This document shows, one piece after another, positions 1 through 64,000 of a stretch of DNA of 64,000 nt (its first letter is position 1; each line of letters starts with the position of its first letter). The stretch covers positions 1 through 64,000 of the forward strand of contig JARKQJ010000124.1 in assembly GCA_029973955.1 (NCBI GenBank), written 5' to 3'. Position numbers and translations under genes: made by a program. The notes beneath the pieces were generated by a model. It had not been told where the DNA came from and did no database searches. It was given only the letters and a program-made list of their open reading frames with translations. This DNA is from Paludibaculum sp. (GTDB taxonomy: Bacteria > Acidobacteriota > Terriglobia > Bryobacterales > Bryobacteraceae).

Positions 1-1
1 T

Positions 2-607
2 CTGTGCGAAACACGGCCGCCGCGGCGTGCCTGCCCGGCGCTGAGCCGCGATATTTGCTCCCCGTGCTGCGGCCAGGAGCGCGAAGTGAGCATTGATTGT
101 CCGCTGGATTGCGAGTTTCTGCGCGATGCCCGCGAGCACGAGAAGTCGCCGGAGGTGGATCCGAAGACGTTTCCGAATCCGGAGATCGAGATCACGGATG
201 AGTTTCTGCAGGCGCAGCAGCCGCTGGCGATCGTCACCGGCAGACTGCTGCTGGTGGCGGCGATGGAGACGCCGGGGACGGTGGATCTGGACATGCGGGA
301 TGCGCTGGACGGGTTGACGAGGACCTACAAGACGGCCGAGTCCGGGCTGGTTTATGAGACGCGGCCGGCGAACGGGATTGCGGCGGCGGTGGCTGACAGG
401 TTCCAGCAGGAAGTGGCGCAGTTCCGGGAGCAGGTGGCGCAACAGACCGGGACGCATTCTGTGCGCGACAAGGATTTGCTCGGCGTGCTGGTGTTCTGGC
501 AGCGCATGGAGTGGCAGCACAACAACGGCCGGCGCAAGGGACGCGCGTTCATCGAGAGCCTCTTTAGCCTGCTGCCCCCGCCCGGCGAGCCGCAAGCGGA
601 AGCCTGA
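2..607 (+). CDS. Uncharacterised protein, 5' end outside window; Cys-rich N-terminal segment
   Basis: Open frame continues upstream of the ORF-track ATG at 86 to the window edge, reading ..LCETRPPRRACPALSRDICSPCCGQEREVSIDCPLDCEFL..; stop at 605-607. Confidence 0.7.
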   Translation: MCETRPPRRACPALSRDICSPCCGQEREVSIDCPLDCEFLRDAREHEKSPEVDPKTFPNPEIEITDEFLQAQQPLAIVTGRLLLVAAMETPGTVDLDMRDALDGLTRTYKTAESGLVYETRPANGIAAAVADRFQQEVAQFREQVAQQTGTHSVRDKDLLGVLVFWQRMEWQHNNGRRKGRAFIESLFSLLPPPGEPQAEA

Positions 608-658
608 GTGCGTGACATCGTTGCAACATTCTGAGCTTTTGCCGTTAGAATCAGAAAC

Positions 659-904
659 ATGAGTTCCGCCCTCAGCCGCACATTGACGCTCGGAGCCGCC
701 GCGATCATCGTCTTCGGGGTGACCGTGGCGATCGGGTTGAAGCTGGTGCCCGCGCCGCGGACTGAGTCGGATTACCTGGTGATCGGATCGGTGGCGACGT
801 TCCTTTCGCTGATCGTGCTCTTCGCGGTGCTGCTGACCACCTACCTGAAGTCTCCAGAGGTCTTTTACAAGAAACGGCCGAAGCGGCCGGCTGGGGAAGA
901 GTAG
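659..904 (+). CDS. Small membrane protein, two predicted TM helices
   Basis: 81 aa ORF with two hydrophobic stretches (LGAAAIIVFGVTVAIGL, VIGSVATFLSLIVLFAVLL). Confidence 0.6.
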   Translation: MSSALSRTLTLGAAAIIVFGVTVAIGLKLVPAPRTESDYLVIGSVATFLSLIVLFAVLLTTYLKSPEVFYKKRPKRPAGEE

Positions 905-957
905 AATCCAAGCTAACTTGGTAGACATTGGGGGTGATGTGATAGACTCCAAGTGTC

Positions 958-2589
958 ATGTCCCCCGCGAAGCCCTCCGCAGCCGAGGTGTTGAAGGCCG
1001 GTAGCCGCCACCTGCGCGGACCGATTGCCGAAGATCTTCAGAACGACTCCAGCGTGTTCACGCGGCCCGCCAACGGGCTGCTGAAATTCCACGGGATTTA
1101 CCAGCAAGACGACCGCGATCTACGCAAGCAGCAGCCGGAGAAGGTCTACAGTTGCATGGTGCGGGTGGGCGTAACCGGCGGCGTGGCGACGGCGGCGCAG
1201 TATCTGAAGCTGGATGACCTGGCGGACACGGCGGGCGACGGTACCCTGCGGGTGACTTCGCGGCAGGACGTGCAGTACCACTACGTGGGGAAGCGGGACC
1301 TGAAGGCGCTAGTGGCGGCGATCAACGCAGTGGGGCTTTCGACCTATGCGGCGTGCGGAGATGTGGTCCGCAACGTCACCTACGATTCGACGCCGATCAT
1401 CGGGCCGGGCCGCGCGGATCTGCTGGCGATGGCGCAGCGCATCCGGAGGGCCTTTTGGCCGCAGAGCCGGGCCTATGCCGAGATCTGGCTGGACGGGGAG
1501 AAGGCGGCATCGATGGAGACGGAATCGGAGGAGATTTACGGTGACGCCTACCTGCCGCGCAAGTTCAAGATCGGTTTCGCGTTTGAGGGCGAGAACCAGA
1601 TCGACATCTACACGAACGATCTTGGATTCATCGGGCACTTCGAGGCAGGGAAGCTGACAGGGTTCACGATTGTGGCCGGCGGCGGCATGGGGCAGTCCAA
1701 CGGCGTGAAGAACAGCCATCCGCGGCTGGCGGACCCGATTGGGTTCATTGGTCCGGAAGAGGCCGAGGTGCTGGAGGTCTGCCGGGCGGTGGTTTCGATC
1801 CACCGGGATTACGGCAACCGGGAGAACCGGAGGCTGGCGCGGCTGAAGTATGTGCTGGATGAGCACGGGCTGGAGTGGTTCAAAGCCGAACTGGAGCGCC
1901 GGTTGGGGCGGCCGGTGGCGCCGCCGCGCCAGTTGGTCTGGAACCGGCAGGAAGACTATCTGGGCTGGAACGAACAGGGCGATGGGCGGTGGTTCTTCGG
2001 GCTGCGGGTGATTAGCGGGCGGCTGAAGGGTGGCGTGCGGGCGGCGGTGCGGGAGGTGGTGGAAGCGACGGGCTGCGAGGTGCGCTTCACGGCGCAGCAG
2101 AACCTGTTGCTGGCCGGATTGGAGGAGGGCCAGCGAGGCCTGGTAGACGGCGCACTGCGGAAGCACGGCGTGGCTCAGCCGATGGAGCTGCCTCCGGTTT
2201 TGCGGCACTCGATGGCGTGCGTATCGCTGCCGACGTGCGGGCAGGCGATCACGGAAGCCGAGCGCGTCTTGCCGGATGTGGCGGAGGCGCTGCAGAAGGA
2301 GTTGGATGCCGTAGGCGCGGCGGGCCAGGTCATCCACGTGCGGATGACGGGCTGCCCGAACGGCTGCTCGCGGCCTTACACGGCGGAGATCGGGATTGTG
2401 GGCGAGACGGTGGGCAAGTACACGCTGTATCTAGGCGGTTCGCCGCGGGGGGAGAGACTGGCAAAAGCCTGGAAGCAACTGGTGCCGCTGGAAGAGATAG
2501 CGGCGACACTGCGGCCGCTGTTCGACCGCTATGCCGCCGAGCGGCAGGCGGGCGAGGCGTTTGGAGACTGGTGGCAGCGGGCAGAATGA
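958..2589 (+). CDS. Ferredoxin-type nitrite/sulfite reductase (siroheme/4Fe-4S hemoprotein)
   Basis: Siroheme/4Fe-4S Cys motifs CVSLPTC and TGCPNGCSRPY near the C-terminus; 543 aa; followed by SUMT. Confidence 0.9.
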   Translation: MSPAKPSAAEVLKAGSRHLRGPIAEDLQNDSSVFTRPANGLLKFHGIYQQDDRDLRKQQPEKVYSCMVRVGVTGGVATAAQYLKLDDLADTAGDGTLRVTSRQDVQYHYVGKRDLKALVAAINAVGLSTYAACGDVVRNVTYDSTPIIGPGRADLLAMAQRIRRAFWPQSRAYAEIWLDGEKAASMETESEEIYGDAYLPRKFKIGFAFEGENQIDIYTNDLGFIGHFEAGKLTGFTIVAGGGMGQSNGVKNSHPRLADPIGFIGPEEAEVLEVCRAVVSIHRDYGNRENRRLARLKYVLDEHGLEWFKAELERRLGRPVAPPRQLVWNRQEDYLGWNEQGDGRWFFGLRVISGRLKGGVRAAVREVVEATGCEVRFTAQQNLLLAGLEEGQRGLVDGALRKHGVAQPMELPPVLRHSMACVSLPTCGQAITEAERVLPDVAEALQKELDAVGAAGQVIHVRMTGCPNGCSRPYTAEIGIVGETVGKYTLYLGGSPRGERLAKAWKQLVPLEEIAATLRPLFDRYAAERQAGEAFGDWWQRAE

Positions 2590-3338
2590 GCAGGATCTAC
2601 ATCGTCGGCGCCGGACCGGGCAGAGCGGACCTGCTCACGGTGAAGGCGGCGCGCGTGCTGGCGCGAGCCGGGGCGGTGCTGTACGACCGGCTGGTGTCGG
2701 CGGAGATTCTGGAACTGGCCCCGGCGGGGGCCGAATTGATCGACGTGGGCAAGCAGGAGGGGCGGCAGGAGGAGATCCAGTCGCTGATTCTGGCTCTGTT
2801 GGAAGACTGCGCCGGGCGCTACGAAACGGTGGTGCGGCTGAAGGGCGGCGATCCGATGGTGTTCGGGCGGGGCGCGGAAGAGTGGCTGTATCTGGCCGCG
2901 CGGGGCTTAGTGGTGGAGGTGGTGCCGGGCATCAGCTCCGCAGTGGCGGTGCCGGAACTGGTTGGGATCCCAGTGACGCTGCGCGGAGTGGCGGCAGGCT
3001 TTGCTGTGGTCACCGGCAATCGGATGCAGGGGGAGTGCCAGCAGTGGCAGGCCTATGCACATGCCGATACGCTAGTGATTCTCATGGGCGTGGCCAAGCG
3101 GGCCGAGATTGCGAAATGCCTGCTTCAGGCCGGGCGGGCGGCGGACACGCCGGTGGCGTTCATCGAGCGGGGCACCTTGGCGGACGAACGGGTGGTGGTG
3201 ACGCGGCTGGACGAGGCCGGGGCGGCGGATGTACACGCGCCAGCGGTGATGGTGGTGGGCGAAGTGGTGCGCGTGAGAGAGCGGCTAGGCGACCTGGCGA
3301 GTGGCCACGCGCTGGTAGATCTCGCGAGTCTGCTCTAG
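2586..3338 (+). CDS. cobA: Uroporphyrinogen-III C-methyltransferase (SUMT)
   Basis: MSRIYIVGAGPGRADLLTVKAARVLARAGAVLYDRLVS, VVRLKGGDPMVFGRGAEE, VVPGISSAVAVPELVGIPVTLRG; ATGA overlap with preceding gene. Confidence 0.92.
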   Translation: MSRIYIVGAGPGRADLLTVKAARVLARAGAVLYDRLVSAEILELAPAGAELIDVGKQEGRQEEIQSLILALLEDCAGRYETVVRLKGGDPMVFGRGAEEWLYLAARGLVVEVVPGISSAVAVPELVGIPVTLRGVAAGFAVVTGNRMQGECQQWQAYAHADTLVILMGVAKRAEIAKCLLQAGRAADTPVAFIERGTLADERVVVTRLDEAGAADVHAPAVMVVGEVVRVRERLGDLASGHALVDLASLL

Positions 3339-4217
3339 AGAGGCGAAGCTGACGCCGGGCAGGCGTGCGGAAGCGGTGCCGGCGGCGACGCCCCAACGGA
3401 GAGCATCGGTCACATCAGGGTTCTGACGCCACGACCAGACGAAAGCAGCGCCCAGGGCATCGCCCGCGCCGATGGGGCAGAGAGCATCGATTCTGGGCGG
3501 CACGGCTTCCCAGACTGAGCCGTCTTCGAGCGCGGCGAGGGCGCCGCGAGCGCCGAGGGAGAGGACGACGTTCACCGCCCCCATGCCGCGAATGCGCTCA
3601 GCCGCCTCCTGGAAGTGATTGCGGGTGAGCAGGGCCCGGTTCAGCAGGCGTTCCGCCTCCTGCTGGTTGGGGGTAACCACGGTGGGCTTGGCGTCGAGAG
3701 CGACGTCGAATTCAGTGCCATCCGCATCGAGGAGCGTCTTGACCCCCTGCTTGGAGGCGGCGTGAATGAGACGGGCGTAGAAGTCGGACGGAACGCCGGG
3801 CGGCAAAGAGCCGCAAAGCATGAGCCAGGCTCCGCTCTTGAGCCGCTGGCGCACGGCTTTTTCAAGGCGACCGACCTCGGATCCACTCAGTTCGGGGCCC
3901 TTTTCATTGAGCTTGACGGCGAGGCCGTTGCGATCGGCGACGGTCACATTGGTGCGGATCTGGTTGCGGATGCGCACGAGTTCCACGGGAAATCCGCAGC
4001 CGCCGAGGAACTCCTCGAGCGCCCGGCCGGCCTTACCGCCGCAGATGGCGATGGCCATGGTTTCAGCGCCGAAGGCGCGCAGAACGGCGGAGGCGTTGAG
4101 GCCGCGTCCGCCGGCCGACTCGAAGGTGGAGAGGATATAGGCGCGGTCTTCGAAGACCAGGCGGTCGACCGTGACGTTGCGGTCGATGGCGGGGTTGGCT
4201 GTCAGTGTGAGGATCAA
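3285..4217 (-). CDS. 1-phosphofructokinase / PfkB-family sugar kinase
   Basis: MILTLTANPAIDRNVTVD, SAGGRGLNASAVLRAFG, PIGAGDALGAAFVW (PfkB signature); 310 aa. Confidence 0.88.
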   Translation of the reverse strand: MILTLTANPAIDRNVTVDRLVFEDRAYILSTFESAGGRGLNASAVLRAFGAETMAIAICGGKAGRALEEFLGGCGFPVELVRIRNQIRTNVTVADRNGLAVKLNEKGPELSGSEVGRLEKAVRQRLKSGAWLMLCGSLPPGVPSDFYARLIHAASKQGVKTLLDADGTEFDVALDAKPTVVTPNQQEAERLLNRALLTRNHFQEAAERIRGMGAVNVVLSLGARGALAALEDGSVWEAVPPRIDALCPIGAGDALGAAFVWSWRQNPDVTDALRWGVAAGTASARLPGVSFASLEQTREIYQRVATRQVA

Positions 4218-4262
4218 GCCTCATTCTATCGGCTTCCAGAGGGCGGATGGTACCCTGAAAAC

Positions 4263-5156
4263 TTGAAGCGACACCCCCAGTTTTGGGCCTATGCGGCCCT
4301 TGGCTCCGTCTGTTTTTTCTGGGGTACGACGTACCTGGGCATCCGGATGGCCCTGGAGATGTGGCCTCCGATCCTCCTGATCGCCACGCGGTTTCTTCTG
4401 TCGGGGGGCATTCTGCTGGCGGGGTGCGCGTTGTATGGGGCGCGTCTGCCGCGCGGGCGGGAGTTGTGGCTGACGGCGTTGAACGGGGTGGTGATTCTGG
4501 GGGTAGGCAACAGCGCGCTGGTGTTTGCGGAGACGCTGATTCCGAGCGGCATCGCGGCGCTGATCATCACGATCAGCCCGTTCTGGATGGTGGGGTTGAA
4601 TGCCATTCTGCCGCCGCGGGAGAGCCTGCACCCGCCGACGCTGGCGGGTATGCTGGTGGGGCTGGGCGGAGCAGTTCTGCTGGTGGGGCCGGGGGCGTTG
4701 CACGGGGGCGCGCAAGGGGCGGCACTGTGGAAGGGCTTTCTCATTCTGCAGGCCGGGTGCCTGGCGTGGACGTCGGGTTCACTGCTGCAGAAGCGGCAGG
4801 CGGTGACGGTGCATCCGATTGTGGCCGGCGCGGTGCAGCAACTGGCGGCGGGATTGGCATCTCTTCCCCTGGTCTGGATGTTCCCCGGAGAGGTGCACTA
4901 TTCGCAGCGAGGGGTGGCGGCGCTGCTGTACTTGGTGACGTTCGGGTCGATTGTGGGGTATTCGAGCTATGTGGTGGCGCTGCAGCGGCTGCCGGTGGCG
5001 CTGGTTTCGCTGTACAACTACGTGAATCCGGTTGTGGCCGTGATTCTGGGCTGGATCTTCTACCGCGAGCCGTTCGGGCCGAGGGAGGCGTTGGCGATGG
5101 TGGTGATCTTCGCCGGAGTTGCCCTGGTGAAGCGGTTGGAAGCTCGAAAGCGGTAA
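4263..5156 (+). CDS. EamA/DMT-family transporter
   Basis: MKRHPQFWAYAALGSVCFFWGTTYLGIRMAL..., multiple TM segments in two EamA-like repeats; TTG start inferred at 4263. Confidence 0.85.
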   Translation: MKRHPQFWAYAALGSVCFFWGTTYLGIRMALEMWPPILLIATRFLLSGGILLAGCALYGARLPRGRELWLTALNGVVILGVGNSALVFAETLIPSGIAALIITISPFWMVGLNAILPPRESLHPPTLAGMLVGLGGAVLLVGPGALHGGAQGAALWKGFLILQAGCLAWTSGSLLQKRQAVTVHPIVAGAVQQLAAGLASLPLVWMFPGEVHYSQRGVAALLYLVTFGSIVGYSSYVVALQRLPVALVSLYNYVNPVVAVILGWIFYREPFGPREALAMVVIFAGVALVKRLEARKR

Positions 5157-5158
5157 GC

Positions 5159-5818
5159 CTAGCTCTTCGGGGCGCGCATCTTGGCGCCCAGCGCCCCGCC
5201 CATGGAGCAGAGCAGGGTGAGCAAAACAAACTGGAAAACGAGGCCGAGGACGATAGAGGTGGCGAAGGCGGCCGGATCGTTGGCGAGTTTTTCGAACTGG
5301 GCGGAGGCGTCGGCGGGCAGGCCGAGGGAGGCGGCGCTCTCCTTATAGGCCTTCATGAGTTCGTCGCTGCCGGCGAGCATCGCGATGCCCGCGGTGAAGA
5401 AGACGGTCATGATGACGAACGAGAAGATGCCGGTCATCCAACCCATGCGGGCGCCGTTCTGAATGGAGATGGGCAGGCCGGTGCGGCGGGAATAGAGGAC
5501 AACGGCGTAGAAGCCTCCGGCGAGAAGCACGAGCGGCAGCAGGAAGGATGCGCCGGCCGCAGCGCTCAGAGTGGAGGCGAGTTGGACGACGGCGGCGGCC
5601 AGGAATCCGACGCGGACGGCGGCGCGGTTATGAAAGGTTATGCGCTCCTGCTCGGGCGGAGCCGACGGAGGCAATGGGAGGACAGGCTCCGGCGCTGCAG
5701 GGTAGGCAGCGACCTCCGCCGGTTCGGGTTCTACGAGTTCTCTCAGAGGGCGACCGCACCGATGGCAAAACAGAGCGTCATCCGGGAGTTTGGCACCGCA
5801 GGTGCAGTGGCTTTCCAC
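5159..5818 (-). CDS. Zinc-ribbon membrane protein
   Basis: HCTCGAKLPDDALFCHRCGRPL zinc ribbon followed by three or more TM segments; GTG start inferred at 5818. Confidence 0.7.
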   Translation of the reverse strand: MESHCTCGAKLPDDALFCHRCGRPLRELVEPEPAEVAAYPAAPEPVLPLPPSAPPEQERITFHNRAAVRVGFLAAAVVQLASTLSAAAGASFLLPLVLLAGGFYAVVLYSRRTGLPISIQNGARMGWMTGIFSFVIMTVFFTAGIAMLAGSDELMKAYKESAASLGLPADASAQFEKLANDPAAFATSIVLGLVFQFVLLTLLCSMGGALGAKMRAPKS

Positions 5819-5939
5819 ATCTTTAGTCTCCCGTACATGAAGGCCTCTTGCAAGAAACCCGGCCCGCCAGTGTAGCCGCGGCCTCCGGGGGGTACTCGTG
5901 TGCGTGCCCGATGCCGTAATCTGGTTCATACCATTCGAC

Positions 5940-6869
5940 ATGCCGCGACACACGCTTCTCGTCCTTGAAAACCCGGCCGCGCGACATTTGATATTGCTCG
6001 ACAAACTACCCGAGGATACGCACATTGCCGTGTCGGGCAGCGTGGAAGGGTTAGCCAACGCGGCGCCGGAAGCCGATGTGCTGTTAGTGGGGGGAGTGCC
6101 GCGCCAACTGGTGGAAGAGATCTGGCAACTGGCGCCGCGGCTGAGATGGGTGCATTCGATGTGGGCGGGGATGGATGCGCTGCTCTTCCCGGCGCTGGTG
6201 GAGAGTGACGTGGTGTTGACCAACGGCCGCGGGGTGTTTGCGCGGACGCTGGCCGAGTTTGCGCTCTCCGGCATGCTGTGGTTCGCCAAGGACATTCGGC
6301 GGATGCGCCGGCAGCAGCGGGAGCGGCGGTGGGAGAAGTTCCTTGTCACGGAGTTGCGCGGCAAGCGGCTGGGGATTGTGGGGATGGGTTCGATCGGAAG
6401 AGCGACGGCGGAACTGGCGATGGCGTTCGGGATGGAGGTGCGCGGCATCGGCCGCGGACACTCGCGCGGCGAATTCGAGGAAGTGCTTGGCAGTTCGGAC
6501 TATTTGCTGATTTCGGCGCCGCTGACGGAGGAGACGCGCGGGATGGTGGGCGAACCGGAGTTGCGGCTGATGAAACGGGAAGCCGTGCTGCTGAACCTGG
6601 GCCGCGGCCCGGTGGTGGTGGAGGAATCGCTGCTGCGGGCGCTGTCCGAGGAGCGGATCCGGGGCGCGGTGCTCGATGTATACGACCAGGAACCGTTGCC
6701 GGCGGGGCATCCGCTGTGGTCTCTGGAGAACGTCCTGCTGTCGCCGCACTGCGCGGATAACACGGCCACCTGGCTGAATGAAGCCATGCAGTTCTTCGTC
6801 GAAAACTACCACCGTTACTCGCAGGGCGAGGAGTTGCGAAATATCGTGGACAAGAGGCTTGGATACTGA
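5940..6869 (+). CDS. D-2-hydroxyacid dehydrogenase
   Basis: GKRLGIVGMGSIGRATAELAMAFGMEVRGIGR Rossmann motif, LNLGRGPVVVEESLL, VLDVYDQEPLPAGHPLWSLENVLLSPHCA. Confidence 0.88.
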   Translation: MPRHTLLVLENPAARHLILLDKLPEDTHIAVSGSVEGLANAAPEADVLLVGGVPRQLVEEIWQLAPRLRWVHSMWAGMDALLFPALVESDVVLTNGRGVFARTLAEFALSGMLWFAKDIRRMRRQQRERRWEKFLVTELRGKRLGIVGMGSIGRATAELAMAFGMEVRGIGRGHSRGEFEEVLGSSDYLLISAPLTEETRGMVGEPELRLMKREAVLLNLGRGPVVVEESLLRALSEERIRGAVLDVYDQEPLPAGHPLWSLENVLLSPHCADNTATWLNEAMQFFVENYHRYSQGEELRNIVDKRLGY

Positions 6870-7820
6870 ATGACACCTGTGACGATCGACGACATCCGCG
6901 CGGCCGCGGCACGCATCGCGCCCATCGCGCAGAAGACCCCCATCTGGCGCTCGCGCAGCTTTGACGAGCGCTGCGGCCGGGAGGTGGTGTTCAAGTGCGA
7001 GAACCTGCAGAAGGGTGGGGCTTTCAAGATCCGCGGCGCCTCCAACTTCCTGCTCTCGATTCCGGAGGCAGACCGGCCGAAGGGCGTGGTGGGCTTCTCT
7101 TCGGGCAATCACGCACAGGCGGTGGCCATTGCGGCGAGGGTGCTGGGCATGCCGGCGACGCTGGTGATGCCGGATGACGCGCCGAAATCCAAGCTGGAGG
7201 CGACGCGGGCCAACGGAGCCCGGGTGGTGATTTACGACCGCTTCAAGGATTCGCGGGAGCGCATCGGACGGGAGATTGCGGCGGAGACGGGCGCGACTTT
7301 GGTGCCGCCGTTCGATCATCCATGGATCGTCGCGGGAGCGGGTACGTGCGCGCTGGAACTGATGGAGCAGGCGCCTGATCTGGATGCGCTGGTGGTGTGC
7401 CTGGGGGGCGGCGGGCTGCTTTCCGGGAGCGCGATTGCGGCGAGGGCGTTGAGTTCTTCGATTCACGTGTTCGGCGTGGAGCCGGAGGTGGCCGACGACT
7501 ATGCGCAGTCTCTGAGGAAAGGCGAGCGGATCGAGATCGCATCGCCGCCCACGATTGCGGACGGACTGCGCACGACGAAGCCCGGGGAACTGACCTTCGC
7601 GATCATTCGCGAGTTGGTGGAAGAGGTGCTGCTGGTGTCGGAGGCGGAGATCCGTGAGACGACGAAGTTCGTGATCTCCAGGACGAAACTGCTGGTGGAG
7701 CCGAGCGGGGCGGTGGGCGCCGCGGCCGTGCTGTTTGGCAAAGTGCCGGCGGAGTTGAAGAGAGTGGGGGTGATTCTCTCGGGCGGGAACGTAGATCTGG
7801 AGACGTTGGCGGCGTTATGA
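6870..7820 (+). CDS. PLP-dependent threonine/serine dehydratase or racemase family
   Basis: FKCENLQKGGAFKIRGASNFLL (PLP lysine motif), SSGNHAQAVA, CLGGGGLLSGSAIA; starts directly after the preceding stop. Confidence 0.88.
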   Translation: MTPVTIDDIRAAAARIAPIAQKTPIWRSRSFDERCGREVVFKCENLQKGGAFKIRGASNFLLSIPEADRPKGVVGFSSGNHAQAVAIAARVLGMPATLVMPDDAPKSKLEATRANGARVVIYDRFKDSRERIGREIAAETGATLVPPFDHPWIVAGAGTCALELMEQAPDLDALVVCLGGGGLLSGSAIAARALSSSIHVFGVEPEVADDYAQSLRKGERIEIASPPTIADGLRTTKPGELTFAIIRELVEEVLLVSEAEIRETTKFVISRTKLLVEPSGAVGAAAVLFGKVPAELKRVGVILSGGNVDLETLAAL

Positions 7821-8503
7821 AACAGAGGCCACCAGTCACGGCGCATGAGCGCTTTCAGGAGAGGGCGGCGGAGTTTGAAGGACTGGCCCTGGCAGAGCGA
7901 TTCACGCGCATCCATAAGACGAACCTGTGGGGCTCCGGCGATTCCGTCTCAGGGCTGGGCTCGGAGTTGGCGGCGACGGCGCGGCTGCGAACCGGGTTGC
8001 CGGAGTTGATCCGGCAGATTGGCGCGAAGTCCGTGCTGGACATTCCCTGCGGCGATTTCGGGTGGCTGAGCCGCGCGGACCTTTCCGGTCTGGAATACAC
8101 CGGCGGCGATATTGTCGAGACGCTGGTTCAGGAGAATGCGGCGCGTTATGGACGCCGGTTTTTGCAATTGGATCTTTGCGAGAGTCCGTTGCCGGCGGTG
8201 GACGTGGTGCTGTGCCGCGATTGCCTGGTCCACCTGTCGTTCGCGAACATCGGCCGCGCGGTGGAGAATCTGAGGCGCTGCGGGTCCACTTGGCTGCTGA
8301 CCACGCACTTCCTGGAGTGTGAAGCAAACCACGACATCGCCGATGGCGACTGGCGCATGTTGAACTTCGAACTGGCTCCGTTCTGCTGGGGGCCGCCCGC
8401 CAGAGTGCTGGTGGAAGGCTGCGAGGAGAGCGGCGGAGGATATGCGGATAAGACACTGGCGCTGTGGCCGATCGCCGGGCTTACCAAAAATGGACTTCGA
8501 TGA
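7817..8503 (+). CDS. Class I SAM-dependent methyltransferase
   Basis: SVLDIPCGDFGWL motif I-like, YTGGDIV, DVVLCRDCLVHLSF; ATGA overlap with upstream gene. Confidence 0.75.
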   Translation: MKQRPPVTAHERFQERAAEFEGLALAERFTRIHKTNLWGSGDSVSGLGSELAATARLRTGLPELIRQIGAKSVLDIPCGDFGWLSRADLSGLEYTGGDIVETLVQENAARYGRRFLQLDLCESPLPAVDVVLCRDCLVHLSFANIGRAVENLRRCGSTWLLTTHFLECEANHDIADGDWRMLNFELAPFCWGPPARVLVEGCEESGGGYADKTLALWPIAGLTKNGLR

Positions 8504-9701
8504 TGCGGGCCGGGGTTGGCGTCATGCCGATTACTTTGGTGTGGAGCAAGACCTGGAAGCTGCCGTGCTTGAGCTTGCGTCCTGAGCGGCGAGCGAGTTC
8601 TTCCAGCCGGGCAGGATCGGTGAGGAACTCGGCGGCGGCCTGTGTGCCGAAGGTGGAGATGCCGGCGGCGATGATCACGGTCTGGCCGCTCTTGGCGTCG
8701 GTGACGCGGCTGGCGAGGGCGTAATCCTCGGCGGGCGTGCCGGGATGCGGCCCTTTGGTTGCCCGCCACCGGCGGGCGGGATTGTGGCCGTCGAGCACGT
8801 GGGAATCGGGCCCGCCGATCAGCTTGAAACGGTAATCGTTGTTGATTTCGATGGTCCACTTGGAAGAGAAGGCGCCGAAGAGGATGGCCGGCTGGTTGCG
8901 CAGATCAGCGAAGGAGAAGTCCTGGCCGGCCTTCAACGTAAACGGCTTGCCGGTTCTCGTGCAGAGGGTGGCGAAACGGATTGCCCCCATCGCGGCGCCA
9001 ACACCCACCTTATGCGGGGCCGAAACCATCGTTTGTGTCTGCCCCAGTTCATCCTTGAACTCATACTTCGGGCCCTCGTAACTACCACTTTCCCGCACGG
9101 AGACCTTGTTGTAGGAGTCCGGGATCGGTAGGAAGATCACGAGCGGCTCATGGGACTGGAGGATGGGCGCCCAGAAGTCATCCAGGGCCGTGCTCCGGTG
9201 CTGAGCGGCAAACAGGAGCAGGCCGGCCGCCGCTGCCAGGATCACTCCCGCCGATAATCCGATCAGCCACGTTCGCCGGCGGCGAGACGGAGCGGCGGCA
9301 TGATCGGCGGCCTGATCGGCGGATGGAGCGGGCGCCGTCTCCGGTGGCGGTTCGAGGCGGACGAACTGGGGCACATAGCTCCCCAGGGGCAGTTCGATCC
9401 GGAGGGTTGTGCCGGGAGGCGGCGACGCGTAGTGAGCCTGGAGCCGCCGTCTGAGTTCGCTGGCCTTCACCCGCACGAACGAGTCCTCAGCGGAGTTGTA
9501 ACCGGGGCCGCGGCCGAAGACCTCGACGGCGATGTTGCGTTCTTTGATCAGGTCGGCCTCGCCGTGGAGAGTTCTCTCCACGACGTAGCGAAGAAACTCC
9601 TGACTGCGCTGACTGGTGCGAAGAGCCTCGCCTCCGAGCACGCGCGCCAGTTCAGAGTGAACTTCCGACGCTGTGTAACCTGAATCCAAGTTCACCGCCA
9701 C
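8481..9701 (-). CDS. Membrane-anchored putative regulator with acidobacterial-type N-terminal domain of unknown function
   Basis: N-terminal SQRSQEFLRYVVERTLHGEADLIKERNIAVEVFGRGPGYNSAEDSFVRVKASELRRRLQAHY, one TM (TWLIGLSAGVILAAAAGLLLFA), then about 250 aa C-terminal domain. Confidence 0.6.
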   Translation of the reverse strand: MAVNLDSGYTASEVHSELARVLGGEALRTSQRSQEFLRYVVERTLHGEADLIKERNIAVEVFGRGPGYNSAEDSFVRVKASELRRRLQAHYASPPPGTTLRIELPLGSYVPQFVRLEPPPETAPAPSADQAADHAAAPSRRRRTWLIGLSAGVILAAAAGLLLFAAQHRSTALDDFWAPILQSHEPLVIFLPIPDSYNKVSVRESGSYEGPKYEFKDELGQTQTMVSAPHKVGVGAAMGAIRFATLCTRTGKPFTLKAGQDFSFADLRNQPAILFGAFSSKWTIEINNDYRFKLIGGPDSHVLDGHNPARRWRATKGPHPGTPAEDYALASRVTDAKSGQTVIIAAGISTFGTQAAAEFLTDPARLEELARRSGRKLKHGSFQVLLHTKVIGMTPTPARIIEVHFW

Positions 9702-9870
9702 GAGAAACTGTTTGACAGCTTATCACGCGTAACGTGCGCGTGACGCTGACGCAAGCCATTGAAGCCGATGGCCCATTGCGGCCACACGGTCAATAACGAG
9801 GAATTACGCTGGTTCCAACCGCCGCATGGGGGACATACTGGCTGCCGAGTCCACTTCAGGAGTCTGTGCC

Positions 9871-12800
9871 ATGCTGACACGTCTTGCTCTCTTAGCCGCG
9901 ATGCTAGGTTCGATGCTCCCCGCGCAGGATGCGCGCGGGCGTATCGCCGGCCGGGTGATGGATCCTTCGGGGGCCGCCATTCCGAAGGCTCAGGTAACGG
10001 CAACTAACAATGAAACCTCGGTGCGGGTTTCAGCGACCGCGAATGACGCGGGTATGTACGACATCCCCTATCTTCAGCCCGGCGTGTACACGCTGACTGC
10101 CGCGGCGGGGGGCTTCAAGGGATATGAGCGGAAAGAGTTGCAGGTGCGAGTGGGGGACCAGTTGGCGATCAACATTCCATTGGAGGTAGGCCTCGTCTCG
10201 GAGTCGATCACGGTTTCCGGACAGGCATCCCTGCTGGACACCTCCACGGCGAGCGTGGGCAGGGTGGTGGATAGCAAGCGAATCCTCGATCTGCCGCTGC
10301 CCGGCGGCAACGCTCTTTCGCTTTCGCGCCTGGCGCCGGGCGTGGTGAATCTGGCTGCTCCGAATCATCCCTCGCTGGGGCCGGCGACGGAGGTGCTCTC
10401 ATCGCTGACGGTGAACGGCGTGCGCGCCGGCAATATCGAATTCACGGTGGACGGCACGCCGTCCATGTGGGGCACGAACGCGGCTTACGCGCCCCCCACT
10501 GAGATGGTGGCGGAGTTCAAAGTCCAGACTGCGACTTACGACGCCAGCGCCGGCCGCGCGCCCGGCGGCAACGTCAACGTGGTTCTGCGTACCGGCACGA
10601 ATCAGTTCCACGGAACGCTCTCCTACTACCACAACAACCAGCACCTGCAGTCACTGGATCTCTTCCAGCGGCAGAACCTCTACAATCCGTCGACGGGTCC
10701 GGTGACCGACGAGAAGATCAACAGCATCAACCCGGTGAACATCCTGAACCGGTATGGCGCCACCTTCTCCGGTCCGGTGATGCTGCCCAAGCTCTACAAC
10801 GGGCGCAACAAGACCTTCTGGATCTACTCGTTTGAAGGGCTGACTCGCCCTGGAGTGGAACGAGGCAATACGTTCTTCACTGTGCCTACGGGAATCCAGC
10901 GGCGCGGCGACTTCTCTGATCTGCTCAAGCTTGGCAGCGTGTACCAGGTTTACGATCCCAATACGACGGTGCCGGCGGCCGGCGGCCGCTACTCGCGCCA
11001 ACCCTTCGCCGGTAACATCGTGCCCTCCTCGCGCCTGGACAAGACCGCTCTGGGGCTTCTGCCGTATTGGCCGGATTCCAACCTGGCGGGCACCAACGAC
11101 GGGCGGAACAACTACACGCGCCAGCAGACTTCGTACAACGAATACCGCTCACACACAGCCAAGGTCGACCACAACTTCTCCGAGCGGCATCGCGTCTTCG
11201 GCCGCTACAACCAGTGGTATCAGCTTTTCAGCTCGGGTCAGACATTCCCCAATATCGCCAACGGCAACGACCGCTACCGCTACAACTTCGGCGGCGTCTT
11301 CGACGACGTCTTCGTCATCTCCCCGTCGATGTTAAACAACCTCCGCATCGGCTTCACGCGGTTTGAACAGACGAACAGCCCCCTGTCGATGGGGTTCGAT
11401 CTGGCTGGGGCGGGTTTCTCGCAGTCACTGGCCAACGCCATCGATCCGCAGGCGCGCGTGTTTCCGGGAATCCAGGTGGCCGCTTATCAGAACCTGGGCA
11501 CGAACAGCCCGTCCAGCGCCATCTCGAACTACTACACCTTCTCAGACGATGTCACGTGGACCAAAGGGAAGCACACTATCAAAATGGGCGCCGAGTTCCG
11601 CCTTTATCGCGAGAACAACTATAACTTCGCCAACATGACGCCCACCGAGACTTTCGCCAGTTCCTATACTGGCGGACCGCTGGACAACTCACCCGCGGCC
11701 CCTATCGGGCAGGGCCTCGCGTCGTTCCTTCTGGGGATCCCCAGCGGCGGCCAGATCAATGTGAACGACTCTGCGGCGGAGCAGTCCAAGACCACCTCGT
11801 TCTACATTCAGGACGACTGGCGAATCTCCTCGAAGCTGACGATCAACGCCGGCCTGCGGTATGACCTCGACAGTCCCATCACCGAGCGCTACAACCGTTC
11901 CGTGCAGGGTTTCGACTTCGCCACCAACAACCCGGACGCGGCGCGCGCCACCGCCAACTATGCGAAGAACCCTCTGCCGGAGTTGCCCGTGAGCCAGTTC
12001 AAGGTGATCGGCGGCCTGACCTTCGCCGGCGTGAACGGCAATTCCAGGTCGCTCTGGAACTCCGACAAGAACAACTTCGCACCGCGGATCGGCCTGGCCT
12101 ACACGCCGTTCAAAGACACGGTGATTCGAGCGGGCTATGGGATCTTCGTGGTACCGCTGGGGGCGGACCGCTCTTCAGTGAATCAGTCCGGCTACACGCT
12201 GCGGACGACGCTGGTGCCTTCCATCGACAACGGGCAGACCTACATCGCTTCGGTGTCCAATCCGTTTCCCGGCGGCTGGCCCAATCCTCCAGGTTCTTCC
12301 CTAGGACTGGCTACCGATGAAGGGCGCGCGGTGAGCTACTTCCGTCCGGATGGGACCAACGGCTATATGCAGCGCTACTCGTTCGGGATCCAGCAGCAGA
12401 TTCGCGGCGGCCTGCTCTTCGATGCCTCATACATCGGCAACCGCGGGACGCGCCTGGGCGCGACGCGGCAGTACAACGGCATCCCGCTGAACCTGCTGTC
12501 GAAGTCGCTTTCCCGCGACCAGCAGACCATCAACTACCTGAGTTCGCAGGTGGCCAATCCGTTCTATCCGCTGCCGGGCTCCAACATTGCGGGCACCACC
12601 GTGGCCCGCAACCAACTGCTGCGCCCTTATCCGCATTTCACGGGGCTTTCCACCACGGAGCCGCAAGGCTACAGCTGGTATCACTCGTTGCAGACGACGC
12701 TGGAGAAGAGATTCCAGGCCGGGTTCACATTCCAGTTCAACTACACCCTCTCGAAGATGATGGAGGCCACGGATTTCCAGAACGAGGCGGATCCAGTGCC

Positions 12801-13356
12801 GGCCAAGGTCATCTCAGACCTCGATCGGACCCACCGCGTGGCGTTGAGCAGTATTTATGAGCTGCCGTTCGGCCCCGGCAAACGATTCCTGGCTCATTCG
12901 AACGGGTTCGTGCGCCATGCCGCGGGAGGATGGCAGTTGCAGGCCGTGTGGCAGATGAACACCGGCCAGCCGTTGGGATTCGGGAACTCGATCCTGACGG
13001 ACGACATCCGCAACGTGCCGTTGTCGGGTTCCGCGCAGACGCTGGACCGCTGGTTCAACACGTCGGCCCTCAATCGAAACGCGGCCGAGCAACTGCAATT
13101 CAACCTTGTGACGATGTCAACGAGGTTTTCCGGCGTGCGGGCTCCTGGGGTGGACGTTTGGGACATCTCCGGAGTGAAGAACTTCGCGCTCACTGAGAAG
13201 CTGCGGATGCAGTTCCGGGCCGAGTTTCTCAACGCCATGAACCACTCGAACCTGGCTGCGCCGAACACGGCGCCGACCAACTCGCTGTTCGGGCGCATTT
13301 CAGCCATCTCCGGCTTCCCGCGCTACGTGCACTTCGGGCTGAAGCTGGTCTACTAG
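9871..13356 (+). CDS. TonB-dependent receptor, Oar-like, with N-terminal carboxypeptidase-regulatory-like domain
   Basis: Signal peptide, GRIAGRVMDPSGAAIPKAQVTATN, plug-like VDSKRILDLPLPGGNALSL, C-terminal beta-barrel ending GFPRYVHFGLKLVY. Confidence 0.9.
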   Translation: MLTRLALLAAMLGSMLPAQDARGRIAGRVMDPSGAAIPKAQVTATNNETSVRVSATANDAGMYDIPYLQPGVYTLTAAAGGFKGYERKELQVRVGDQLAINIPLEVGLVSESITVSGQASLLDTSTASVGRVVDSKRILDLPLPGGNALSLSRLAPGVVNLAAPNHPSLGPATEVLSSLTVNGVRAGNIEFTVDGTPSMWGTNAAYAPPTEMVAEFKVQTATYDASAGRAPGGNVNVVLRTGTNQFHGTLSYYHNNQHLQSLDLFQRQNLYNPSTGPVTDEKINSINPVNILNRYGATFSGPVMLPKLYNGRNKTFWIYSFEGLTRPGVERGNTFFTVPTGIQRRGDFSDLLKLGSVYQVYDPNTTVPAAGGRYSRQPFAGNIVPSSRLDKTALGLLPYWPDSNLAGTNDGRNNYTRQQTSYNEYRSHTAKVDHNFSERHRVFGRYNQWYQLFSSGQTFPNIANGNDRYRYNFGGVFDDVFVISPSMLNNLRIGFTRFEQTNSPLSMGFDLAGAGFSQSLANAIDPQARVFPGIQVAAYQNLGTNSPSSAISNYYTFSDDVTWTKGKHTIKMGAEFRLYRENNYNFANMTPTETFASSYTGGPLDNSPAAPIGQGLASFLLGIPSGGQINVNDSAAEQSKTTSFYIQDDWRISSKLTINAGLRYDLDSPITERYNRSVQGFDFATNNPDAARATANYAKNPLPELPVSQFKVIGGLTFAGVNGNSRSLWNSDKNNFAPRIGLAYTPFKDTVIRAGYGIFVVPLGADRSSVNQSGYTLRTTLVPSIDNGQTYIASVSNPFPGGWPNPPGSSLGLATDEGRAVSYFRPDGTNGYMQRYSFGIQQQIRGGLLFDASYIGNRGTRLGATRQYNGIPLNLLSKSLSRDQQTINYLSSQVANPFYPLPGSNIAGTTVARNQLLRPYPHFTGLSTTEPQGYSWYHSLQTTLEKRFQAGFTFQFNYTLSKMMEATDFQNEADPVPAKVISDLDRTHRVALSSIYELPFGPGKRFLAHSNGFVRHAAGGWQLQAVWQMNTGQPLGFGNSILTDDIRNVPLSGSAQTLDRWFNTSALNRNAAEQLQFNLVTMSTRFSGVRAPGVDVWDISGVKNFALTEKLRMQFRAEFLNAMNHSNLAAPNTAPTNSLFGRISAISGFPRYVHFGLKLVY

Positions 13357-13371
13357 GAAACTGGATTGAAC

Positions 13372-14790
13372 ATGAAACGCCGTACGTTCCTTTCTTCGCT
13401 GGCGGGCGGGGCACTGGCCGCCCGCAGTGCCGCCCAGCAGCCGAATTTCGTGTTCATCCTGGCGGATGATTTCGGCTGGCGGGACCTGGCCTGCTATGGC
13501 AACCCGTACTTCTCCACGCCGAATCTAGACAAACTGGCGGCGCAGGGGGCGCGCTTCACAAACGCTTATGCGGCGTGCCCGGTCTGTTCGCCGACGCGCG
13601 CCAGCATTCTCACCGGCAGGTACCCCGTGCGTACCGGCGTGACGGATTGGATTCCGGGCCGTGCTTCCCACGAGAAGGGGCCGATCGTCACGCCGCGGAC
13701 GGCGACGGAGTTGAAGTTATCCGAGATCACAATGGCGGAGCGGCTCAAGACGGCCGGGTACCGGAGTGCCGCGGTGGGCAAATGGCACCTGGGCGGCACG
13801 GGGTTTCTGCCGACAGACCAGGGGTTTGACGTGAACATCGGCGGCAACCACAGCGGGAGTCCTCCCAAGAGCCCGAAGCCGTATTTCGGGCCATGGGACT
13901 TGCCGAACCTGCCTGGCGCAGCCGGCGATTTCCTCACCGAGCGGCTGGCGCAGGAGGCCTGCGGCTTCATCCGGCAGAACGCCGCAAATCCGTTCCTTGT
14001 CTATCTGTCGCATTACTCCGTGCACATTCCGTTGGGGGCGCGCGAGGCCGATGTGGCGCGCCACAAGGAGAAGGCACAGGGGCGCTACAATCCGACCTAC
14101 GCGGCGATGGTGGAGAGCCTGGACCAGAGTGTGGGCCTGGTGTTGGACGCCATCGACAAAACCGGCGTGGCGGACCGCACGATGGTGATGTTCTTCGGCG
14201 ACAACGGCGGGCTGCGCTATGAGGGCAAGTCCAAACAGGCCGTCACCGACAACGCGCCGCTGCGGGCCGGGAAGGGGCACCTGTACGAAGGCGGGATCCG
14301 CGAGCCGTTGATTGTGAGATATCCGCGCTTGGTGAAGGCCGGCGCAGTGATCGATACGCCCGTTTCGAGCGTGGACTTCCTCCCCACGTTCTGCCAGGCG
14401 GCGGGCGTAGCGCCGGGACAGGTGGACGGGGTCAGCCTGATGCCTCTGCTGGGCGGAGGGAAGCTGAAGCCGCGGCCGCTCTTCTGGCACTACCCGCACT
14501 ATTCGAACCAGGGCGGGGAACCGGGCAGCGCCATTCGGGAAGGGCGCTGGAAGCTGATCGAGTTCCACAAAGACGGGCGGCGCGAGCTATTCGACCTGGA
14601 CCAGGATCCCGGCGAGGCGCGGAACCTCATCAACACAGAACCGGCGGTGGCGCGCAAGCTGGCCGCCACGCTGGAGCAGTGGCGGAAGAAGAGCGGCGCG
14701 ATCATGCCGCGGAAGAATCCCAACGCCGATCCCGCGTGGCCCGGGTGGGGGCTGACGGGCGAGGAGAAGCCCATTCTCCCCGCCTCCTGA
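13372..14790 (+). CDS. Type I sulfatase (Cys-type formylglycine precursor)
   Basis: PNFVFILADDFGWRDLACYGNPYFSTPNLDKLAAQG, CSPTRASILTGRYPVRTG (C-x-P-x-R), GKWHLGG; Tat-like MKRRTFLSSLAGG N-terminus. Confidence 0.93.
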   Translation: MKRRTFLSSLAGGALAARSAAQQPNFVFILADDFGWRDLACYGNPYFSTPNLDKLAAQGARFTNAYAACPVCSPTRASILTGRYPVRTGVTDWIPGRASHEKGPIVTPRTATELKLSEITMAERLKTAGYRSAAVGKWHLGGTGFLPTDQGFDVNIGGNHSGSPPKSPKPYFGPWDLPNLPGAAGDFLTERLAQEACGFIRQNAANPFLVYLSHYSVHIPLGAREADVARHKEKAQGRYNPTYAAMVESLDQSVGLVLDAIDKTGVADRTMVMFFGDNGGLRYEGKSKQAVTDNAPLRAGKGHLYEGGIREPLIVRYPRLVKAGAVIDTPVSSVDFLPTFCQAAGVAPGQVDGVSLMPLLGGGKLKPRPLFWHYPHYSNQGGEPGSAIREGRWKLIEFHKDGRRELFDLDQDPGEARNLINTEPAVARKLAATLEQWRKKSGAIMPRKNPNADPAWPGWGLTGEEKPILPAS

Positions 14791-14800
14791 GTCCGCCTGG

Positions 14801-15331
14801 TTACTTCTTGGCGGGGGCCGCGGGCGCCATCGCCTGGTCGATGATGGGCGACAGTCCGTCGCCCTCGAAGATGGACTTCTGCGCGTCGGTGTAGACGAGG
14901 TCGTTGCGGATGATACCGTTGGCATCGACGACGAGGAGCGTCGGCAGGCTGATGGAGGGGTTCTGCGGCGTGATGCGCAGCATGGCGGCGGTGGCCTGTC
15001 CGAAGTCGAACAGGACCGGGTTGGTCACCTTGTACTTGGCGATGTAGGCGGAGACGGTTTGGGGATTGTCCGGCGGATTGACGATGCTCAGGACGGAGAT
15101 TTTGGCGCCGTACTTTTCCTTGATCCGCTCCAACGTTCGCGAGAGCGTCTGACAGTGCGGGCACTCGGTCTTCATGATGTCGATGATCAGGACCTTGCCG
15201 CGGTAATCGAGGACGTCGTAGTATTTGCCGGTCGCGTCGGGGAGTGTGAAGCTCGCCACGCGCTTGCCGGCCAAAGGTCCTGCGGCCAGCGCCATCGCGG
15301 TCAGTAGCAGAGTTGCCAGTATCTTTTTCAT
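14801..15331 (-). CDS. Thioredoxin-like / TlpA-type redoxin, secreted
   Basis: MKKILATLLLTAMALAAGP signal peptide; VLIIDIMKTECPHCQTLSRTLERIKEKYG (CPHC motif). Confidence 0.82.
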   Translation of the reverse strand: MKKILATLLLTAMALAAGPLAGKRVASFTLPDATGKYYDVLDYRGKVLIIDIMKTECPHCQTLSRTLERIKEKYGAKISVLSIVNPPDNPQTVSAYIAKYKVTNPVLFDFGQATAAMLRITPQNPSISLPTLLVVDANGIIRNDLVYTDAQKSIFEGDGLSPIIDQAMAPAAPAKK

Positions 15332-15333
15332 TC

Positions 15334-16365
15334 TTATTTCTCCTGTGCCAGCCGGGTGAGGCTCTCTTCGTAGGGCGCGGTGGCGACGCCTTTTTCGGTG
15401 ATGATGCCGGTGACGTAGCGGTTGGGGGTGACGTCGAAGGCGGGGTTCTCCACCAGCGTGCCTTCGGGAGCAACGGGGACACCGAAGACCTCGGTGACTT
15501 CCTTGCCGGGGCGCTCTTCGATGGGGATCTGATCGCCCGAGTCGAGTGTGAGGTCGAGTGTGGAGATGGGCGCTGCCACGTAGAAGGGCACGCCATTCTC
15601 CCTGGCGAGCACGGCCACGCCGTAGGTGCCTACCTTGTTGGCCACGTCGCCGTTGCGCGCGATGCGGTCCGCGCCGACGACGACGCAGCCGATGCGGCCG
15701 GATTTGAGGAAGTGGCCCGCCATGTTGTCGGAGATGAGCTTGACGGGGATGCCGTCCTGCTGGAGTTCCCACACGGTGAGACGCGCGCCCTGCAGAAAGG
15801 GTCTCGTCTCGTCGGAGTAAACTTCGAGCTTCTTGCCGCTTTCCACCGCGGCGCGGATGACGCCGAGGGCCGTGCCATAGCCAGCCGTGGCGAGCGCGCC
15901 GGCGTTGCAGTGGGTGAGCACCACCTTGCCGTCCGGAACGAGCGGGGCGCCGTGCGCGCCGATGGCGCGGTTGATGGCGATGTCTTCGCGATAGACCGCC
16001 AGGGCCTCGGCTTCGAAAGCGGCGCGGATCTCAGCGATGGGCTTGTCCTTCACTGAAGCGTAGAGGCGCTTCATGCGGTCGATGGCCCAGAAGAGGTTCA
16101 CCGCGGTGGGCCGCGTGCCGGCCAGGGTGGAGCAGATGAGTTCGAACTGCCCGTCGAGTTTAGCCGGATCGGCCTGTTTGACGCCGAGCGCCACGCCCAT
16201 CGCCGCCGAGACTCCGATGGCGGGCGCGCCGCGCACCACCATGGTGCGAATGGCGTGGGCCACTTCCTCGTATGTCTGGCAGGTCATGAATTCCACAGTG
16301 CGCGGCAGTTTGGTCTGATCGATCATCACCACGCCGGCGTCGGTCCATTGCACCGTCTCAACCAT
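15334..16365 (-). CDS. mtnA: S-methyl-5-thioribose-1-phosphate isomerase
   Basis: [95 protein letters not shown]. Confidence 0.95.
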
Positions 16366-17099
16366 TAGTTCAGCAAGTCCTTCCTTTGAAGCAGAAATCC
16401 AGTAAAGAACGCCAGATTGTAGGTGGCGTGCACCAATGTGGACGCCGCCGTGGAATCCAGTTTCCAGCGCACGAGTCCGAAGACGCTGGAGGCGAAAAAG
16501 AGCAGGAGCACATGCTGCCAGCTCCACGAATATTGCGGACCGTGCAGCAGCGCGAACGGCAAGCTGGCCAGGGCGATGCCCGCCGCCACGCCGAAAGAGC
16601 GGATGGTGAGCGGCTGCAGGAAACCGCGGAAGATCAACTCCTCGGCCAGCGGGCCCAGAGTGGTGGCGAAGAAGCCGACGAGGATGATGGAGAGACGGTC
16701 CCGCAGCAGGCGCTGTACAGCGTTGTCGATCACGGGGGTGTGCAGCAACGTTCCGGCGATCACTACGAAGATGACCAGGAGCGGGCCCAGGAAGACGGTG
16801 AGCCCCATCTTCGGCCATGGCACACGCCAGCCCATCGATTCCCAGAAGGGCGCGTCATAGCGGGCCTTCAGCAACAGGAAGAGCGCGCCGAACCAAAGGC
16901 CGTAGGCGAGGAACTGCGCGCCGATGGCGCGGATGGCGTCCGGCTGTCCCGCGGGGAGAGCCCACAGCAGAAGGGCGTTCAAGCCCACGGCCAGCAGGAC
17001 GCAGGGGAGAGACAGGCCGAGCAGCAAGCCGGCATCGAGCCACGTCCAGGGAGGGCCGGCCTTCTCGCGCCAGGGGGGCGTGGGGAGCGCGCCGGTCAT
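16365..17099 (-). CDS. CPBP-family intramembrane metalloprotease
   Basis: [12 protein letters not shown] motif, ...ALLHGPQ..., multiple TM segments. Confidence 0.85.
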
Positions 17100-18055
17100 G
17101 CTTCGGCCTCGATCAGAAGCGCCGCCAGCAACGGGATCATGATCTCGTGGTGGCCGGTGAGGGCGTAGCCTTTGCCGCCGCTTCCGGCGTGTGGCCGCTC
17201 CACGACGTTGAAGCGCGGCCGGTAGTGCTGCAGAAAATCGAAGTTGGCGGTGGTGAAGTCAGCGAGGTCGAAGCCCAGGTTCCTGACCACCGACACGGCT
17301 TTGAGGAACACCTCGGGGAGAACGACGGCGGAGCCCACGTTCAGGTAAACCCCGCCGCTGTGCAAGCCTTTCACAATCGAGCAGAACAGGCGGAAATCGC
17401 GATGTGAAGCCGCGCCGATGGCCGCGCCCTGCGCCGCTGGATGGGTGTGCGGCGTGTCCGTGCCGACGGCAACATGGACGGTCACCGGGATGGCGCGCTG
17501 CCAGGCCTGCCATAGGACGGAGTAGGGGCGGGTGGCCTGCGGGGCGATGGCATCGAGAGCCGCCCCCAGCGCCTCGCCCATGCCGATGCCGGCCGCGGAA
17601 GCGCGGTAGATGGCCTCGTTCATGAGGCGGCCAGTCTCTTCGGCCGAGCCGAAGCGGCCGTCGGGCAGCACGGCCTCGACATCTTCGCTAGTACAGCCGG
17701 CCAAGCCGAGTTCAAAGTCGTGGATGGAAGCCGCGCCGTTCATGGCGATGGCGGTGATGAAGCCGCGATCCATGAGGTCCACCAGGACCGGGGCGAGACC
17801 GCACTTGATCACGTGGCCGCCCATGCCCCAAATCAAAGCCTTGCGTTCCTGTTTCGCCGCCGCGATGTCGCGAACGACGGCGCGCAGGGAGTCCGCGGCG
17901 AGGAGGCGGGGCAGCCGGTCCAGCCAGGCCGTGGCGCTGTCGCCTTTCCGATGCACCCCGGCCATGTGCTCCACCCGCACCTTGCCGCCGCGGTCGGCGA
18001 TGGGCACGGTGGAGAGTCCGCTGAAATCCAGGGGTATTTCCGAGTACTTGCTCAC
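17096..18055 (-). CDS. Deoxyhypusine-synthase-like conserved protein of unknown function
   Basis: KALIWGMGGHVIKCGLAPVLVDLMDRGFITAIAMNGAASIHDFELGLAGCTSEDVEAVL; resembles the DHS Rossmann-like fold pattern by eye only. Confidence 0.5.
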   Translation of the reverse strand: MSKYSEIPLDFSGLSTVPIADRGGKVRVEHMAGVHRKGDSATAWLDRLPRLLAADSLRAVVRDIAAAKQERKALIWGMGGHVIKCGLAPVLVDLMDRGFITAIAMNGAASIHDFELGLAGCTSEDVEAVLPDGRFGSAEETGRLMNEAIYRASAAGIGMGEALGAALDAIAPQATRPYSVLWQAWQRAIPVTVHVAVGTDTPHTHPAAQGAAIGAASHRDFRLFCSIVKGLHSGGVYLNVGSAVVLPEVFLKAVSVVRNLGFDLADFTTANFDFLQHYRPRFNVVERPHAGSGGKGYALTGHHEIMIPLLAALLIEAEA

Positions 18056-18063
18056 TGCAGTTC

Positions 18064-20826
18064 CTATCCAGCTTTGCCGTTTTTCAGCGCATTTTCAAGC
18101 GCGCGGGCCGTATGGCTGTTGCGATGCCGCACCACCTGCTCCGGCGTTCCTTCGGCCACCACCGTGCCGCCGCGCTCGCCGCCCTCGGGGCCCAGATCGA
18201 TAATCCAGTCGGCACATTTGATCACGTCGATCTGATGTTCGATCACCAGAACCGTATTGCCCAGGTCCACCAACTGGTTCAGGACATCGAGTAAACGCCG
18301 CACGTCTTCGAAGTGCAGGCCCGTGGTGGGCTCGTCGAGAATGTAGAGCGTGCGGCCGGTCTGGCGGCGGGAGAGTTCGCGGGCCAGTTTGATGCGCTGG
18401 GCTTCGCCGCCGGAGAGCGTGGTGGCGGACTGGCCGAGGTGGAGATAACCCAGGCCGACGTCCACCAGCGTCTGGAGCTTCAATTGGATGGACGGGATGT
18501 TCTTGAGAAGCGCGAGCGAGTCTTCCACCGTGGTTTCCAGCAGGTCGGCAATGGAGACGCCGTTGAACTTCACCGCCAGGGTTTCGCTGTTGTAGCGCCG
18601 TCCGCGGCAGACATCGCAGGGCACGAAGACGTCGGGCAGGAAGTTCATCTCGATGCGCTTCATGCCGTCGCCCTGGCAGGCTTCGCAGCGGCCGCCCTTG
18701 ACGTTGAAGGAGAAGCGGCCGGGCTTGTAGCCGCGCTCGCGCGCCTCGGGCAGCATGGCGTAGAGGTCGCGGATGGGAGTGAAGGTTCCGGTGTAGGTGG
18801 CTGGATTCGAGCGCGGCGAGCGGCCGATGGGGGCCTGGTCGATCTCGATCACCTTGTCGATCAGGTCCAGCCCATCCAAGCCGTCGAAGCTGCCCGGTTT
18901 CGCCTTGCTGCCGTAGAGATGTTGCGAAATCGTGCGGTAGAGTAGGTCGTGAATGAGAGTGGATTTGCCGCTGCCGCTGACGCCGGTGACGCAGATCAGC
19001 GTGCCCAGCGGGAACTCCACGTCCACGTTTTTGAGGTTGTGCTCGCGCGCGCCGCGCACTACCAATTTGCCGCCATTGCCGGGGCGGCGGAAGCGCGGCG
19101 TCTCCACTTCGCGTTTACCGGAGAGGTACTGGCCGGTGAGCGATTTGTCGTTCCTGGCAATCTCGCTGGGCGTGCCGGCGGCCACCAGATGACCGCCCAG
19201 GCGGCCGGCGCCGGGGCCGAGGTCGATGACGTAGTCCGCGCGTTCGATGGTCTCCTGGTCATGCTCCACGACGAGCACTGTGTTGCCGAGGTCGCGGAGG
19301 CTCTCCAACGTGCCCAGCAGGCGGCCGTTGTCGCGCGGGTGCAGGCCAATGGAGGGCTCATCCAAAACGTAGAGCACGCCGCGCAGTTTTGAGCCGATCT
19401 GGGTGGCGAGGCGAATCCGCTGCGATTCTCCGCCGCTCAGCGTGGCCGCCGAGCGGTCGAGACTCAGGTAGTCCAGCCCAACAGCCGTGAGGAACTCCAG
19501 GCGGTTGCGGACCTCCTCCACAATCCGGCCTGCAATCTGCGCTTCGCGTTCCGTCAGCACCCACCGCCGGCACTCCGGCAACGCGCGCGCCACGGGCAGG
19601 GCTGTGAACTCCGCAATGCCGGTGCCTTTCACCTGCACCGCCAGCGAGGCCGGCCGGAGGCGCCGCCCTTTGCAGGAGCCGCACTCCGTCGCCGACATGT
19701 ACTCCATCAGATACTCGCGCACGCCTTCGCTGTACTCTTCAAAGGCGCGTTCCAGGATCTTCAGGATGCCCACAAAGCTGCCGCTGCCCTCGAGCAGCGA
19801 CTGCTGCTGCTTCTTGGGCAGATCTTCAAAGGGCTTGGAGAGGTTGATCTTCAGCGTCTTGGCCGCTTCGGAGACCGCTTGCTTCATCAGCGCGGAGGAG
19901 CCGCCGGGCCCCAGGCCGCCATCAAAGAGCGGCTTGGCGCCGTCCACGATGACCTTGTCCGGATCGAAGGCCCACGTGGAGCCGAGGCCATGGCAGGCTT
20001 CGCATGCCCCATAGGGGCTGTTGAAGGAGAACGAACGGGGCTCCAGTTCCGGCACGCTGGCGCCGCACTCCGGGCAGGCCATCTTCAGCGAGTAGAGGCG
20101 TTCATCTCCATTGACGATCGCGACGATGACCAGGCCGCCGGCCAGCTTGGTGGCCGTTTCAATGGAAGCTTCCAGGCGCTTCTCCAGGCCGGGCTTGAGC
20201 AGCAGGCGATCCACTACCACTTCGATAGTGTGGTTCTTGCGCTTGTCGAGAACGATCTCTTCGTCGAGCGAACGCAGCGTGCCGTCGATGCGGGCGCGCA
20301 CGAAACCGGCGCGGGCAAACTTCTCCAGTTCCTTCTTGTACTCACCCTTGCGGCCGCGGGCGATGGGCGCGAGGATCATCACGCGCTCGTCGGCCTTCAG
20401 CGCCAGCACCTGTTCCAGGATCTGCTGCGTGGTCTGCTTCGAAATCGGCGTGCCGCATTCCGGGCAGTGGGGCGCCCCGATGGACGACCACAGCAGGCGA
20501 AGGTAATCGTAGATCTCCGTGATCGTGCCGACCGTGGAGCGCGGGCTGCGGCTGGTGGTCTTCTGCTCGATGGAGATGGCGGGGGAGAGGCCGTCGATCG
20601 AATCCACTTCGGGCCGCTCCATCTGGTCCAGAAACTGGCGCGCGTAGGGCGATAGAGTTTCGACATAGCGGCGCTGGCCCTCGGCATAGATGGTGTCGAA
20701 GGCCAGGGAGGATTTGCCGGAGCCGGAGAGCCCGGTAATCACGGTTAGCGTGTTCCGGGGAATCTCCACGCTGACGTTTTTCAGATTGTGAGTCCGTGCT
20801 CCGTGTACGGAGATGCGCTGGATCAT
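18064..20826 (-). CDS. uvrA: Excinuclease ABC subunit A
   Basis: [61 protein letters not shown]; two ABC signatures ([24 protein letters not shown]); C..C zinc sites. Confidence 0.97.
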
Positions 20827-20950
20827 GCAAGCCCGCTCCCCCCTATTTTCGCCTAACCGGGGCCCCTCCCGCCGCCCTCTTCGTCGTACACTTGCCTGTA
20901 ATGTCCGAAAATGCCACATTGCGGAGCGCCAGGTTGTGTTGAGGAGCCTG

Positions 20951-23083
20951 ATGCGCCTGCTGCTCCGCCTCGTCTATCGCCTGGGGGTTCGAGGCACCGT
21001 TCCCGCGTCGGGCAAGCGCCTGGTGATTGCCAACCACCAGTCCTTTCTGGATGCGCCGATTCTGTTCTCGTTTCTGCCGGCGGACACGCTGTGGGTGGTG
21101 CACTCCCAGATCGCGCGCATTCCGGCCTTCCGGTTTCTGCTGCGGGCTGTAAACCACGTGGTGATCGACACCACCAGCCCCTTTGCCATCAAGGCCACGG
21201 TGGAGTTGATCGAGAGCGGAAAACCCGTGGTGATCTTCCCGGAGGGCCGCGTCACAGTCACCGGCAGCCTCATGAAGGTTTACGATGGGCCGGCGTTCAT
21301 GGCCGCCCGGACCGGCGCGCAGGTAGTGCCCGTGATCTTCGATGGGGCCGCGCGCGCCCGCCTGTTCAGCCGCATGTCGGGCGACTACCAACTGGCCTGG
21401 TTTCCCAAGATCACGGCAACGGTATTTCCCGCGCAGACCATCTCCATGCCCGAGGCGCCCAACGGCAAGCTGCGCCGCCGCAAGGCCGGCGAAGCGATGC
21501 GCCGTCTGCTGCAGCATTGCCTGTGCGCTGCGCGGCCCAAGCGCAGCCTGCATGGTGCGTTTCTCGACGCCGTGGAGCTGCACGGTCGTTCGCGGGACAT
21601 GGTGGAGGACGTCAGCGGCGCCCACCTCTCCTACGGCGATCTGCTGAAGGGCTCGCTGGCTCTGGGCAGGCTGGTTGAAAAAGTATCGGAACCCGGAGAC
21701 GTGGTGGGTGTCCTGCTGCCCAACGCGGCGGCGACTCTCGCGCTTATTCTCGGGCTGTTCGGCTCGCGGCGCATTCCGGCCCTGCTGAACTTCACCGCAG
21801 GCGTCGATGGTCTGCAGTCCGCCATCCGCGCGGCGAAGATCAAGACGATCCTCACCTCGCGGACGTTTCTTGAGCGCGGCAAGCTCCAGCCCGTGGTGGA
21901 CAAGCTCGAGGGCGTTCAGATCGTCCTGCTGGAAGAACTGCGGCAGCGGCTTTCTCTTGGCGACAAACTGTGGCTGATTCTCTACGCGCTGCGCTTTCCG
22001 CGGCTGGCCACCGCGCGTCCCGATCCCGATTCGCCGGCCGTGGTGCTCTTTACCTCCGGCTCAGAGGGCAAGCCCAAGGGCGTGGTGCTGAGCCACTGGA
22101 ACATCATGAGCAACCTGGAGCAGATCCTGGTCACGGTGGACGTCTCCCGCGCCGACAAGATCTTCTCCGCGATGCCGGCATTCCACTCCTTCGGCCTCAC
22201 CGCCGGGCTCATGCTGCCCGCTGTTTCCGGAATGCGGGTTTATCTCTACCCCTCTCCGCTGCATTACGCCGTGGTGCCGGAACTCTTCTACGACCGTGAC
22301 GCCACCGTCGTCTTCGCCACGCCCACATTCCTGAAGCACTACGCCAAGCGGGCACATCCGTACGATTTCCGCAAGGCGCGCATCCTGCTCGCCGGCGCCG
22401 AAAAGCTCACGGACGAGGTGCGGCAGGTCTACATGGAGAAGTTCGGCATCCGCATTCTGGAGGGCTATGGGGCCACCGAGTGCTCGCCCGGCATCTCCAT
22501 CGGCTCGTATATGAAGTTCCGCACCGGCGCCATCGGCGAACTGCTGCCTCTGATGGAATGCCGGCTCGAACCAGTGCCTGGCGTTGACGCGGGCGGCATT
22601 CTGCACGTGCGTGGCCCGAACGTCATGCTGGGCTACTGGCGGGAGTCGAACCCACGCGTGCTCGAGCCGCCTTCCTCCAGTTGCGGGCCGGGCTGGTACT
22701 CCACCGGCGATCTGGCTTTGATCGACGAAGAGGGATTCATCTCTCTGTTGGGCCGCGTGAAGCGATTCGCCAAAGTGGCCGGCGAGATGGTCTCGCTGGA
22801 GGTGGTGGAGAACGTGGCCGGGACGGCTTCGCCCGGGTCCGTGCACGGCGCCGTGGCGCGGCCCGACTCGTCGCGCGGCGAGATGATCGTCCTCGCCACT
22901 CAAGACCGCAACCTGAAGCGCGATCAACTGCAACAGGCCGCCCGCTCCATGGGTGCGCCGGACTTCGCTATTCCGCGCCGCATCGTCTACGTCGACAAGA
23001 TCCCCATGCTCGGCACCGGCAAGAAAGACTATCCCAAACTCGCTGTTCTCGTGGAGGAATTGCTTGACCAATCCAATGCCTGA
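20951..23083 (+). CDS. Fused PlsC-type acyltransferase + AMP-dependent acyl ligase (Aas-like)
   Basis: NHQSFLDAP (HX4D) and [10 protein letters not shown] acyltransferase motifs, then [21 protein letters not shown]-binding motif, [45 protein letters not shown]. Confidence 0.88.
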
Positions 23084-24389
23084 ACTTCCGTACTCCCGCC
23101 GCGAACAGCGCGCCTGGTATATCTACGACTTCGCGAACTCCGCATTCGCTTCCACCGTTGTCACGCTCTTCCTCGGGCCCTATCTCACCACCCTGGCCAA
23201 GGCCGCAGCGGACTCTACCGGCCACATCTATCCGTTGGGCATCGAAGTGGATGCCCGCAGCTATTGGAGCTACCTGATCTCGATCTCCGTACTCACGCAG
23301 GTCTTCTTCCTGCCGATGCTCGGCGCGGTGGCGGACTACAGCCCCAATAAGAAGCGACTGCTGGCCGTGTTCACTTATCTCGGCGCGGCCGCCACTATTG
23401 CCATGTTCGCTCTGCAAGGCACCATGTACCTGTTCGGCGGCGTGCTGTTCCTCATCTCCAATCTCGCCTTCGGCGGAGCCGTGGTCCTCTACAACTCCTT
23501 CCTGAACGACATTGCGCCGGAGCACGAGCGTGACTCCGTTTCCTCGAAAGGCTGGGGCATCGGATACCTGGGCGGCGGCATCATGCTCGGCCTGAACCTG
23601 CTGCTCTATCAGAAGGCGAATGCGCTGGGACTTTCCGAAGAGTTCGCCGTCCGTATCAGCCTGGGCTCTGCCGGCGCCTGGTGGGCGTTCTTCGCGCTGA
23701 TCCCCATGTTCGGCCTGCGGCGCCGTAAGCCGGCCAAGACCATCGCCTCCGGCGAAAACCTCTTCTCGAAGGGTTTTCTGCAGCTCTTTCACACGTTGAA
23801 GGAGATGAAGCACTACCCCCAGACGCTCACCTTTCTGGTCGCCTACCTCATCTACAACGATGCGATCCAGGCCGTGATCACGCTGGCCGGGCAATACGGC
23901 GCGGACTACCTCAAGATCCCGATGGAGTCTTTGACGATGGCCATTCTCATGGTGCAATTCGTAGCCTTCGGCGGCGCCATGGCCTTCAACTTCATTGCGG
24001 CCAGGATTGGAGGCTACCGCTCCGTGCTGACCAGTCTCTTTATCTGGGCCGCGCTGATGTGCGGCGTTTTCATCGTGCGCACTACCTTCGACTACTTTGT
24101 GGCGGCCGCGCTGGTGGCCGTGGTCATGGGCGGCTCGCAGGCGCTGAGCCGGTCTCTCTATTCGGTGATGATCCCCAAGGGCAAGGAAGCGGAGTACTTC
24201 TCGCTCTACGAGATCAGCGACAAGGGCACCAGTTGGCTGGCCCCGCTCATGTTCGGACTCACGCTGCAGTACACCGGCAGCTACCAGTTGGCCATTCTCT
24301 CGCTCATCGTCTTCTTCGTTGCCGGCATCGCCGTACTCTGGAAAGTGGATGTCCACAGGGCAGCCACCGAAGCCGGAAACACTCTATGA
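23076..24389 (+). CDS. UMF1/Atg22-like MFS transporter
   Basis: YIYDFANSAFASTVVTLFLGPYLTTLA N-terminus typical of UMF1 family, about 12 TM segments. Confidence 0.85.
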   Translation: MPELPYSRREQRAWYIYDFANSAFASTVVTLFLGPYLTTLAKAAADSTGHIYPLGIEVDARSYWSYLISISVLTQVFFLPMLGAVADYSPNKKRLLAVFTYLGAAATIAMFALQGTMYLFGGVLFLISNLAFGGAVVLYNSFLNDIAPEHERDSVSSKGWGIGYLGGGIMLGLNLLLYQKANALGLSEEFAVRISLGSAGAWWAFFALIPMFGLRRRKPAKTIASGENLFSKGFLQLFHTLKEMKHYPQTLTFLVAYLIYNDAIQAVITLAGQYGADYLKIPMESLTMAILMVQFVAFGGAMAFNFIAARIGGYRSVLTSLFIWAALMCGVFIVRTTFDYFVAAALVAVVMGGSQALSRSLYSVMIPKGKEAEYFSLYEISDKGTSWLAPLMFGLTLQYTGSYQLAILSLIVFFVAGIAVLWKVDVHRAATEAGNTL

Positions 24390-25453
24390 ACCACATTGAG
24401 GCATTTCATGGAGGCGCTTTCTTCGACGCCATCGGCGTCGATCTGCGCCACCTCGAACGCTCCACCGAAGTGATCAGCGCAGACGTCCTGGACGCCTGGT
24501 TCGACCCCTCGCCCCGCGTCATCGCCTTGCTCCGCGAATATCTGCCCTTTCTACTGCGGACCTCGCCGCCAAACCATGCGGAGGGATTCGTGGAAGAGGT
24601 GTCGCGGGCGCGCCGCGTGGCAGCCGAAAGCGTACTGCCGGGCTCCGGCTCCTCGTCTCTGCTGTTTGCCTGCCTGCCGAGGCTGCTGCCGGAAGGGTGC
24701 CGCGTGCTGCTGCTGGATCCGATGTACTCCGAGTACGAGCACATCGCCGGGACACTGCTGCACGGTGAGGTTCTGCGTCACGCATTGGGCCCCGAATCCG
24801 GCTTCGCCGTGGACGCTGAAGCGCTGCTGGCGGACGTCCGGCGGCTGCTTCCGGACGCGCTGCTCCTTGTGAATCCGAACAATCCCACCGGCCGCCTTTG
24901 GCCCCGCGCGTCCATCGTTGAGTTTCTGGATCAACTGCCGCCCTCGGTGCTGACGGTCATCGACGAGACCTACCTGGAGTACACCGGAGCCGAGTCGCTG
25001 GAAGGTGAGGCCACACAGCGCCCGAATCTCATCGTCATCAAATCCATGTCGAAAGTCTACGCGCTCAGTGGCGCGCGCGTGGCCTATCTGGTGGCCCATC
25101 CCGATCGTGCCGAACTCCTGCGTCCCTGGCTGCCGCCGTGGCCCGTGGGACTGCTGGCGCAGGCGGCCGCGATGGAAGCCTTGCGCGATCCCGGCTATTA
25201 CTCCGGCCGTTATGCCGAGACCCGCAGCCTGCGCCAGGGCCTCGCGTCTTCACTGGCGCATCTCAAGCCGTATCCCTCCGATGCAAACTTCTTCCTGGTG
25301 CGTTCCGCGGAGTCCGCTGCGCTCGCATCCCGCGCCCGCGAGCGCGACATCTTCCTGCGCCAGTTCGGTTCCGGCGTTCTCTCCGGCAAGTACCTGCGCA
25401 TCTCCGTGAAAGACGCCGCGCAGAACGCCCGCATCGCGGAGGCGCTGTGTTGA
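24386..25453 (+). CDS. PLP-dependent class I/II aminotransferase, histidinol-phosphate aminotransferase-like
   Basis: LLVNPNNPTGRLWPR, VIDETYLEYTG, VIKSMSKVYALSGARVAYLVA (PLP lysine); ATGA overlap with upstream gene. Confidence 0.85.
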   Translation: MNHIEAFHGGAFFDAIGVDLRHLERSTEVISADVLDAWFDPSPRVIALLREYLPFLLRTSPPNHAEGFVEEVSRARRVAAESVLPGSGSSSLLFACLPRLLPEGCRVLLLDPMYSEYEHIAGTLLHGEVLRHALGPESGFAVDAEALLADVRRLLPDALLLVNPNNPTGRLWPRASIVEFLDQLPPSVLTVIDETYLEYTGAESLEGEATQRPNLIVIKSMSKVYALSGARVAYLVAHPDRAELLRPWLPPWPVGLLAQAAAMEALRDPGYYSGRYAETRSLRQGLASSLAHLKPYPSDANFFLVRSAESAALASRARERDIFLRQFGSGVLSGKYLRISVKDAAQNARIAEALC

Positions 25454-25986
25454 ATCTGCGGTTTCACGCCGCGCGGCCCGGCGATGTAGAGTCGATCCGC
25501 CGCCTGAATCACAGCGCGTTCGCCGCCGAACTCGGCCAGCACGCCACCACGGCGGACGGTCTGCTGGTGGATGCGCGCGAAGCCACCAGCCGCTACTTCG
25601 TCGCGGTCTATGAGAATCGCGTGGTCGGCATGGTCTGCGCGTCGTTTGAGCGTCCGTTCTCTGTGGAATCGCGGCTGGCCGATGCCGCGATTCTCGATAC
25701 GCTGCCGCGACGGGTCTGCGAAGTGCGGCTACTGACCATCGAGAAGGAACATCGTAATACCCTGGTGATCGCGGGTCTGCTCACCTGCATGTTCCGCTGC
25801 ATCGTGAAGGACGGCGCGGCCTGCGTGGTGATCTCCGGCGTCACCACGCGCGTCCCGATGTATGAACGCATGGGCTTCCGCGCGCTGGGGCCCGCCGTGC
25901 CACAGGGCAATGCGGCCTTTGTGCCGATGGTGCTGAGCCTGGCGGATCTGCCGCCGCAGATCCGGCGCGGCATCCAGCGTTTCTGA
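25447..25986 (+). CDS. GNAT-fold acyltransferase, possibly FeeM/N-acyl amino acid synthase-like
   Basis: LNHSAFAAELGQH..LLVDAREATSRYFVAVYENRVVGMVCASF and MYERMGFRALGP pattern; GTG/TTG start overlapping previous stop. Confidence 0.55.
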   Translation: MLNLRFHAARPGDVESIRRLNHSAFAAELGQHATTADGLLVDAREATSRYFVAVYENRVVGMVCASFERPFSVESRLADAAILDTLPRRVCEVRLLTIEKEHRNTLVIAGLLTCMFRCIVKDGAACVVISGVTTRVPMYERMGFRALGPAVPQGNAAFVPMVLSLADLPPQIRRGIQRF

Positions 25987-25989
25987 TCT

Positions 25990-26394
25990 CTACTTCTGCC
26001 CGCCCAGCAGATTGCCGAGCAGCGAAGCGCCCAGGGAAGTCAGGTCACCCTTCGGCATCTCGCCGCCGGGCGTCAGCTTGTCGACGAGGCCCGGCAGAAG
26101 CTCCGCGAGTTGAGGGGCCACGGCGTCCGGCTGGAGTCCCACCTTGGAGCCCAGAGACTGCAGGACCCCGCTGCCCAGCACCTGTTGGATCTGGTCGGCC
26201 GAGATCGGGAGGTTGGAGCCGGTGCCGATCCAGGACGCGGCAACTTCGCCCAGGCCCTTCTGCTGGAACGCCTGCGCCAGTCCCTGCAGCCCGCCGGGGT
26301 GGTTGTTCAGCATCTCCAGTACGGCCGGAATCAGTGAGGACCCGCCTCCTTCGCCGCCGCCCATCAAACCGCCAAGCATGTCAGTCAGATTCAT
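25990..26394 (-). CDS. YidB/DUF937-like protein
   Basis: MNLTDMLGGLMGG...NNHPGGLQGLAQAFQQKGLGEVAASWIGTGSNLPISADQIQQVLG. Confidence 0.8.
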   Translation of the reverse strand: MNLTDMLGGLMGGGEGGGSSLIPAVLEMLNNHPGGLQGLAQAFQQKGLGEVAASWIGTGSNLPISADQIQQVLGSGVLQSLGSKVGLQPDAVAPQLAELLPGLVDKLTPGGEMPKGDLTSLGASLLGNLLGGQK

Positions 26395-26463
26395 GACGCC
26401 TCCTCGCTCCATTATCTACTCGCCCGTGGCCCGATCGACTGCTTGCAGCGCAGTCCGGTGGCG

Positions 26464-28614
26464 TTACTTCTCGAAGACCAACACTTCATACTCGGCCGCG
26501 CCCGGCAGCGTCACCTGTAGTTCGCCGGCCGCAGTCCGCGTGACTGGCAGTTCCCGCGGCTCCATCAACGTGTGGACCCGTGTGAATGCCGCCGGGGCGG
26601 GCAGCGTGACCCGCACGTCGCGCAGCGGAATCACACCGGTAATGGGCCGCGTCATCTCACCCGTGAAGTTCACAAGGTGCAGGAGTTTCCGTCCTGGCTG
26701 CTCGCGCCACACTACCTCTACCGATCCCGGCACGTTCTCCAGCCGGAACGGCGGCGGCGCCAGCCGGCGCGCAGCGTTGGCCGCCATGCGCAGATACTCG
26801 GGGAGGTGGAAGCCCGCGGCCATGGCACCGAAATCGCCGGCGAAATAGATGGCGTGGCCCGCGCCCGCCCGGTTCACCACCAGCGCCGGTTCGGCGGAGT
26901 CCTTGGGGATGCCGTCGTAGCGGCCCTTCAGGGGTTCCATGAAGCGCAGCGCCGCTGTGCCGCCTTTCAGGCTGACGCGCGCGTGCCAGGTGGGCGCGGC
27001 CAGCATCTCGCGCTCTACGCCCTGCAGCAGCCAGTGAGGTTCTCCCGGTTTCATGAAGTCCCATTGCAGCGGGCCGGCGATCCGCTTTTCGTCCGTCACG
27101 CCGAACAGTGCGGCCAGCCCGAAATCGGGCCGCCGCACGCCGGTCTCATCGTAGAGCGAGGTTTCGAAGGTGGCGAACACGCTTCCGCCCGCCTCCACAT
27201 ATCGCTTCAAGCGCGCCGCCGCCCGGTCGCTCATACAGGCCACGTTGGGCAGGAAGATCACGCCGTAGCGATCCAGCGGATCGCGCTCCAGCGTGACGTC
27301 GTCGATCACGTCAAAAGGGACCTGCGCGCGGATGAGCGCCTCCGCCATGCCGTTGAACTCCGTGTCCACGTTGCCGATGGCGCTGCGCTGCGGGACGCGG
27401 TCGATGTCGATCATCTGCGCCGGCGATCCCTCGTAATGGTTGGCCGTCGTGTCGGACCAGACGATGGCGACATTCGCCGCCGAACGGCTGCCCGTGTAGT
27501 ACTGTCCGTTCGCCGCGATATAGCGGTTCATCGCCGCCACGGCCTTCATCTCGGGCTGCTTCATGTCGAACTGCGTGATGCCCATCCACACGCTGGCGTT
27601 GTTGGCGATGGTGTCCGCATAGAGCAGCCGCACTTCCGGCTCGGGCAGTAAGCTGAACGTCCACGGCTTGTGCGCGGCGGCGGAGAAGATCACCGTGGGC
27701 TTGCCGGATGCCTGCGTCTCCAGCAGGCGGGCGGTGAGGCCGGGCTTCCACATCGGCAGGCGCGTCAGGTCGCCGTAGATGAATCCGCCTTCGCTGCCGA
27801 GTAGATCCTGGTGCTCTACCAGCGTGCGGTTCAGCCGGGCCGTAGCCCAGTTCGCTCCGCGCACGCCGCCGTTCATGTAGAAAGCGATGGCGGGATTCGC
27901 TGCTCGCAGCACGGCGCGCGAGTCTCGTAGAAACTCCGCCATGCTGGCTGTCTGGAACTCCAGCAGGCGCTGAAACGCCGTGCCCTGCCGCGTGCGTTTC
28001 GATGGCATCTCCTCGTGGTGCGCGGCACGGTACTTCGCGCGGCAGAAGCTGCAGTAGCAGGAGTCGGCCCGGTAGACGGGACCGTCGTAGAAGATGCCGT
28101 CGATTCCGTAAGAGGCAAGGTCGCGCAGGATGCGGAGGCACCATTCGCGCCACGGCGTGTTCAGGCAGAAGTCGGTGCCGTTCTCGTAGACGCCGTCCAC
28201 CGGCTGGCCGTTCTCGCGAATCTGCCGCCACTCCGGGTGCCGCTCTCCGAACTTCACCGTGTACCAATGGACGTTGAAGTAGACGATCACCTTCACGCCC
28301 CGGCGGTGCGCCTCGACGATGTACTCCTTGAGGAAGTCACGATTCACCCGGCCCGCCGCCTCGGACTGGAAGTAGAAGCCCTGGTCGTCCAGGCCGCCGT
28401 GCATCTCCATCACTTCCAGGTGCTCGGAGTTGTAACTCTGCGCGCGCTTCCACTCGGCCAGTTCGGCCGGAGGGATGCCGTCGATCTTGCCGAGGCTCGT
28501 AATGACGTGAACAATACGTAGCGGCTCCCTGGTCCACCAACCCGCGTCGCCGGGTTGTGTCTGAGCGGGGCTCACTACGGCCAATGTCATGAGGAAGGCC
28601 AGCAGGCGTTTCAT
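26464..28614 (-). CDS. Secreted glycoside-hydrolase-like protein (TIM barrel plus trimerisation/GATase-like region)
   Basis: Signal peptide; VIVYFNVHWYTVKFGERHPEWRQI, YGIDGIFYDGPVYRADSCYCSFCRAKY; C-terminal beta domain. Confidence 0.6.
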   Translation of the reverse strand: MKRLLAFLMTLAVVSPAQTQPGDAGWWTREPLRIVHVITSLGKIDGIPPAELAEWKRAQSYNSEHLEVMEMHGGLDDQGFYFQSEAAGRVNRDFLKEYIVEAHRRGVKVIVYFNVHWYTVKFGERHPEWRQIRENGQPVDGVYENGTDFCLNTPWREWCLRILRDLASYGIDGIFYDGPVYRADSCYCSFCRAKYRAAHHEEMPSKRTRQGTAFQRLLEFQTASMAEFLRDSRAVLRAANPAIAFYMNGGVRGANWATARLNRTLVEHQDLLGSEGGFIYGDLTRLPMWKPGLTARLLETQASGKPTVIFSAAAHKPWTFSLLPEPEVRLLYADTIANNASVWMGITQFDMKQPEMKAVAAMNRYIAANGQYYTGSRSAANVAIVWSDTTANHYEGSPAQMIDIDRVPQRSAIGNVDTEFNGMAEALIRAQVPFDVIDDVTLERDPLDRYGVIFLPNVACMSDRAAARLKRYVEAGGSVFATFETSLYDETGVRRPDFGLAALFGVTDEKRIAGPLQWDFMKPGEPHWLLQGVEREMLAAPTWHARVSLKGGTAALRFMEPLKGRYDGIPKDSAEPALVVNRAGAGHAIYFAGDFGAMAAGFHLPEYLRMAANAARRLAPPPFRLENVPGSVEVVWREQPGRKLLHLVNFTGEMTRPITGVIPLRDVRVTLPAPAAFTRVHTLMEPRELPVTRTAAGELQVTLPGAAEYEVLVFEK

Positions 28615-28647
28615 TTCAGCTGCGATTGTAACGCCGGCCGGCTGCTT

Positions 28648-30090
28648 CTAATCCCTGAAACGGTAGGCGAAGAGGTCTGCGTCTTTGAGCAGGAACCGCA
28701 GCCTCACGACGCGGCCACGCAGAGAAGCCACGCTCTCGCCGCCCTTCCATGTGTAGACGCGCTCGATCTCATCACCGATCAGTTCCCGTCCCTCTTCCGC
28801 CGTGTAGCCGGGCAGCGGCCGCCTGCTGTCGTCCTGGATCTCCACGCGCACGCTGCCGGGCGCCGAGGTGGAGTAGTTCAGCTCCAGCCGAGTGCCATCG
28901 AAGGTGAATGGCCTGGTGAGAAGTTCTCCGCCGCCGTAGCCGGCGCGCGCCGATGCCAGGCCGTCCAGCCGCAGTTCGTAGCGCCGCAGATATGCGGTGG
29001 GCTGGCCGTAGTTGCGGTTCACGTAGAACGACATCGCAGCCGGGCCGGTCTGCACCAGGTTCAAGGCCGGATAGTTCGAGCGCGACACCCAGTTCTCGAA
29101 ACCCAGACCAGGCCGCAAGAACGCCTCCATGAACTGCCGCCGGTATTGGGTGCCGCCGCGAGAGGTCACCAGCACGGCGTCGGAACAATCCTGGAAGTAC
29201 TTCGGATCCACTCCCACCGCGGCCGCCTGATCCGCCGTCAGTACCTGCCGCTTCGGCAGGAACCGCGCGCAAATGCCCACGTAGATGTGCGGCGCACGGA
29301 AGTAGGGGGACGTCTGATTCGTGTAGAGATGCTCCGGCGGGGCGTCGCCGTAGCTCATCTCTTCGGCCGGAGTCCAGTCCAGGAAGTTCTCGCTTGTGGC
29401 GCGCGAAACCCAGCGGTAGTTCTGCCCGCCGATTTTCTTCCACGTCCGGAAGTAGAGCAGGTATTTCCGCTCCGCCTCAGACCAGAAGGCGATGTTCTGT
29501 GAATCCAGAGCAAACTCCTTTGGTGGCGGCATTACGGGCTCCTGGCGCAGCACCTTCCATTCCAGGCCGTCGGCGGAGAAGTAAGCGCGCAGTCCTGTTT
29601 TATGGACTCCTGCCAGTGCCTTGTACCGCTCGCCAGGCGGCACTCCCGGCCGCAGGTCCAGAAATGGGCTGAAATTGTGGCTGTAGGGCGCGCTTTCCGC
29701 CAGGATCACGTTGTTTACGCGCGCGCCGCGCACCTTGTAGAAGGCCAGCTCCGGCCGGTGCCACGCGATGCCGTCGCTCGATTCCGCGCAACACGTCACC
29801 TCATTCTCGTTCCCGTCGCTCCCCGATGCCGGTACGCCGCGATAGTAGAAGCGGTAGTTGTTTCCGTCGTGGATCGCGGTCGTGTACGCGCTGAACGCCC
29901 CCTCCCACGGCCGGTCGAGCGCCAGCGCCGGGCCTGCGTCCACCGGCCGAGACAGTTCCAGGCGCACGCCGCGCATCTCCTCGATCTGTTCCCCATCCAC
30001 GAACAGTTCGCGACGCTGGCCCAGGTGCGCCGCTTGTGCACTCCACGATGCCAGCGTCACAGCCCCGAAAGTCCTCCGAGTCATCTCCAT
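28648..30090 (-). CDS. Secreted beta-propeller glycosidase-like protein
   Basis: LFVDGEQIEEMRGVRLELSRPVDAGPALALDRPWEGAFSAYTTAIHDGNNYRFYYRG; Tat/Sec-like MTRRTFGAVTLASWSAQA leader. Confidence 0.55.
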   Translation of the reverse strand: MEMTRRTFGAVTLASWSAQAAHLGQRRELFVDGEQIEEMRGVRLELSRPVDAGPALALDRPWEGAFSAYTTAIHDGNNYRFYYRGVPASGSDGNENEVTCCAESSDGIAWHRPELAFYKVRGARVNNVILAESAPYSHNFSPFLDLRPGVPPGERYKALAGVHKTGLRAYFSADGLEWKVLRQEPVMPPPKEFALDSQNIAFWSEAERKYLLYFRTWKKIGGQNYRWVSRATSENFLDWTPAEEMSYGDAPPEHLYTNQTSPYFRAPHIYVGICARFLPKRQVLTADQAAAVGVDPKYFQDCSDAVLVTSRGGTQYRRQFMEAFLRPGLGFENWVSRSNYPALNLVQTGPAAMSFYVNRNYGQPTAYLRRYELRLDGLASARAGYGGGELLTRPFTFDGTRLELNYSTSAPGSVRVEIQDDSRRPLPGYTAEEGRELIGDEIERVYTWKGGESVASLRGRVVRLRFLLKDADLFAYRFRD

Positions 30091-30452
30091 GTCTGCCGAT
30101 CCTCTCTCCAGGCGGCTTGCCCGCCGGAAAAGAATCATCATGACACGCCCCGCTCCTCGCGGACGTGTGGACGGCGAGCCCCGTTTGAGAAGTGGTACTT
30201 TGACGCCGCTTCCGGCCGGAGGACCGCCAGAGGGTGCTTGGGTCCGCCCGGATCGAGCTCCCTTACCACTTTCCCGGCCTCGTCGCGGCTGCCACCGCCC
30301 AGCGATCCATTCCTCCACAACTTCTTCCGTTCCACGAACTCCCCGCGGCTATCAGGAGTGAGCATCTTCCTGCATTGTCGGAATTGTCTGTCCAGAGGTG
30401 GAGAATCTCCCCTAAGGTCCTCAAAATAGGACTATTCGAATAGGAATGGCTA

Positions 30453-30482
30453 TTGAACAGAGGGGCGAAGATCCGGTACAAT
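30453..30482 (+). promoter_or_regulatory. Sigma70-like promoter candidate upstream of PEP-CTERM gene
   Basis: TTGAAC (30453-30458), 18 nt spacer, TACAAT (30477-30482), about 60 nt before ATG at 30545. Confidence 0.4.
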
Positions 30483-30544
30483 ATGGGCATCTAATGTTTT
30501 GGAGCCACCTTGTGTGGGATAGCGGTGGTGGAGGAAACGTGATC

Positions 30545-31228
30545 ATGCGCAGCTTGAAGAGTACTGTCCTGCTTGCACTCCTGATCTGCTGGCCGGTGTG
30601 CGGGGCTTACATCACGATTGCAGATCATGCGTCGGACTACACGGGAGTCAACCCTTCCACGGGCTGGTCTTACCAGTGGACCACCGCCGCCAACATCGGA
30701 ACAGGCGCCTATACCGACCTGCTCTGGAACACCTCATCCATGCCGGGCGGCCCGCGCTACGCTTACGCTTCCTCCGGTACCTGGCCTTGGGATGGACGAT
30801 ACACCTACATCCGCCAGCTCACCATGAATGTCGGCCTGCCCGGCGAGTATGCGGTTCTGGCATACACGATCCAATCCGGCGAGGCCGGGCCCACGTTGTT
30901 CCAGGGCAGCTTCGCAGGCGACGATCCGGATGGCGCCAACGGCAACTCCGACGGTTGGGAACTCCGCGTTTACGTCAACACCAATCTCATCGCTCAGATC
31001 GCCTACGGCTGGACAATGTCGGCGCTGCCGCTGGATTTCGATCTTGGGTCCCTTTCGGAAGGCGATCAAGTGGTGTTCGCCATGGGCGGCGGAAACAACA
31101 ATCACTTTGACCGGGCGGCCATGAGCATGAAACTCCTGGTGAGCATTCCGGAGCCGTCCTCTTTCGCCCTGGCCGCTGCCGGTGTGGCCGCCCTACTTGC
31201 ACTGGGGCGCCGAGCCAACAGCCGTTAG
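30545..31228 (+). CDS. PEP-CTERM sorting-domain protein
   Basis: N-terminal signal peptide; C-terminus IPEPSSFALAAAGVAALLALGRRANSR (PEP motif, TM, Arg-rich tail). Confidence 0.88.
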   Translation: MRSLKSTVLLALLICWPVCGAYITIADHASDYTGVNPSTGWSYQWTTAANIGTGAYTDLLWNTSSMPGGPRYAYASSGTWPWDGRYTYIRQLTMNVGLPGEYAVLAYTIQSGEAGPTLFQGSFAGDDPDGANGNSDGWELRVYVNTNLIAQIAYGWTMSALPLDFDLGSLSEGDQVVFAMGGGNNNHFDRAAMSMKLLVSIPEPSSFALAAAGVAALLALGRRANSR

Positions 31229-31229
31229 C

Positions 31230-33473
31230 CTATTCTCGCTTCGAGTCCACCACGCCGAACAAAGCGCCGTAGGCTTGGGCCGTCCTTTGAAAGGCAAACT
31301 CGTCGCTGACGGTTCTGAGCGCTTCCGCCGAGATTCTCGCCGCCAATTCCGGGGCGCCGGCCAACTGCCGGACAACCGAGACGAACTCTCCCAGATCTCC
31401 GGCCGCGCACAGGAATCCGTTCTCGCCCGGCCGGATCATCTCCGGAATCCCACCCGCGCGGCTGGCGACTACCGGGACCCCCGCCGCCATGGACTCCAGG
31501 ATGACATTGGGCATCCCGTCCATCACGGAAGGGACCACCAGCGTTTGCACCTGCCGCAGGTAGGGCCGCAGGTCCGCCACCATGCCACACATCAGCACCC
31601 GGTCCGCCAGGCGATGTCTGCGCACGGCTTCCTCCACGGCCAATCGGTCCGGGCCGTCACCCACCATCAGGAAAGCCAGTCGCTCGTCGGCGGCGAGGGT
31701 GGCTGCCAGTTGCACGAAGAACACCGGCGCCTTCTCCGCGGAAAGCCGGCCGGCAAAGCCCACGACGAATCGTCCGCGGGTGAAACTCAAGACGCGCTCC
31801 GGCAGATCTGCCTCCGCACTCCCGGCCGGCAGCAATCCGTGCCGGATCACTCTGACCCGGGCGGCTTGTTCCCCATGTTCTTCCGTCAGAATCCGCCGCA
31901 GGAACTCCGACGGAACCAGGGTCAGGTCGATCCCGCTGGCGAACCGCCGGTTGGAGGGCAAGTGGCCCACCTCGTTGAAGAGTTGGTCCACCACGCGTAA
32001 CTGCTGGTTCGCCCGCCGCAGCGTCTGCAGTTGTCCATAGGCATACTGGCTGCCGCAAAGCAGTAGATGGCCGATGTGGTGACGGTGGACCAGCGAGACG
32101 AGGAACTCAAGCCACAGTTCACCGGCCGGGAACAGTTCCGGCAAAGCGAACACCGGGATTCCAGCTTGCAGGAACGCGTCAGAGTCATCCTCCATCCGCG
32201 GCAGTAGATGTGCCGTGGTGACGGCCAGCACCTGCGTGCCGCCGGCCGCAATAGGCGCGAACAAGCTCAGCAACAGGCGTTCCGCCCCTCCCCTCGTAAT
32301 CCAAGGCAGGCAGAGCAGGATACCCGGTCTCGTGGGAGCCGGTTCGCGCCGGATCTGTCCGGCCCCCGGCAATGAGATGCGGATGCGCCGTCTTGGGGTC
32401 ACCGCCTGCTCAAGGGCTTTGCGATTCGCGGCGGCGATTCCGCTTGCATATGCCGCGGGACTCGAGCGAGCGGTCAGACTGCTCGAATGGACCCTGTATT
32501 CGTACAGCGGAGCAGGAATCGCCGCCACCGCGGCTCCCGCGGCCACAGCCCTCAACCAGAAGTCCCAATCCTCCGGCAGATGAGCGCTGCCACTGCCCAG
32601 GTCGCGAAAGCCGCCCACTTGCTCCCACATCTCTCTCCGGAAGAGCGACGCCGAGGCCAGCGTATTCGTTCGCGCCAGTTCCTCCAAGGTGGGCACGCGG
32701 CAGTGCCAGGCGCCTTGCGCCGCCCCAAACCGGCGCAACGACGGCGACACCACATCATAGCCGCCTAACTCCGCGCTCAATACCGCCACTTCCAGATAAC
32801 ACGGCAACAGCCGGTCGTCCGCGTCCAGGCAGCAGATGTACTTGCCGCGGGCTCGCGAGATGCCGAAGTTCCTGTTGTCCCCTACTCCGCACGCCTTTTC
32901 GCGGTACAGAAACTGCGCGCGAAAACGGTCGGATCGCTCAATCGCACGCACTTGCTCCACGCTCGCCTGGCTGCTGGAGCCACCCTCCACGACAATCACT
33001 TCCACATCGGAGAACGTCTGCGCTGCCACTGAGGCCAGCGCTTCTTCGAGAAAGTGGCCGTAGTTGAAACAAGGAATCACCACGGAGACCAATGGCAAAT
33101 CCGCCGGCCACTGCTTCGCCGCGCCCTTCGCGTCGATTGGACCCGCCTCCAGCGACTCCGCGGCCGCTACCGGCCGGCCCTCTTCTCGCCCCAGCGCCGC
33201 GTAGTGCAGCAGCGGGCAGATCGACTTCTCGAGTACATCCGGACTATGCCTGAGGTAGAACGACGTGCTGAACGCCGCGGCCGGGTCCCGATACTCGCGG
33301 TAGCCGGTCCAGGCGTAGTGAAGGAATGCGGGCCAGAGACTACGCCCCACATCCCGATTGCGGTCCTCGTAGTAACTCCGGTCGAAATTTTCCCGCAGCA
33401 CCAACCGGCCCAGCCGGGTTGCCAGCGAACGGGCCAGCAGGTACGCGTTGATCGAGTGCGCACGAAAGGCCAT
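31230..33473 (-). CDS. Glycosyltransferase: repeat region + GT2 + GT4 domains
   Basis: N-terminal FDRSYYEDRNRDV..PAFLHYAWTGYREYRDP repeats; GT2 VSVVIPCFNYGHFLEEALASV, CLDADDRL; GT4 GFAGRLSAEKAPVFF, VPSVMDGMPNVILESMAAGVPVVAS. Confidence 0.88.
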   Translation of the reverse strand: MAFRAHSINAYLLARSLATRLGRLVLRENFDRSYYEDRNRDVGRSLWPAFLHYAWTGYREYRDPAAAFSTSFYLRHSPDVLEKSICPLLHYAALGREEGRPVAAAESLEAGPIDAKGAAKQWPADLPLVSVVIPCFNYGHFLEEALASVAAQTFSDVEVIVVEGGSSSQASVEQVRAIERSDRFRAQFLYREKACGVGDNRNFGISRARGKYICCLDADDRLLPCYLEVAVLSAELGGYDVVSPSLRRFGAAQGAWHCRVPTLEELARTNTLASASLFRREMWEQVGGFRDLGSGSAHLPEDWDFWLRAVAAGAAVAAIPAPLYEYRVHSSSLTARSSPAAYASGIAAANRKALEQAVTPRRRIRISLPGAGQIRREPAPTRPGILLCLPWITRGGAERLLLSLFAPIAAGGTQVLAVTTAHLLPRMEDDSDAFLQAGIPVFALPELFPAGELWLEFLVSLVHRHHIGHLLLCGSQYAYGQLQTLRRANQQLRVVDQLFNEVGHLPSNRRFASGIDLTLVPSEFLRRILTEEHGEQAARVRVIRHGLLPAGSAEADLPERVLSFTRGRFVVGFAGRLSAEKAPVFFVQLAATLAADERLAFLMVGDGPDRLAVEEAVRRHRLADRVLMCGMVADLRPYLRQVQTLVVPSVMDGMPNVILESMAAGVPVVASRAGGIPEMIRPGENGFLCAAGDLGEFVSVVRQLAGAPELAARISAEALRTVSDEFAFQRTAQAYGALFGVVDSKRE

Positions 33474-34549
33474 CACGGCTCGCCGCCGGCCCCCCCTTCG
33501 GATGGCGGCGGCCCGGCTGCTGGATCGACCTTCAACTGCTCCCGCTCCAGCGCGATAATTCGCGCTGCCCGGTCCTCCGCCTGCTGCCTCCAGTACGCCG
33601 CCTGATCCTGGTGGAAATCGACGGCCTTCTGCAACTCCTGAATCCATGCCTGGCTCTCACGGAAATACTCCGCCGCGCTGTCCGTTGCCGGGCCCGCTTC
33701 CCGCCGGCGCGCTTCGGTGCTCGTGTCTGCTTCGATCAATTGCTCCTGCAACAGCAGATTCGCCCCGTGCAGATGGTCTGTCAGCCGGATCAACTCGTTG
33801 GCCGCCTCGGCGAATCGCCGGGGAAAGGCATGCGCAAGGCGGTCCAGCGCCATCCGCCGCGTCTCCTCCATGTGCCGGTGCTGGAAGCTCATGTTCTCCC
33901 CGTGGATGCGATAGTACGCCAGGCGGCGGTCCACATAGCGCGCACTCCAGCCCGATGCGGCGATGCGGAGCCATAAGTCGTAGTCGGCATGGCCGCCCAA
34001 CTCCGCCGCGAATCCGCCCAGCTTCTTCACCACCTCGGATCGAGCCAGCACTGTGTTCGGAGTGAAGTAGCCCCCGCAGAGCAGGGAAGGCAGGATGTCT
34101 CCTGAAGTGACGGTACGGCTCTTTCCCACGGAAAACCACTGCTCCTGGGCAGTGTCCGGCCCCTGATCCTCGAACAGTTGCACGATATCGCAATATGCGA
34201 AGCCCAGGCCCGGGTCGCTCCGCAGCACCGCCAGGAGTTCCGCGGCGAACTCCGGCGCCAGCCAATCGTCTGAGTCCAGAAACGCCAGGTACTCCCCGCT
34301 GCTGGCTTCGATCCCGCGGTTTCGCGCCAGCGCAAGGCCCCGGTTCTCCTGCTGGATCAAGGTCAACCGCCGGTCCTGTTCGAACTCCCGCACCGCCGCC
34401 GCGGGATCATCCGGCGATCCATCATCCACCACGATGGCCTCGATATCGCGCTCGGTCTGCGCCAGCACGCTGGCCACGGCCCGATGCAGGAAATGGGCCT
34501 GCCGGTAACACGGAATGATGAAGCTCACTAGTGGCACAGTTCCTCCCAC
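33473..34549 (-). CDS. GT2 family glycosyltransferase with C-terminal helical extension
   Basis: VSFIIPCYRQAHFLHRAVASVLAQT, VVDDGSPDD, AFLDSDDWLAPEFAAELL; C-terminal coiled-coil-like segment. Confidence 0.9.
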   Translation of the reverse strand: MGGTVPLVSFIIPCYRQAHFLHRAVASVLAQTERDIEAIVVDDGSPDDPAAAVREFEQDRRLTLIQQENRGLALARNRGIEASSGEYLAFLDSDDWLAPEFAAELLAVLRSDPGLGFAYCDIVQLFEDQGPDTAQEQWFSVGKSRTVTSGDILPSLLCGGYFTPNTVLARSEVVKKLGGFAAELGGHADYDLWLRIAASGWSARYVDRRLAYYRIHGENMSFQHRHMEETRRMALDRLAHAFPRRFAEAANELIRLTDHLHGANLLLQEQLIEADTSTEARRREAGPATDSAAEYFRESQAWIQELQKAVDFHQDQAAYWRQQAEDRAARIIALEREQLKVDPAAGPPPSEGGAGGEP

Positions 34550-36810
34550 GCCTCAACGGCGGCACAGCGCAGTGCGCCATAAGCGCTCCGTGGATCCGCG
34601 TCTGGTTCGGGTCTGCCTGGAATGCCGAAAGCCTCCAGCGCAGCGAAGGCTCTTTTCAGTCCATCGGGTCTCGGTTCGAGCCGCTCGTCGAGCAACTCCG
34701 GCAGCAGCGCCGCCGACCAACGGCAGCGCAGCTCGGCTTGCCGCTCGCCCCATGGCTCCGCGGCCGCCCGCGCGGCGGCGGCCTCGCCCACGTCATCCGG
34801 TGCGCAGCCCAAAACCTCCGCCAGTTCGAGGCGGGCCATCTCCAGCAGCGCCGGCAGTTCCGGCCGCGGATCGCTCCATCCTGCCGGATGCGTTGCCAGC
34901 TTCCACGCGTAACATCCGCCCAGGAGTTCGATTTTCTGCTGAGACAGCCCCGCGGCCGAGCCCAATTCCCGGAAGCGCCGGTCCCGAATCCGGTAGCTCG
35001 TGTCATAGGCGCCCCAATCGAGCAACCAGCGGTCCGCCAGCGCCATGCCCAGCTTGCTGTGCTGGATCCACAGAAACTCCCGATCTGCGGCACCTAACTC
35101 CGCGGGCGGCAGGCACTCCGGGCGCAGCCCGATGAAAAGGCCCATCAGCCGGTTCAGAATGCAGATCAGGCCCTCTTCCGGCCGGATCTCACCCACTGGG
35201 AACCGCCTCACCGTGTTCAGCAAATCAGGGTTGCCGTGGATTACCCTGCTGCCGTTCAAAAAGTCGTAAAAGAACAGAGTTCGGGGCGGGTCATCGAGCA
35301 GGGTGGAGTCCCGCCAGCTCATGTCCACATATGGGAGATCCAACTCCTCCGCCAGGGCCCGGGCCGCCGGTTTCCATTCAATATCGGGCTCCGGCCCCGG
35401 CCCCACCACGATGACGTCGTAGTCGTTCATGGGCCGGTAGCGGCCGCCTTCGCAGGCCATCGTGCCTTCGCCTCGCCCGAATCCTCCGGTCAGCACCACA
35501 GTATCCCGCGCACGCAGGCCGGCGCGGATTCTGGATAGGATCGTCGCCACGTGGTTTTCCACCACGGCCTGCTTGGCGCAAGCCTCCGCCCCCGCATCGG
35601 CCGGTGGCGCGGCCGGCAGCAACTCGTGCAGCGGGTCTTCCCCGAACAGCAGCGCTCGCAGTACCTGGTGAAACTGCGCCGGGAGTACCGTGCCGACGTT
35701 CCGGGGCGGACCGCTTTCCATCCCCGTCAGCAGGAACAATCCGTGATTATCCTCGCACTCCGGAGCGTAGCCGTGCATGCCTTTCGGCGGCTGACCGGAG
35801 GAATGGAAGAAATTCGGGACAAAGAGCACGCCCGGGCGGGCCAGAAAGTAATCTTCGCCGTTCGAGCGGTCGATGCCGCCCATCCCATAGCGCTCCAATT
35901 CGCCTTCGCCCAGCCAGCTTCCGCACGGACAGTTTCGCAGCGCTTCATGGATCCGCTGGCGGGCCTGCGGGTGCCTGTACCAGAAGCGGGCGCAGGTGGA
36001 ATCCAGGAAGTAGACGAAGTCGAGCGGCGCCTCTAGTTCCGTAGTGCTCAGCGGGCTCTCCAGCTCGCAATGGCGGACCACATTCACCATGCCGTGGTCG
36101 CCGAAGATCAGCGTTTGCGGTGTGATTCCCTGCCTGCGCAGCCCTTCCAGCAGCCGCTGCGCCAGTTCATCCTGGCTCCGCACGCAATCCGCCACCTCGC
36201 TGGAGCCGGGTCCGTGCGCATGACCCGCCGCGTCTAACTCCGAGAATTGAACGAATGCGAAATCGGTCGCCTGCGTGATCCGGCCCAACGCCAGCTTGAC
36301 CACGTCTTCGTCCGTGGATGCGCCCAGTCCGCCGAGAAGCGGCCAGGCGAGGTACTCCCACCGGCGGCCCTGCCGCGATAGCTGCTCGAAAACCGATTCG
36401 CGGCCCGCCGCCGGTGCCCACGGCGCCGTCTGCTCGGAAACGTCAAAACAGGAGAGCAAGTGCAGCGGGATCTCATAAGAATTCAGATACGAAGCTGCGA
36501 AGCTGCCTGCCCTGCCGGCCGCCTTCCGGTTTAGTTTGTCCCGCAATCCGGCACCCGCCTCCTCCGAGAGCCGCGCCGCTGCTGGCAGGCATCGGGCGCT
36601 GCCGAACGGCGACGACAGCGGATCGCACCGGAACATGTGCGTATACCCGGATTCCGCTGGTGTGGCGCCGCGGAAATACGAGTCGCGCGGCGTGAAACCG
36701 AAGGTCTCGCGGTAAGCCCCCGTCCAGGCGCGCCGCGCCAGCCCCGTGAGGAAGGGGGCGTAGGCCAGATAATCGGGCCGGAACGCATCCAGCATCAGCA
36801 ACAGAACCAC
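34528..36810 (-). CDS. Fusion: alkaline-phosphatase-superfamily phosphodiesterase + nucleotidyltransferase-like domain
   Basis: N-terminal MVLLLMLDAFRPDYLAYAPFLTGLARRA, TLIFGDHGMVNV; C-terminal VVLTGGFGRGEGTMACEGGRYRPMNDYDVIVVGPG (pol-beta-type NTase motif). Confidence 0.7.
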   Translation of the reverse strand: MVLLLMLDAFRPDYLAYAPFLTGLARRAWTGAYRETFGFTPRDSYFRGATPAESGYTHMFRCDPLSSPFGSARCLPAAARLSEEAGAGLRDKLNRKAAGRAGSFAASYLNSYEIPLHLLSCFDVSEQTAPWAPAAGRESVFEQLSRQGRRWEYLAWPLLGGLGASTDEDVVKLALGRITQATDFAFVQFSELDAAGHAHGPGSSEVADCVRSQDELAQRLLEGLRRQGITPQTLIFGDHGMVNVVRHCELESPLSTTELEAPLDFVYFLDSTCARFWYRHPQARQRIHEALRNCPCGSWLGEGELERYGMGGIDRSNGEDYFLARPGVLFVPNFFHSSGQPPKGMHGYAPECEDNHGLFLLTGMESGPPRNVGTVLPAQFHQVLRALLFGEDPLHELLPAAPPADAGAEACAKQAVVENHVATILSRIRAGLRARDTVVLTGGFGRGEGTMACEGGRYRPMNDYDVIVVGPGPEPDIEWKPAARALAEELDLPYVDMSWRDSTLLDDPPRTLFFYDFLNGSRVIHGNPDLLNTVRRFPVGEIRPEEGLICILNRLMGLFIGLRPECLPPAELGAADREFLWIQHSKLGMALADRWLLDWGAYDTSYRIRDRRFRELGSAAGLSQQKIELLGGCYAWKLATHPAGWSDPRPELPALLEMARLELAEVLGCAPDDVGEAAAARAAAEPWGERQAELRCRWSAALLPELLDERLEPRPDGLKRAFAALEAFGIPGRPEPDADPRSAYGALRCAAVEAWEELCH

Positions 36811-36939
36811 GTATGCTCTTCCTCGCCAGCGAACTCCTCCATTCTATCGTTCGATTTGGGCGTCACCCTCTGCGATACTGGTCTGTGGTTCGCTGAAGCT
36901 CTATTCGCGCAATGAGTTTCGCGGCCGAGCTGGAGTCAG

Positions 36940-39549
36940 ATGCTCAACCCCGCGCAACCCGACTATTCCAACACGCCCGCCTCCCCTTCGCGCATCGACT
37001 ATTCCTATGCACCAGGCGCGCTTCCGGATCTCCCGGCCGTCACCCTCATCACCCCGTTCTTCGATGAAGGCGAGGTCTTTCGGGAGACCGTCCTTAGCGT
37101 CCGGCGGCAGTCCTTGCAGAACTTCGAATGGATCATCGTGGACGACTGCTCCACGTGCCCGGAAAGCCTAGCCCTCCTCGCGGAAGCGGCAGCGCACGAT
37201 CCTCGCGTGCGAGTCGTCAGGGCGGAAACCAACAGCGGTCCGGCCTGCGCTCGAAACCTGGCTGCCGGCCTGGCCCGGGCGCCTTTCCTCGCATTCGTCG
37301 ATAGCGATGATCTCCTGGAGCCCACCGCCCTCGAAAAGTGGCGCTGGTTTCTCGAAGCTCACCCGCAGTACGGCCTCGTGAAGGGATTCCAGGTGGGTTT
37401 CGGCGCCCAGAGCTACCTCTGGACGGAGGGGTTCCACAGCGGCAGTGTCGTGCTGGAGCGAAATCCCATCCAAACCGCCAGCATGGTCCGGCGTGAAGTC
37501 TGGGACCTCGCCGGCGGCATGGATGGCGAGATCCGGGGCGGGATGGAGGATTGGGACTTCTGGTTGCGCTGCGCCAGTAAAGGCTGGTGGGGCGGCACCC
37601 TCCCCGAATACCTCGACTGGTACCGCCGCCGCACCCGCCACAATGACCGCTGGGGGGATTGGGACGACTCCTCCCGGCAATCCGCCTTCCTCGCCCGCCT
37701 GCGGGAGAAGTACCCGGAAGTCTTCGACAACGGGATCCAGATGCCCCCGCGGAGCTACGTCATGCCGAATCCCGTCGTGCCTCATGACGTTCCTGTGTCC
37801 AATCCCCTGGCGCCGGGGGAGCCGGGCAAGCGCCTTCTGATCCTGGTGCCCCACCTGGAGTTGGGCGGCTCCGATAAGTTCACACTCGACCTCATCGGCC
37901 AGCTCACCCGCCGCCATGGTTTCCAGATCACCGTCGCCGCCACCGCGCAGGGGCAGCACGGTTGGCGCTGCCAGTATGAAGCGCTGACTCCGGATGTCTT
38001 TACCCTCGAGACCTTCCTAAAGCTCTCTGACTTCCCGCGGTTCATCGCCTACCTCGTGGAAAGCCGCTCCATCGACACGGTTCTTGTGACGCACAGCCAG
38101 TTCGGCTACCAGTTGCTGCCCTACCTGCGCACCCGGTTTCCCCACTTGCGCTGCCTGGACTACATCCACATTGAGGAGGAGCACTGGAAGAATGGCGGCT
38201 ATCCCCGCTATTCCATCAACTACCGCCACTTCCTTGATGCCACGGTAGCCAGTTCCGAACACCTGCGCGATTGGGTGGTGCAGCGCGGAGCCGATCCCGC
38301 CAAAGTCCAGGTCTGTTACACCAACATCGATACGCGGCTCTGGGATGCCAGCCGGTACGACAAGGCCGGCCTGCGTGCCAGCCACGGAGTGGCACCCGGC
38401 GTTCCCGTCATCTCCTTCGCCGGGCGCCTCTGCGCACAGAAGCAGCCCAACGTCCTGCTGACGACGCTGCTCGGCCTGCGGGAGCGCGGCTATCAATTCA
38501 CCGCCCTCATTGCGGGCGATGGCGAAGACGGTCCGTCGCTGACTGCACGGATTCAGGAAGCCCGGCTCACGCAGGTTCGGCTCCTGGGCAGCCGTTCCAA
38601 TGATGAGATCCGGGCCATCCTCGCCATGAGCGACATCTTCTTCCTCCCTTCGAAAATGGAGGGTATCGCGCTTTCCATGTTTGAGGCGATGGCGATGGGC
38701 GCCGTGCCCGTCGGCGCCGACGTTGGCGGCCAGCGCGAACTCGTGACGCCGCAAACCGGAATCCTCATCCGCCGCGAAGGAGACGAAGCGGCCGCATATG
38801 TCGACGCTATCAGCGGTCTCCTGGCTAGCTCGTCCCGCCGGGCCGCCATGTCCAGGGAAGCGCGCTTGCGCGTGGCATCGCAGTTTGATATCGACGCAAT
38901 GGGAGATCGTATGGCCGCCATCTTCGCTGCTCTGCCCGCTGGACCGGCCGACGTCGCTTCCATGCTGCTCCGCTCTTCCAGCCTTCTGGCGACAGAATGC
39001 GTGGAACAACGGCGTCTGGAAATCCTGGCTGACGAGTTGTGGTCGCAACGCTCGCAGTCGTCCGCCGGTTTTTCCGCTGCCCCCTCTGCTCATGCTCCGC
39101 GCGCCGTGCCGTGGAGCGAACTGGCTCCGCTGCTGGGCGCGGCCATTCACGGCAGCCTCGTCTCCTGGTGGAAGCTCGCCCGCCTTCGCGGCAACGGACC
39201 CGCCGCCGCACTGCGGTGCTTCTTGCTCACGTCTTTCGCCCACGGAGTCGCCCGCCGCAACCTCAACCTGTTGAACGATGCGCTGGCTCACCCCGCCGCC
39301 GCCGACATCCTCGCCACTTCCTTCGATCAGATCTATTACCTGCGGCAGAACGCCGACGTGGCCCGCGCCGGGATTGAGCCGCTGCTGCACTACTCCCTTT
39401 TCGGGCACGCGGAGCATCGCCGCCCCGCCGAGGCCTTTGACCTGGCCCGCTGCTTCCGGCGTTGGCCCGAACTGCGCCGCAACGGCGTCAATCCAATGCT
39501 CTGGAAAGCCCTGAACGACGGAGCCTCTCCAGACCCCGCGCCGCGTTGA
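36940..39549 (+). CDS. Glycosyltransferase: GT2 + GT4 + C-terminal repeat region
   Basis: VTLITPFFDEGEVFRETVLSVRRQSL, FVDSDDLLEP; GT4 ISFAGRLCAQKQPNVLL, FLPSKMEGIALSMFEAMAMGAVPVGADVGGQRELV; C-terminal FDQIYYLRQNADVARAGIEPLLHYSLFGHAEHRRP. Confidence 0.9.
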   Translation: MLNPAQPDYSNTPASPSRIDYSYAPGALPDLPAVTLITPFFDEGEVFRETVLSVRRQSLQNFEWIIVDDCSTCPESLALLAEAAAHDPRVRVVRAETNSGPACARNLAAGLARAPFLAFVDSDDLLEPTALEKWRWFLEAHPQYGLVKGFQVGFGAQSYLWTEGFHSGSVVLERNPIQTASMVRREVWDLAGGMDGEIRGGMEDWDFWLRCASKGWWGGTLPEYLDWYRRRTRHNDRWGDWDDSSRQSAFLARLREKYPEVFDNGIQMPPRSYVMPNPVVPHDVPVSNPLAPGEPGKRLLILVPHLELGGSDKFTLDLIGQLTRRHGFQITVAATAQGQHGWRCQYEALTPDVFTLETFLKLSDFPRFIAYLVESRSIDTVLVTHSQFGYQLLPYLRTRFPHLRCLDYIHIEEEHWKNGGYPRYSINYRHFLDATVASSEHLRDWVVQRGADPAKVQVCYTNIDTRLWDASRYDKAGLRASHGVAPGVPVISFAGRLCAQKQPNVLLTTLLGLRERGYQFTALIAGDGEDGPSLTARIQEARLTQVRLLGSRSNDEIRAILAMSDIFFLPSKMEGIALSMFEAMAMGAVPVGADVGGQRELVTPQTGILIRREGDEAAAYVDAISGLLASSSRRAAMSREARLRVASQFDIDAMGDRMAAIFAALPAGPADVASMLLRSSSLLATECVEQRRLEILADELWSQRSQSSAGFSAAPSAHAPRAVPWSELAPLLGAAIHGSLVSWWKLARLRGNGPAAALRCFLLTSFAHGVARRNLNLLNDALAHPAAADILATSFDQIYYLRQNADVARAGIEPLLHYSLFGHAEHRRPAEAFDLARCFRRWPELRRNGVNPMLWKALNDGASPDPAPR

Positions 39550-39586
39550 TCCGCGGCCTTGCTCCCGATATCCTAAAGATAGGCGG

Positions 39587-40315
39587 ATGGTGGCTGGAAT
39601 GCTCCGCCTCGGCAGGAGGAATTACGTGGATATTCGCGACGAGTTTCTCGGCAGAATCGTCCATGGCCGCAGTTTTGCTGAAGTCGGCGGGCTGTGGGGT
39701 GTTGTGAACGAGAAGGCTTCCGTCGCTCTGCAGGCCGGCGCTTCTTCCGCTGCCATGATCGATGTCACCTTGCCCGGTACCGAACTTTGGGTGGCCTTCC
39801 GCGAGCGCATGCGGACGCTCGGGCTTCCTCCCGTAGCCGAACTTCCCATCGACGTCTGCCAATTGGCCCAGTCGCCCGATTGCCCGGTCTTCGATGTGCT
39901 TCATTGCAGCGGCGTTGTCTACCACCATCCTTCCCCGTTAGTTCTCATGCTTGCCATGCGCAAGTTGACTCGAGAGTTCCTCGTACTCACCTCCGCCGTG
40001 CAACCGGAGGAGATCCAGAACCGCCACGGCCACTTTTCCATGCCGCCCAGCGGTGCCCTCTTCGTCCCCGCCCTAAACGCCACGGAACGGCTCGTCCTCT
40101 CCACTTATTGGCGCGAAAGCGCCGGGGTCGAGTCTTGTCTCGGGATCTCGGAGCCCGTTGCCTGGGATGCCCGCGACTTCGGGCCGTGGTGGTGGCTTCC
40201 GACCACCCGCGCTCTGGCCGCCATGTGCGAGAGTTGCGACTTCACCGTGGTGGCACAGGCCCCATCCTGGAACGGCAACGCGAGCACCCTCCTACTCCGC
40301 GCCGGCCGTTGCTGA
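39587..40315 (+). CDS. Class I SAM-dependent methyltransferase-like protein
   Basis: IVHGRSFAEVGGLWGVVNEKASVALQAGASSAAMIDVT, FDVLHCSGVVYHHPSPLVLMLAMRKLTREFLVLTS; start could be 39599. Confidence 0.6.
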   Translation: MVAGMLRLGRRNYVDIRDEFLGRIVHGRSFAEVGGLWGVVNEKASVALQAGASSAAMIDVTLPGTELWVAFRERMRTLGLPPVAELPIDVCQLAQSPDCPVFDVLHCSGVVYHHPSPLVLMLAMRKLTREFLVLTSAVQPEEIQNRHGHFSMPPSGALFVPALNATERLVLSTYWRESAGVESCLGISEPVAWDARDFGPWWWLPTTRALAAMCESCDFTVVAQAPSWNGNASTLLLRAGRC

Positions 40316-40609
40316 CTCCCCGCTTGAGTCTCACGCTACCCCGTATTTCGGCTCCGTCAGGCTGATTCCCGACCCAGGCTGTGGCGCTAAGTGATTGATT
40401 CTATGAGTAGCAGGCTCTGTCCGCGCTCCTTGGGGCTCGAATCTGCCGCCGCTCGCCCCGTCCCGCCTCGCGGTGGCTCTCCCTCCATCCGAATGGACGA
40501 ATCCGCTTCCAACGCCCCCTTCTCGTACGGAGCGCAGCATCGATGAAGTTCAGATGTTGCACATTTATCACACTTTTGCAGAGATTGGTGTAAACTAGGC
40601 GAAAGCTAT

Positions 40610-40629
40610 ATGGGCCTCGTCTAGCCCAT
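40610..40629 (+). promoter_or_regulatory. Hairpin in presumed 5' leader of PEP-CTERM gene
   Basis: ATGGGC-ctcgtcta-GCCCAT perfect 6-bp stem, preceded by GC-GAAA-GC mini hairpin at about 40596-40608. Confidence 0.35.
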
Positions 40630-40754
40630 GCTGGGTATCTGTCTAAATGTCTTGGACGAACTGTAGGAGGAGATCTTGGGGGTCAATATCTCAGTTTTGC
40701 AATCGCCGTCCAAGGGTGACTGAACTGCAAGTTTTGTTGAGGAGGATCCGACTG

Positions 40755-41456
40755 ATGAAGAATGGATGTTACCTTGGTGCGGCAGTCCTGGCCTGCGCTC
40801 TCGCGCTCCCAGGCTCTGCGGCAACCATTACTGAAGTGGGCGATGCTGGTCAACTTTTGCTGACCGCGCAAAGCGCCAACTCGATGCCGGGAGGCACTGC
40901 GCTGACCAACATCTACGGAGCCATTGGCACCGGAGATGCGGACTTGTACAAAATCTATCTGACTGGCGGGCAGACATTCTCCGCCACGACGACTTTGTCC
41001 TTCTCCGCCAACGCTTTCGATACGCAACTGTTCCTGTTTGATTCCGCCGGCATCGGCGTCTATGCCAACGACGACTCCGAGGATAGTCCGCCCCAATCCA
41101 CTCTTCCAGCGAGCATCTCTTTGACGCCCTCCGCTTCCGGCATCTACTATCTCGCCATCTCCGGCTCCGGCTACCTGCCCCTGAGCTCCGGTGGCTTCAT
41201 CTTCCCGGTCACCGGCGGCCTGCTCGATCAGTCCGGCGGCATCCAGAACGCGGTTGGCCCCACGGGCCCCGGTGGTGCTCTGGCCCTCAACGGCTGGTCT
41301 TCCACCTCCAGCGAAGTGGGCGACTATGACATCGCCCTCACCGGTGCCCAGTTCCTGCCTTCTCAGGAAGCGGCTGTTCCGGAACCGTCCGCCGTTGCCC
41401 TCACCGGCCTTGGTCTCGCAGTGCTCGGTTTGGCCTTGAGGCGCCGCTCGGCCTGA
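40755..41456 (+). CDS. PEP-CTERM sorting-domain protein with pre-peptidase-like domain
   Basis: GGAGG upstream of ATG; signal peptide; GDADLYKIYLTGGQTFSATTTL..FDTQLFLFDSAGIGVYANDD; C-terminus VPEPSAVALTGLGLAVLGLALRRRSA. Confidence 0.88.
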   Translation: MKNGCYLGAAVLACALALPGSAATITEVGDAGQLLLTAQSANSMPGGTALTNIYGAIGTGDADLYKIYLTGGQTFSATTTLSFSANAFDTQLFLFDSAGIGVYANDDSEDSPPQSTLPASISLTPSASGIYYLAISGSGYLPLSSGGFIFPVTGGLLDQSGGIQNAVGPTGPGGALALNGWSSTSSEVGDYDIALTGAQFLPSQEAAVPEPSAVALTGLGLAVLGLALRRRSA

Positions 41457-41499
41457 GGCCCGGCCATCTCAAGGACATGTGGCCGATCTGGAGGATGAA

Positions 41500-43386
41500 A
41501 TGAGATCTCAAACTTTCCTGCGTTACCTCACCGTCACTTGCGCGGCTGCCGTTCTTTGCTCCGCGCAGAGCCGCAAAATGGACGCCGCGCTCTCTGACCT
41601 CGTCGACTCGCAAAAGGCGATCGGTGTTGCCGCACAGAGCCTGTCGAGTGGACCCACCGCCAACTATGCCGAGTGGATGAATTTCGACGCGCAAGGCCGC
41701 ATTCTGGTCGACATCTACCTGGACGGTACCCAGAACCTCAGCGCCGTCACCTCGTCTCTCAAGGCGCAAGGCGCTGTCATCACGGGCGTGAATCCGGAAT
41801 TCCGCTTCGGAGCCATCTCCGCCTATGTGCCCGTCAGCAGCGTGGAGCCCGTCTCCCAATTGGGCGGCGTGAAGACCACTATCATGTCCGTGAAGCCGAA
41901 TAAGAACGCTGGTGCCGTCACTTCGCAGGGCACCACCGTCCTTCGCTCCAACATTGCCAACAGCAATGGTTTCACCGGTTCCGGCATCACTGTGGGCGTC
42001 CTGTCGGACTCCTACGACACCTCCCCCCTCGGCTTCAGCGCCATCCGCGCGGCCAATGACATCGCCTCCGGCGACCTCCCCACACCAAAATACGTGGTCG
42101 ATCTGGCCGCCTCCAGCAGCAATACCGACGAGGGCCGCGCCATGATGCAGATTGTCTACGACGTCGCCCCCAGTAGCTCGCTCTGCTTCGCCACCGCGTT
42201 CGCAGGTGAGGCTTCGTTCGCCGCCAACATCCGCACCCTTCGCACGAATGCCAGTTGTCTGGCCGACGTCATCGTCGACGACGTCTTCTACTACGACGAG
42301 CCGTATTTCTCTGATGGCATGATCGCTCAGGCCGTCAACGACGTGGTCACCAGCAACGTCCTCGCCGGCAAGAAAGTCGCCTACTTCTCTTCCGCCGGGA
42401 ATCAGGGCTCCCTTGGCGGCGGCGGCTCCATTGACGTGCCCAACGCCGTATTTTCCGCCTCTCCCTCCGGCCTTGGCAATATCAACCTCGCCACCGCTGC
42501 CACCTGCACCAGCAGCCCTTCCAGCGGCAGCACGAAGGCTGCCGTGGTCGATTGGCTCGATTTCGGCGGCGGCACATACTTCCAAACCGTCAATTACAAC
42601 GCTGCCAGCTCTACGATGATCCTCCAGTGGGACGACTTGTTCTATTCCGGAGCAGTGACTACGGATCTTAACTGGTTTATGTTCAACTCCTCCGGCAACT
42701 GCGTCTTCACTTTTGCGGCCAACAATTTCAGTACCGACAACGGTTATGAAGGCATCGGTCTCTCCGGCGGCACCTCCGGCGCCTATCGCATCATGATCGG
42801 CCGCACCAGTTCCGGAACCCGGCAGGCCAAGCGCCTCCGCATGCTGAACCTCGGCGGTTGGAGCGGTGGCCCCTTCGCCACTGCGACCAACCCCACTACC
42901 TTCGGCCACAACTCCGCTGCCAGCGGTATCGGCGTCGCGGCTTACCGTTACAGCAACCCCTTCAACGCCAACCCCTACACCCCGAAGATCGAGAGCTTCA
43001 CCAGTCCTGGTCCTGTGACCATCGCTTTCGACGCCCTCGGCAACCGCCTGGCCGTTCCTGAAACCCGCAAGAAGCCCGACCTCGCCGCTCCCGACGGAGG
43101 CGATACCACCTTCTTCTATCCCGGATCAAACCCGGACGGAACGGCGTTTCCGAACTTCTTCGGCACCAGCGCCGCGGCGCCTCATGCCGCCGGCGTCGCT
43201 GCTCTCCTGCTCCAGAAGGCCGGCGGGCCTGGTTCGCTCACCCCCCAGCAGATCAAGAGCATCCTCCAGACCACCGCGCCCGCGCGTGTTCTCCCCAACA
43301 CTGCCGGCTCGCCCGTCAAAGGCTGGAACCTCTATGACGGCTTCGGCCTGATCGATGCCGTGGCCGCCCTGGCGAAAATCCCCTAG
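41500..43386 (+). CDS. S8-like (subtilase-fold) secreted serine peptidase with atypical active site
   Basis: Signal peptide; GITVGVLSDSYD (Asp), AYFSSAGNQGS (oxyanion Asn), FFGTSAAAPHAAGVAALLLQ (Ser); SNTDEGRAMMQIVYDVAPSS where the His motif is expected. Confidence 0.82.
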   Translation: MRSQTFLRYLTVTCAAAVLCSAQSRKMDAALSDLVDSQKAIGVAAQSLSSGPTANYAEWMNFDAQGRILVDIYLDGTQNLSAVTSSLKAQGAVITGVNPEFRFGAISAYVPVSSVEPVSQLGGVKTTIMSVKPNKNAGAVTSQGTTVLRSNIANSNGFTGSGITVGVLSDSYDTSPLGFSAIRAANDIASGDLPTPKYVVDLAASSSNTDEGRAMMQIVYDVAPSSSLCFATAFAGEASFAANIRTLRTNASCLADVIVDDVFYYDEPYFSDGMIAQAVNDVVTSNVLAGKKVAYFSSAGNQGSLGGGGSIDVPNAVFSASPSGLGNINLATAATCTSSPSSGSTKAAVVDWLDFGGGTYFQTVNYNAASSTMILQWDDLFYSGAVTTDLNWFMFNSSGNCVFTFAANNFSTDNGYEGIGLSGGTSGAYRIMIGRTSSGTRQAKRLRMLNLGGWSGGPFATATNPTTFGHNSAASGIGVAAYRYSNPFNANPYTPKIESFTSPGPVTIAFDALGNRLAVPETRKKPDLAAPDGGDTTFFYPGSNPDGTAFPNFFGTSAAAPHAAGVAALLLQKAGGPGSLTPQQIKSILQTTAPARVLPNTAGSPVKGWNLYDGFGLIDAVAALAKIP

Positions 43387-43410
43387 TTCGCCCCTCCGGC
43401 TCGCAATCCT

Positions 43411-43456
43411 GCGGCCCCTGGAGTGCCAAAGCGCTCCCGGGGCCGCTTTTCTTTTT
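43411..43456 (+). terminator. Rho-independent terminator downstream of peptidase gene
   Basis: GCGGCCCC-t-GGAG-loop-CTCC-c-GGGGCCGC stem followed by TTTTCTTTTT, 25 nt after the stop at 43386. Confidence 0.85.
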
Positions 43457-43524
43457 CCGCCTCTTTGCATCATCTATGTAATAATCTGCGTGCCGAAGCG
43501 TATAGCAGGTTGAGGCGTTTGAAT

Positions 43525-44046
43525 ATGGCAACACTCAGCCTGGTGCCGTCCTCGGCACCCATCCCTATGAACAGCCCACCTCCCGGCTTCGCCGAACTCT
43601 ATCAGCGGTTTTCGGAGGTTGTCTACCGGACGGCCCTACGCGTCACCGGCAACGCTGCCGATGCTGAAGACGCCCTTCAGACGGTCTTCGCCCGCATCCT
43701 CAACCAGGGCGGCCGCCTCGATCTCAGCCAGATGCCCGAGCGCTACTTCCGCCGCGCCGCCACCAACGCCGGCCTCGACGTTCTCCGCAGCCGCACCCAC
43801 CGCGCCGAGTCCCAACTCGACGACTCGCTCCCCCACGCGGCCCCCGATACCTCCCCCTATCTCAAGGAGCGCCTTCGCCGCGCTATCGCCAGCCTAGAGC
43901 CCAAAGACGCCGAACTCTTTACCCTCCGCTATGTTTCCGGCGTCTCCAATACCGAAATCGCCGACATGTACGGCCTCGAACGTTCCACCATCGGTGTCCG
44001 CCTGCACCGCATCCGCCAGTGGCTGCAGCACGAACTGGAGAAGTAA
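43525..44046 (+). CDS. ECF-type RNA polymerase sigma factor
   Basis: FAELYQRFSEVVYRTALRVTGNAADAEDALQTVFARIL (sigma2) and LEPKDAELFTLRYVSGVSNTEIADMYGLERSTIGVRLHRIRQWL (sigma4). Confidence 0.92.
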   Translation: MATLSLVPSSAPIPMNSPPPGFAELYQRFSEVVYRTALRVTGNAADAEDALQTVFARILNQGGRLDLSQMPERYFRRAATNAGLDVLRSRTHRAESQLDDSLPHAAPDTSPYLKERLRRAIASLEPKDAELFTLRYVSGVSNTEIADMYGLERSTIGVRLHRIRQWLQHELEK

Positions 44047-44056
44047 GGAGATTCCC

Positions 44057-46513
44057 ATGAACAACGAAGATCGTCTGGATCAAGCCCTCGAAGCGATGAA
44101 TGGCGACGCTGCGTCCGCGGCGGAATTCGAAGCGGCCCGCGGCCGCGTCTGGGAAAAGCTCATGGCCTCCACGGGCGCCAACTGCCAGGCCTTCCGCGCC
44201 GACCTCGGCGCCTACGCCGAAGGCCGCCTCGACGCCAATCAGCGCATGCTGCTCGAAGACCACCTGGCCCGCTGCCCCGAATGCCGCAAGGCCTTTGCCG
44301 AAATGCGCGGCGAGCGCAAGGTGGTCGCCATGCCGGAGCGCCGCGCCGGCGTCCTTCAACGCTATCGCGGCTGGGCCATCGCCGCCGGCATCGCCCTCGT
44401 CGCCCTCTACACTGGCCGCGGCCGTATCGACGACGCTTTCGCCCCCTCCGGTCCGCGCGCCACCGTGGAATCGGTGGCCGGTGAACTGCACCGCCTCCCG
44501 GAAGGACTCCTCCAGGCGGGCCAGTCTCTCAGCGAAGGCGAGGCCGTTCGGACCGCTCCTGGTTCCCACGCCATCCTGCGCCTCGCCGACGGCTCCCGTG
44601 TCGAGGTCAACGAGCGCTCCGAACTCTTCGTCCACGCCGCCTGGAGCGGCCAGACCGTCCATCTCAACCGCGGGGACGTGATCGTCCAGGCCGCCAAGCA
44701 GAAGCGCGGCCACCTCGTCGTCCAGACCCGCGACGCTTCCGCCACCGTGAAGGGCACCGTCTTTTCCGTCTCCACCGGCCTCGCCGGCTCCGTCGTCTCC
44801 GTCCTGGAAGGCTCCGTGGAGGTAGCCCGGCCTGCCGGAACTGCCCTGCTCACCCGCGGCCAGTCCGCCGCCTCCACGCCCGCTCTCGAAGGAGTCTCTG
44901 TCAAGGAGAGCGTTGCCTGGAGCAAGGACTCCGAGAAGTACATCAACCTGCTCGGCGATGTCGCCGCCATTGAGAAGCAGCTCGCCGCCATCCCCGGAGC
45001 CCCGTTGCGGACCGCCTCCGCGCTGCTGGCCGCGCTGCCGCCGGATGTCAGAGTCTATGCCGCGGCCCCCAATCTCTCCGATACCATCCGCCAGGCCTCC
45101 CGCCTCGCTGAGCAGCGCGCCTCCGAAAGCGCCACCTTCAAGGAATGGTGGACTTCCGACAGCGCCCGCCAACTCCGCGCCGTCGTGGAGCAGGTTCAGA
45201 GCGTTACTCCGTTGCTGGGCGAGGAGATGGTCTTCGTTAGCTGCGGAACTGGCAAGAACCACATTCCGGTCCTCCTTGCCGCCGTCAAGCCCGGCTCCCA
45301 GGACGACCTCAAACAGGCGCTCACCCGTCTCCTGCCCGGTCAGGAACTCCCCGGCTTCTACCATGTCACCGATACTTTGCTGACCTTTTCTGACTCCGCC
45401 GCCCACCTGGACTGGGCGCTCGCCAATGCCGGCAAGGGTTCCGCTGCCCCCTTCGTCGCCGAAATCGCCAAACACTACCAGCGGGGTACCGGCTGGCTGA
45501 TCGCTCTGGATGTCCAGTCCGCCGCGCCAGCCGCGGCCGCTCAGGCCGAGGGCGCCAATGTCCGCTACGTCTTCTTCGAACAGCGCCAAACCCAGGCCGG
45601 CGAAGAGAACGAAGCCATGCTCCTCTTCAATGGCGCGCGCAAGGGCTTCGCCTCCTGGCTCGCCCCCGCCGGCGCCTCTGGCGCCGCCCAGTTCATCTCC
45701 AGCGACGCTGCCGTCGTCTTCGCGGCAACCGTGCGGGAGCCCCGTCAGATCTTCGACGAACTCCTCGCCCAGATCTCCAAGGTCAAGCCCGGCACCGCCG
45801 ACGACATCCATCAGGCCGAATCCAAGCTCGGACTCGATTTCGCCAACGAAATCGCCTCTTCTCTCGGAACTGACTTCGCGCTCGCCGTCGAACGGCCCAC
45901 TATTCCCATCCCTGGCTGGGTGGCCGCCGTCGAAGTCTACAAACCCTCTACGCTCGATGGGGCTCTGCGCCAACTCGTCGATGCTTACAACTCCAGCGTG
46001 CCCGCCGGCCAGGAAGTGAAGAAGCTCGCCTTCACCCAGGAGACCGTCAACGGCCGTTCCTGGAACACCATCAGCCTCGGCGTCATCAATCTCAACTTCA
46101 CCTGGACCCACTACTCCGGCTACATGGTGGCCGGCGCCGATCGCGGCCTGGTGGAACGCGCCATTGCTACCCGCGAGGGCGGCTTCCCCCTCGTCCGCAC
46201 CGCCACCTTCACCCAACAGCTGCCTTCCGCCACCGGCGTCCATCCCTCCGGTTTCCTCTGGGTGAACATGAAAGGCGCACTCTCTGAGTTGATCAATATG
46301 CTGCCCTATCCGGCTCTCAAGCAGTTGGCCGACCGCCGCGACCCCGTTCTCATCGCTTTTAACGGCGAAACGGAACGAATCCAGGCCGCAAGTCGTACTC
46401 GTTTAACGAGCCTTGTTCTCGATGCCATGCTGGCGGGTGCGTCCGCTGGCAGCCCGGGCAAGGCCCAACTGAAGAAGACCGTAAAGGCCCAGCATGCCAG
46501 CGCCAGTCATTGA
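44057..46513 (+). CDS. Anti-sigma factor-like: zinc-finger + TM + FecR domain + large C-terminal domain (DUF3352-like?)
   Basis: HLARCPECRKAFAEM zf-HC2-like, TM WAIAAGIALVALYTG, FecR SHAILRLADGSRVEVNERSELFV..GDVIVQ..TVKGTVFSVSTG..VLEGSVEV; about 500 aa extracytoplasmic remainder. Confidence 0.8.
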   Translation: MNNEDRLDQALEAMNGDAASAAEFEAARGRVWEKLMASTGANCQAFRADLGAYAEGRLDANQRMLLEDHLARCPECRKAFAEMRGERKVVAMPERRAGVLQRYRGWAIAAGIALVALYTGRGRIDDAFAPSGPRATVESVAGELHRLPEGLLQAGQSLSEGEAVRTAPGSHAILRLADGSRVEVNERSELFVHAAWSGQTVHLNRGDVIVQAAKQKRGHLVVQTRDASATVKGTVFSVSTGLAGSVVSVLEGSVEVARPAGTALLTRGQSAASTPALEGVSVKESVAWSKDSEKYINLLGDVAAIEKQLAAIPGAPLRTASALLAALPPDVRVYAAAPNLSDTIRQASRLAEQRASESATFKEWWTSDSARQLRAVVEQVQSVTPLLGEEMVFVSCGTGKNHIPVLLAAVKPGSQDDLKQALTRLLPGQELPGFYHVTDTLLTFSDSAAHLDWALANAGKGSAAPFVAEIAKHYQRGTGWLIALDVQSAAPAAAAQAEGANVRYVFFEQRQTQAGEENEAMLLFNGARKGFASWLAPAGASGAAQFISSDAAVVFAATVREPRQIFDELLAQISKVKPGTADDIHQAESKLGLDFANEIASSLGTDFALAVERPTIPIPGWVAAVEVYKPSTLDGALRQLVDAYNSSVPAGQEVKKLAFTQETVNGRSWNTISLGVINLNFTWTHYSGYMVAGADRGLVERAIATREGGFPLVRTATFTQQLPSATGVHPSGFLWVNMKGALSELINMLPYPALKQLADRRDPVLIAFNGETERIQAASRTRLTSLVLDAMLAGASAGSPGKAQLKKTVKAQHASASH

Positions 46514-47483
46514 TCTCGACAACCTGCGAGTGAAGCTGGGCCGGCGGGAGATCCTTCTGGGGATCACCTGCCGGCTCGGCGTCTCAGGCTCCGGAAAAGC
46601 CATCTGCCTCCTCGGTCCGAACGGCGCCGGCAAGTCGACACTCATCCAAACCCTCCTCGGCTTTCACATGCCGCTCTCCGGCTCGGCCCACGTCCTTGGC
46701 TTCGATTGCCACCGCAACCCCCGCGCCGTCCGAGAGCGCATCGGCTACATGCCTGAAAGCGACTCGTTCATCGCCAGCATGACCGCCGTCAGCTTCCTCC
46801 GCCTCATGGGCGAACTCAGCGGCCTGCCCGGCGAGGCGGCTCTTGAAAAGGCGCACGAAACCCTCTTCCATGTCGGTCTCGGCGAAGCCCGCTATCGCCC
46901 GCTCGGCACTTACTCGCTCGGCATGAAACAGATGGCCAAGCTCGCCCAGGCCATCGTCCACGGTCCCGAACTCGTCATCCTCGACGAGCCCACCAATGGC
47001 CTCGACCCCGCCGCCCGCCAGCGCATGCTCAAACTCATCCGCGAAATGAAGGAGCAGCACGGCATGAACATCGTCCTCTGCTCCCACCTCCTGCGCGATG
47101 TCGAAGAGGTCTGCGACGAAGTGGTCATCATGAAGGAAGGACTCATCGTCCACCACGCCGACCTCGAAGCCGAACGCCGCTCCAACCGCCGCTTCGTGGA
47201 ACTCGAAGTCGCAGGCAATGACCTCAACCTCTCCTCCACCCTCCAGCAGCATGGCGCCGACGGCGTCAGTGAAGGCGGCGGCCGCTGGCGCATCGTCCTC
47301 CCGATCGATTTCGAAATCGCCGGTCTCTGGAGAGTCCTCGCCGCCGAAGGCCTCGAAGTCCGCAAGCTCACCCACCGCCGCGACACCCTGGAAGAGATCT
47401 TCCTCAAGGCCGTCGGCCACATCCGTCAAACCCCCGGCGAAACCGCCGCGCAAGAGGAGGTGAGCGCCCATGGCAGTCTATAA
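46494..47483 (+). CDS. ABC transporter ATP-binding protein
   Basis: [18 protein letters not shown] Walker [34 protein letters not shown]. Confidence 0.93.
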
Positions 47484-48330
47484 ACGCGGCTACCAGCGCT
47501 ACCAGGGCCCCGTCACCGGCCACTACACGCGCCTCATGGCGCTGCCCCGTTTCGCCTGGGAGCGCCTCTTCCAGCAGCGCCTCATGATCGTCCTCACCGC
47601 CGTGAGCTGCCTCTGGCCCCTGCTCTGCGCCGTCTTTATCTACATCTCGAACCACTCCGAACTCTGGGCCGGTCTCGGCGGCGGCCTGAAGAAGATGCTC
47701 GCTATCGACGCCAGCTTCTTCCTCGTCTATATGGACGTCCAGTCCGCCTTCTGCATCCTCCTCGCCGCTCTCGCCGGACCCGGCCTCATCGCTCCGGACC
47801 TCTCCAATAACGCACTGCCTCTCTACTTCAGCCGCCCGCTGTCCCGCATCGACTACGTCGGCGCCCGCATGATGACCCTCGTCGGCATGCTCTCCCTGGT
47901 CACCTGGATCCCCGGACTCCTCCTCTTCGGCATGCAGGTCGGCATGGCGCCCTCCGGCTGGTTCGCCACCCATTGGAGGCTCGGCGCCGGCGTCTTCCTC
48001 GGCTTCTTCTTCTGGATCGCCGTTGTCAGCCTCGTCGCCCTCGCCAGTTCCGCCTGGGTCAAGTGGCGCCTTGTCGCCGGCGCTCTCATCCTCGGCTTCT
48101 TCTTCATTCTGGCCGGCGCCGCCAAGATGATCAACGGCATCTTCCGCGTCGAATGGGGCTCCGTCATCAATCCCGCCATGGCCGCCTATACCGTCTGGTG
48201 CGCGCTGCTCGGTAAGGACATCCCCGAAGGCATGGACATCTCCACCAGCCTCCTCTGCCTCGGAGGACTCATCGCCGCCCTCGGCCTCATCCTCGAACGC
48301 AAACTCCGCCCCGTGGAGGTGATCTCGTGA
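47470..48330 (+). CDS. ABC transporter permease
   Basis: About six TM segments; overlaps flanking ATPase genes by 14 and 4 nt. Confidence 0.8.
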   Translation: MAVYKRGYQRYQGPVTGHYTRLMALPRFAWERLFQQRLMIVLTAVSCLWPLLCAVFIYISNHSELWAGLGGGLKKMLAIDASFFLVYMDVQSAFCILLAALAGPGLIAPDLSNNALPLYFSRPLSRIDYVGARMMTLVGMLSLVTWIPGLLLFGMQVGMAPSGWFATHWRLGAGVFLGFFFWIAVVSLVALASSAWVKWRLVAGALILGFFFILAGAAKMINGIFRVEWGSVINPAMAAYTVWCALLGKDIPEGMDISTSLLCLGGLIAALGLILERKLRPVEVIS

Positions 48331-49259
48331 GCAGCCACGAAATCGTCTTTGAAGACGTCTCCAAGTTCTACGGCGAAGTGCTCGGCGTCAATCGCGTCAA
48401 TCTCAAAGTCCCGCCCGGCATCACCAGCCTCGTCGGCCCCAACGGCTCCGGCAAAACTACGCTCATGAACCTCATGTGCGGCCTCATCCACCCCGACCGG
48501 GGCGCCATCTCCGTCCGCGGCCTCGCCCCGCAGGACCCCGAGCACATGATGCGCATCACCGGCTACGCCACCCAGTTCGACGCAGCCCCGCGCTGGGCCA
48601 CCGGGTTCGATTTCGTCACCACCGCCCTGCTCCTCTTTGGCTACTCCCGCAAGGAAGCCGAACGCAACGCCTGGAAGGCCATTGAGCAGGTCAACCTCAC
48701 CGACGCCGCTACCCGCAAAGTCGCCGGCTACTCCAAGGGCATGCGCCAGCGCATCCGCCTCGCCCAGGCCATCGCACACGATCCACAGGTCCTCGTCCTC
48801 GACGAACCCCTGAACGGCCTCGACCCCCTCGTCCGCGCCGAAACCATCGCCCTCTTCCGCAGGTTCGCCGCCGAAGGCCGCCACGTCATCCTCTCCAGCC
48901 ACGTCCTCCAGGAAGTCGACGTCATCAGCGACCAGGTCATCCTCATCGCCAACGGCATGATCGTCGCCGAAGGCGAGATCCGCGGCGTTCGCGACGAGAT
49001 CAGCGAGCACCCCAGCCAGTTCATCATCCGCTGCCGCGACGCCTCCCGCATCGCCTCGCTCCTCTTCCATGAAGAGCACGTCACCGAAGTCCGCATCAAC
49101 GACGATCGCCTCGGCCTGCTCGTCCTCACCCGCAACCGCGAGGAGTTCTCCCGCGCACTCTCCCGCATCGCCCTCGCCGGCCACGACATCGACGGCGTCA
49201 TCCCCGCCGACGAAAACGTCGACGCACTCTACGAATACCTGATCGGAGGCGCACGATGA
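48327..49259 (+). CDS. ABC transporter ATP-binding protein
   Basis: LVGPNGSGKTTLMNLMCGL, YSKGMRQRIRLAQAIAHDPQVLVLDEPLNGLDP. Confidence 0.93.
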   Translation: MSSHEIVFEDVSKFYGEVLGVNRVNLKVPPGITSLVGPNGSGKTTLMNLMCGLIHPDRGAISVRGLAPQDPEHMMRITGYATQFDAAPRWATGFDFVTTALLLFGYSRKEAERNAWKAIEQVNLTDAATRKVAGYSKGMRQRIRLAQAIAHDPQVLVLDEPLNGLDPLVRAETIALFRRFAAEGRHVILSSHVLQEVDVISDQVILIANGMIVAEGEIRGVRDEISEHPSQFIIRCRDASRIASLLFHEEHVTEVRINDDRLGLLVLTRNREEFSRALSRIALAGHDIDGVIPADENVDALYEYLIGGAR

Positions 49260-50371
49260 CCACCCGCTTCCGGGCTCGCCAGGCCTGGACCATCGCCACG
49301 CTCGAAATGCGCCGGGCGTTCTTCTCCAAACGCGCCTTCTGGGTCTACCTGCTGGCCTTTTTCCCGGCCTTCATCTTCATCGGCCACGGCATCAGCCTGC
49401 AATGGCAAACCAAGCGGTTCAACTCTCGCGGAAAGGTGATGCCCGCCATTCTCGACTCCCTCAAGCCCGGTATGACCGAGCAGGAGGTGATCGCTCTCGC
49501 CGGAAACCCGCAATCGGACAACAATTACACCCGCCGCCACCGTGAAGATGAGGACGAAGACTCATCCACCGGCAAACGCGTCATCGTCGAGAAGACTACC
49601 CACATCCGCTTCCTCGAATACTGGGATGGTAGCCGCACCAGCTACCTGCGCTTCGAGGACGGGGTCCTCAGAACCGTGCGCACCCGCAATCCCTTCGACT
49701 TCCAGGAAGACCGCTCCGTCTACGCCGGCGTCTTTCAGTTCTTCTACCTGCGCCTCGCCATCTTCTTCGGCTGCCTCGGTATCTTCATGAACCTCTTCCG
49801 AGGCGAGATGCTCGACAAGACCCTCCACTTCTGGTTCCTCGCCCCGGCCCGCCGCGAAGTCCTCCTCGCCGGCAAATACCTTGCCGGACTTACCGCCTCC
49901 AGCGTCATCTTCACCTCCGGCGCCGTGCTCAGCTTCTTCGCCGTTCTCTGGCCCCACTCCGGCATGGAGGTGCAGGCATACTGGCAAGGCCCCGGCCTGG
50001 AGCATCTGCTCCGCTATGCGCTCGCCGCCACTCTAGGCTGCGTCGGCTACGGCAGCGTCTTCCTCGCCGCCGGTCTGCTTCTGCGCAACCCCATCATCCC
50101 AGCCGCCGTGCTCCTCATCTGGGAGGGGATCAACGGCTTCCTGCCCGACATCCTCCAGAAACTCAGCGTGCTCTATTATCTGCAGTCGCTCTGCCCCGTG
50201 CCCGCTCCGTTCGACAACGGCACGCCTGCATTGCTGAAACTGATTCTTGCGCCCGCCGCGCCCGCCTCACCCTGGCTCGCCGTGCCGGGCCTCCTCGCCG
50301 TCACCGCTCTCGTGCTCTGGGCCGCCGCCCAGGCCGTGAAGCGGCTCGAGATCAACTACAGCACCGAGTAG
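49256..50371 (+). CDS. ABC transporter permease with inserted extracytoplasmic BamE/SmpA-like domain
   Basis: TM1 AFWVYLLAFFPAFIFIGHGI; insert LKPGMTEQEVIALAGNPQ...EYWDGSRTSYLRFEDGVLRTV (about 49427-49705); then further TM segments. Confidence 0.75.
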   Translation: MTTRFRARQAWTIATLEMRRAFFSKRAFWVYLLAFFPAFIFIGHGISLQWQTKRFNSRGKVMPAILDSLKPGMTEQEVIALAGNPQSDNNYTRRHREDEDEDSSTGKRVIVEKTTHIRFLEYWDGSRTSYLRFEDGVLRTVRTRNPFDFQEDRSVYAGVFQFFYLRLAIFFGCLGIFMNLFRGEMLDKTLHFWFLAPARREVLLAGKYLAGLTASSVIFTSGAVLSFFAVLWPHSGMEVQAYWQGPGLEHLLRYALAATLGCVGYGSVFLAAGLLLRNPIIPAAVLLIWEGINGFLPDILQKLSVLYYLQSLCPVPAPFDNGTPALLKLILAPAAPASPWLAVPGLLAVTALVLWAAAQAVKRLEINYSTE

Positions 50372-50399
50372 CCAGCAACGGCTCGTCCAAACTCGACGA

Positions 50400-51254
50400 C
50401 TACTGCCGCGCCGCGGTCAGCAGTCCCTGAACTTCCAGCCACTGCTTCAGTCGGTCCGTCCATCCATCCACCGGGAGGCCCTTCTTGCGCATGCCGAATC
50501 CATGCCCGCCCGCCGAGAAGATGTGCAGCTCTGCCGCCCCGCCGCCTTCCTTCCATACCGTGTAGAGCCGCACGCTGGTCTTCACCGGCGGTACGCCCTT
50601 GTCGTCGTCGGCATGCGCCATAAACAGCGCCGGCGGATTCGGCGGGGCCTTCAGCTCATCCGGCATCGCCGGATAGATCGGCGCCGCAAACGCCGGCCGG
50701 CTCGCCGGATCCGGGTTCAATGCCACGCCCACTGCTGTATAGCCGCCCGCCGAAAATCCCATGATCCCGATCCGTTCCGGCGACACGCCCCACTCCGGGG
50801 CCTTCGACTTCACCAGCTTCATCGCCGCCACCGCGTCGGCGATCCCCATCGCCTGCGCCTCTTTCCTGCGCGCCGCCACCACACTCTTGTCCTTCTCGCC
50901 TTCGTCCCCCGTCCGTGCCACCCGGTACTTCAACACGAATGCCGCCACACCCATCGAGTTCAGCCACTCCGCCACTTCCGTGCCCTCGTGGTTGAAGGCT
51001 AAAATGCGCCATCCTCCGCCTGGGCAGATGACCACGCCCGTGCCGTTCGCCTTTGCCTTGTCCGGAAGGAAGACGGTCAGCGTGGGTTTGGTCACGTTCC
51101 CGATGCGGAGGATGGTGTCACTCGGTCCGAAAGTCATCGTCTCCGCCCACTCCCATTTCTCTGAGCCTGGCGCCGGCCCCTGGTATAGCGGGATCACTTG
51201 CGGGCTGGCGGCAAAGCTGCTCATGGCAAATAGGAACAGAGCCAAACACTTCAT
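50400..51254 (-). CDS. Secreted alpha/beta hydrolase (esterase/acetylxylan-esterase-like)
   Basis: GTGVVICPGGGWRILAFNHEG, IGIMGFSAGGYTAVG (GxSxG), FMAHADDDKGVPP, FSAGGHGFG. Confidence 0.87.
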   Translation of the reverse strand: MKCLALFLFAMSSFAASPQVIPLYQGPAPGSEKWEWAETMTFGPSDTILRIGNVTKPTLTVFLPDKAKANGTGVVICPGGGWRILAFNHEGTEVAEWLNSMGVAAFVLKYRVARTGDEGEKDKSVVAARRKEAQAMGIADAVAAMKLVKSKAPEWGVSPERIGIMGFSAGGYTAVGVALNPDPASRPAFAAPIYPAMPDELKAPPNPPALFMAHADDDKGVPPVKTSVRLYTVWKEGGGAAELHIFSAGGHGFGMRKKGLPVDGWTDRLKQWLEVQGLLTAARQ

Positions 51255-51292
51255 GACTTCCGGCCTCTACTCGAAAAATCGCGTTGCGTCGT

Positions 51293-52342
51293 CTACTTCA
51301 AGCCGAGAATCCGCTGGTTGCGCTTCGTGTCGGAAGCCGCCCCCGCGAAATCGTCGAACGCCTTCGTCGGCACGTCGATCAGCATGCTGGCGATGAACGG
51401 CGCGCCCTCGGCCGCGCCCTGCGCCGCGTCCTTGAAGCAGCACTCCCACTCCAGCACGGCCCAGCTCGAATAGCCCACCGCCGTCAGCCGCGAAAACACC
51501 TGCTTGAAGTCCACCTGGCCGTCGCCCAGAGAGCGGAACCGCCCCGGACGTTCGGTCCAGCCGGCGTAGCCGCCGTAGACGCCCGCCTTCGCCGAAGGCC
51601 GGTACTCGGCGTCCTTTACGTGAAAAGCCTTGATGCGCGGCCCGTAGGCGTCGATGAAGCCCACGTAGTCCATGCATTGCAGAATGAAGTGCGACGGATC
51701 GTAATTGATCGCCACTTTCGGGTGGTTCCCCATCGCTTCCAGGAACCGCTCGAACGTCAATCCGTCGTGCAGATCCTCGCCCGGATGCAATTCGTAGGCG
51801 ATGTCCACGTCCATCTTCCCGGCGTAGTCGAAAATCGGCTTCCAGCGCTTGGCCAGCTCTCTGAACGCATCCTCCACCAGGCCCGCCGGCCGCTGCGGCC
51901 ACGGATACATGAACGGCCACGCCAGCGCGCCCGAAAACGACGGCGTCACGCTCAGCCCCAGGTTCTTCGAGGCCTTCAGCACCAGCTTCATCTGCTCCGT
52001 CGCCCACTTCGCCCGCGCCTTCGGATTGCCCGCCACTTCCGGCACCGCAAAGACGTCGAACAGCTCGTCATAGGCCGGGTGCGACGCCACGAGTTGTCCG
52101 AAAAGGTGCGAAGACAGCTCTGTGATCACCAGCCCGTTCGTCTGGCCCTTCAGCTCGTCGCAATATGTCTTGGACTCCGCGGCCCTCTTGATGTCGATGA
52201 CGCGCTTGTCCCACGCGGGGATCTGCACGCCCTTGTAACCCAGTTCTTTCGCCCACGCCGTGATGTTCGGCAGGCTGTTGAACGGCGCTTCGTCGCCCAT
52301 GAATTGGGCCAGGAAAATGGCAGGACCTTTGATCTGAGACAT
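51293..52342 (-). CDS. Sugar phosphate isomerase/epimerase (xylose-isomerase-like TIM barrel)
   Basis: VDIAYELHPGEDLHD, VAINYDPSHFILQCMDYVGFIDAYGPRIKAFHVKDAEY. Confidence 0.9.
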   Translation of the reverse strand: MSQIKGPAIFLAQFMGDEAPFNSLPNITAWAKELGYKGVQIPAWDKRVIDIKRAAESKTYCDELKGQTNGLVITELSSHLFGQLVASHPAYDELFDVFAVPEVAGNPKARAKWATEQMKLVLKASKNLGLSVTPSFSGALAWPFMYPWPQRPAGLVEDAFRELAKRWKPIFDYAGKMDVDIAYELHPGEDLHDGLTFERFLEAMGNHPKVAINYDPSHFILQCMDYVGFIDAYGPRIKAFHVKDAEYRPSAKAGVYGGYAGWTERPGRFRSLGDGQVDFKQVFSRLTAVGYSSWAVLEWECCFKDAAQGAAEGAPFIASMLIDVPTKAFDDFAGAASDTKRNQRILGLK

Positions 52343-52443
52343 GGATACCTCTCGCAGACAATCTTACAGAAAAGCGGCGCCATTGGGGCGCGGCCTCTCG
52401 CGCCCCTCCGGCGCCGCCTGGCGGTTCCGCTGAACCCGGCTTG

Positions 52444-55400
52444 TCAGAAAGTCAGCCGCAGCCCGAATCGGAACAGCCGCTCGTCGATGCCCTCGCGTCC
52501 GGTATTCTGCACGCTCGTGATTACCGTGTAGCCGTTCAGATTCCTGATCGATCCATCGGCGTTCAACTGCATGTTGCTCACCGTGGCGCCCGGCGCCGCG
52601 AAGTGCGGCGTGTTCGTTACGTTGAACGCCTCGGCGCGGAACTGCGCGCGGAAGCGCTCCGTGATCCGGAACTCCCGGAACACGCTCGCATCCAGGTTCG
52701 CCAGACCCGGCGCCCGCACCACGTTGAAGCCCGAACTGCCGAAGCGCGCGTCCGTCACCACGCCGAAGGCAAACGGGTCAAACCAGCTGTTCGGCGTCCC
52801 CAGGATTTCCACTTTCTGCCTGACCAGGTCCGCCGTCTGCGCGTTGCCCGGCGCATTCAACGACGTCGCCGAAGTCGTCACCGTGAACGGCGGCCCCGAA
52901 TACAGCACCAGCAGCGAATTCAATTGCCAGCCGCCCAGCAACGCTCCAGCGAAGCCTTGCTCCGCCCACTTCCTGCCCTTGCCGAACGGCAGTTCCCACG
53001 TGGCCGACGCGGTGAACTGGTGCGGCCGGTCGTAGCTTTGCACGGCTTTGTTCAGGAGTTGGTAGGCCGGCGTCGCATCCGAGTAGCCGTCCACGCCGGT
53101 TGTGTTCCCGTTCGGGCCCAGCGCCTTGCTCCACATGTACGTGAACTTCGTCGTGAACCCGCGCGCGAAGCGCCGGTTCAGCGAACTTTCAAACGCATTG
53201 AACGACGACGTGAAGCCGAACATGTCTGAAAAGTAGTTGGTCGTCGCAGTGCGGCCGAACGCCTGGTTCAATACCATGCTGGGCGTGCCGCCGCCAATGT
53301 AGCCGTAGTTCGAATTCCAGCGGTTCTGCATGTGCCTCATGCCGTTGGCGACATATCCGGCCTCGGCCACCCAGCCATCCCGGAATTCCTTCTGGACCAT
53401 GAAGTTGTAGCTCTGCACATAGCCCCGGCGGAAATTCGGATCGAAAATCTCCACGCCGATCGTGCCCGGCAGCGTAACGCTCCCCGCGCTCAGGTTCGGC
53501 GCAGTGATCGCGGGAATGCCATCCCCCAGCTTGCTCGATGGCTGGAAGCTGTTCACGCCCACCGCCTGGAACATCGTCTGTACGGGATAGCTGTGCAGCG
53601 CGTTTCTGCCGATGTTCACCGGGTCGTAGGCGATGCCGTACCCGGCGCGGACCACCAGTGTGTTGCTGAGCCGGTAAGCCAAACCCACACGCGGGGCAAA
53701 GTAGCTCTTGCCCATGTTGATCACGCCGCAATCCGTCGGATTTGAGCCGGTTCCGCAGAACTTCATTGTGTTTGTCGCGAAGTCGTACACTTCCATGCCC
53801 CGGTTGGCCCGGTGGGGCACGCCGAAGTAGTCCCACCGCAGTCCATAGGACAGCGTCAGCTTCGGATTCAGTTGCCACTTGTCGCGCACATACAGGCTCA
53901 CCGCCTGCACGCGCTCCGTGTTCTCTTCCCACATCACCGTCTTGGAAATCCCCGAAGGCAGGCCCAGCATGAAGGCTGCGTAGGCGTTGTAGTTGTCCGT
54001 CGCTCCGCCCCGGATGCCCGTAATGCCGGCCGTGAAATCGAACTGTCCGGACTGCGCGCCCGCCGAGTTCGGTTCGTTGCCCGTCAGACTCACCCGCATC
54101 GAATCGAAGCCGAAGCGGATCTGGTGCGTGCCCTTCATCCACGATGCGTTCGCCACATACTGCGACTGCGGGCTGTGGTAGTACCACGGCGAATTGCTGT
54201 TCCCCCGGCCCAGCGTCGTGAAACCGCTGATCGTGAACGCCGGCCAGCCGCCCTGGTAGGTCGCGCCGCCGTTCGTCCCCGGCAGTTTCAGATAATCCGA
54301 GCCCAGGTTCTCGCTCAGCCGGATCGGGTTCGCACCCGCGTCATACAGCGTGTAGCCCACGTTTGCGTCGACGATGAACTTCGGCGTCAGCGTGTATACG
54401 CCCGCGAACGTCGTGCTGATTGTGTGCCCCTGCGATTGCCCGTCGTAAGTGCACCGCCCCACGCCGCCGCCGCCCAGGTCGCCCAGAATCGCCGGATCCT
54501 GGCACGACCAGTACAGCGTGCTCACCCGCGCGCTCAGCCCCAGCTTGCTCGTGGCGTTCCAGTTCACCTTCGAGTCGAAGGTCTTCCGGTCGAACATGCT
54601 CGGCCCGCTCACAAACAGGTTGTTCGCAATCCCACTCCCGATGTTCGGCAGCGGCGTCAGCCCCGCCAGCGTCTTTGCCGTCGCATCCAGTCGCGCCGTC
54701 GGGATGATGTTGCCGCTGAATGGCGCGCGGCCTGAGCCGTCCAATGAGCCGGTAAGCGGGTCGTAAATCACCCGCGTCGATTGCGAGAAGTCTCCCGTTC
54801 GCATCGCCGCCGTCGGCACCGACGCCGTACTCGTCCATGACGCCTGCCGGTCGAATGTGCCCTCGAACGAGGCGAAGTAAAACAGTTTGTTCTTGACGAT
54901 CGGCCCGCCCAACGTCCCGCCAAACTGGTTCACCACGCGCTTGTCTTTGTCCCTGCCCACCGGCAGGAAGTACGGCCGCGCCTTCAGGTGCTGGTCTGTG
55001 TGATACTCGTAGCCCGATCCGTGCAACTCGTTGGTCCCGCCCTTGATCTGCACGTTCACCGCCACGCCGCCGGCATAACCCTGCTCGGCGTCGAAGCTGT
55101 TTGATACCACGTTCACTGACTCAATCGCATCCATCGACGGCACATAACCGGACACATGCGGCAGCCACGGATGCCCCGTCGTCGCGCCATCCACCCGGAA
55201 ATTCGCCGATTGGCCGTTCGTCCCGTTGGCATTCACCTGCAGCGATCGTGATGGATTCGCCGGCACCGAGTGTGCGTTCACCGGCAACGCCATGCCCGGC
55301 ACCGTGATCAGAAGGCTCTGGTAGTTCCGCGTGAAGGGCACCGGCAGATTCAGCAGCGAGGTGCTTCCAATCTCCTGCCGTACATCGGCGCTGTCCGTTT

Positions 55401-55791
55401 GCAGCACCGCCGCCCCGGCGCTCACCTTCAGGATCTCCGTCACTACCCCGACGTTCAGTCCAACGTCCACGCGCACCACGTTGTTTGCCGCCACCGCCAC
55501 GCCTTCCTGCGTGATCGGCTGGAATCCCTTGGCGGTCACTGTCACGTTGTATGTGCCCGCCGGCAACGTGCTCGCCGAGTAAAGCCCGGCCTCATTCGTG
55601 GTCACCTGCCATTCCTGTGCCGTGCCCTGATTGACGATCTTCACCGCTGCGTTCGGAACTGCCGCGCGTGAGGGGTCCGTCACGTTTCCCACAAGGGAGC
55701 CGTAGAGAACCTGCGCTTCCGCGCTGGGCGCCCAAACGCAACCGCCAATCACCACGGCAGCAGCCAGCATCAACTTCGCGCTTCGAGTCAT
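52444..55791 (-). CDS. TonB-dependent receptor, Oar-like, with N-terminal carboxypeptidase-regulatory-like domain
   Basis: Signal peptide; GSLVGNVTDPSRAAVPNAAVKIVNQGT; large beta-barrel ending GIDERLFRFGLRLTF; 1115 aa. Confidence 0.92.
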   Translation of the reverse strand: MTRSAKLMLAAAVVIGGCVWAPSAEAQVLYGSLVGNVTDPSRAAVPNAAVKIVNQGTAQEWQVTTNEAGLYSASTLPAGTYNVTVTAKGFQPITQEGVAVAANNVVRVDVGLNVGVVTEILKVSAGAAVLQTDSADVRQEIGSTSLLNLPVPFTRNYQSLLITVPGMALPVNAHSVPANPSRSLQVNANGTNGQSANFRVDGATTGHPWLPHVSGYVPSMDAIESVNVVSNSFDAEQGYAGGVAVNVQIKGGTNELHGSGYEYHTDQHLKARPYFLPVGRDKDKRVVNQFGGTLGGPIVKNKLFYFASFEGTFDRQASWTSTASVPTAAMRTGDFSQSTRVIYDPLTGSLDGSGRAPFSGNIIPTARLDATAKTLAGLTPLPNIGSGIANNLFVSGPSMFDRKTFDSKVNWNATSKLGLSARVSTLYWSCQDPAILGDLGGGGVGRCTYDGQSQGHTISTTFAGVYTLTPKFIVDANVGYTLYDAGANPIRLSENLGSDYLKLPGTNGGATYQGGWPAFTISGFTTLGRGNSNSPWYYHSPQSQYVANASWMKGTHQIRFGFDSMRVSLTGNEPNSAGAQSGQFDFTAGITGIRGGATDNYNAYAAFMLGLPSGISKTVMWEENTERVQAVSLYVRDKWQLNPKLTLSYGLRWDYFGVPHRANRGMEVYDFATNTMKFCGTGSNPTDCGVINMGKSYFAPRVGLAYRLSNTLVVRAGYGIAYDPVNIGRNALHSYPVQTMFQAVGVNSFQPSSKLGDGIPAITAPNLSAGSVTLPGTIGVEIFDPNFRRGYVQSYNFMVQKEFRDGWVAEAGYVANGMRHMQNRWNSNYGYIGGGTPSMVLNQAFGRTATTNYFSDMFGFTSSFNAFESSLNRRFARGFTTKFTYMWSKALGPNGNTTGVDGYSDATPAYQLLNKAVQSYDRPHQFTASATWELPFGKGRKWAEQGFAGALLGGWQLNSLLVLYSGPPFTVTTSATSLNAPGNAQTADLVRQKVEILGTPNSWFDPFAFGVVTDARFGSSGFNVVRAPGLANLDASVFREFRITERFRAQFRAEAFNVTNTPHFAAPGATVSNMQLNADGSIRNLNGYTVITSVQNTGREGIDERLFRFGLRLTF

Positions 55792-56208
55792 GGGTACTTC
55801 CTTTCCAAGCCTGAGGCCCAGGCCTACCCCTGTTCTGCCCCGCCTGGCTTCGTCTGGCTTGTGTCTGCGCTTCTTGCCTGCTGCCTTCCGCGAGATTCTT
55901 CGGTGGGTTCGCGGCGCACCCCGCGCGTCCTGCCCGCCAGCGCCTCTCCGGCCCGGCCTCGTTACAGATCCCGACCGGCTGCCGGCGGATCGCCCATCCG
56001 CGATGCCCGCGGATTACTTGACTTCGCACGGGAGTGCAATCGATGTTGTTACGCCCCGTGAAGCCTTCTGCCCCCAAAATTACACCGATTTCCAGTCCGG
56101 ATATATCCTGTCTTTCGTCAGGTTGTCCGCGTGGCTTTCGCGCTTCCCCAAGCCCATGCACCACGCTGCGCGCCCCGGTCGCCTGGCGTTTCGAATCGAA
56201 CGGCCCAA

Positions 56209-56480
56209 TCATACGGATCGGGCACGTGCCGTCCCCATATATAGTTCGGGTGGGAGCCCTCCGAAATCGCTGGTCGTCTTTGGCGCTGCGGTGACGGTCA
56301 CGCCGGTTTCCGGAGCAAGCCAGTGCGCCGCGAATACCGTATTGACCACCCTGGCGGCCGGAGGCTTCTTCTGAAGTTCCTCGGCGCCGCTCGTCGAGAA
56401 GCCAAATGCGAGTTGGAAGTCTGGTCCCAAGGCGTTCGCCACATCGATATCCGGATCTTCACTGGATGGCTTGCGCGGGT
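56209..56480 (-). pseudogene. Possible remnant of a NADPH-dependent F420-reductase-like NAD(P)-binding protein
   Basis: Frame reads DIDVANALGPDFQLAFGFSTSGAEELQKKPPAARVVNTVFAAHWL, resembling the family pattern DVTNPLTPDYM..GHTTSAAEEIQKLVPGARVVKAFNTVFA; no start domain or Rossmann GxGxxG present. Confidence 0.35.
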
Positions 56481-56484
56481 GACT

Positions 56485-57531
56485 CTATGCCGGAGCAAGT
56501 CTGCCAGGCGTACCGTCCAGTCGACCGCATGCCCTGGCTACGAGACAACATTCGGGTTTACAGGAATCGCAACCTGGGCCCAACTTCCCCAGCGCGCGTC
56601 GTTGTTGACCGCTCGTGCGCTCCAGAATCAGTTCGCGGATCATCGATACCAATGCCGGATGCACGCCCACTGTCGCGGCTCTGACCAGGTTGACGCCCAA
56701 CTCCCGGCACAGCGCCGCCGCCTCGGTGTCCAGGTCGTAGATCACCTCCATGTGATCGGAGAGAAAACCTATGGGCTGGACCACTATGTCCGTCAAGCCC
56801 CCTGAGGAGTGAAGTTGGCGGATGTAGTCACAGATGTCGGGACCGAGCCAAGGCTGTGAGGGAGCACCGCTCCGGCTCTGATAGACCAGCGGTGCATCAG
56901 GCCGGCCCAATATCTGGCACACCAGTTGGCACGACTCGCGGAGTTGCTCCTCGTAAGGGCTCACCTCCGACATCGAGAGTGGGATGCTGTGGGCGGTGAA
57001 CACAACAGGCGCTGAAGCGCGCCGTGCGGGCGGAACCTGCTGCAGCGCCGCACGGACGCGGTCGGCCGCAGCGGCGATGAAGCCGGGATGGTTATGGTAG
57101 GTCCTCAGCTTGTGGATCTCAGGAGCATCCGGCCCAATCTCCATCCGCGCCCGTTCGATGTCCTCCCGATATTGGCGGCAACCCGAATAGGATCCAAACG
57201 CCGAGGTGACGAAAGCCAGAGCGCTACGCACCCCGTCTGCCCGCATCTGCCGCAACGTGTCGGCCAGCATGGGATGCCAGTTCCGGTTTCCCCAGTAGAC
57301 AGGAAGCGAGGGACCATGCACTTGGAATTCGCGCTCCAGGGCCGCGATCAAAGCCCGGTTCTGGTCGTTGATGGGGCTCCTGCCTCCAAAGTGATAATAG
57401 TGCTCGGCCACCTGAAGCATTCGCTGGCGGGGCACGTTCTTTCCGCGCAGCACATTCTCGAGGAACGGGATCACATCTTCCCGCCCTTCCGGTCCGCCGA
57501 ACGAAACGATTAGCAGTGCGTCATACGTCAT
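56485..57531 (-). CDS. hemH: Ferrochelatase
   Basis: DALLIVSFGGPEGREDVIPFLENVLRG, YHFGGRSPINDQNRALI, VYWGNRNWHPML, FTAHSIPLSM, PIGFLSDHMEVIYDLDTEA. Confidence 0.93.
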   Translation of the reverse strand: MTYDALLIVSFGGPEGREDVIPFLENVLRGKNVPRQRMLQVAEHYYHFGGRSPINDQNRALIAALEREFQVHGPSLPVYWGNRNWHPMLADTLRQMRADGVRSALAFVTSAFGSYSGCRQYREDIERARMEIGPDAPEIHKLRTYHNHPGFIAAAADRVRAALQQVPPARRASAPVVFTAHSIPLSMSEVSPYEEQLRESCQLVCQILGRPDAPLVYQSRSGAPSQPWLGPDICDYIRQLHSSGGLTDIVVQPIGFLSDHMEVIYDLDTEAAALCRELGVNLVRAATVGVHPALVSMIRELILERTSGQQRRALGKLGPGCDSCKPECCLVARACGRLDGTPGRLAPA

Positions 57532-58901
57532 GGATGAGTCTCCTGGCTTTGGGCCGTGATGGCGGCCGCAGCGATTCTACGGAGCATTCCTTCGAACACG
57601 AATTGGTGCAGGGGATACACGGCGTACCAGTAGGCTCGTCCCAACAGGCCGCGGGGGTCGAAACTTGCGGTCTGGCGAATCGTGGTTCCGCCGGAATCAC
57701 CCGACACCGAGAACTCCAGCCACGCGCGTCCAGGCAGTTTCATCTCGGCTGCGAGGCGCAAGCGATGATTCGGCTCAAGTGTTTCCACTCGCCAGAAATC
57801 CACCTGATCTCCGGCGCGGAGGTTCTCAGGATCGCGGCGTCCCCGTCGCAGTCCCACCCCCCCTACGACCCGATCCATGGCGCCGCGCAGCCTCCAAAGC
57901 CAATTGGCGTAGTACCATCCGGTGGCGCCGCCGATCCGGCAGATGGGCTCGAACGCCTTCTCCGGCGGCACTTGTACACGGATTGACCTGGAATCGAACA
58001 GCCAACCCTGTTCTCCCGTGCTCAACGCCCTGGCGATCGCTTCGCGGAATCCGCAAGGGCGAATCGAAAACACAGCCATCGCCGACGGGTCTTCGACCAC
58101 CGTGGAGTGGCGAATGCTGTCAATCAGCTTCCGGCCCACTCGAACGTACAGAGGAGTGACCAGACCCAGCCAGAGGCTGGAAAGCCGGGGTGTGAGCACG
58201 GGCACGGATAGGATCAACCGCTTCAAGAATCGCTGGCGCGCATATTCCCGCATCAGATCGCCATACGAGACGCGATCGGCGCCACCGATCTCGAACACCC
58301 GGCTGACGTCTGAGGGCAGGTCCAAAGCGGCAAGCAGGTAGTCCAGCAGGTCCTGGATGGCAATCGGTTGGGCAGGCACGGACACCCAGCGGGGCGCAAT
58401 CATCATGGGCAGCCGTTCCACCAGGGCTCGGATCATCTCGAAAGAGAGACTGCCGGAGCCAATCACAATCGATGCCCGAAACTCAATGACACTCACTCCG
58501 CTTGCGCGCAGGATCTCCCCTACCTCCTGACGGCTGCGCAGGTGCGCCGACAGTTCCTGGTCGTTTCTGCCGAGTCCGCCGAGGTAGACGACCCGGCGCA
58601 CTCCCGCTTCCCGCGCGGCGTCACCAAAGACACGCGCCGCGGCACGGTCTTCTTCCTCGAAGGAACCCGGCGAGCTCATCGAGTGAACCAGGTAGTAGGC
58701 GGTGTCCACTCCGGTCATGGCGGCTCGAACCGAAGCCGCGTCCAGAACGTCGCCGCGCACGACTTCCGTCCCGGTTGCGGTCCCCAGGGCCTCCGGCCGT
58801 CGCGCCAGACAGCGGACCCGATGGCCGCCCGCCACGAGGGCTTTCAATAACTCTCCACCGACGTATCCGGTGGCGCCCGTGAGCAGGATGAGAGGTTTCA
58901 T
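57528..58901 (-). CDS. NAD(P)-binding SDR/epimerase with C-terminal DUF2867-like domain
   Basis: MKPLILLTGATGYVGGELLKAL, AYYLVHSM; C-terminal RRDPENLRAGDQVDFWRVE..LRLAAEMKLPGRAWLEF, DPRGLLGRAYWYAVYPLHQFVFEGML. Confidence 0.88.
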   Translation of the reverse strand: MKPLILLTGATGYVGGELLKALVAGGHRVRCLARRPEALGTATGTEVVRGDVLDAASVRAAMTGVDTAYYLVHSMSSPGSFEEEDRAAARVFGDAAREAGVRRVVYLGGLGRNDQELSAHLRSRQEVGEILRASGVSVIEFRASIVIGSGSLSFEMIRALVERLPMMIAPRWVSVPAQPIAIQDLLDYLLAALDLPSDVSRVFEIGGADRVSYGDLMREYARQRFLKRLILSVPVLTPRLSSLWLGLVTPLYVRVGRKLIDSIRHSTVVEDPSAMAVFSIRPCGFREAIARALSTGEQGWLFDSRSIRVQVPPEKAFEPICRIGGATGWYYANWLWRLRGAMDRVVGGVGLRRGRRDPENLRAGDQVDFWRVETLEPNHRLRLAAEMKLPGRAWLEFSVSGDSGGTTIRQTASFDPRGLLGRAYWYAVYPLHQFVFEGMLRRIAAAAITAQSQETHP

Positions 58902-59467
58902 GATTTTCTGTTACTCGCTAGTGCGGCGAGTGCGCGATCGCGCGCCTGGCCGTAGTCCGCCACTGGCGGCGGCACGGGTTTCGCCCGGGTCGCTCGCCAG
59001 AAGGCCGCAAACCCCCGGAATGGCTCGCCGCTCTGGCTGTGGGTCGTCCACGGCTCATACAGCAGGCTGGCGTTGAAGCTCTCCGCGAGAAGTCCGCGGG
59101 CGCGCAGCTTCGACTTCAAGTTGCTGCCGCGGGTGACTGCGGCGGGCTCGTAGCGTCGATTCCAGAGCACGGTACCTGCTCCGGTTTCCGCAGCCAGCGA
59201 GCTAAGGGTTTCCTCGGTCGGGCCTCGCCGGAGGATCAGCCGGGAGCCGAATTGTCCCAAGGTAGCGCCTAAATCCGCCAATGAGTGATGCAGCCGCCAT
59301 TTCGAGACCGCCCCCGGCGTCCACGTCCCCTCTTCTTCCGGGGCTCGGACGTAAACCGGAAGCACCGCACGCTTCCGCTTCAGCGCGGCGGCCAGCGCCG
59401 GATGGTCCGACAGGCGCGGGTCCTGCCGAAACCAGACCAGAGTGGGCGACCCACCACTGCCGTTCAC
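58898..59467 (-). CDS. Stand-alone DNA photolyase N-terminal (antenna) domain protein, no FAD-binding domain
   Basis: GTG start; SPTLVWFRQDPRLSDHPALAAALKRKRAVLPVYVRAPEE..WRLHHSLADLGATLGQFGSRLILRRGP..VLWNRRYEPA...EPFRGFAAFW; stop at 189 aa. Confidence 0.82.
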   Translation of the reverse strand: MNGSGGSPTLVWFRQDPRLSDHPALAAALKRKRAVLPVYVRAPEEEGTWTPGAVSKWRLHHSLADLGATLGQFGSRLILRRGPTEETLSSLAAETGAGTVLWNRRYEPAAVTRGSNLKSKLRARGLLAESFNASLLYEPWTTHSQSGEPFRGFAAFWRATRAKPVPPPVADYGQARDRALAALASNRKS

Positions 59468-59973
59468 TGCGCCTCCAGCGTCGCGACTCGGAAAAGCTCC
59501 GGGATGCGCTGAGCGCGGTAGCCGAAGATCCTCTCCACGTCGCGCCGGACTTTGAGACGGTGCACCAGTCGGCCGATGATCCCCAAGGGAAGCCGATATC
59601 GGACGATATCCGTCATGAGTGTTCCATCGTCTTTCGGCTCGAATCGGTGCGTGTGATGCCAAAGCTGGTACGGACCGTGCAGTTGAACGTCGGCAAAACG
59701 ATGGGGCGGCTTCCATTCCCGAATCTCGGTCTCCCAACTCACCGGAATGCCGTGCAAGCGTAACCGGTATAGGATTCGAGTTCCCTCGGCGATCTGCATC
59801 GGGCCGGGTGTCAGTATGCGGAATCGCAGCCAGGGTGGTGTGATCTCCTCCAGGTTTCGCGCGTCGGAAAAGAACGCGAACACTTCATCGATGGGCCGGG
59901 GTATCCACTGCCGGCGCCGCAACGTGTGAAACCGGATCAATCCTTCGTCCCTCCTCTCCCCAGGGTTCGCCAA
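59464..59973 (-). CDS. SRPBCC (START-like/cyclase-dehydrase) family protein
   Basis: RRRQWIPRPIDEVFAFFSDARNLEEITPPWLRFRIL; GxxxxYRLRLHGIPVSWETEI; start may be TTG near 59940. Confidence 0.85.
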   Translation of the reverse strand: MANPGERRDEGLIRFHTLRRRQWIPRPIDEVFAFFSDARNLEEITPPWLRFRILTPGPMQIAEGTRILYRLRLHGIPVSWETEIREWKPPHRFADVQLHGPYQLWHHTHRFEPKDDGTLMTDIVRYRLPLGIIGRLVHRLKVRRDVERIFGYRAQRIPELFRVATLEAQ

Positions 59974-61180
59974 ACAACTTGCGGGGTGAATGGTTCTTGG
60001 TGAACAGGAGCTGGAAGTCGCCGATATGGCGCTCCAGGAACGCGCCCTCGCAGTAGGCGAAATAGTAGTCCCACATGCGAATGAAACGGTCGTCGAAGCC
60101 CAGAGCCCGGACTTCGTCCAGCGAATTCTGAAACCGCTTCCGCCACTCGGCCAGCGTCCGCGCGTAGTGGGTGCCGATGTCCTCGGCGTGGTAGAGCGAA
60201 AGGCCGGTCACCCTGGCCAGCGAGCGCAGGACTTCACTCACCGACGCCAGCTCCGCCCCAGGGAAAATGTGTTTCTGGATGAAGTCGGCGCTCTGGCGGT
60301 AAGTCCGAAACGCCTGTTCGTTGATGGTGATGGTCTGGAGCAGCATGCTACCGTCCGGCCGCAACAAGCGGTCGCACGCGCCGAAGAAATCATCGTAGTG
60401 GGTCAGTCCCACGGCTTCGAACATCTCGATGCTCACGATTTTGTCGTAGCGGCCGCGGAGGTTTCGATAATCCTCCTGGAGCAACTCGATCCGATCCCGG
60501 CCGGCAATCGAGTCGAAGCGGCGGCGTGCATGCTGGTACTGCTGTTCGCTGATCGTCGTGGTGGTCACGCGGCAACCGTAATGATTTACCGCGTGCTCGG
60601 CGAAGCCGCCCCAGCCTGTGCCGATTTCGAGTACGTGATCTTCCGGGCCAAGGCGCAGCTTCCGGCAGATGCGGTCGAGTTTCTCGAACTGGGCGGCTTC
60701 CAGCGAATCGTCATCCGAAGCGAAGACCGCGCAGGAGTACATCATGCTGCGATCGAGGAACAGGCGGAAGAAGTCGTTGCTCAAATCGTAATGCGCGCCG
60801 ATGTTGCGGCGGCTGCCGGCGATGGAGTTTCCGCGCAGGCGATGAGTCAGGTAGTCCCCCCCACGGCTCAATGCGGTGAGCAGCCGGTTCTGCCCGTCCA
60901 TTCCGGCGAGGTTCCGCACCGCCAGGCGGATCACTGAAACCAAGTCCGGCGAGGACCAGTCGCCATCCATCCATGCCTCTCCGATGGCGACGTCGCCGCC
61001 GAAGACGGCGCGCCGGAAGAACCGGTCCTGGTGGACCACCACGACGGCCCGTAGCGCCGCATCTCCGTCGCCAAACTCCCAGCTCTGGCCGTCCGTAATC
61101 AGTTCGAGCGAGCCTCCGCGCACCGATTCCAGGCTCTTCAGGAAGACGCGCTTAGCGAGGGAGGTGAGAAATGGCTTCAT
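59885..61180 (-). CDS. cfa: Cyclopropane-fatty-acyl-phospholipid synthase-like SAM methyltransferase
   Basis: NIGAHYDLSNDFFRLFLDRSMMYSCAVF, VLEIGTGWGGFAEHAVNHYGCRVTTTTISEQQ, IVSIEMFEAVG, FIQKHIFPG. Confidence 0.92.
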   Translation of the reverse strand: MKPFLTSLAKRVFLKSLESVRGGSLELITDGQSWEFGDGDAALRAVVVVHQDRFFRRAVFGGDVAIGEAWMDGDWSSPDLVSVIRLAVRNLAGMDGQNRLLTALSRGGDYLTHRLRGNSIAGSRRNIGAHYDLSNDFFRLFLDRSMMYSCAVFASDDDSLEAAQFEKLDRICRKLRLGPEDHVLEIGTGWGGFAEHAVNHYGCRVTTTTISEQQYQHARRRFDSIAGRDRIELLQEDYRNLRGRYDKIVSIEMFEAVGLTHYDDFFGACDRLLRPDGSMLLQTITINEQAFRTYRQSADFIQKHIFPGAELASVSEVLRSLARVTGLSLYHAEDIGTHYARTLAEWRKRFQNSLDEVRALGFDDRFIRMWDYYFAYCEGAFLERHIGDFQLLFTKNHSPRKLFGEPWGEEGRRIDPVSHVAAPAVDTPAHR

Positions 61181-61937
61181 GGTTGTGCTCCTTGCGGTGC
61201 GCCGGGTGCGTGTAAACCGGCACTTTCTTCGAATACAGTTGCAATGCCTCCCAGTGAATGGCTGCGATTACCTTGGCCGTCATCCACGGGAAACGCCGCA
61301 GCACCCGGTGGAGCGCCGGCGCGCTCCAGGGCTCGCGGTGAAGAGTGAGGGTCGCGTCGAAGTTGGCATGCTCACCGTCGAGGGTGCTCATGTGCGCCAC
61401 CAGTCGGTCGCCCGGAGGCGGCAGCACGAAGCGGTAGTCGAGTTCCATCGGCATGAATGGTGACACGTGCATCGACTTCGGACAGCGGTGGACGTGCGGC
61501 CGGGACGGATGTTCGATCGACACGGCCGAGAGCCAGTAGTTCCGTCTCTCGCCGAACGTATTGTTCACCTCGGCCAGGATCGTTGCGAGCTTTCCGTCCA
61601 GGCCGTAGCAGTAAAACAGTGAGATGGGGTTGAAGTTGTAGCCCAGATAGCGAAGATGAGTCAGTAGGAAAATGGGGCCGTCCGGCAAACGGATATCCTG
61701 CTGTGCGGCGTCGGCCTTCAGCCTCTCGCGCAGCGGCAGAGTGGGATCGCCGAAATGGTCCCGCTCATGGAAGCTGGCCCAGTTGAAGCGGTTGTAGCTC
61801 GCAAACGGCGAGACCGCCATCTGTTCGGGGATACGATCGATGTCCAGAAACGCCATGAACAGCGGATAGGTGAACGCGTGGCGCCGGGGTTCGAACCTGC
61901 GGTGCCGTAACGTGCCGGTGTAGATTGCGGACACCAT
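61152..61937 (-). CDS. DUF1365 (COG3496) family protein
   Basis: AIYTGTLRHRRFEPRRHAFTYPLFMAFLDID, YLGYNFNPISLFYCYG, KSMHVSPFMPMELDYRF. Confidence 0.9.
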   Translation of the reverse strand: MVSAIYTGTLRHRRFEPRRHAFTYPLFMAFLDIDRIPEQMAVSPFASYNRFNWASFHERDHFGDPTLPLRERLKADAAQQDIRLPDGPIFLLTHLRYLGYNFNPISLFYCYGLDGKLATILAEVNNTFGERRNYWLSAVSIEHPSRPHVHRCPKSMHVSPFMPMELDYRFVLPPPGDRLVAHMSTLDGEHANFDATLTLHREPWSAPALHRVLRRFPWMTAKVIAAIHWEALQLYSKKVPVYTHPAHRKEHNHEAISHLPR

Positions 61938-61941
61938 CTTG

Positions 61942-63192
61942 TTAGCACTCTACTCCCAGCGTGCGGACTACGCGAAGGGCCGAATTGAGTCCGTCTTCGT
62001 GGAATCCGTAGAGCCAATATGCTCCACAATAGTGGGTTCTGTTCACGCCACTGACTTCTTTCCAACGTGCCTGCGCCCGGATGGCGTCCCGCGTGTAGAG
62101 GGGGTGGAAGTACACCATTCGTCGCACGACCTTGGAAGGATCGATCGCCTCGTTGCCGTTGAGCGTGACGCAGTACTCTTCCGGAACATCCAGAGACTGC
62201 AGACGGTTCATGTGATAGGTCAGGGTGGCGGCTCCGCCGGCGTCCCGGCTCAGATGGTAGTTCCACGATGCGCGCGCCTGTCGCCTCGCCGGCAATAGGG
62301 ACGAATCGGTGTGCAGGCAGACTTCATTGCGGCTGGTCTCGAACTTGCCCAGGACGGCCCGCTCGGCGTCGCTCGGCGATTCGAGCAGCGGAAGAATCTG
62401 ATTCCCATGGCAGGCGAATACGACCTGGTCGAAGGACAGCGCCGAGCGGTCATGAAACCGGAGAGTCACCTCCGATTCGCTCCGGCCCACGGACTCAAGG
62501 TTCGCGCCCGTGTAGACTCGATTGCGAAATGGCGCCGTGATCGGCCCGATGTAGCTGTGGCTGCCGCCACGGATCACTTTCCACTTCGGGTGCGTGTTGA
62601 TGCCCAGCATTCCGTGGTTGTCGAAAAACCTCAGCAACGTGAGGGCCGGGAAGGATCGGATCGCTTCGGTGGACATCGACCAGACGGCGCACGCCATCGG
62701 GTAGAGATAACGCTCGGTGAATAGCGCGGAGTACCCTCCCTCTTCGATGACATCCCCCAGGGTGAGTGTTTCAGCCGCTCGATCGTTCAGCAGTCTGGGC
62801 GCCTCCCGGTTGAAGCGCAGGATCTCCCGCAGGAGGCGGTATTGGTCCAATCGCAGAAGGTTTCTGCGTTGCGCGAAGAACCCATCGAAGCCGCGGCTGG
62901 AGTACTCGAAGCCCGTGTGCCGGCACAGGACACCGAATGACATGTCGCTAGCCTGTGTTTCTACCTTCAACTCTGCCAGCAGTCGCACCAGGTTCGGGTA
63001 CGTGCGGTCGTTGTGCACAATGAAGCCGGTATCCACCGCTAGCGGGCCGCGGCTGCTTTCCACCGTGACCGTATGGGTGTGCCCGCCGACGCGCGTGTCC
63101 TTCTCGAAGACCGATACCTCATGCTTCCGGCTCAGGTAGTACGCCGCCGCCAGGCCCGAAATGCCGCTGCCGATCACCGCGATGCGCATCAC
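61942..63192 (-). CDS. FAD-dependent amine-oxidase-type oxidoreductase (COG2907-like)
   Basis: RIAVIGSGISGLAAAYYLSRKHEVSVFEKDTRVGGHTHTV, AVDTGFIVHNDRTYPNLVRLLAEL, VVFACHGNQILPLL. Confidence 0.9.
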   Translation of the reverse strand: MMRIAVIGSGISGLAAAYYLSRKHEVSVFEKDTRVGGHTHTVTVESSRGPLAVDTGFIVHNDRTYPNLVRLLAELKVETQASDMSFGVLCRHTGFEYSSRGFDGFFAQRRNLLRLDQYRLLREILRFNREAPRLLNDRAAETLTLGDVIEEGGYSALFTERYLYPMACAVWSMSTEAIRSFPALTLLRFFDNHGMLGINTHPKWKVIRGGSHSYIGPITAPFRNRVYTGANLESVGRSESEVTLRFHDRSALSFDQVVFACHGNQILPLLESPSDAERAVLGKFETSRNEVCLHTDSSLLPARRQARASWNYHLSRDAGGAATLTYHMNRLQSLDVPEEYCVTLNGNEAIDPSKVVRRMVYFHPLYTRDAIRAQARWKEVSGVNRTHYCGAYWLYGFHEDGLNSALRVVRTLGVEC

Positions 63193-64000
63193 TTGGCCTC
63201 CTGCGCCCGGGCGGCCGGAATCTGGAAGGGCCGTAAATCCCTGGCAATACCGAGCACCCCAAGCAGCCTCAGCACCCAGTAGGTGACATCAATCTCCCAC
63301 CATCGAATCCCTTGCCGGCAACTCCCCATAGAAAAATGATGATTGTTGTGCCAGCCTTCGCCGAAGGTGATCAGAGCCAGCAGCCAGTTGTTGCGGCTGT
63401 GATCCGGAGTCTCGAAACGGCGGGTGCCGAAGAGGTGCGCCAGCGAATTGATGGCAAACGTGCAATGGTACAGCAGCACGGTCGAAACAACGTAGCCCCA
63501 CACGAAGGCCGCCACGCCGCCCGTCAAGAGGATGCACGCTGCAAACACTACCGTCGGAACCCAGTGATGGCGGTCAATCCATTGCAGTTCCGGAAACCGC
63601 GCAAGATCCGCCACCTTCTTTGGTTCATAGGCGTCGTGCTCGTTCGAGAGAATCCAGCCGACGTGCGACCACCAGAAACCTCCATGCCAGGGTGAGTGAA
63701 CGTCCAGATCGCGGTCCGAATTCCGGTGGTGGTCGCGATGGTGGGCCGCCCACCAAAGGACGCCTTTCTGGCCTGAGGTTTGGGCAAGGAACGCCATCAG
63801 GAACTGCCCAACCCGTCCCAAACGGTAGCTTCGATGGCTGAAATAGCGATGGTAGCCGGCCGTTACCCCAAACATTCGGATGGAGTACGTGATCGCCATC
63901 CATAGGAGTAGGCTCCGATTGGGCGGGACCAGAAACGCCGCGGCAACCCCCAAGTGCAACAGCACAAATGGGATGACTACTCCAAATCGGTACTTGGCGG
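63189..64000 (-). CDS. Delta-9-type fatty acid desaturase, 5' end outside window
   Basis: His boxes HRYFSHR, HHRDHH, HNNHHF; frame stays open upstream of the ORF-track start (AKYRFGVVIPFVLLHLGV..) to the right edge. Confidence 0.92.
   Translation of the reverse strand, partial: AKYRFGVVIPFVLLHLGVAAAFLVPPNRSLLLWMAITYSIRMFGVTAGYHRYFSHRSYRLGRVGQFLMAFLAQTSGQKGVLWWAAHHRDHHRNSDRDLDVHSPWHGGFWWSHVGWILSNEHDAYEPKKVADLARFPELQWIDRHHWVPTVVFAACILLTGGVAAFVWGYVVSTVLLYHCTFAINSLAHLFGTRRFETPDHSRNNWLLALITFGEGWHNNHHFSMGSCRQGIRWWEIDVTYWVLRLLGVLGIARDLRPFQIPAARAQEAK

Follow-up and report, generated by a model that had tools for sequence, protein, structure and literature searches.

Organization of the locus

The analyzed window comprises positions 1 to 64,000 of contig JARKQJ010000124.1, belonging to a draft MAG of Paludibaculum sp. 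(GCA_029973955.1; 94.5% complete, 6.05% contamination); the contig continues past position 64,000, and the same numbering is used outward. ORF reading confirmed eight overlapping open reading frames at 56485-64000, all on the minus strand, with 4-nt overlaps at 63192/63189, 59467/59464, 58901/58898 and 57531/57528, overlaps of 29 nt at 61180/61152 and 89 nt at 59973/59885, and a 4-nt gap at 61942/61937. The genes and junctions of the original prediction are all present, and the Pfam matches, in gene order FA_desaturase, Amino_oxidase, DUF1365, CMAS, Polyketide_cyc, DNA_photolyase, NAD_binding_10 with DUF2867, and Ferrochelatase, agree with its gene names throughout. Two entries need amendment: the desaturase, correctly named and with its His boxes HRYFSH, HRDHH and HNNHH all intact upon direct reading, is cut by the window end, while the supposedly stand-alone photolyase antenna domain is an antenna joined to a photolyase C-terminal tail. 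The pathway was furthermore held to be self-contained in these eight genes; a second, divergent arm outside the window belongs to it as well, and begins with the LitR-type regulator that had been anticipated beyond position 64,000.

Within the window:
63189-64000 in the window (GTG start at contig position 64019), minus strand: membrane acyl desaturase, DesA/stearoyl-CoA type (Pfam, His boxes)
61942-63192, minus strand: UfaD-like flavin desaturase, COG2907/Amino_oxidase (Pfam, gene order)
61152-61937, minus strand: UfaO-like furan-forming monooxygenase, DUF1365 (Pfam, predicted structure)
59885-61180, minus strand: UfaM-like fatty acyl methyltransferase, Cfa family, A240/Q266 subtype (Pfam, alignment, tree)
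59464-59973, minus strand: SRPBCC (START-like) lipid/hydrophobic-ligand binding protein, accessory (Pfam)
58898-59467, minus strand: photolyase, FAD-binding domain deleted in frame (Pfam, comparison with relatives)
57528-58901, minus strand: SDR (NAD(P)-binding) plus DUF2867 protein, accessory (Pfam)
56485-57531, minus strand: second-copy ferrochelatase HemH, accessory (Pfam, tree)

Outside the window:
64048-64082, between desaturase and LitR: LitR-linked operator, 35-bp palindrome (sequence)
64124-65062, plus strand: LitR (Pfam, alignment to CarH)
65059-65394, divergent (LitR) arm: DUF1475
end at 65867, divergent arm: DUF2062
end at 66670, divergent arm: DUF1295
66652-67722, divergent arm: FufM-like methyltransferase (FufM/coclaurine-N-MT type)
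68261-68779, between the FufM-like methyltransferase and glutathione peroxidase genes: redoxin-like
68786-69331, divergent arm: glutathione peroxidase

The putative furan trio and the methyltransferases

The adjacent genes for a flavin 'amine oxidase', DUF1365 and a Cfa-like methyltransferase follow the order of ufaD-ufaO-ufaM (RPA2571-2570-2569), the trio characterized in Rhodobacter and Rhodopseudomonas, and such adjacency of UfaD-type, DUF1365 and Cfa-type genes marks the furan fatty acid (Ufa) pathway (PMC7380195). Because of this match DUF1365, originally regarded as an uncharacterized partner, corresponds to UfaO, the furan-forming monooxygenase of the proven pathway (PMC7380195). Family membership, gene order and published statements together indicate that the trio likely represents furan fatty acid genes, so that the light-linked modification of membrane acyl chains first proposed, with furan fatty acids as likely product, is supported in silico. 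The UfaD-like protein carries the dinucleotide motif GSGISG and has LkcE as its closest solved structure. A sequence search returned no solved relative of DUF1365. Its structure is predicted with high confidence by AlphaFold (mean pLDDT 91.1); since PDB matches to this model are weak (best Ycf58, E 0.014, TM 0.51 on target, with several lipocalins), its fold is perhaps a lipocalin-like beta-barrel. Of note, DUF1365 relatives are also listed on plasmids. The substrate of Rhodobacter UfaM is cis-vaccenate, and a desaturase of the present kind may yield another monoene.

Alignment of the cluster-encoded Cfa-like enzymes revealed Gln at the position of E. coli Cfa His266, a bicarbonate ligand, and Ala at position 240 in all 58 of 58 sequences. 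In the UfaM-type enzyme of the window, these residues are Gln282 and Ala256. Among the 14 Cfa-type enzymes located outside the cluster in the same genome set, His266 is retained in 10 and His240 in 13, while none possesses Ala240, and the ordinary Cfa of the present genome (contig C237) retains both His residues. In the tree, the cluster enzymes also group together to the exclusion of ordinary Cfa (SH-aLRT 99). By these sequence criteria the UfaM-type methyltransferase is distinct from the ordinary cyclopropane synthase; we infer a functional meaning for A240/Q266, two markers that separate the two kinds, and many UfaM-type enzymes are probably misnamed as cyclopropane synthases. The second methyltransferase, encoded on the divergent arm, is closest to coclaurine N-methyltransferase (276 bits, versus 113 for E. 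coli Cfa) and falls in the coclaurine-N-MT clade, its assignment to the FufM type being by family rather than by direct alignment to FufM. FufM adds the second methyl of furan fatty acids (PMC7380195); plant LIME1 is reported to be 38% identical to FufM, and algal CFA2 is also annotated as a coclaurine N-methyltransferase (PMC4067076).

Conservation of the gene set

Gene neighbourhoods were counted in 36 distinct loci, each with 6 kb or more of flanking sequence on either side of the DUF1365 gene, from Acidobacteriota, Pseudomonadota, Planctomycetota and Verrucomicrobiota. The oxidoreductase and the Cfa-like gene are same-strand neighbours of DUF1365 in 36/36, accompanied by DUF1295 in 34, the second methyltransferase in 30, the desaturase in 24 and LitR in 18; this core clustering is far above chance. 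The complete eight-gene set was seen nowhere else among the loci compared. Co-location in relatives, on which the original prediction depended, thus applies to the core trio and fails for the full set: SRPBCC, the photolyase, SDR-DUF2867 and the second hemH are variable accessories and not conserved members.

Among 61 related genomes, DUF1295 and DUF1365 share an identical distribution, both being confined to the same 17. Furthermore, CFA1, CFA2, DUF1365, DUF1295 and GPX5 are co-induced by singlet oxygen in a SAK1-dependent manner in Chlamydomonas reinhardtii (PMC4067076). This shared profile and co-induction make DUF1295 a probable missing component of furan fatty acid synthesis, and its product is probably a membrane reductase resembling steroid-5-alpha-reductase. 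To our knowledge, no reductant has been assigned to the reaction that forms the furan. There is perhaps an even chance that DUF1295 is a dedicated pathway member conserved between bacteria and green algae, which might be the reductase partner still missing (e.g., as reductant source of UfaO), and that the whole pathway in Acidobacteriota constitutes a B12-LitR light regulon with a single bidirectional operator.

LitR and its predicted operator

LitR comprises a MerR domain and both B12-binding domains, the B12-binding Rossmann domain scoring 26.9 against a Pfam cut-off of 32.1 with an alignment to CarH that spans it. All four published light-signature motifs, GxxW, EH, GxxH and GxxxP (W131, E141, H142 and H177 of TtCarH), are present; since His132 of TtCarH is replaced by Glu, the photoproduct may differ from that of TtCarH.

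The LitR and desaturase genes diverge around the palindrome TGTCAAGnATTTGTCnnnGACAAATnCTTGACA, whose arms constitute the -35 boxes of both promoters, with -10 boxes on either side; the two promoters were found independently. Each arm contains GACA elements 11 bp apart with the -35 box inside, the nAnnTnnACAn consensus fitting in part only, and overlap with the target promoters in an 11-bp repeat register is a feature of class I LitR/CarH operators. The sequence occurs at one place in the 6.5 Mb genome, with no further LitR site within 3 mismatches, while with up to 4 mismatches it was recovered in 16 of the 18 loci with a divergent LitR and never in shuffles. By analogy with CarH, LitR would bind AdoCbl and the 35-bp operator, releasing the DNA in the light. 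In Pseudomonas, light-induced ufaM is under LitR control (PMC9758184).

Photolyase and ferrochelatase

The photolyase gene encodes an antenna domain (residues 1 to ~165) followed by ~25 residues corresponding to the extreme C-terminal tail of photolyases, the FAD domain of ~290-300 residues being missing in frame; the two parts meet near position 58970. Judged from this composition, the gene is a deletion remnant and not a functional photolyase; a MAG assembly error is a possible alternative source of the deletion. The FAD-binding domain PF03441 has no match in the whole genome, but the resulting notion of a genome without any photolyase was rejected, as a PF00875 search returned a second, full-length gene on contig C79, whose product looks like a photolyase of class II.

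The window HemH is not the housekeeping ferrochelatase of the genus, which lies on contig C71; in the tree it pairs with a copy from genome G049 (SH-aLRT 92). The tree does not join it with the ufa-linked copies of loci L049, L061 and L067, and HemH was consequently rejected as an ancestral light-operon gene in common with other Acidobacteriota. The extra copy may lower photosensitizing porphyrin.

Alternative explanations

The Cfa-like gene might encode an ordinary cyclopropane synthase within a general membrane-stress operon devoid of furan synthesis, as could be argued from the window enzyme matching E. coli Cfa best among solved structures and from the frequent stress induction of Cfa; such a reading is very unlikely in view of the residue markers, the separate clade, the ordinary Cfa elsewhere in the genome and the strict linkage of the gene to DUF1365 and the flavin desaturase. 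In some bacteria a Cfa-family methyltransferase and a flavoprotein make 10-methylstearate, and a branched product of this 10-methyl type (Tms/Bfa-like methyltransferase plus flavin reductase) is the least probable of the alternatives: the flavoprotein is of the Amino_oxidase/COG2907 type, like UfaD, and not of the FAD_binding_4 type of TmsA/BfaA, and the loci are linked to DUF1365, the furan-forming step of the proven pathway.

Regarding control, the original prediction allowed for either sigmaE-ChrR or LitR-type regulation, of which the latter is supported by the LitR gene. Control by sigmaE-ChrR in response to singlet oxygen instead of light would have precedents, as ChrR governs homologous gene sets in Rhodobacter (PMC7380195) and the Shewanella RpoE2-ChrR regulon includes a second hemH with glutathione peroxidase and a phrB-cfa operon (PMC4336711). 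However, no ChrR-type Cupin_7 domain exceeds the curated Pfam cut-off in this draft genome (one match, 23.4 bits, lies below it) and sigma70-type boxes overlap the LitR-linked operator; ChrR control was therefore rejected, its probability being marginally above that of a 10-methyl product. Slightly more credible than any of these, yet still improbable, is that the photolyase fragment, kept for its intact frame, still functions on its own as an antenna or light sensor. The deletion is indeed exactly in frame and leaves the 4-nt overlap with the following gene in place, but one in three random deletions preserves frame, and a stand-alone antenna was rejected given the C-terminal tail, the full-length photolyases of related loci L040 and L052, the different-looking disruptions in L036 and L038, and the full-length class II-like copy elsewhere.

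Proposed pathway

Very probably, the operon is the larger of two divergent, light-switched arms that together direct the synthesis of methyl- and dimethyl-furan fatty acids on membrane phospholipids. In the dark, AdoCbl-bound LitR is expected to occupy the observed operator and block both overlapping -35 boxes; in the light, as deduced from CarH, the Co-C bond of B12 would break, LitR would leave and both arms would be transcribed. The desaturase would then make a cis-monoene, which, by homology to proven enzymes, the UfaM-type enzyme would methylate without closing a cyclopropane, UfaD would convert to a conjugated methyl-diene, UfaO (DUF1365) would close to a furan with oxygen from O2, and the FufM-type enzyme would supply with a second methyl, with DUF1295 acting as a further member, probably the membrane reductase. 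The furan may scavenge singlet oxygen and other ROS, while glutathione peroxidase would remove peroxides.

Furan fatty acids are antioxidant lipids of bacteria, plants and fish, and most of the bacterial genes behind them received their names as late as 2020; in the literature searched, no report of these lipids in Acidobacteriota was found. The locus leads us to predict, for a phylum abundant in the environment, a form of the pathway that is photosensed directly through B12; it also supplies an exact operator and names DUF1295 as a likely missing component.

Comparison with known systems

The locus shares its trio order and, judged by family, a FufM-like second methyltransferase with R. palustris (ufaD-ufaO-ufaM and fufM, RPA0924), while R. 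sphaeroides possesses a ufaD-ufaO operon plus ufaM (PMC7380195). Compared to both, it adds a membrane desaturase, SRPBCC, SDR-DUF2867 and HemH to the trio, places the FufM-like gene on a divergent arm together with DUF1295 and LitR, and has B12-LitR in place of sigmaE-ChrR. The Chlamydomonas SAK1 set represents the same families, although as separate algal genes which its authors did not place in a furan pathway (PMC4067076). In the pplR1/pmlR1 clusters of P. putida and P. mendocina, a LitR-family repressor lies near phrB, an SDR, an FAD oxidoreductase and ufaM, with its operator over the -35 box; that repressor is a class II LitR without a full B12 site, working with a LOV protein on the operator TGTACA-N12-TGTACA (PMC9758184), whereas in the present LitR the B12 light signature is complete and the operator is a different one. 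Close regulatory counterparts are the class I CarH/LitR proteins of Thermus, Bacillus and Myxococcus, which likewise combine MerR and B12 domains, W-x9-EH and 11-bp operator repeats over the -35 box (PMC8156234); their known targets are carotenoid genes, whereas here lipid genes are concerned, the operator is symmetric and serves two promoters, and Glu replaces His132.

Organization of the locus

The eight ORFs of the operon and every overlap claimed in the original prediction are present in the sequence, and the family names it assigned were borne out by Pfam/NCBIfam. One of the eight, the desaturase gene, is interrupted by the window end, its true start being located at position 64019 of contig C153; the window covers positions 1-64000 of this contig, which extends to 78681 (the draft genome comprises 282 contigs). 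A LitR-type regulator, which had been proposed as worth seeking beyond position 64000, was indeed found there, divergent from the desaturase and heading a second arm:

64124-65062, divergent from the desaturase: LitR, a MerR protein with B12-binding domains (profile matches)
After LitR, beyond 64000: DUF1475, DUF2062 and DUF1295, in that order (profile matches)
66652-67722, after DUF1295: second CMAS-family methyltransferase
After the second methyltransferase, beyond 64000: redoxin-like gene, then glutathione peroxidase

Just 3' of the operon, at 52444-55791 (minus strand), lies a gene whose product is a large beta-barrel protein of the outer membrane (OMP_b-brl_4); its N-terminal domain is carboxypeptidase-regulatory-like.

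The best-supported reading is that this is very probably a light-controlled furan fatty acid locus. The flavin desaturase, DUF1365 and Cfa-like trio matches, by kind and order, RPA2571-2570-2569 (ufaD-ufaO-ufaM) of R. palustris, which is necessary and sufficient for making 9M5-FuFA, a monomethyl furan fatty acid; in this pathway UfaD generates a conjugated diene, UfaO forms the ring using O2, and FufM adds a second methyl group (PMC7380195). Likeness to UfaD, UfaO, UfaM and FufM is by family, gene order and published statements. The closest solved relative of the window flavoprotein is the oxidase LkcE. The DUF1365/UfaO protein (61152-61937), whose AlphaFold model is confident (pLDDT 91), may adopt a lipocalin/FABP-like beta-barrel, though its PDB matches are weak; its invariant residues include H12, R14, D60, E123, E130, K154 and S159.

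LitR and a probable bidirectional operator

The Thermus CarH alignment spans the entire length of the regulator, in which the four motifs that the literature gives for B12 domains responding to light, GxxW, EH, GxxH and GxxxP (PMC11796333), were all found. His132 of TtCarH is replaced by Glu. Between LitR and the desaturase lies a 35-bp near-palindrome (64048-64082), for which alignment of this region in the 18 loci with a divergent LitR yielded the consensus nTGTCAAGnATTTGTCnnnGACAAATnCTTGACAn. This consensus occurs with at most four mismatches in 16 of these loci, once per locus (the remaining two are at seven mismatches). The whole 6.5-Mb genome contains it as a single site, matched on both strands. 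No match with at most four mismatches was returned from 1.03 Mb of base-shuffled sequence, a comparison that is not blind since the consensus was derived from the same loci.

Each operator arm carries TTGACA, although five loci have TTGACG on one side. In nearly every case a -10-like hexamer lies 17 bp beyond this box, outward on both sides. Two results are independent of the consensus: at least four positions of TATAAT are matched by 62.5% of the 32 sides versus 4.4% at random positions, and the best hits of a sigma70 scan of 13.6 kb are exactly these two operator promoters. The GACA elements of each arm are spaced 11 bp apart, which is the repeat register of CarH operators (PMC8156234). In loci L022-L027, from family f3 of the taxonomic order to which the window genome belongs, a LitR/CarH homologue is not divergent but closes the ufa operon at its 3' end, on the same strand; a search of these loci for the 35-bp operator found none.

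Conservation of the locus

DUF1365 loci were drawn from 61 related genomes and GTDB representatives, with neighbours named by phmmer. Among the 36 loci flanked on each side by 6 kb or more, which include six similar Acinetobacter loci and are thus not fully independent, the flavoprotein and the Cfa-like enzyme are universal (36/36 each), followed by DUF1295 (34), the second methyltransferase (30), the desaturase (24) and LitR (18), while SRPBCC, photolyase, SDR-DUF2867 and HemH each occur in two to six. The core was found in Acidobacteriota, Pseudomonadota, Planctomycetota and Verrucomicrobiota. In the Acinetobacter loci (L075-L080), desaturase-ufaD-ufaO-ufaM-DUF1295-fufM form one six-gene, single-strand operon with no LitR nearby, and these culturable species offer a practical host for pathway tests. 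Acidobacteriota-like loci were also seen in records titled ‘Bordetella parapertussis’ (L055, MAG G032) and ‘Betaproteobacteria bacterium’ (L060); these titles look mis-assigned, G032 falling in the family of the window genome.

Two distinct methyltransferases

The window Cfa-like enzyme is of Cfa type, yet alignment to E. coli Cfa places Gln at His266 and Ala at the His following Glu239. This Ala240/Gln266 pattern is present in 58 of 58 cluster enzymes, while most Cfa-type enzymes encoded elsewhere in these genomes retain both His residues, among them one on contig C237 of the window genome. The tree recovers the cluster enzymes as a single group (SH-aLRT 99), distinct from both ordinary Cfa and the second methyltransferases (100). 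The bicarbonate ligands of E. coli Cfa are Glu239, His266 and Tyr317, and cyclopropane closure uses bicarbonate as its base (PMC11387697), so the altered site fits an enzyme that would methylate without cyclopropanation, as we infer for the cluster enzymes. In one Arenicella locus (L074:7361-10280) there are two genes of UfaM type, one on each strand. For the second methyltransferase of the window locus, the nearest matches are plant coclaurine N-methyltransferases (276 bits versus 113 for E. coli Cfa); LIME1, the Arabidopsis FufM homologue, shares 38% identity with FufM (PMC10940516).

Accessory genes

The operon photolyase (58898-59467, minus strand) consists of an antenna domain joined to the last ~25 photolyase residues, the FAD domain being deleted in frame. 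L040 has a full-length photolyase in the corresponding position, and L052 has one a short way downstream of ufaM. In the two closest relatives, both lake MAGs, the gene is broken as well, by transposase-like sequence (L036, ~4034-4661) or by divergence into a stop (L038, ~3404-3892), which suggests repeated loss. A second photolyase-family gene in the window genome (C79:177243-177722) reads as full-length class II. The operon HemH is a second copy; in the tree the housekeeping HemH of the genus (C71:121763-122635) falls with its genus and the operon copy falls outside it. In Shewanella, RpoE2-ChrR co-regulates a second hemH with glutathione peroxidase, plus a phrB-cfa operon (PMC4336711), which by analogy supports a photo-oxidative role.

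DUF1295 and comparison with known systems

DUF1295 exceeds 200 bits in exactly the same 17 of 61 related genomes as DUF1365 and not in the other 44, a co-occurrence whose hypergeometric value would be overstated given the relatedness of these genomes; its profile also matched the steroid reductase family. In G017, DUF1295 and DUF1365 still co-occur on different contigs, and the second methyltransferase adjoins DUF1295. We propose that DUF1295 is a dedicated member of the furan fatty acid pathway. Both the pathway itself and the control of ufa genes by LitR are already known; in the literature searched, which covered few subscription journals, there appears to be no description of their combination with a B12-type LitR, of the bidirectional operator, of the Ala240/Gln266 marker or of the link to DUF1295. 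Furan lipid formation in Chlamydomonas was an open question as of 2021 (PMC8491031). The SAK1-dependent singlet-oxygen genes of this alga include CFA1, CFA2 (which carries a second annotation as coclaurine N-methyltransferase), GPX5, one DUF1365 and one DUF1295 (PMC4067076), a set that is essentially that of the window locus, with its genes scattered in the alga.
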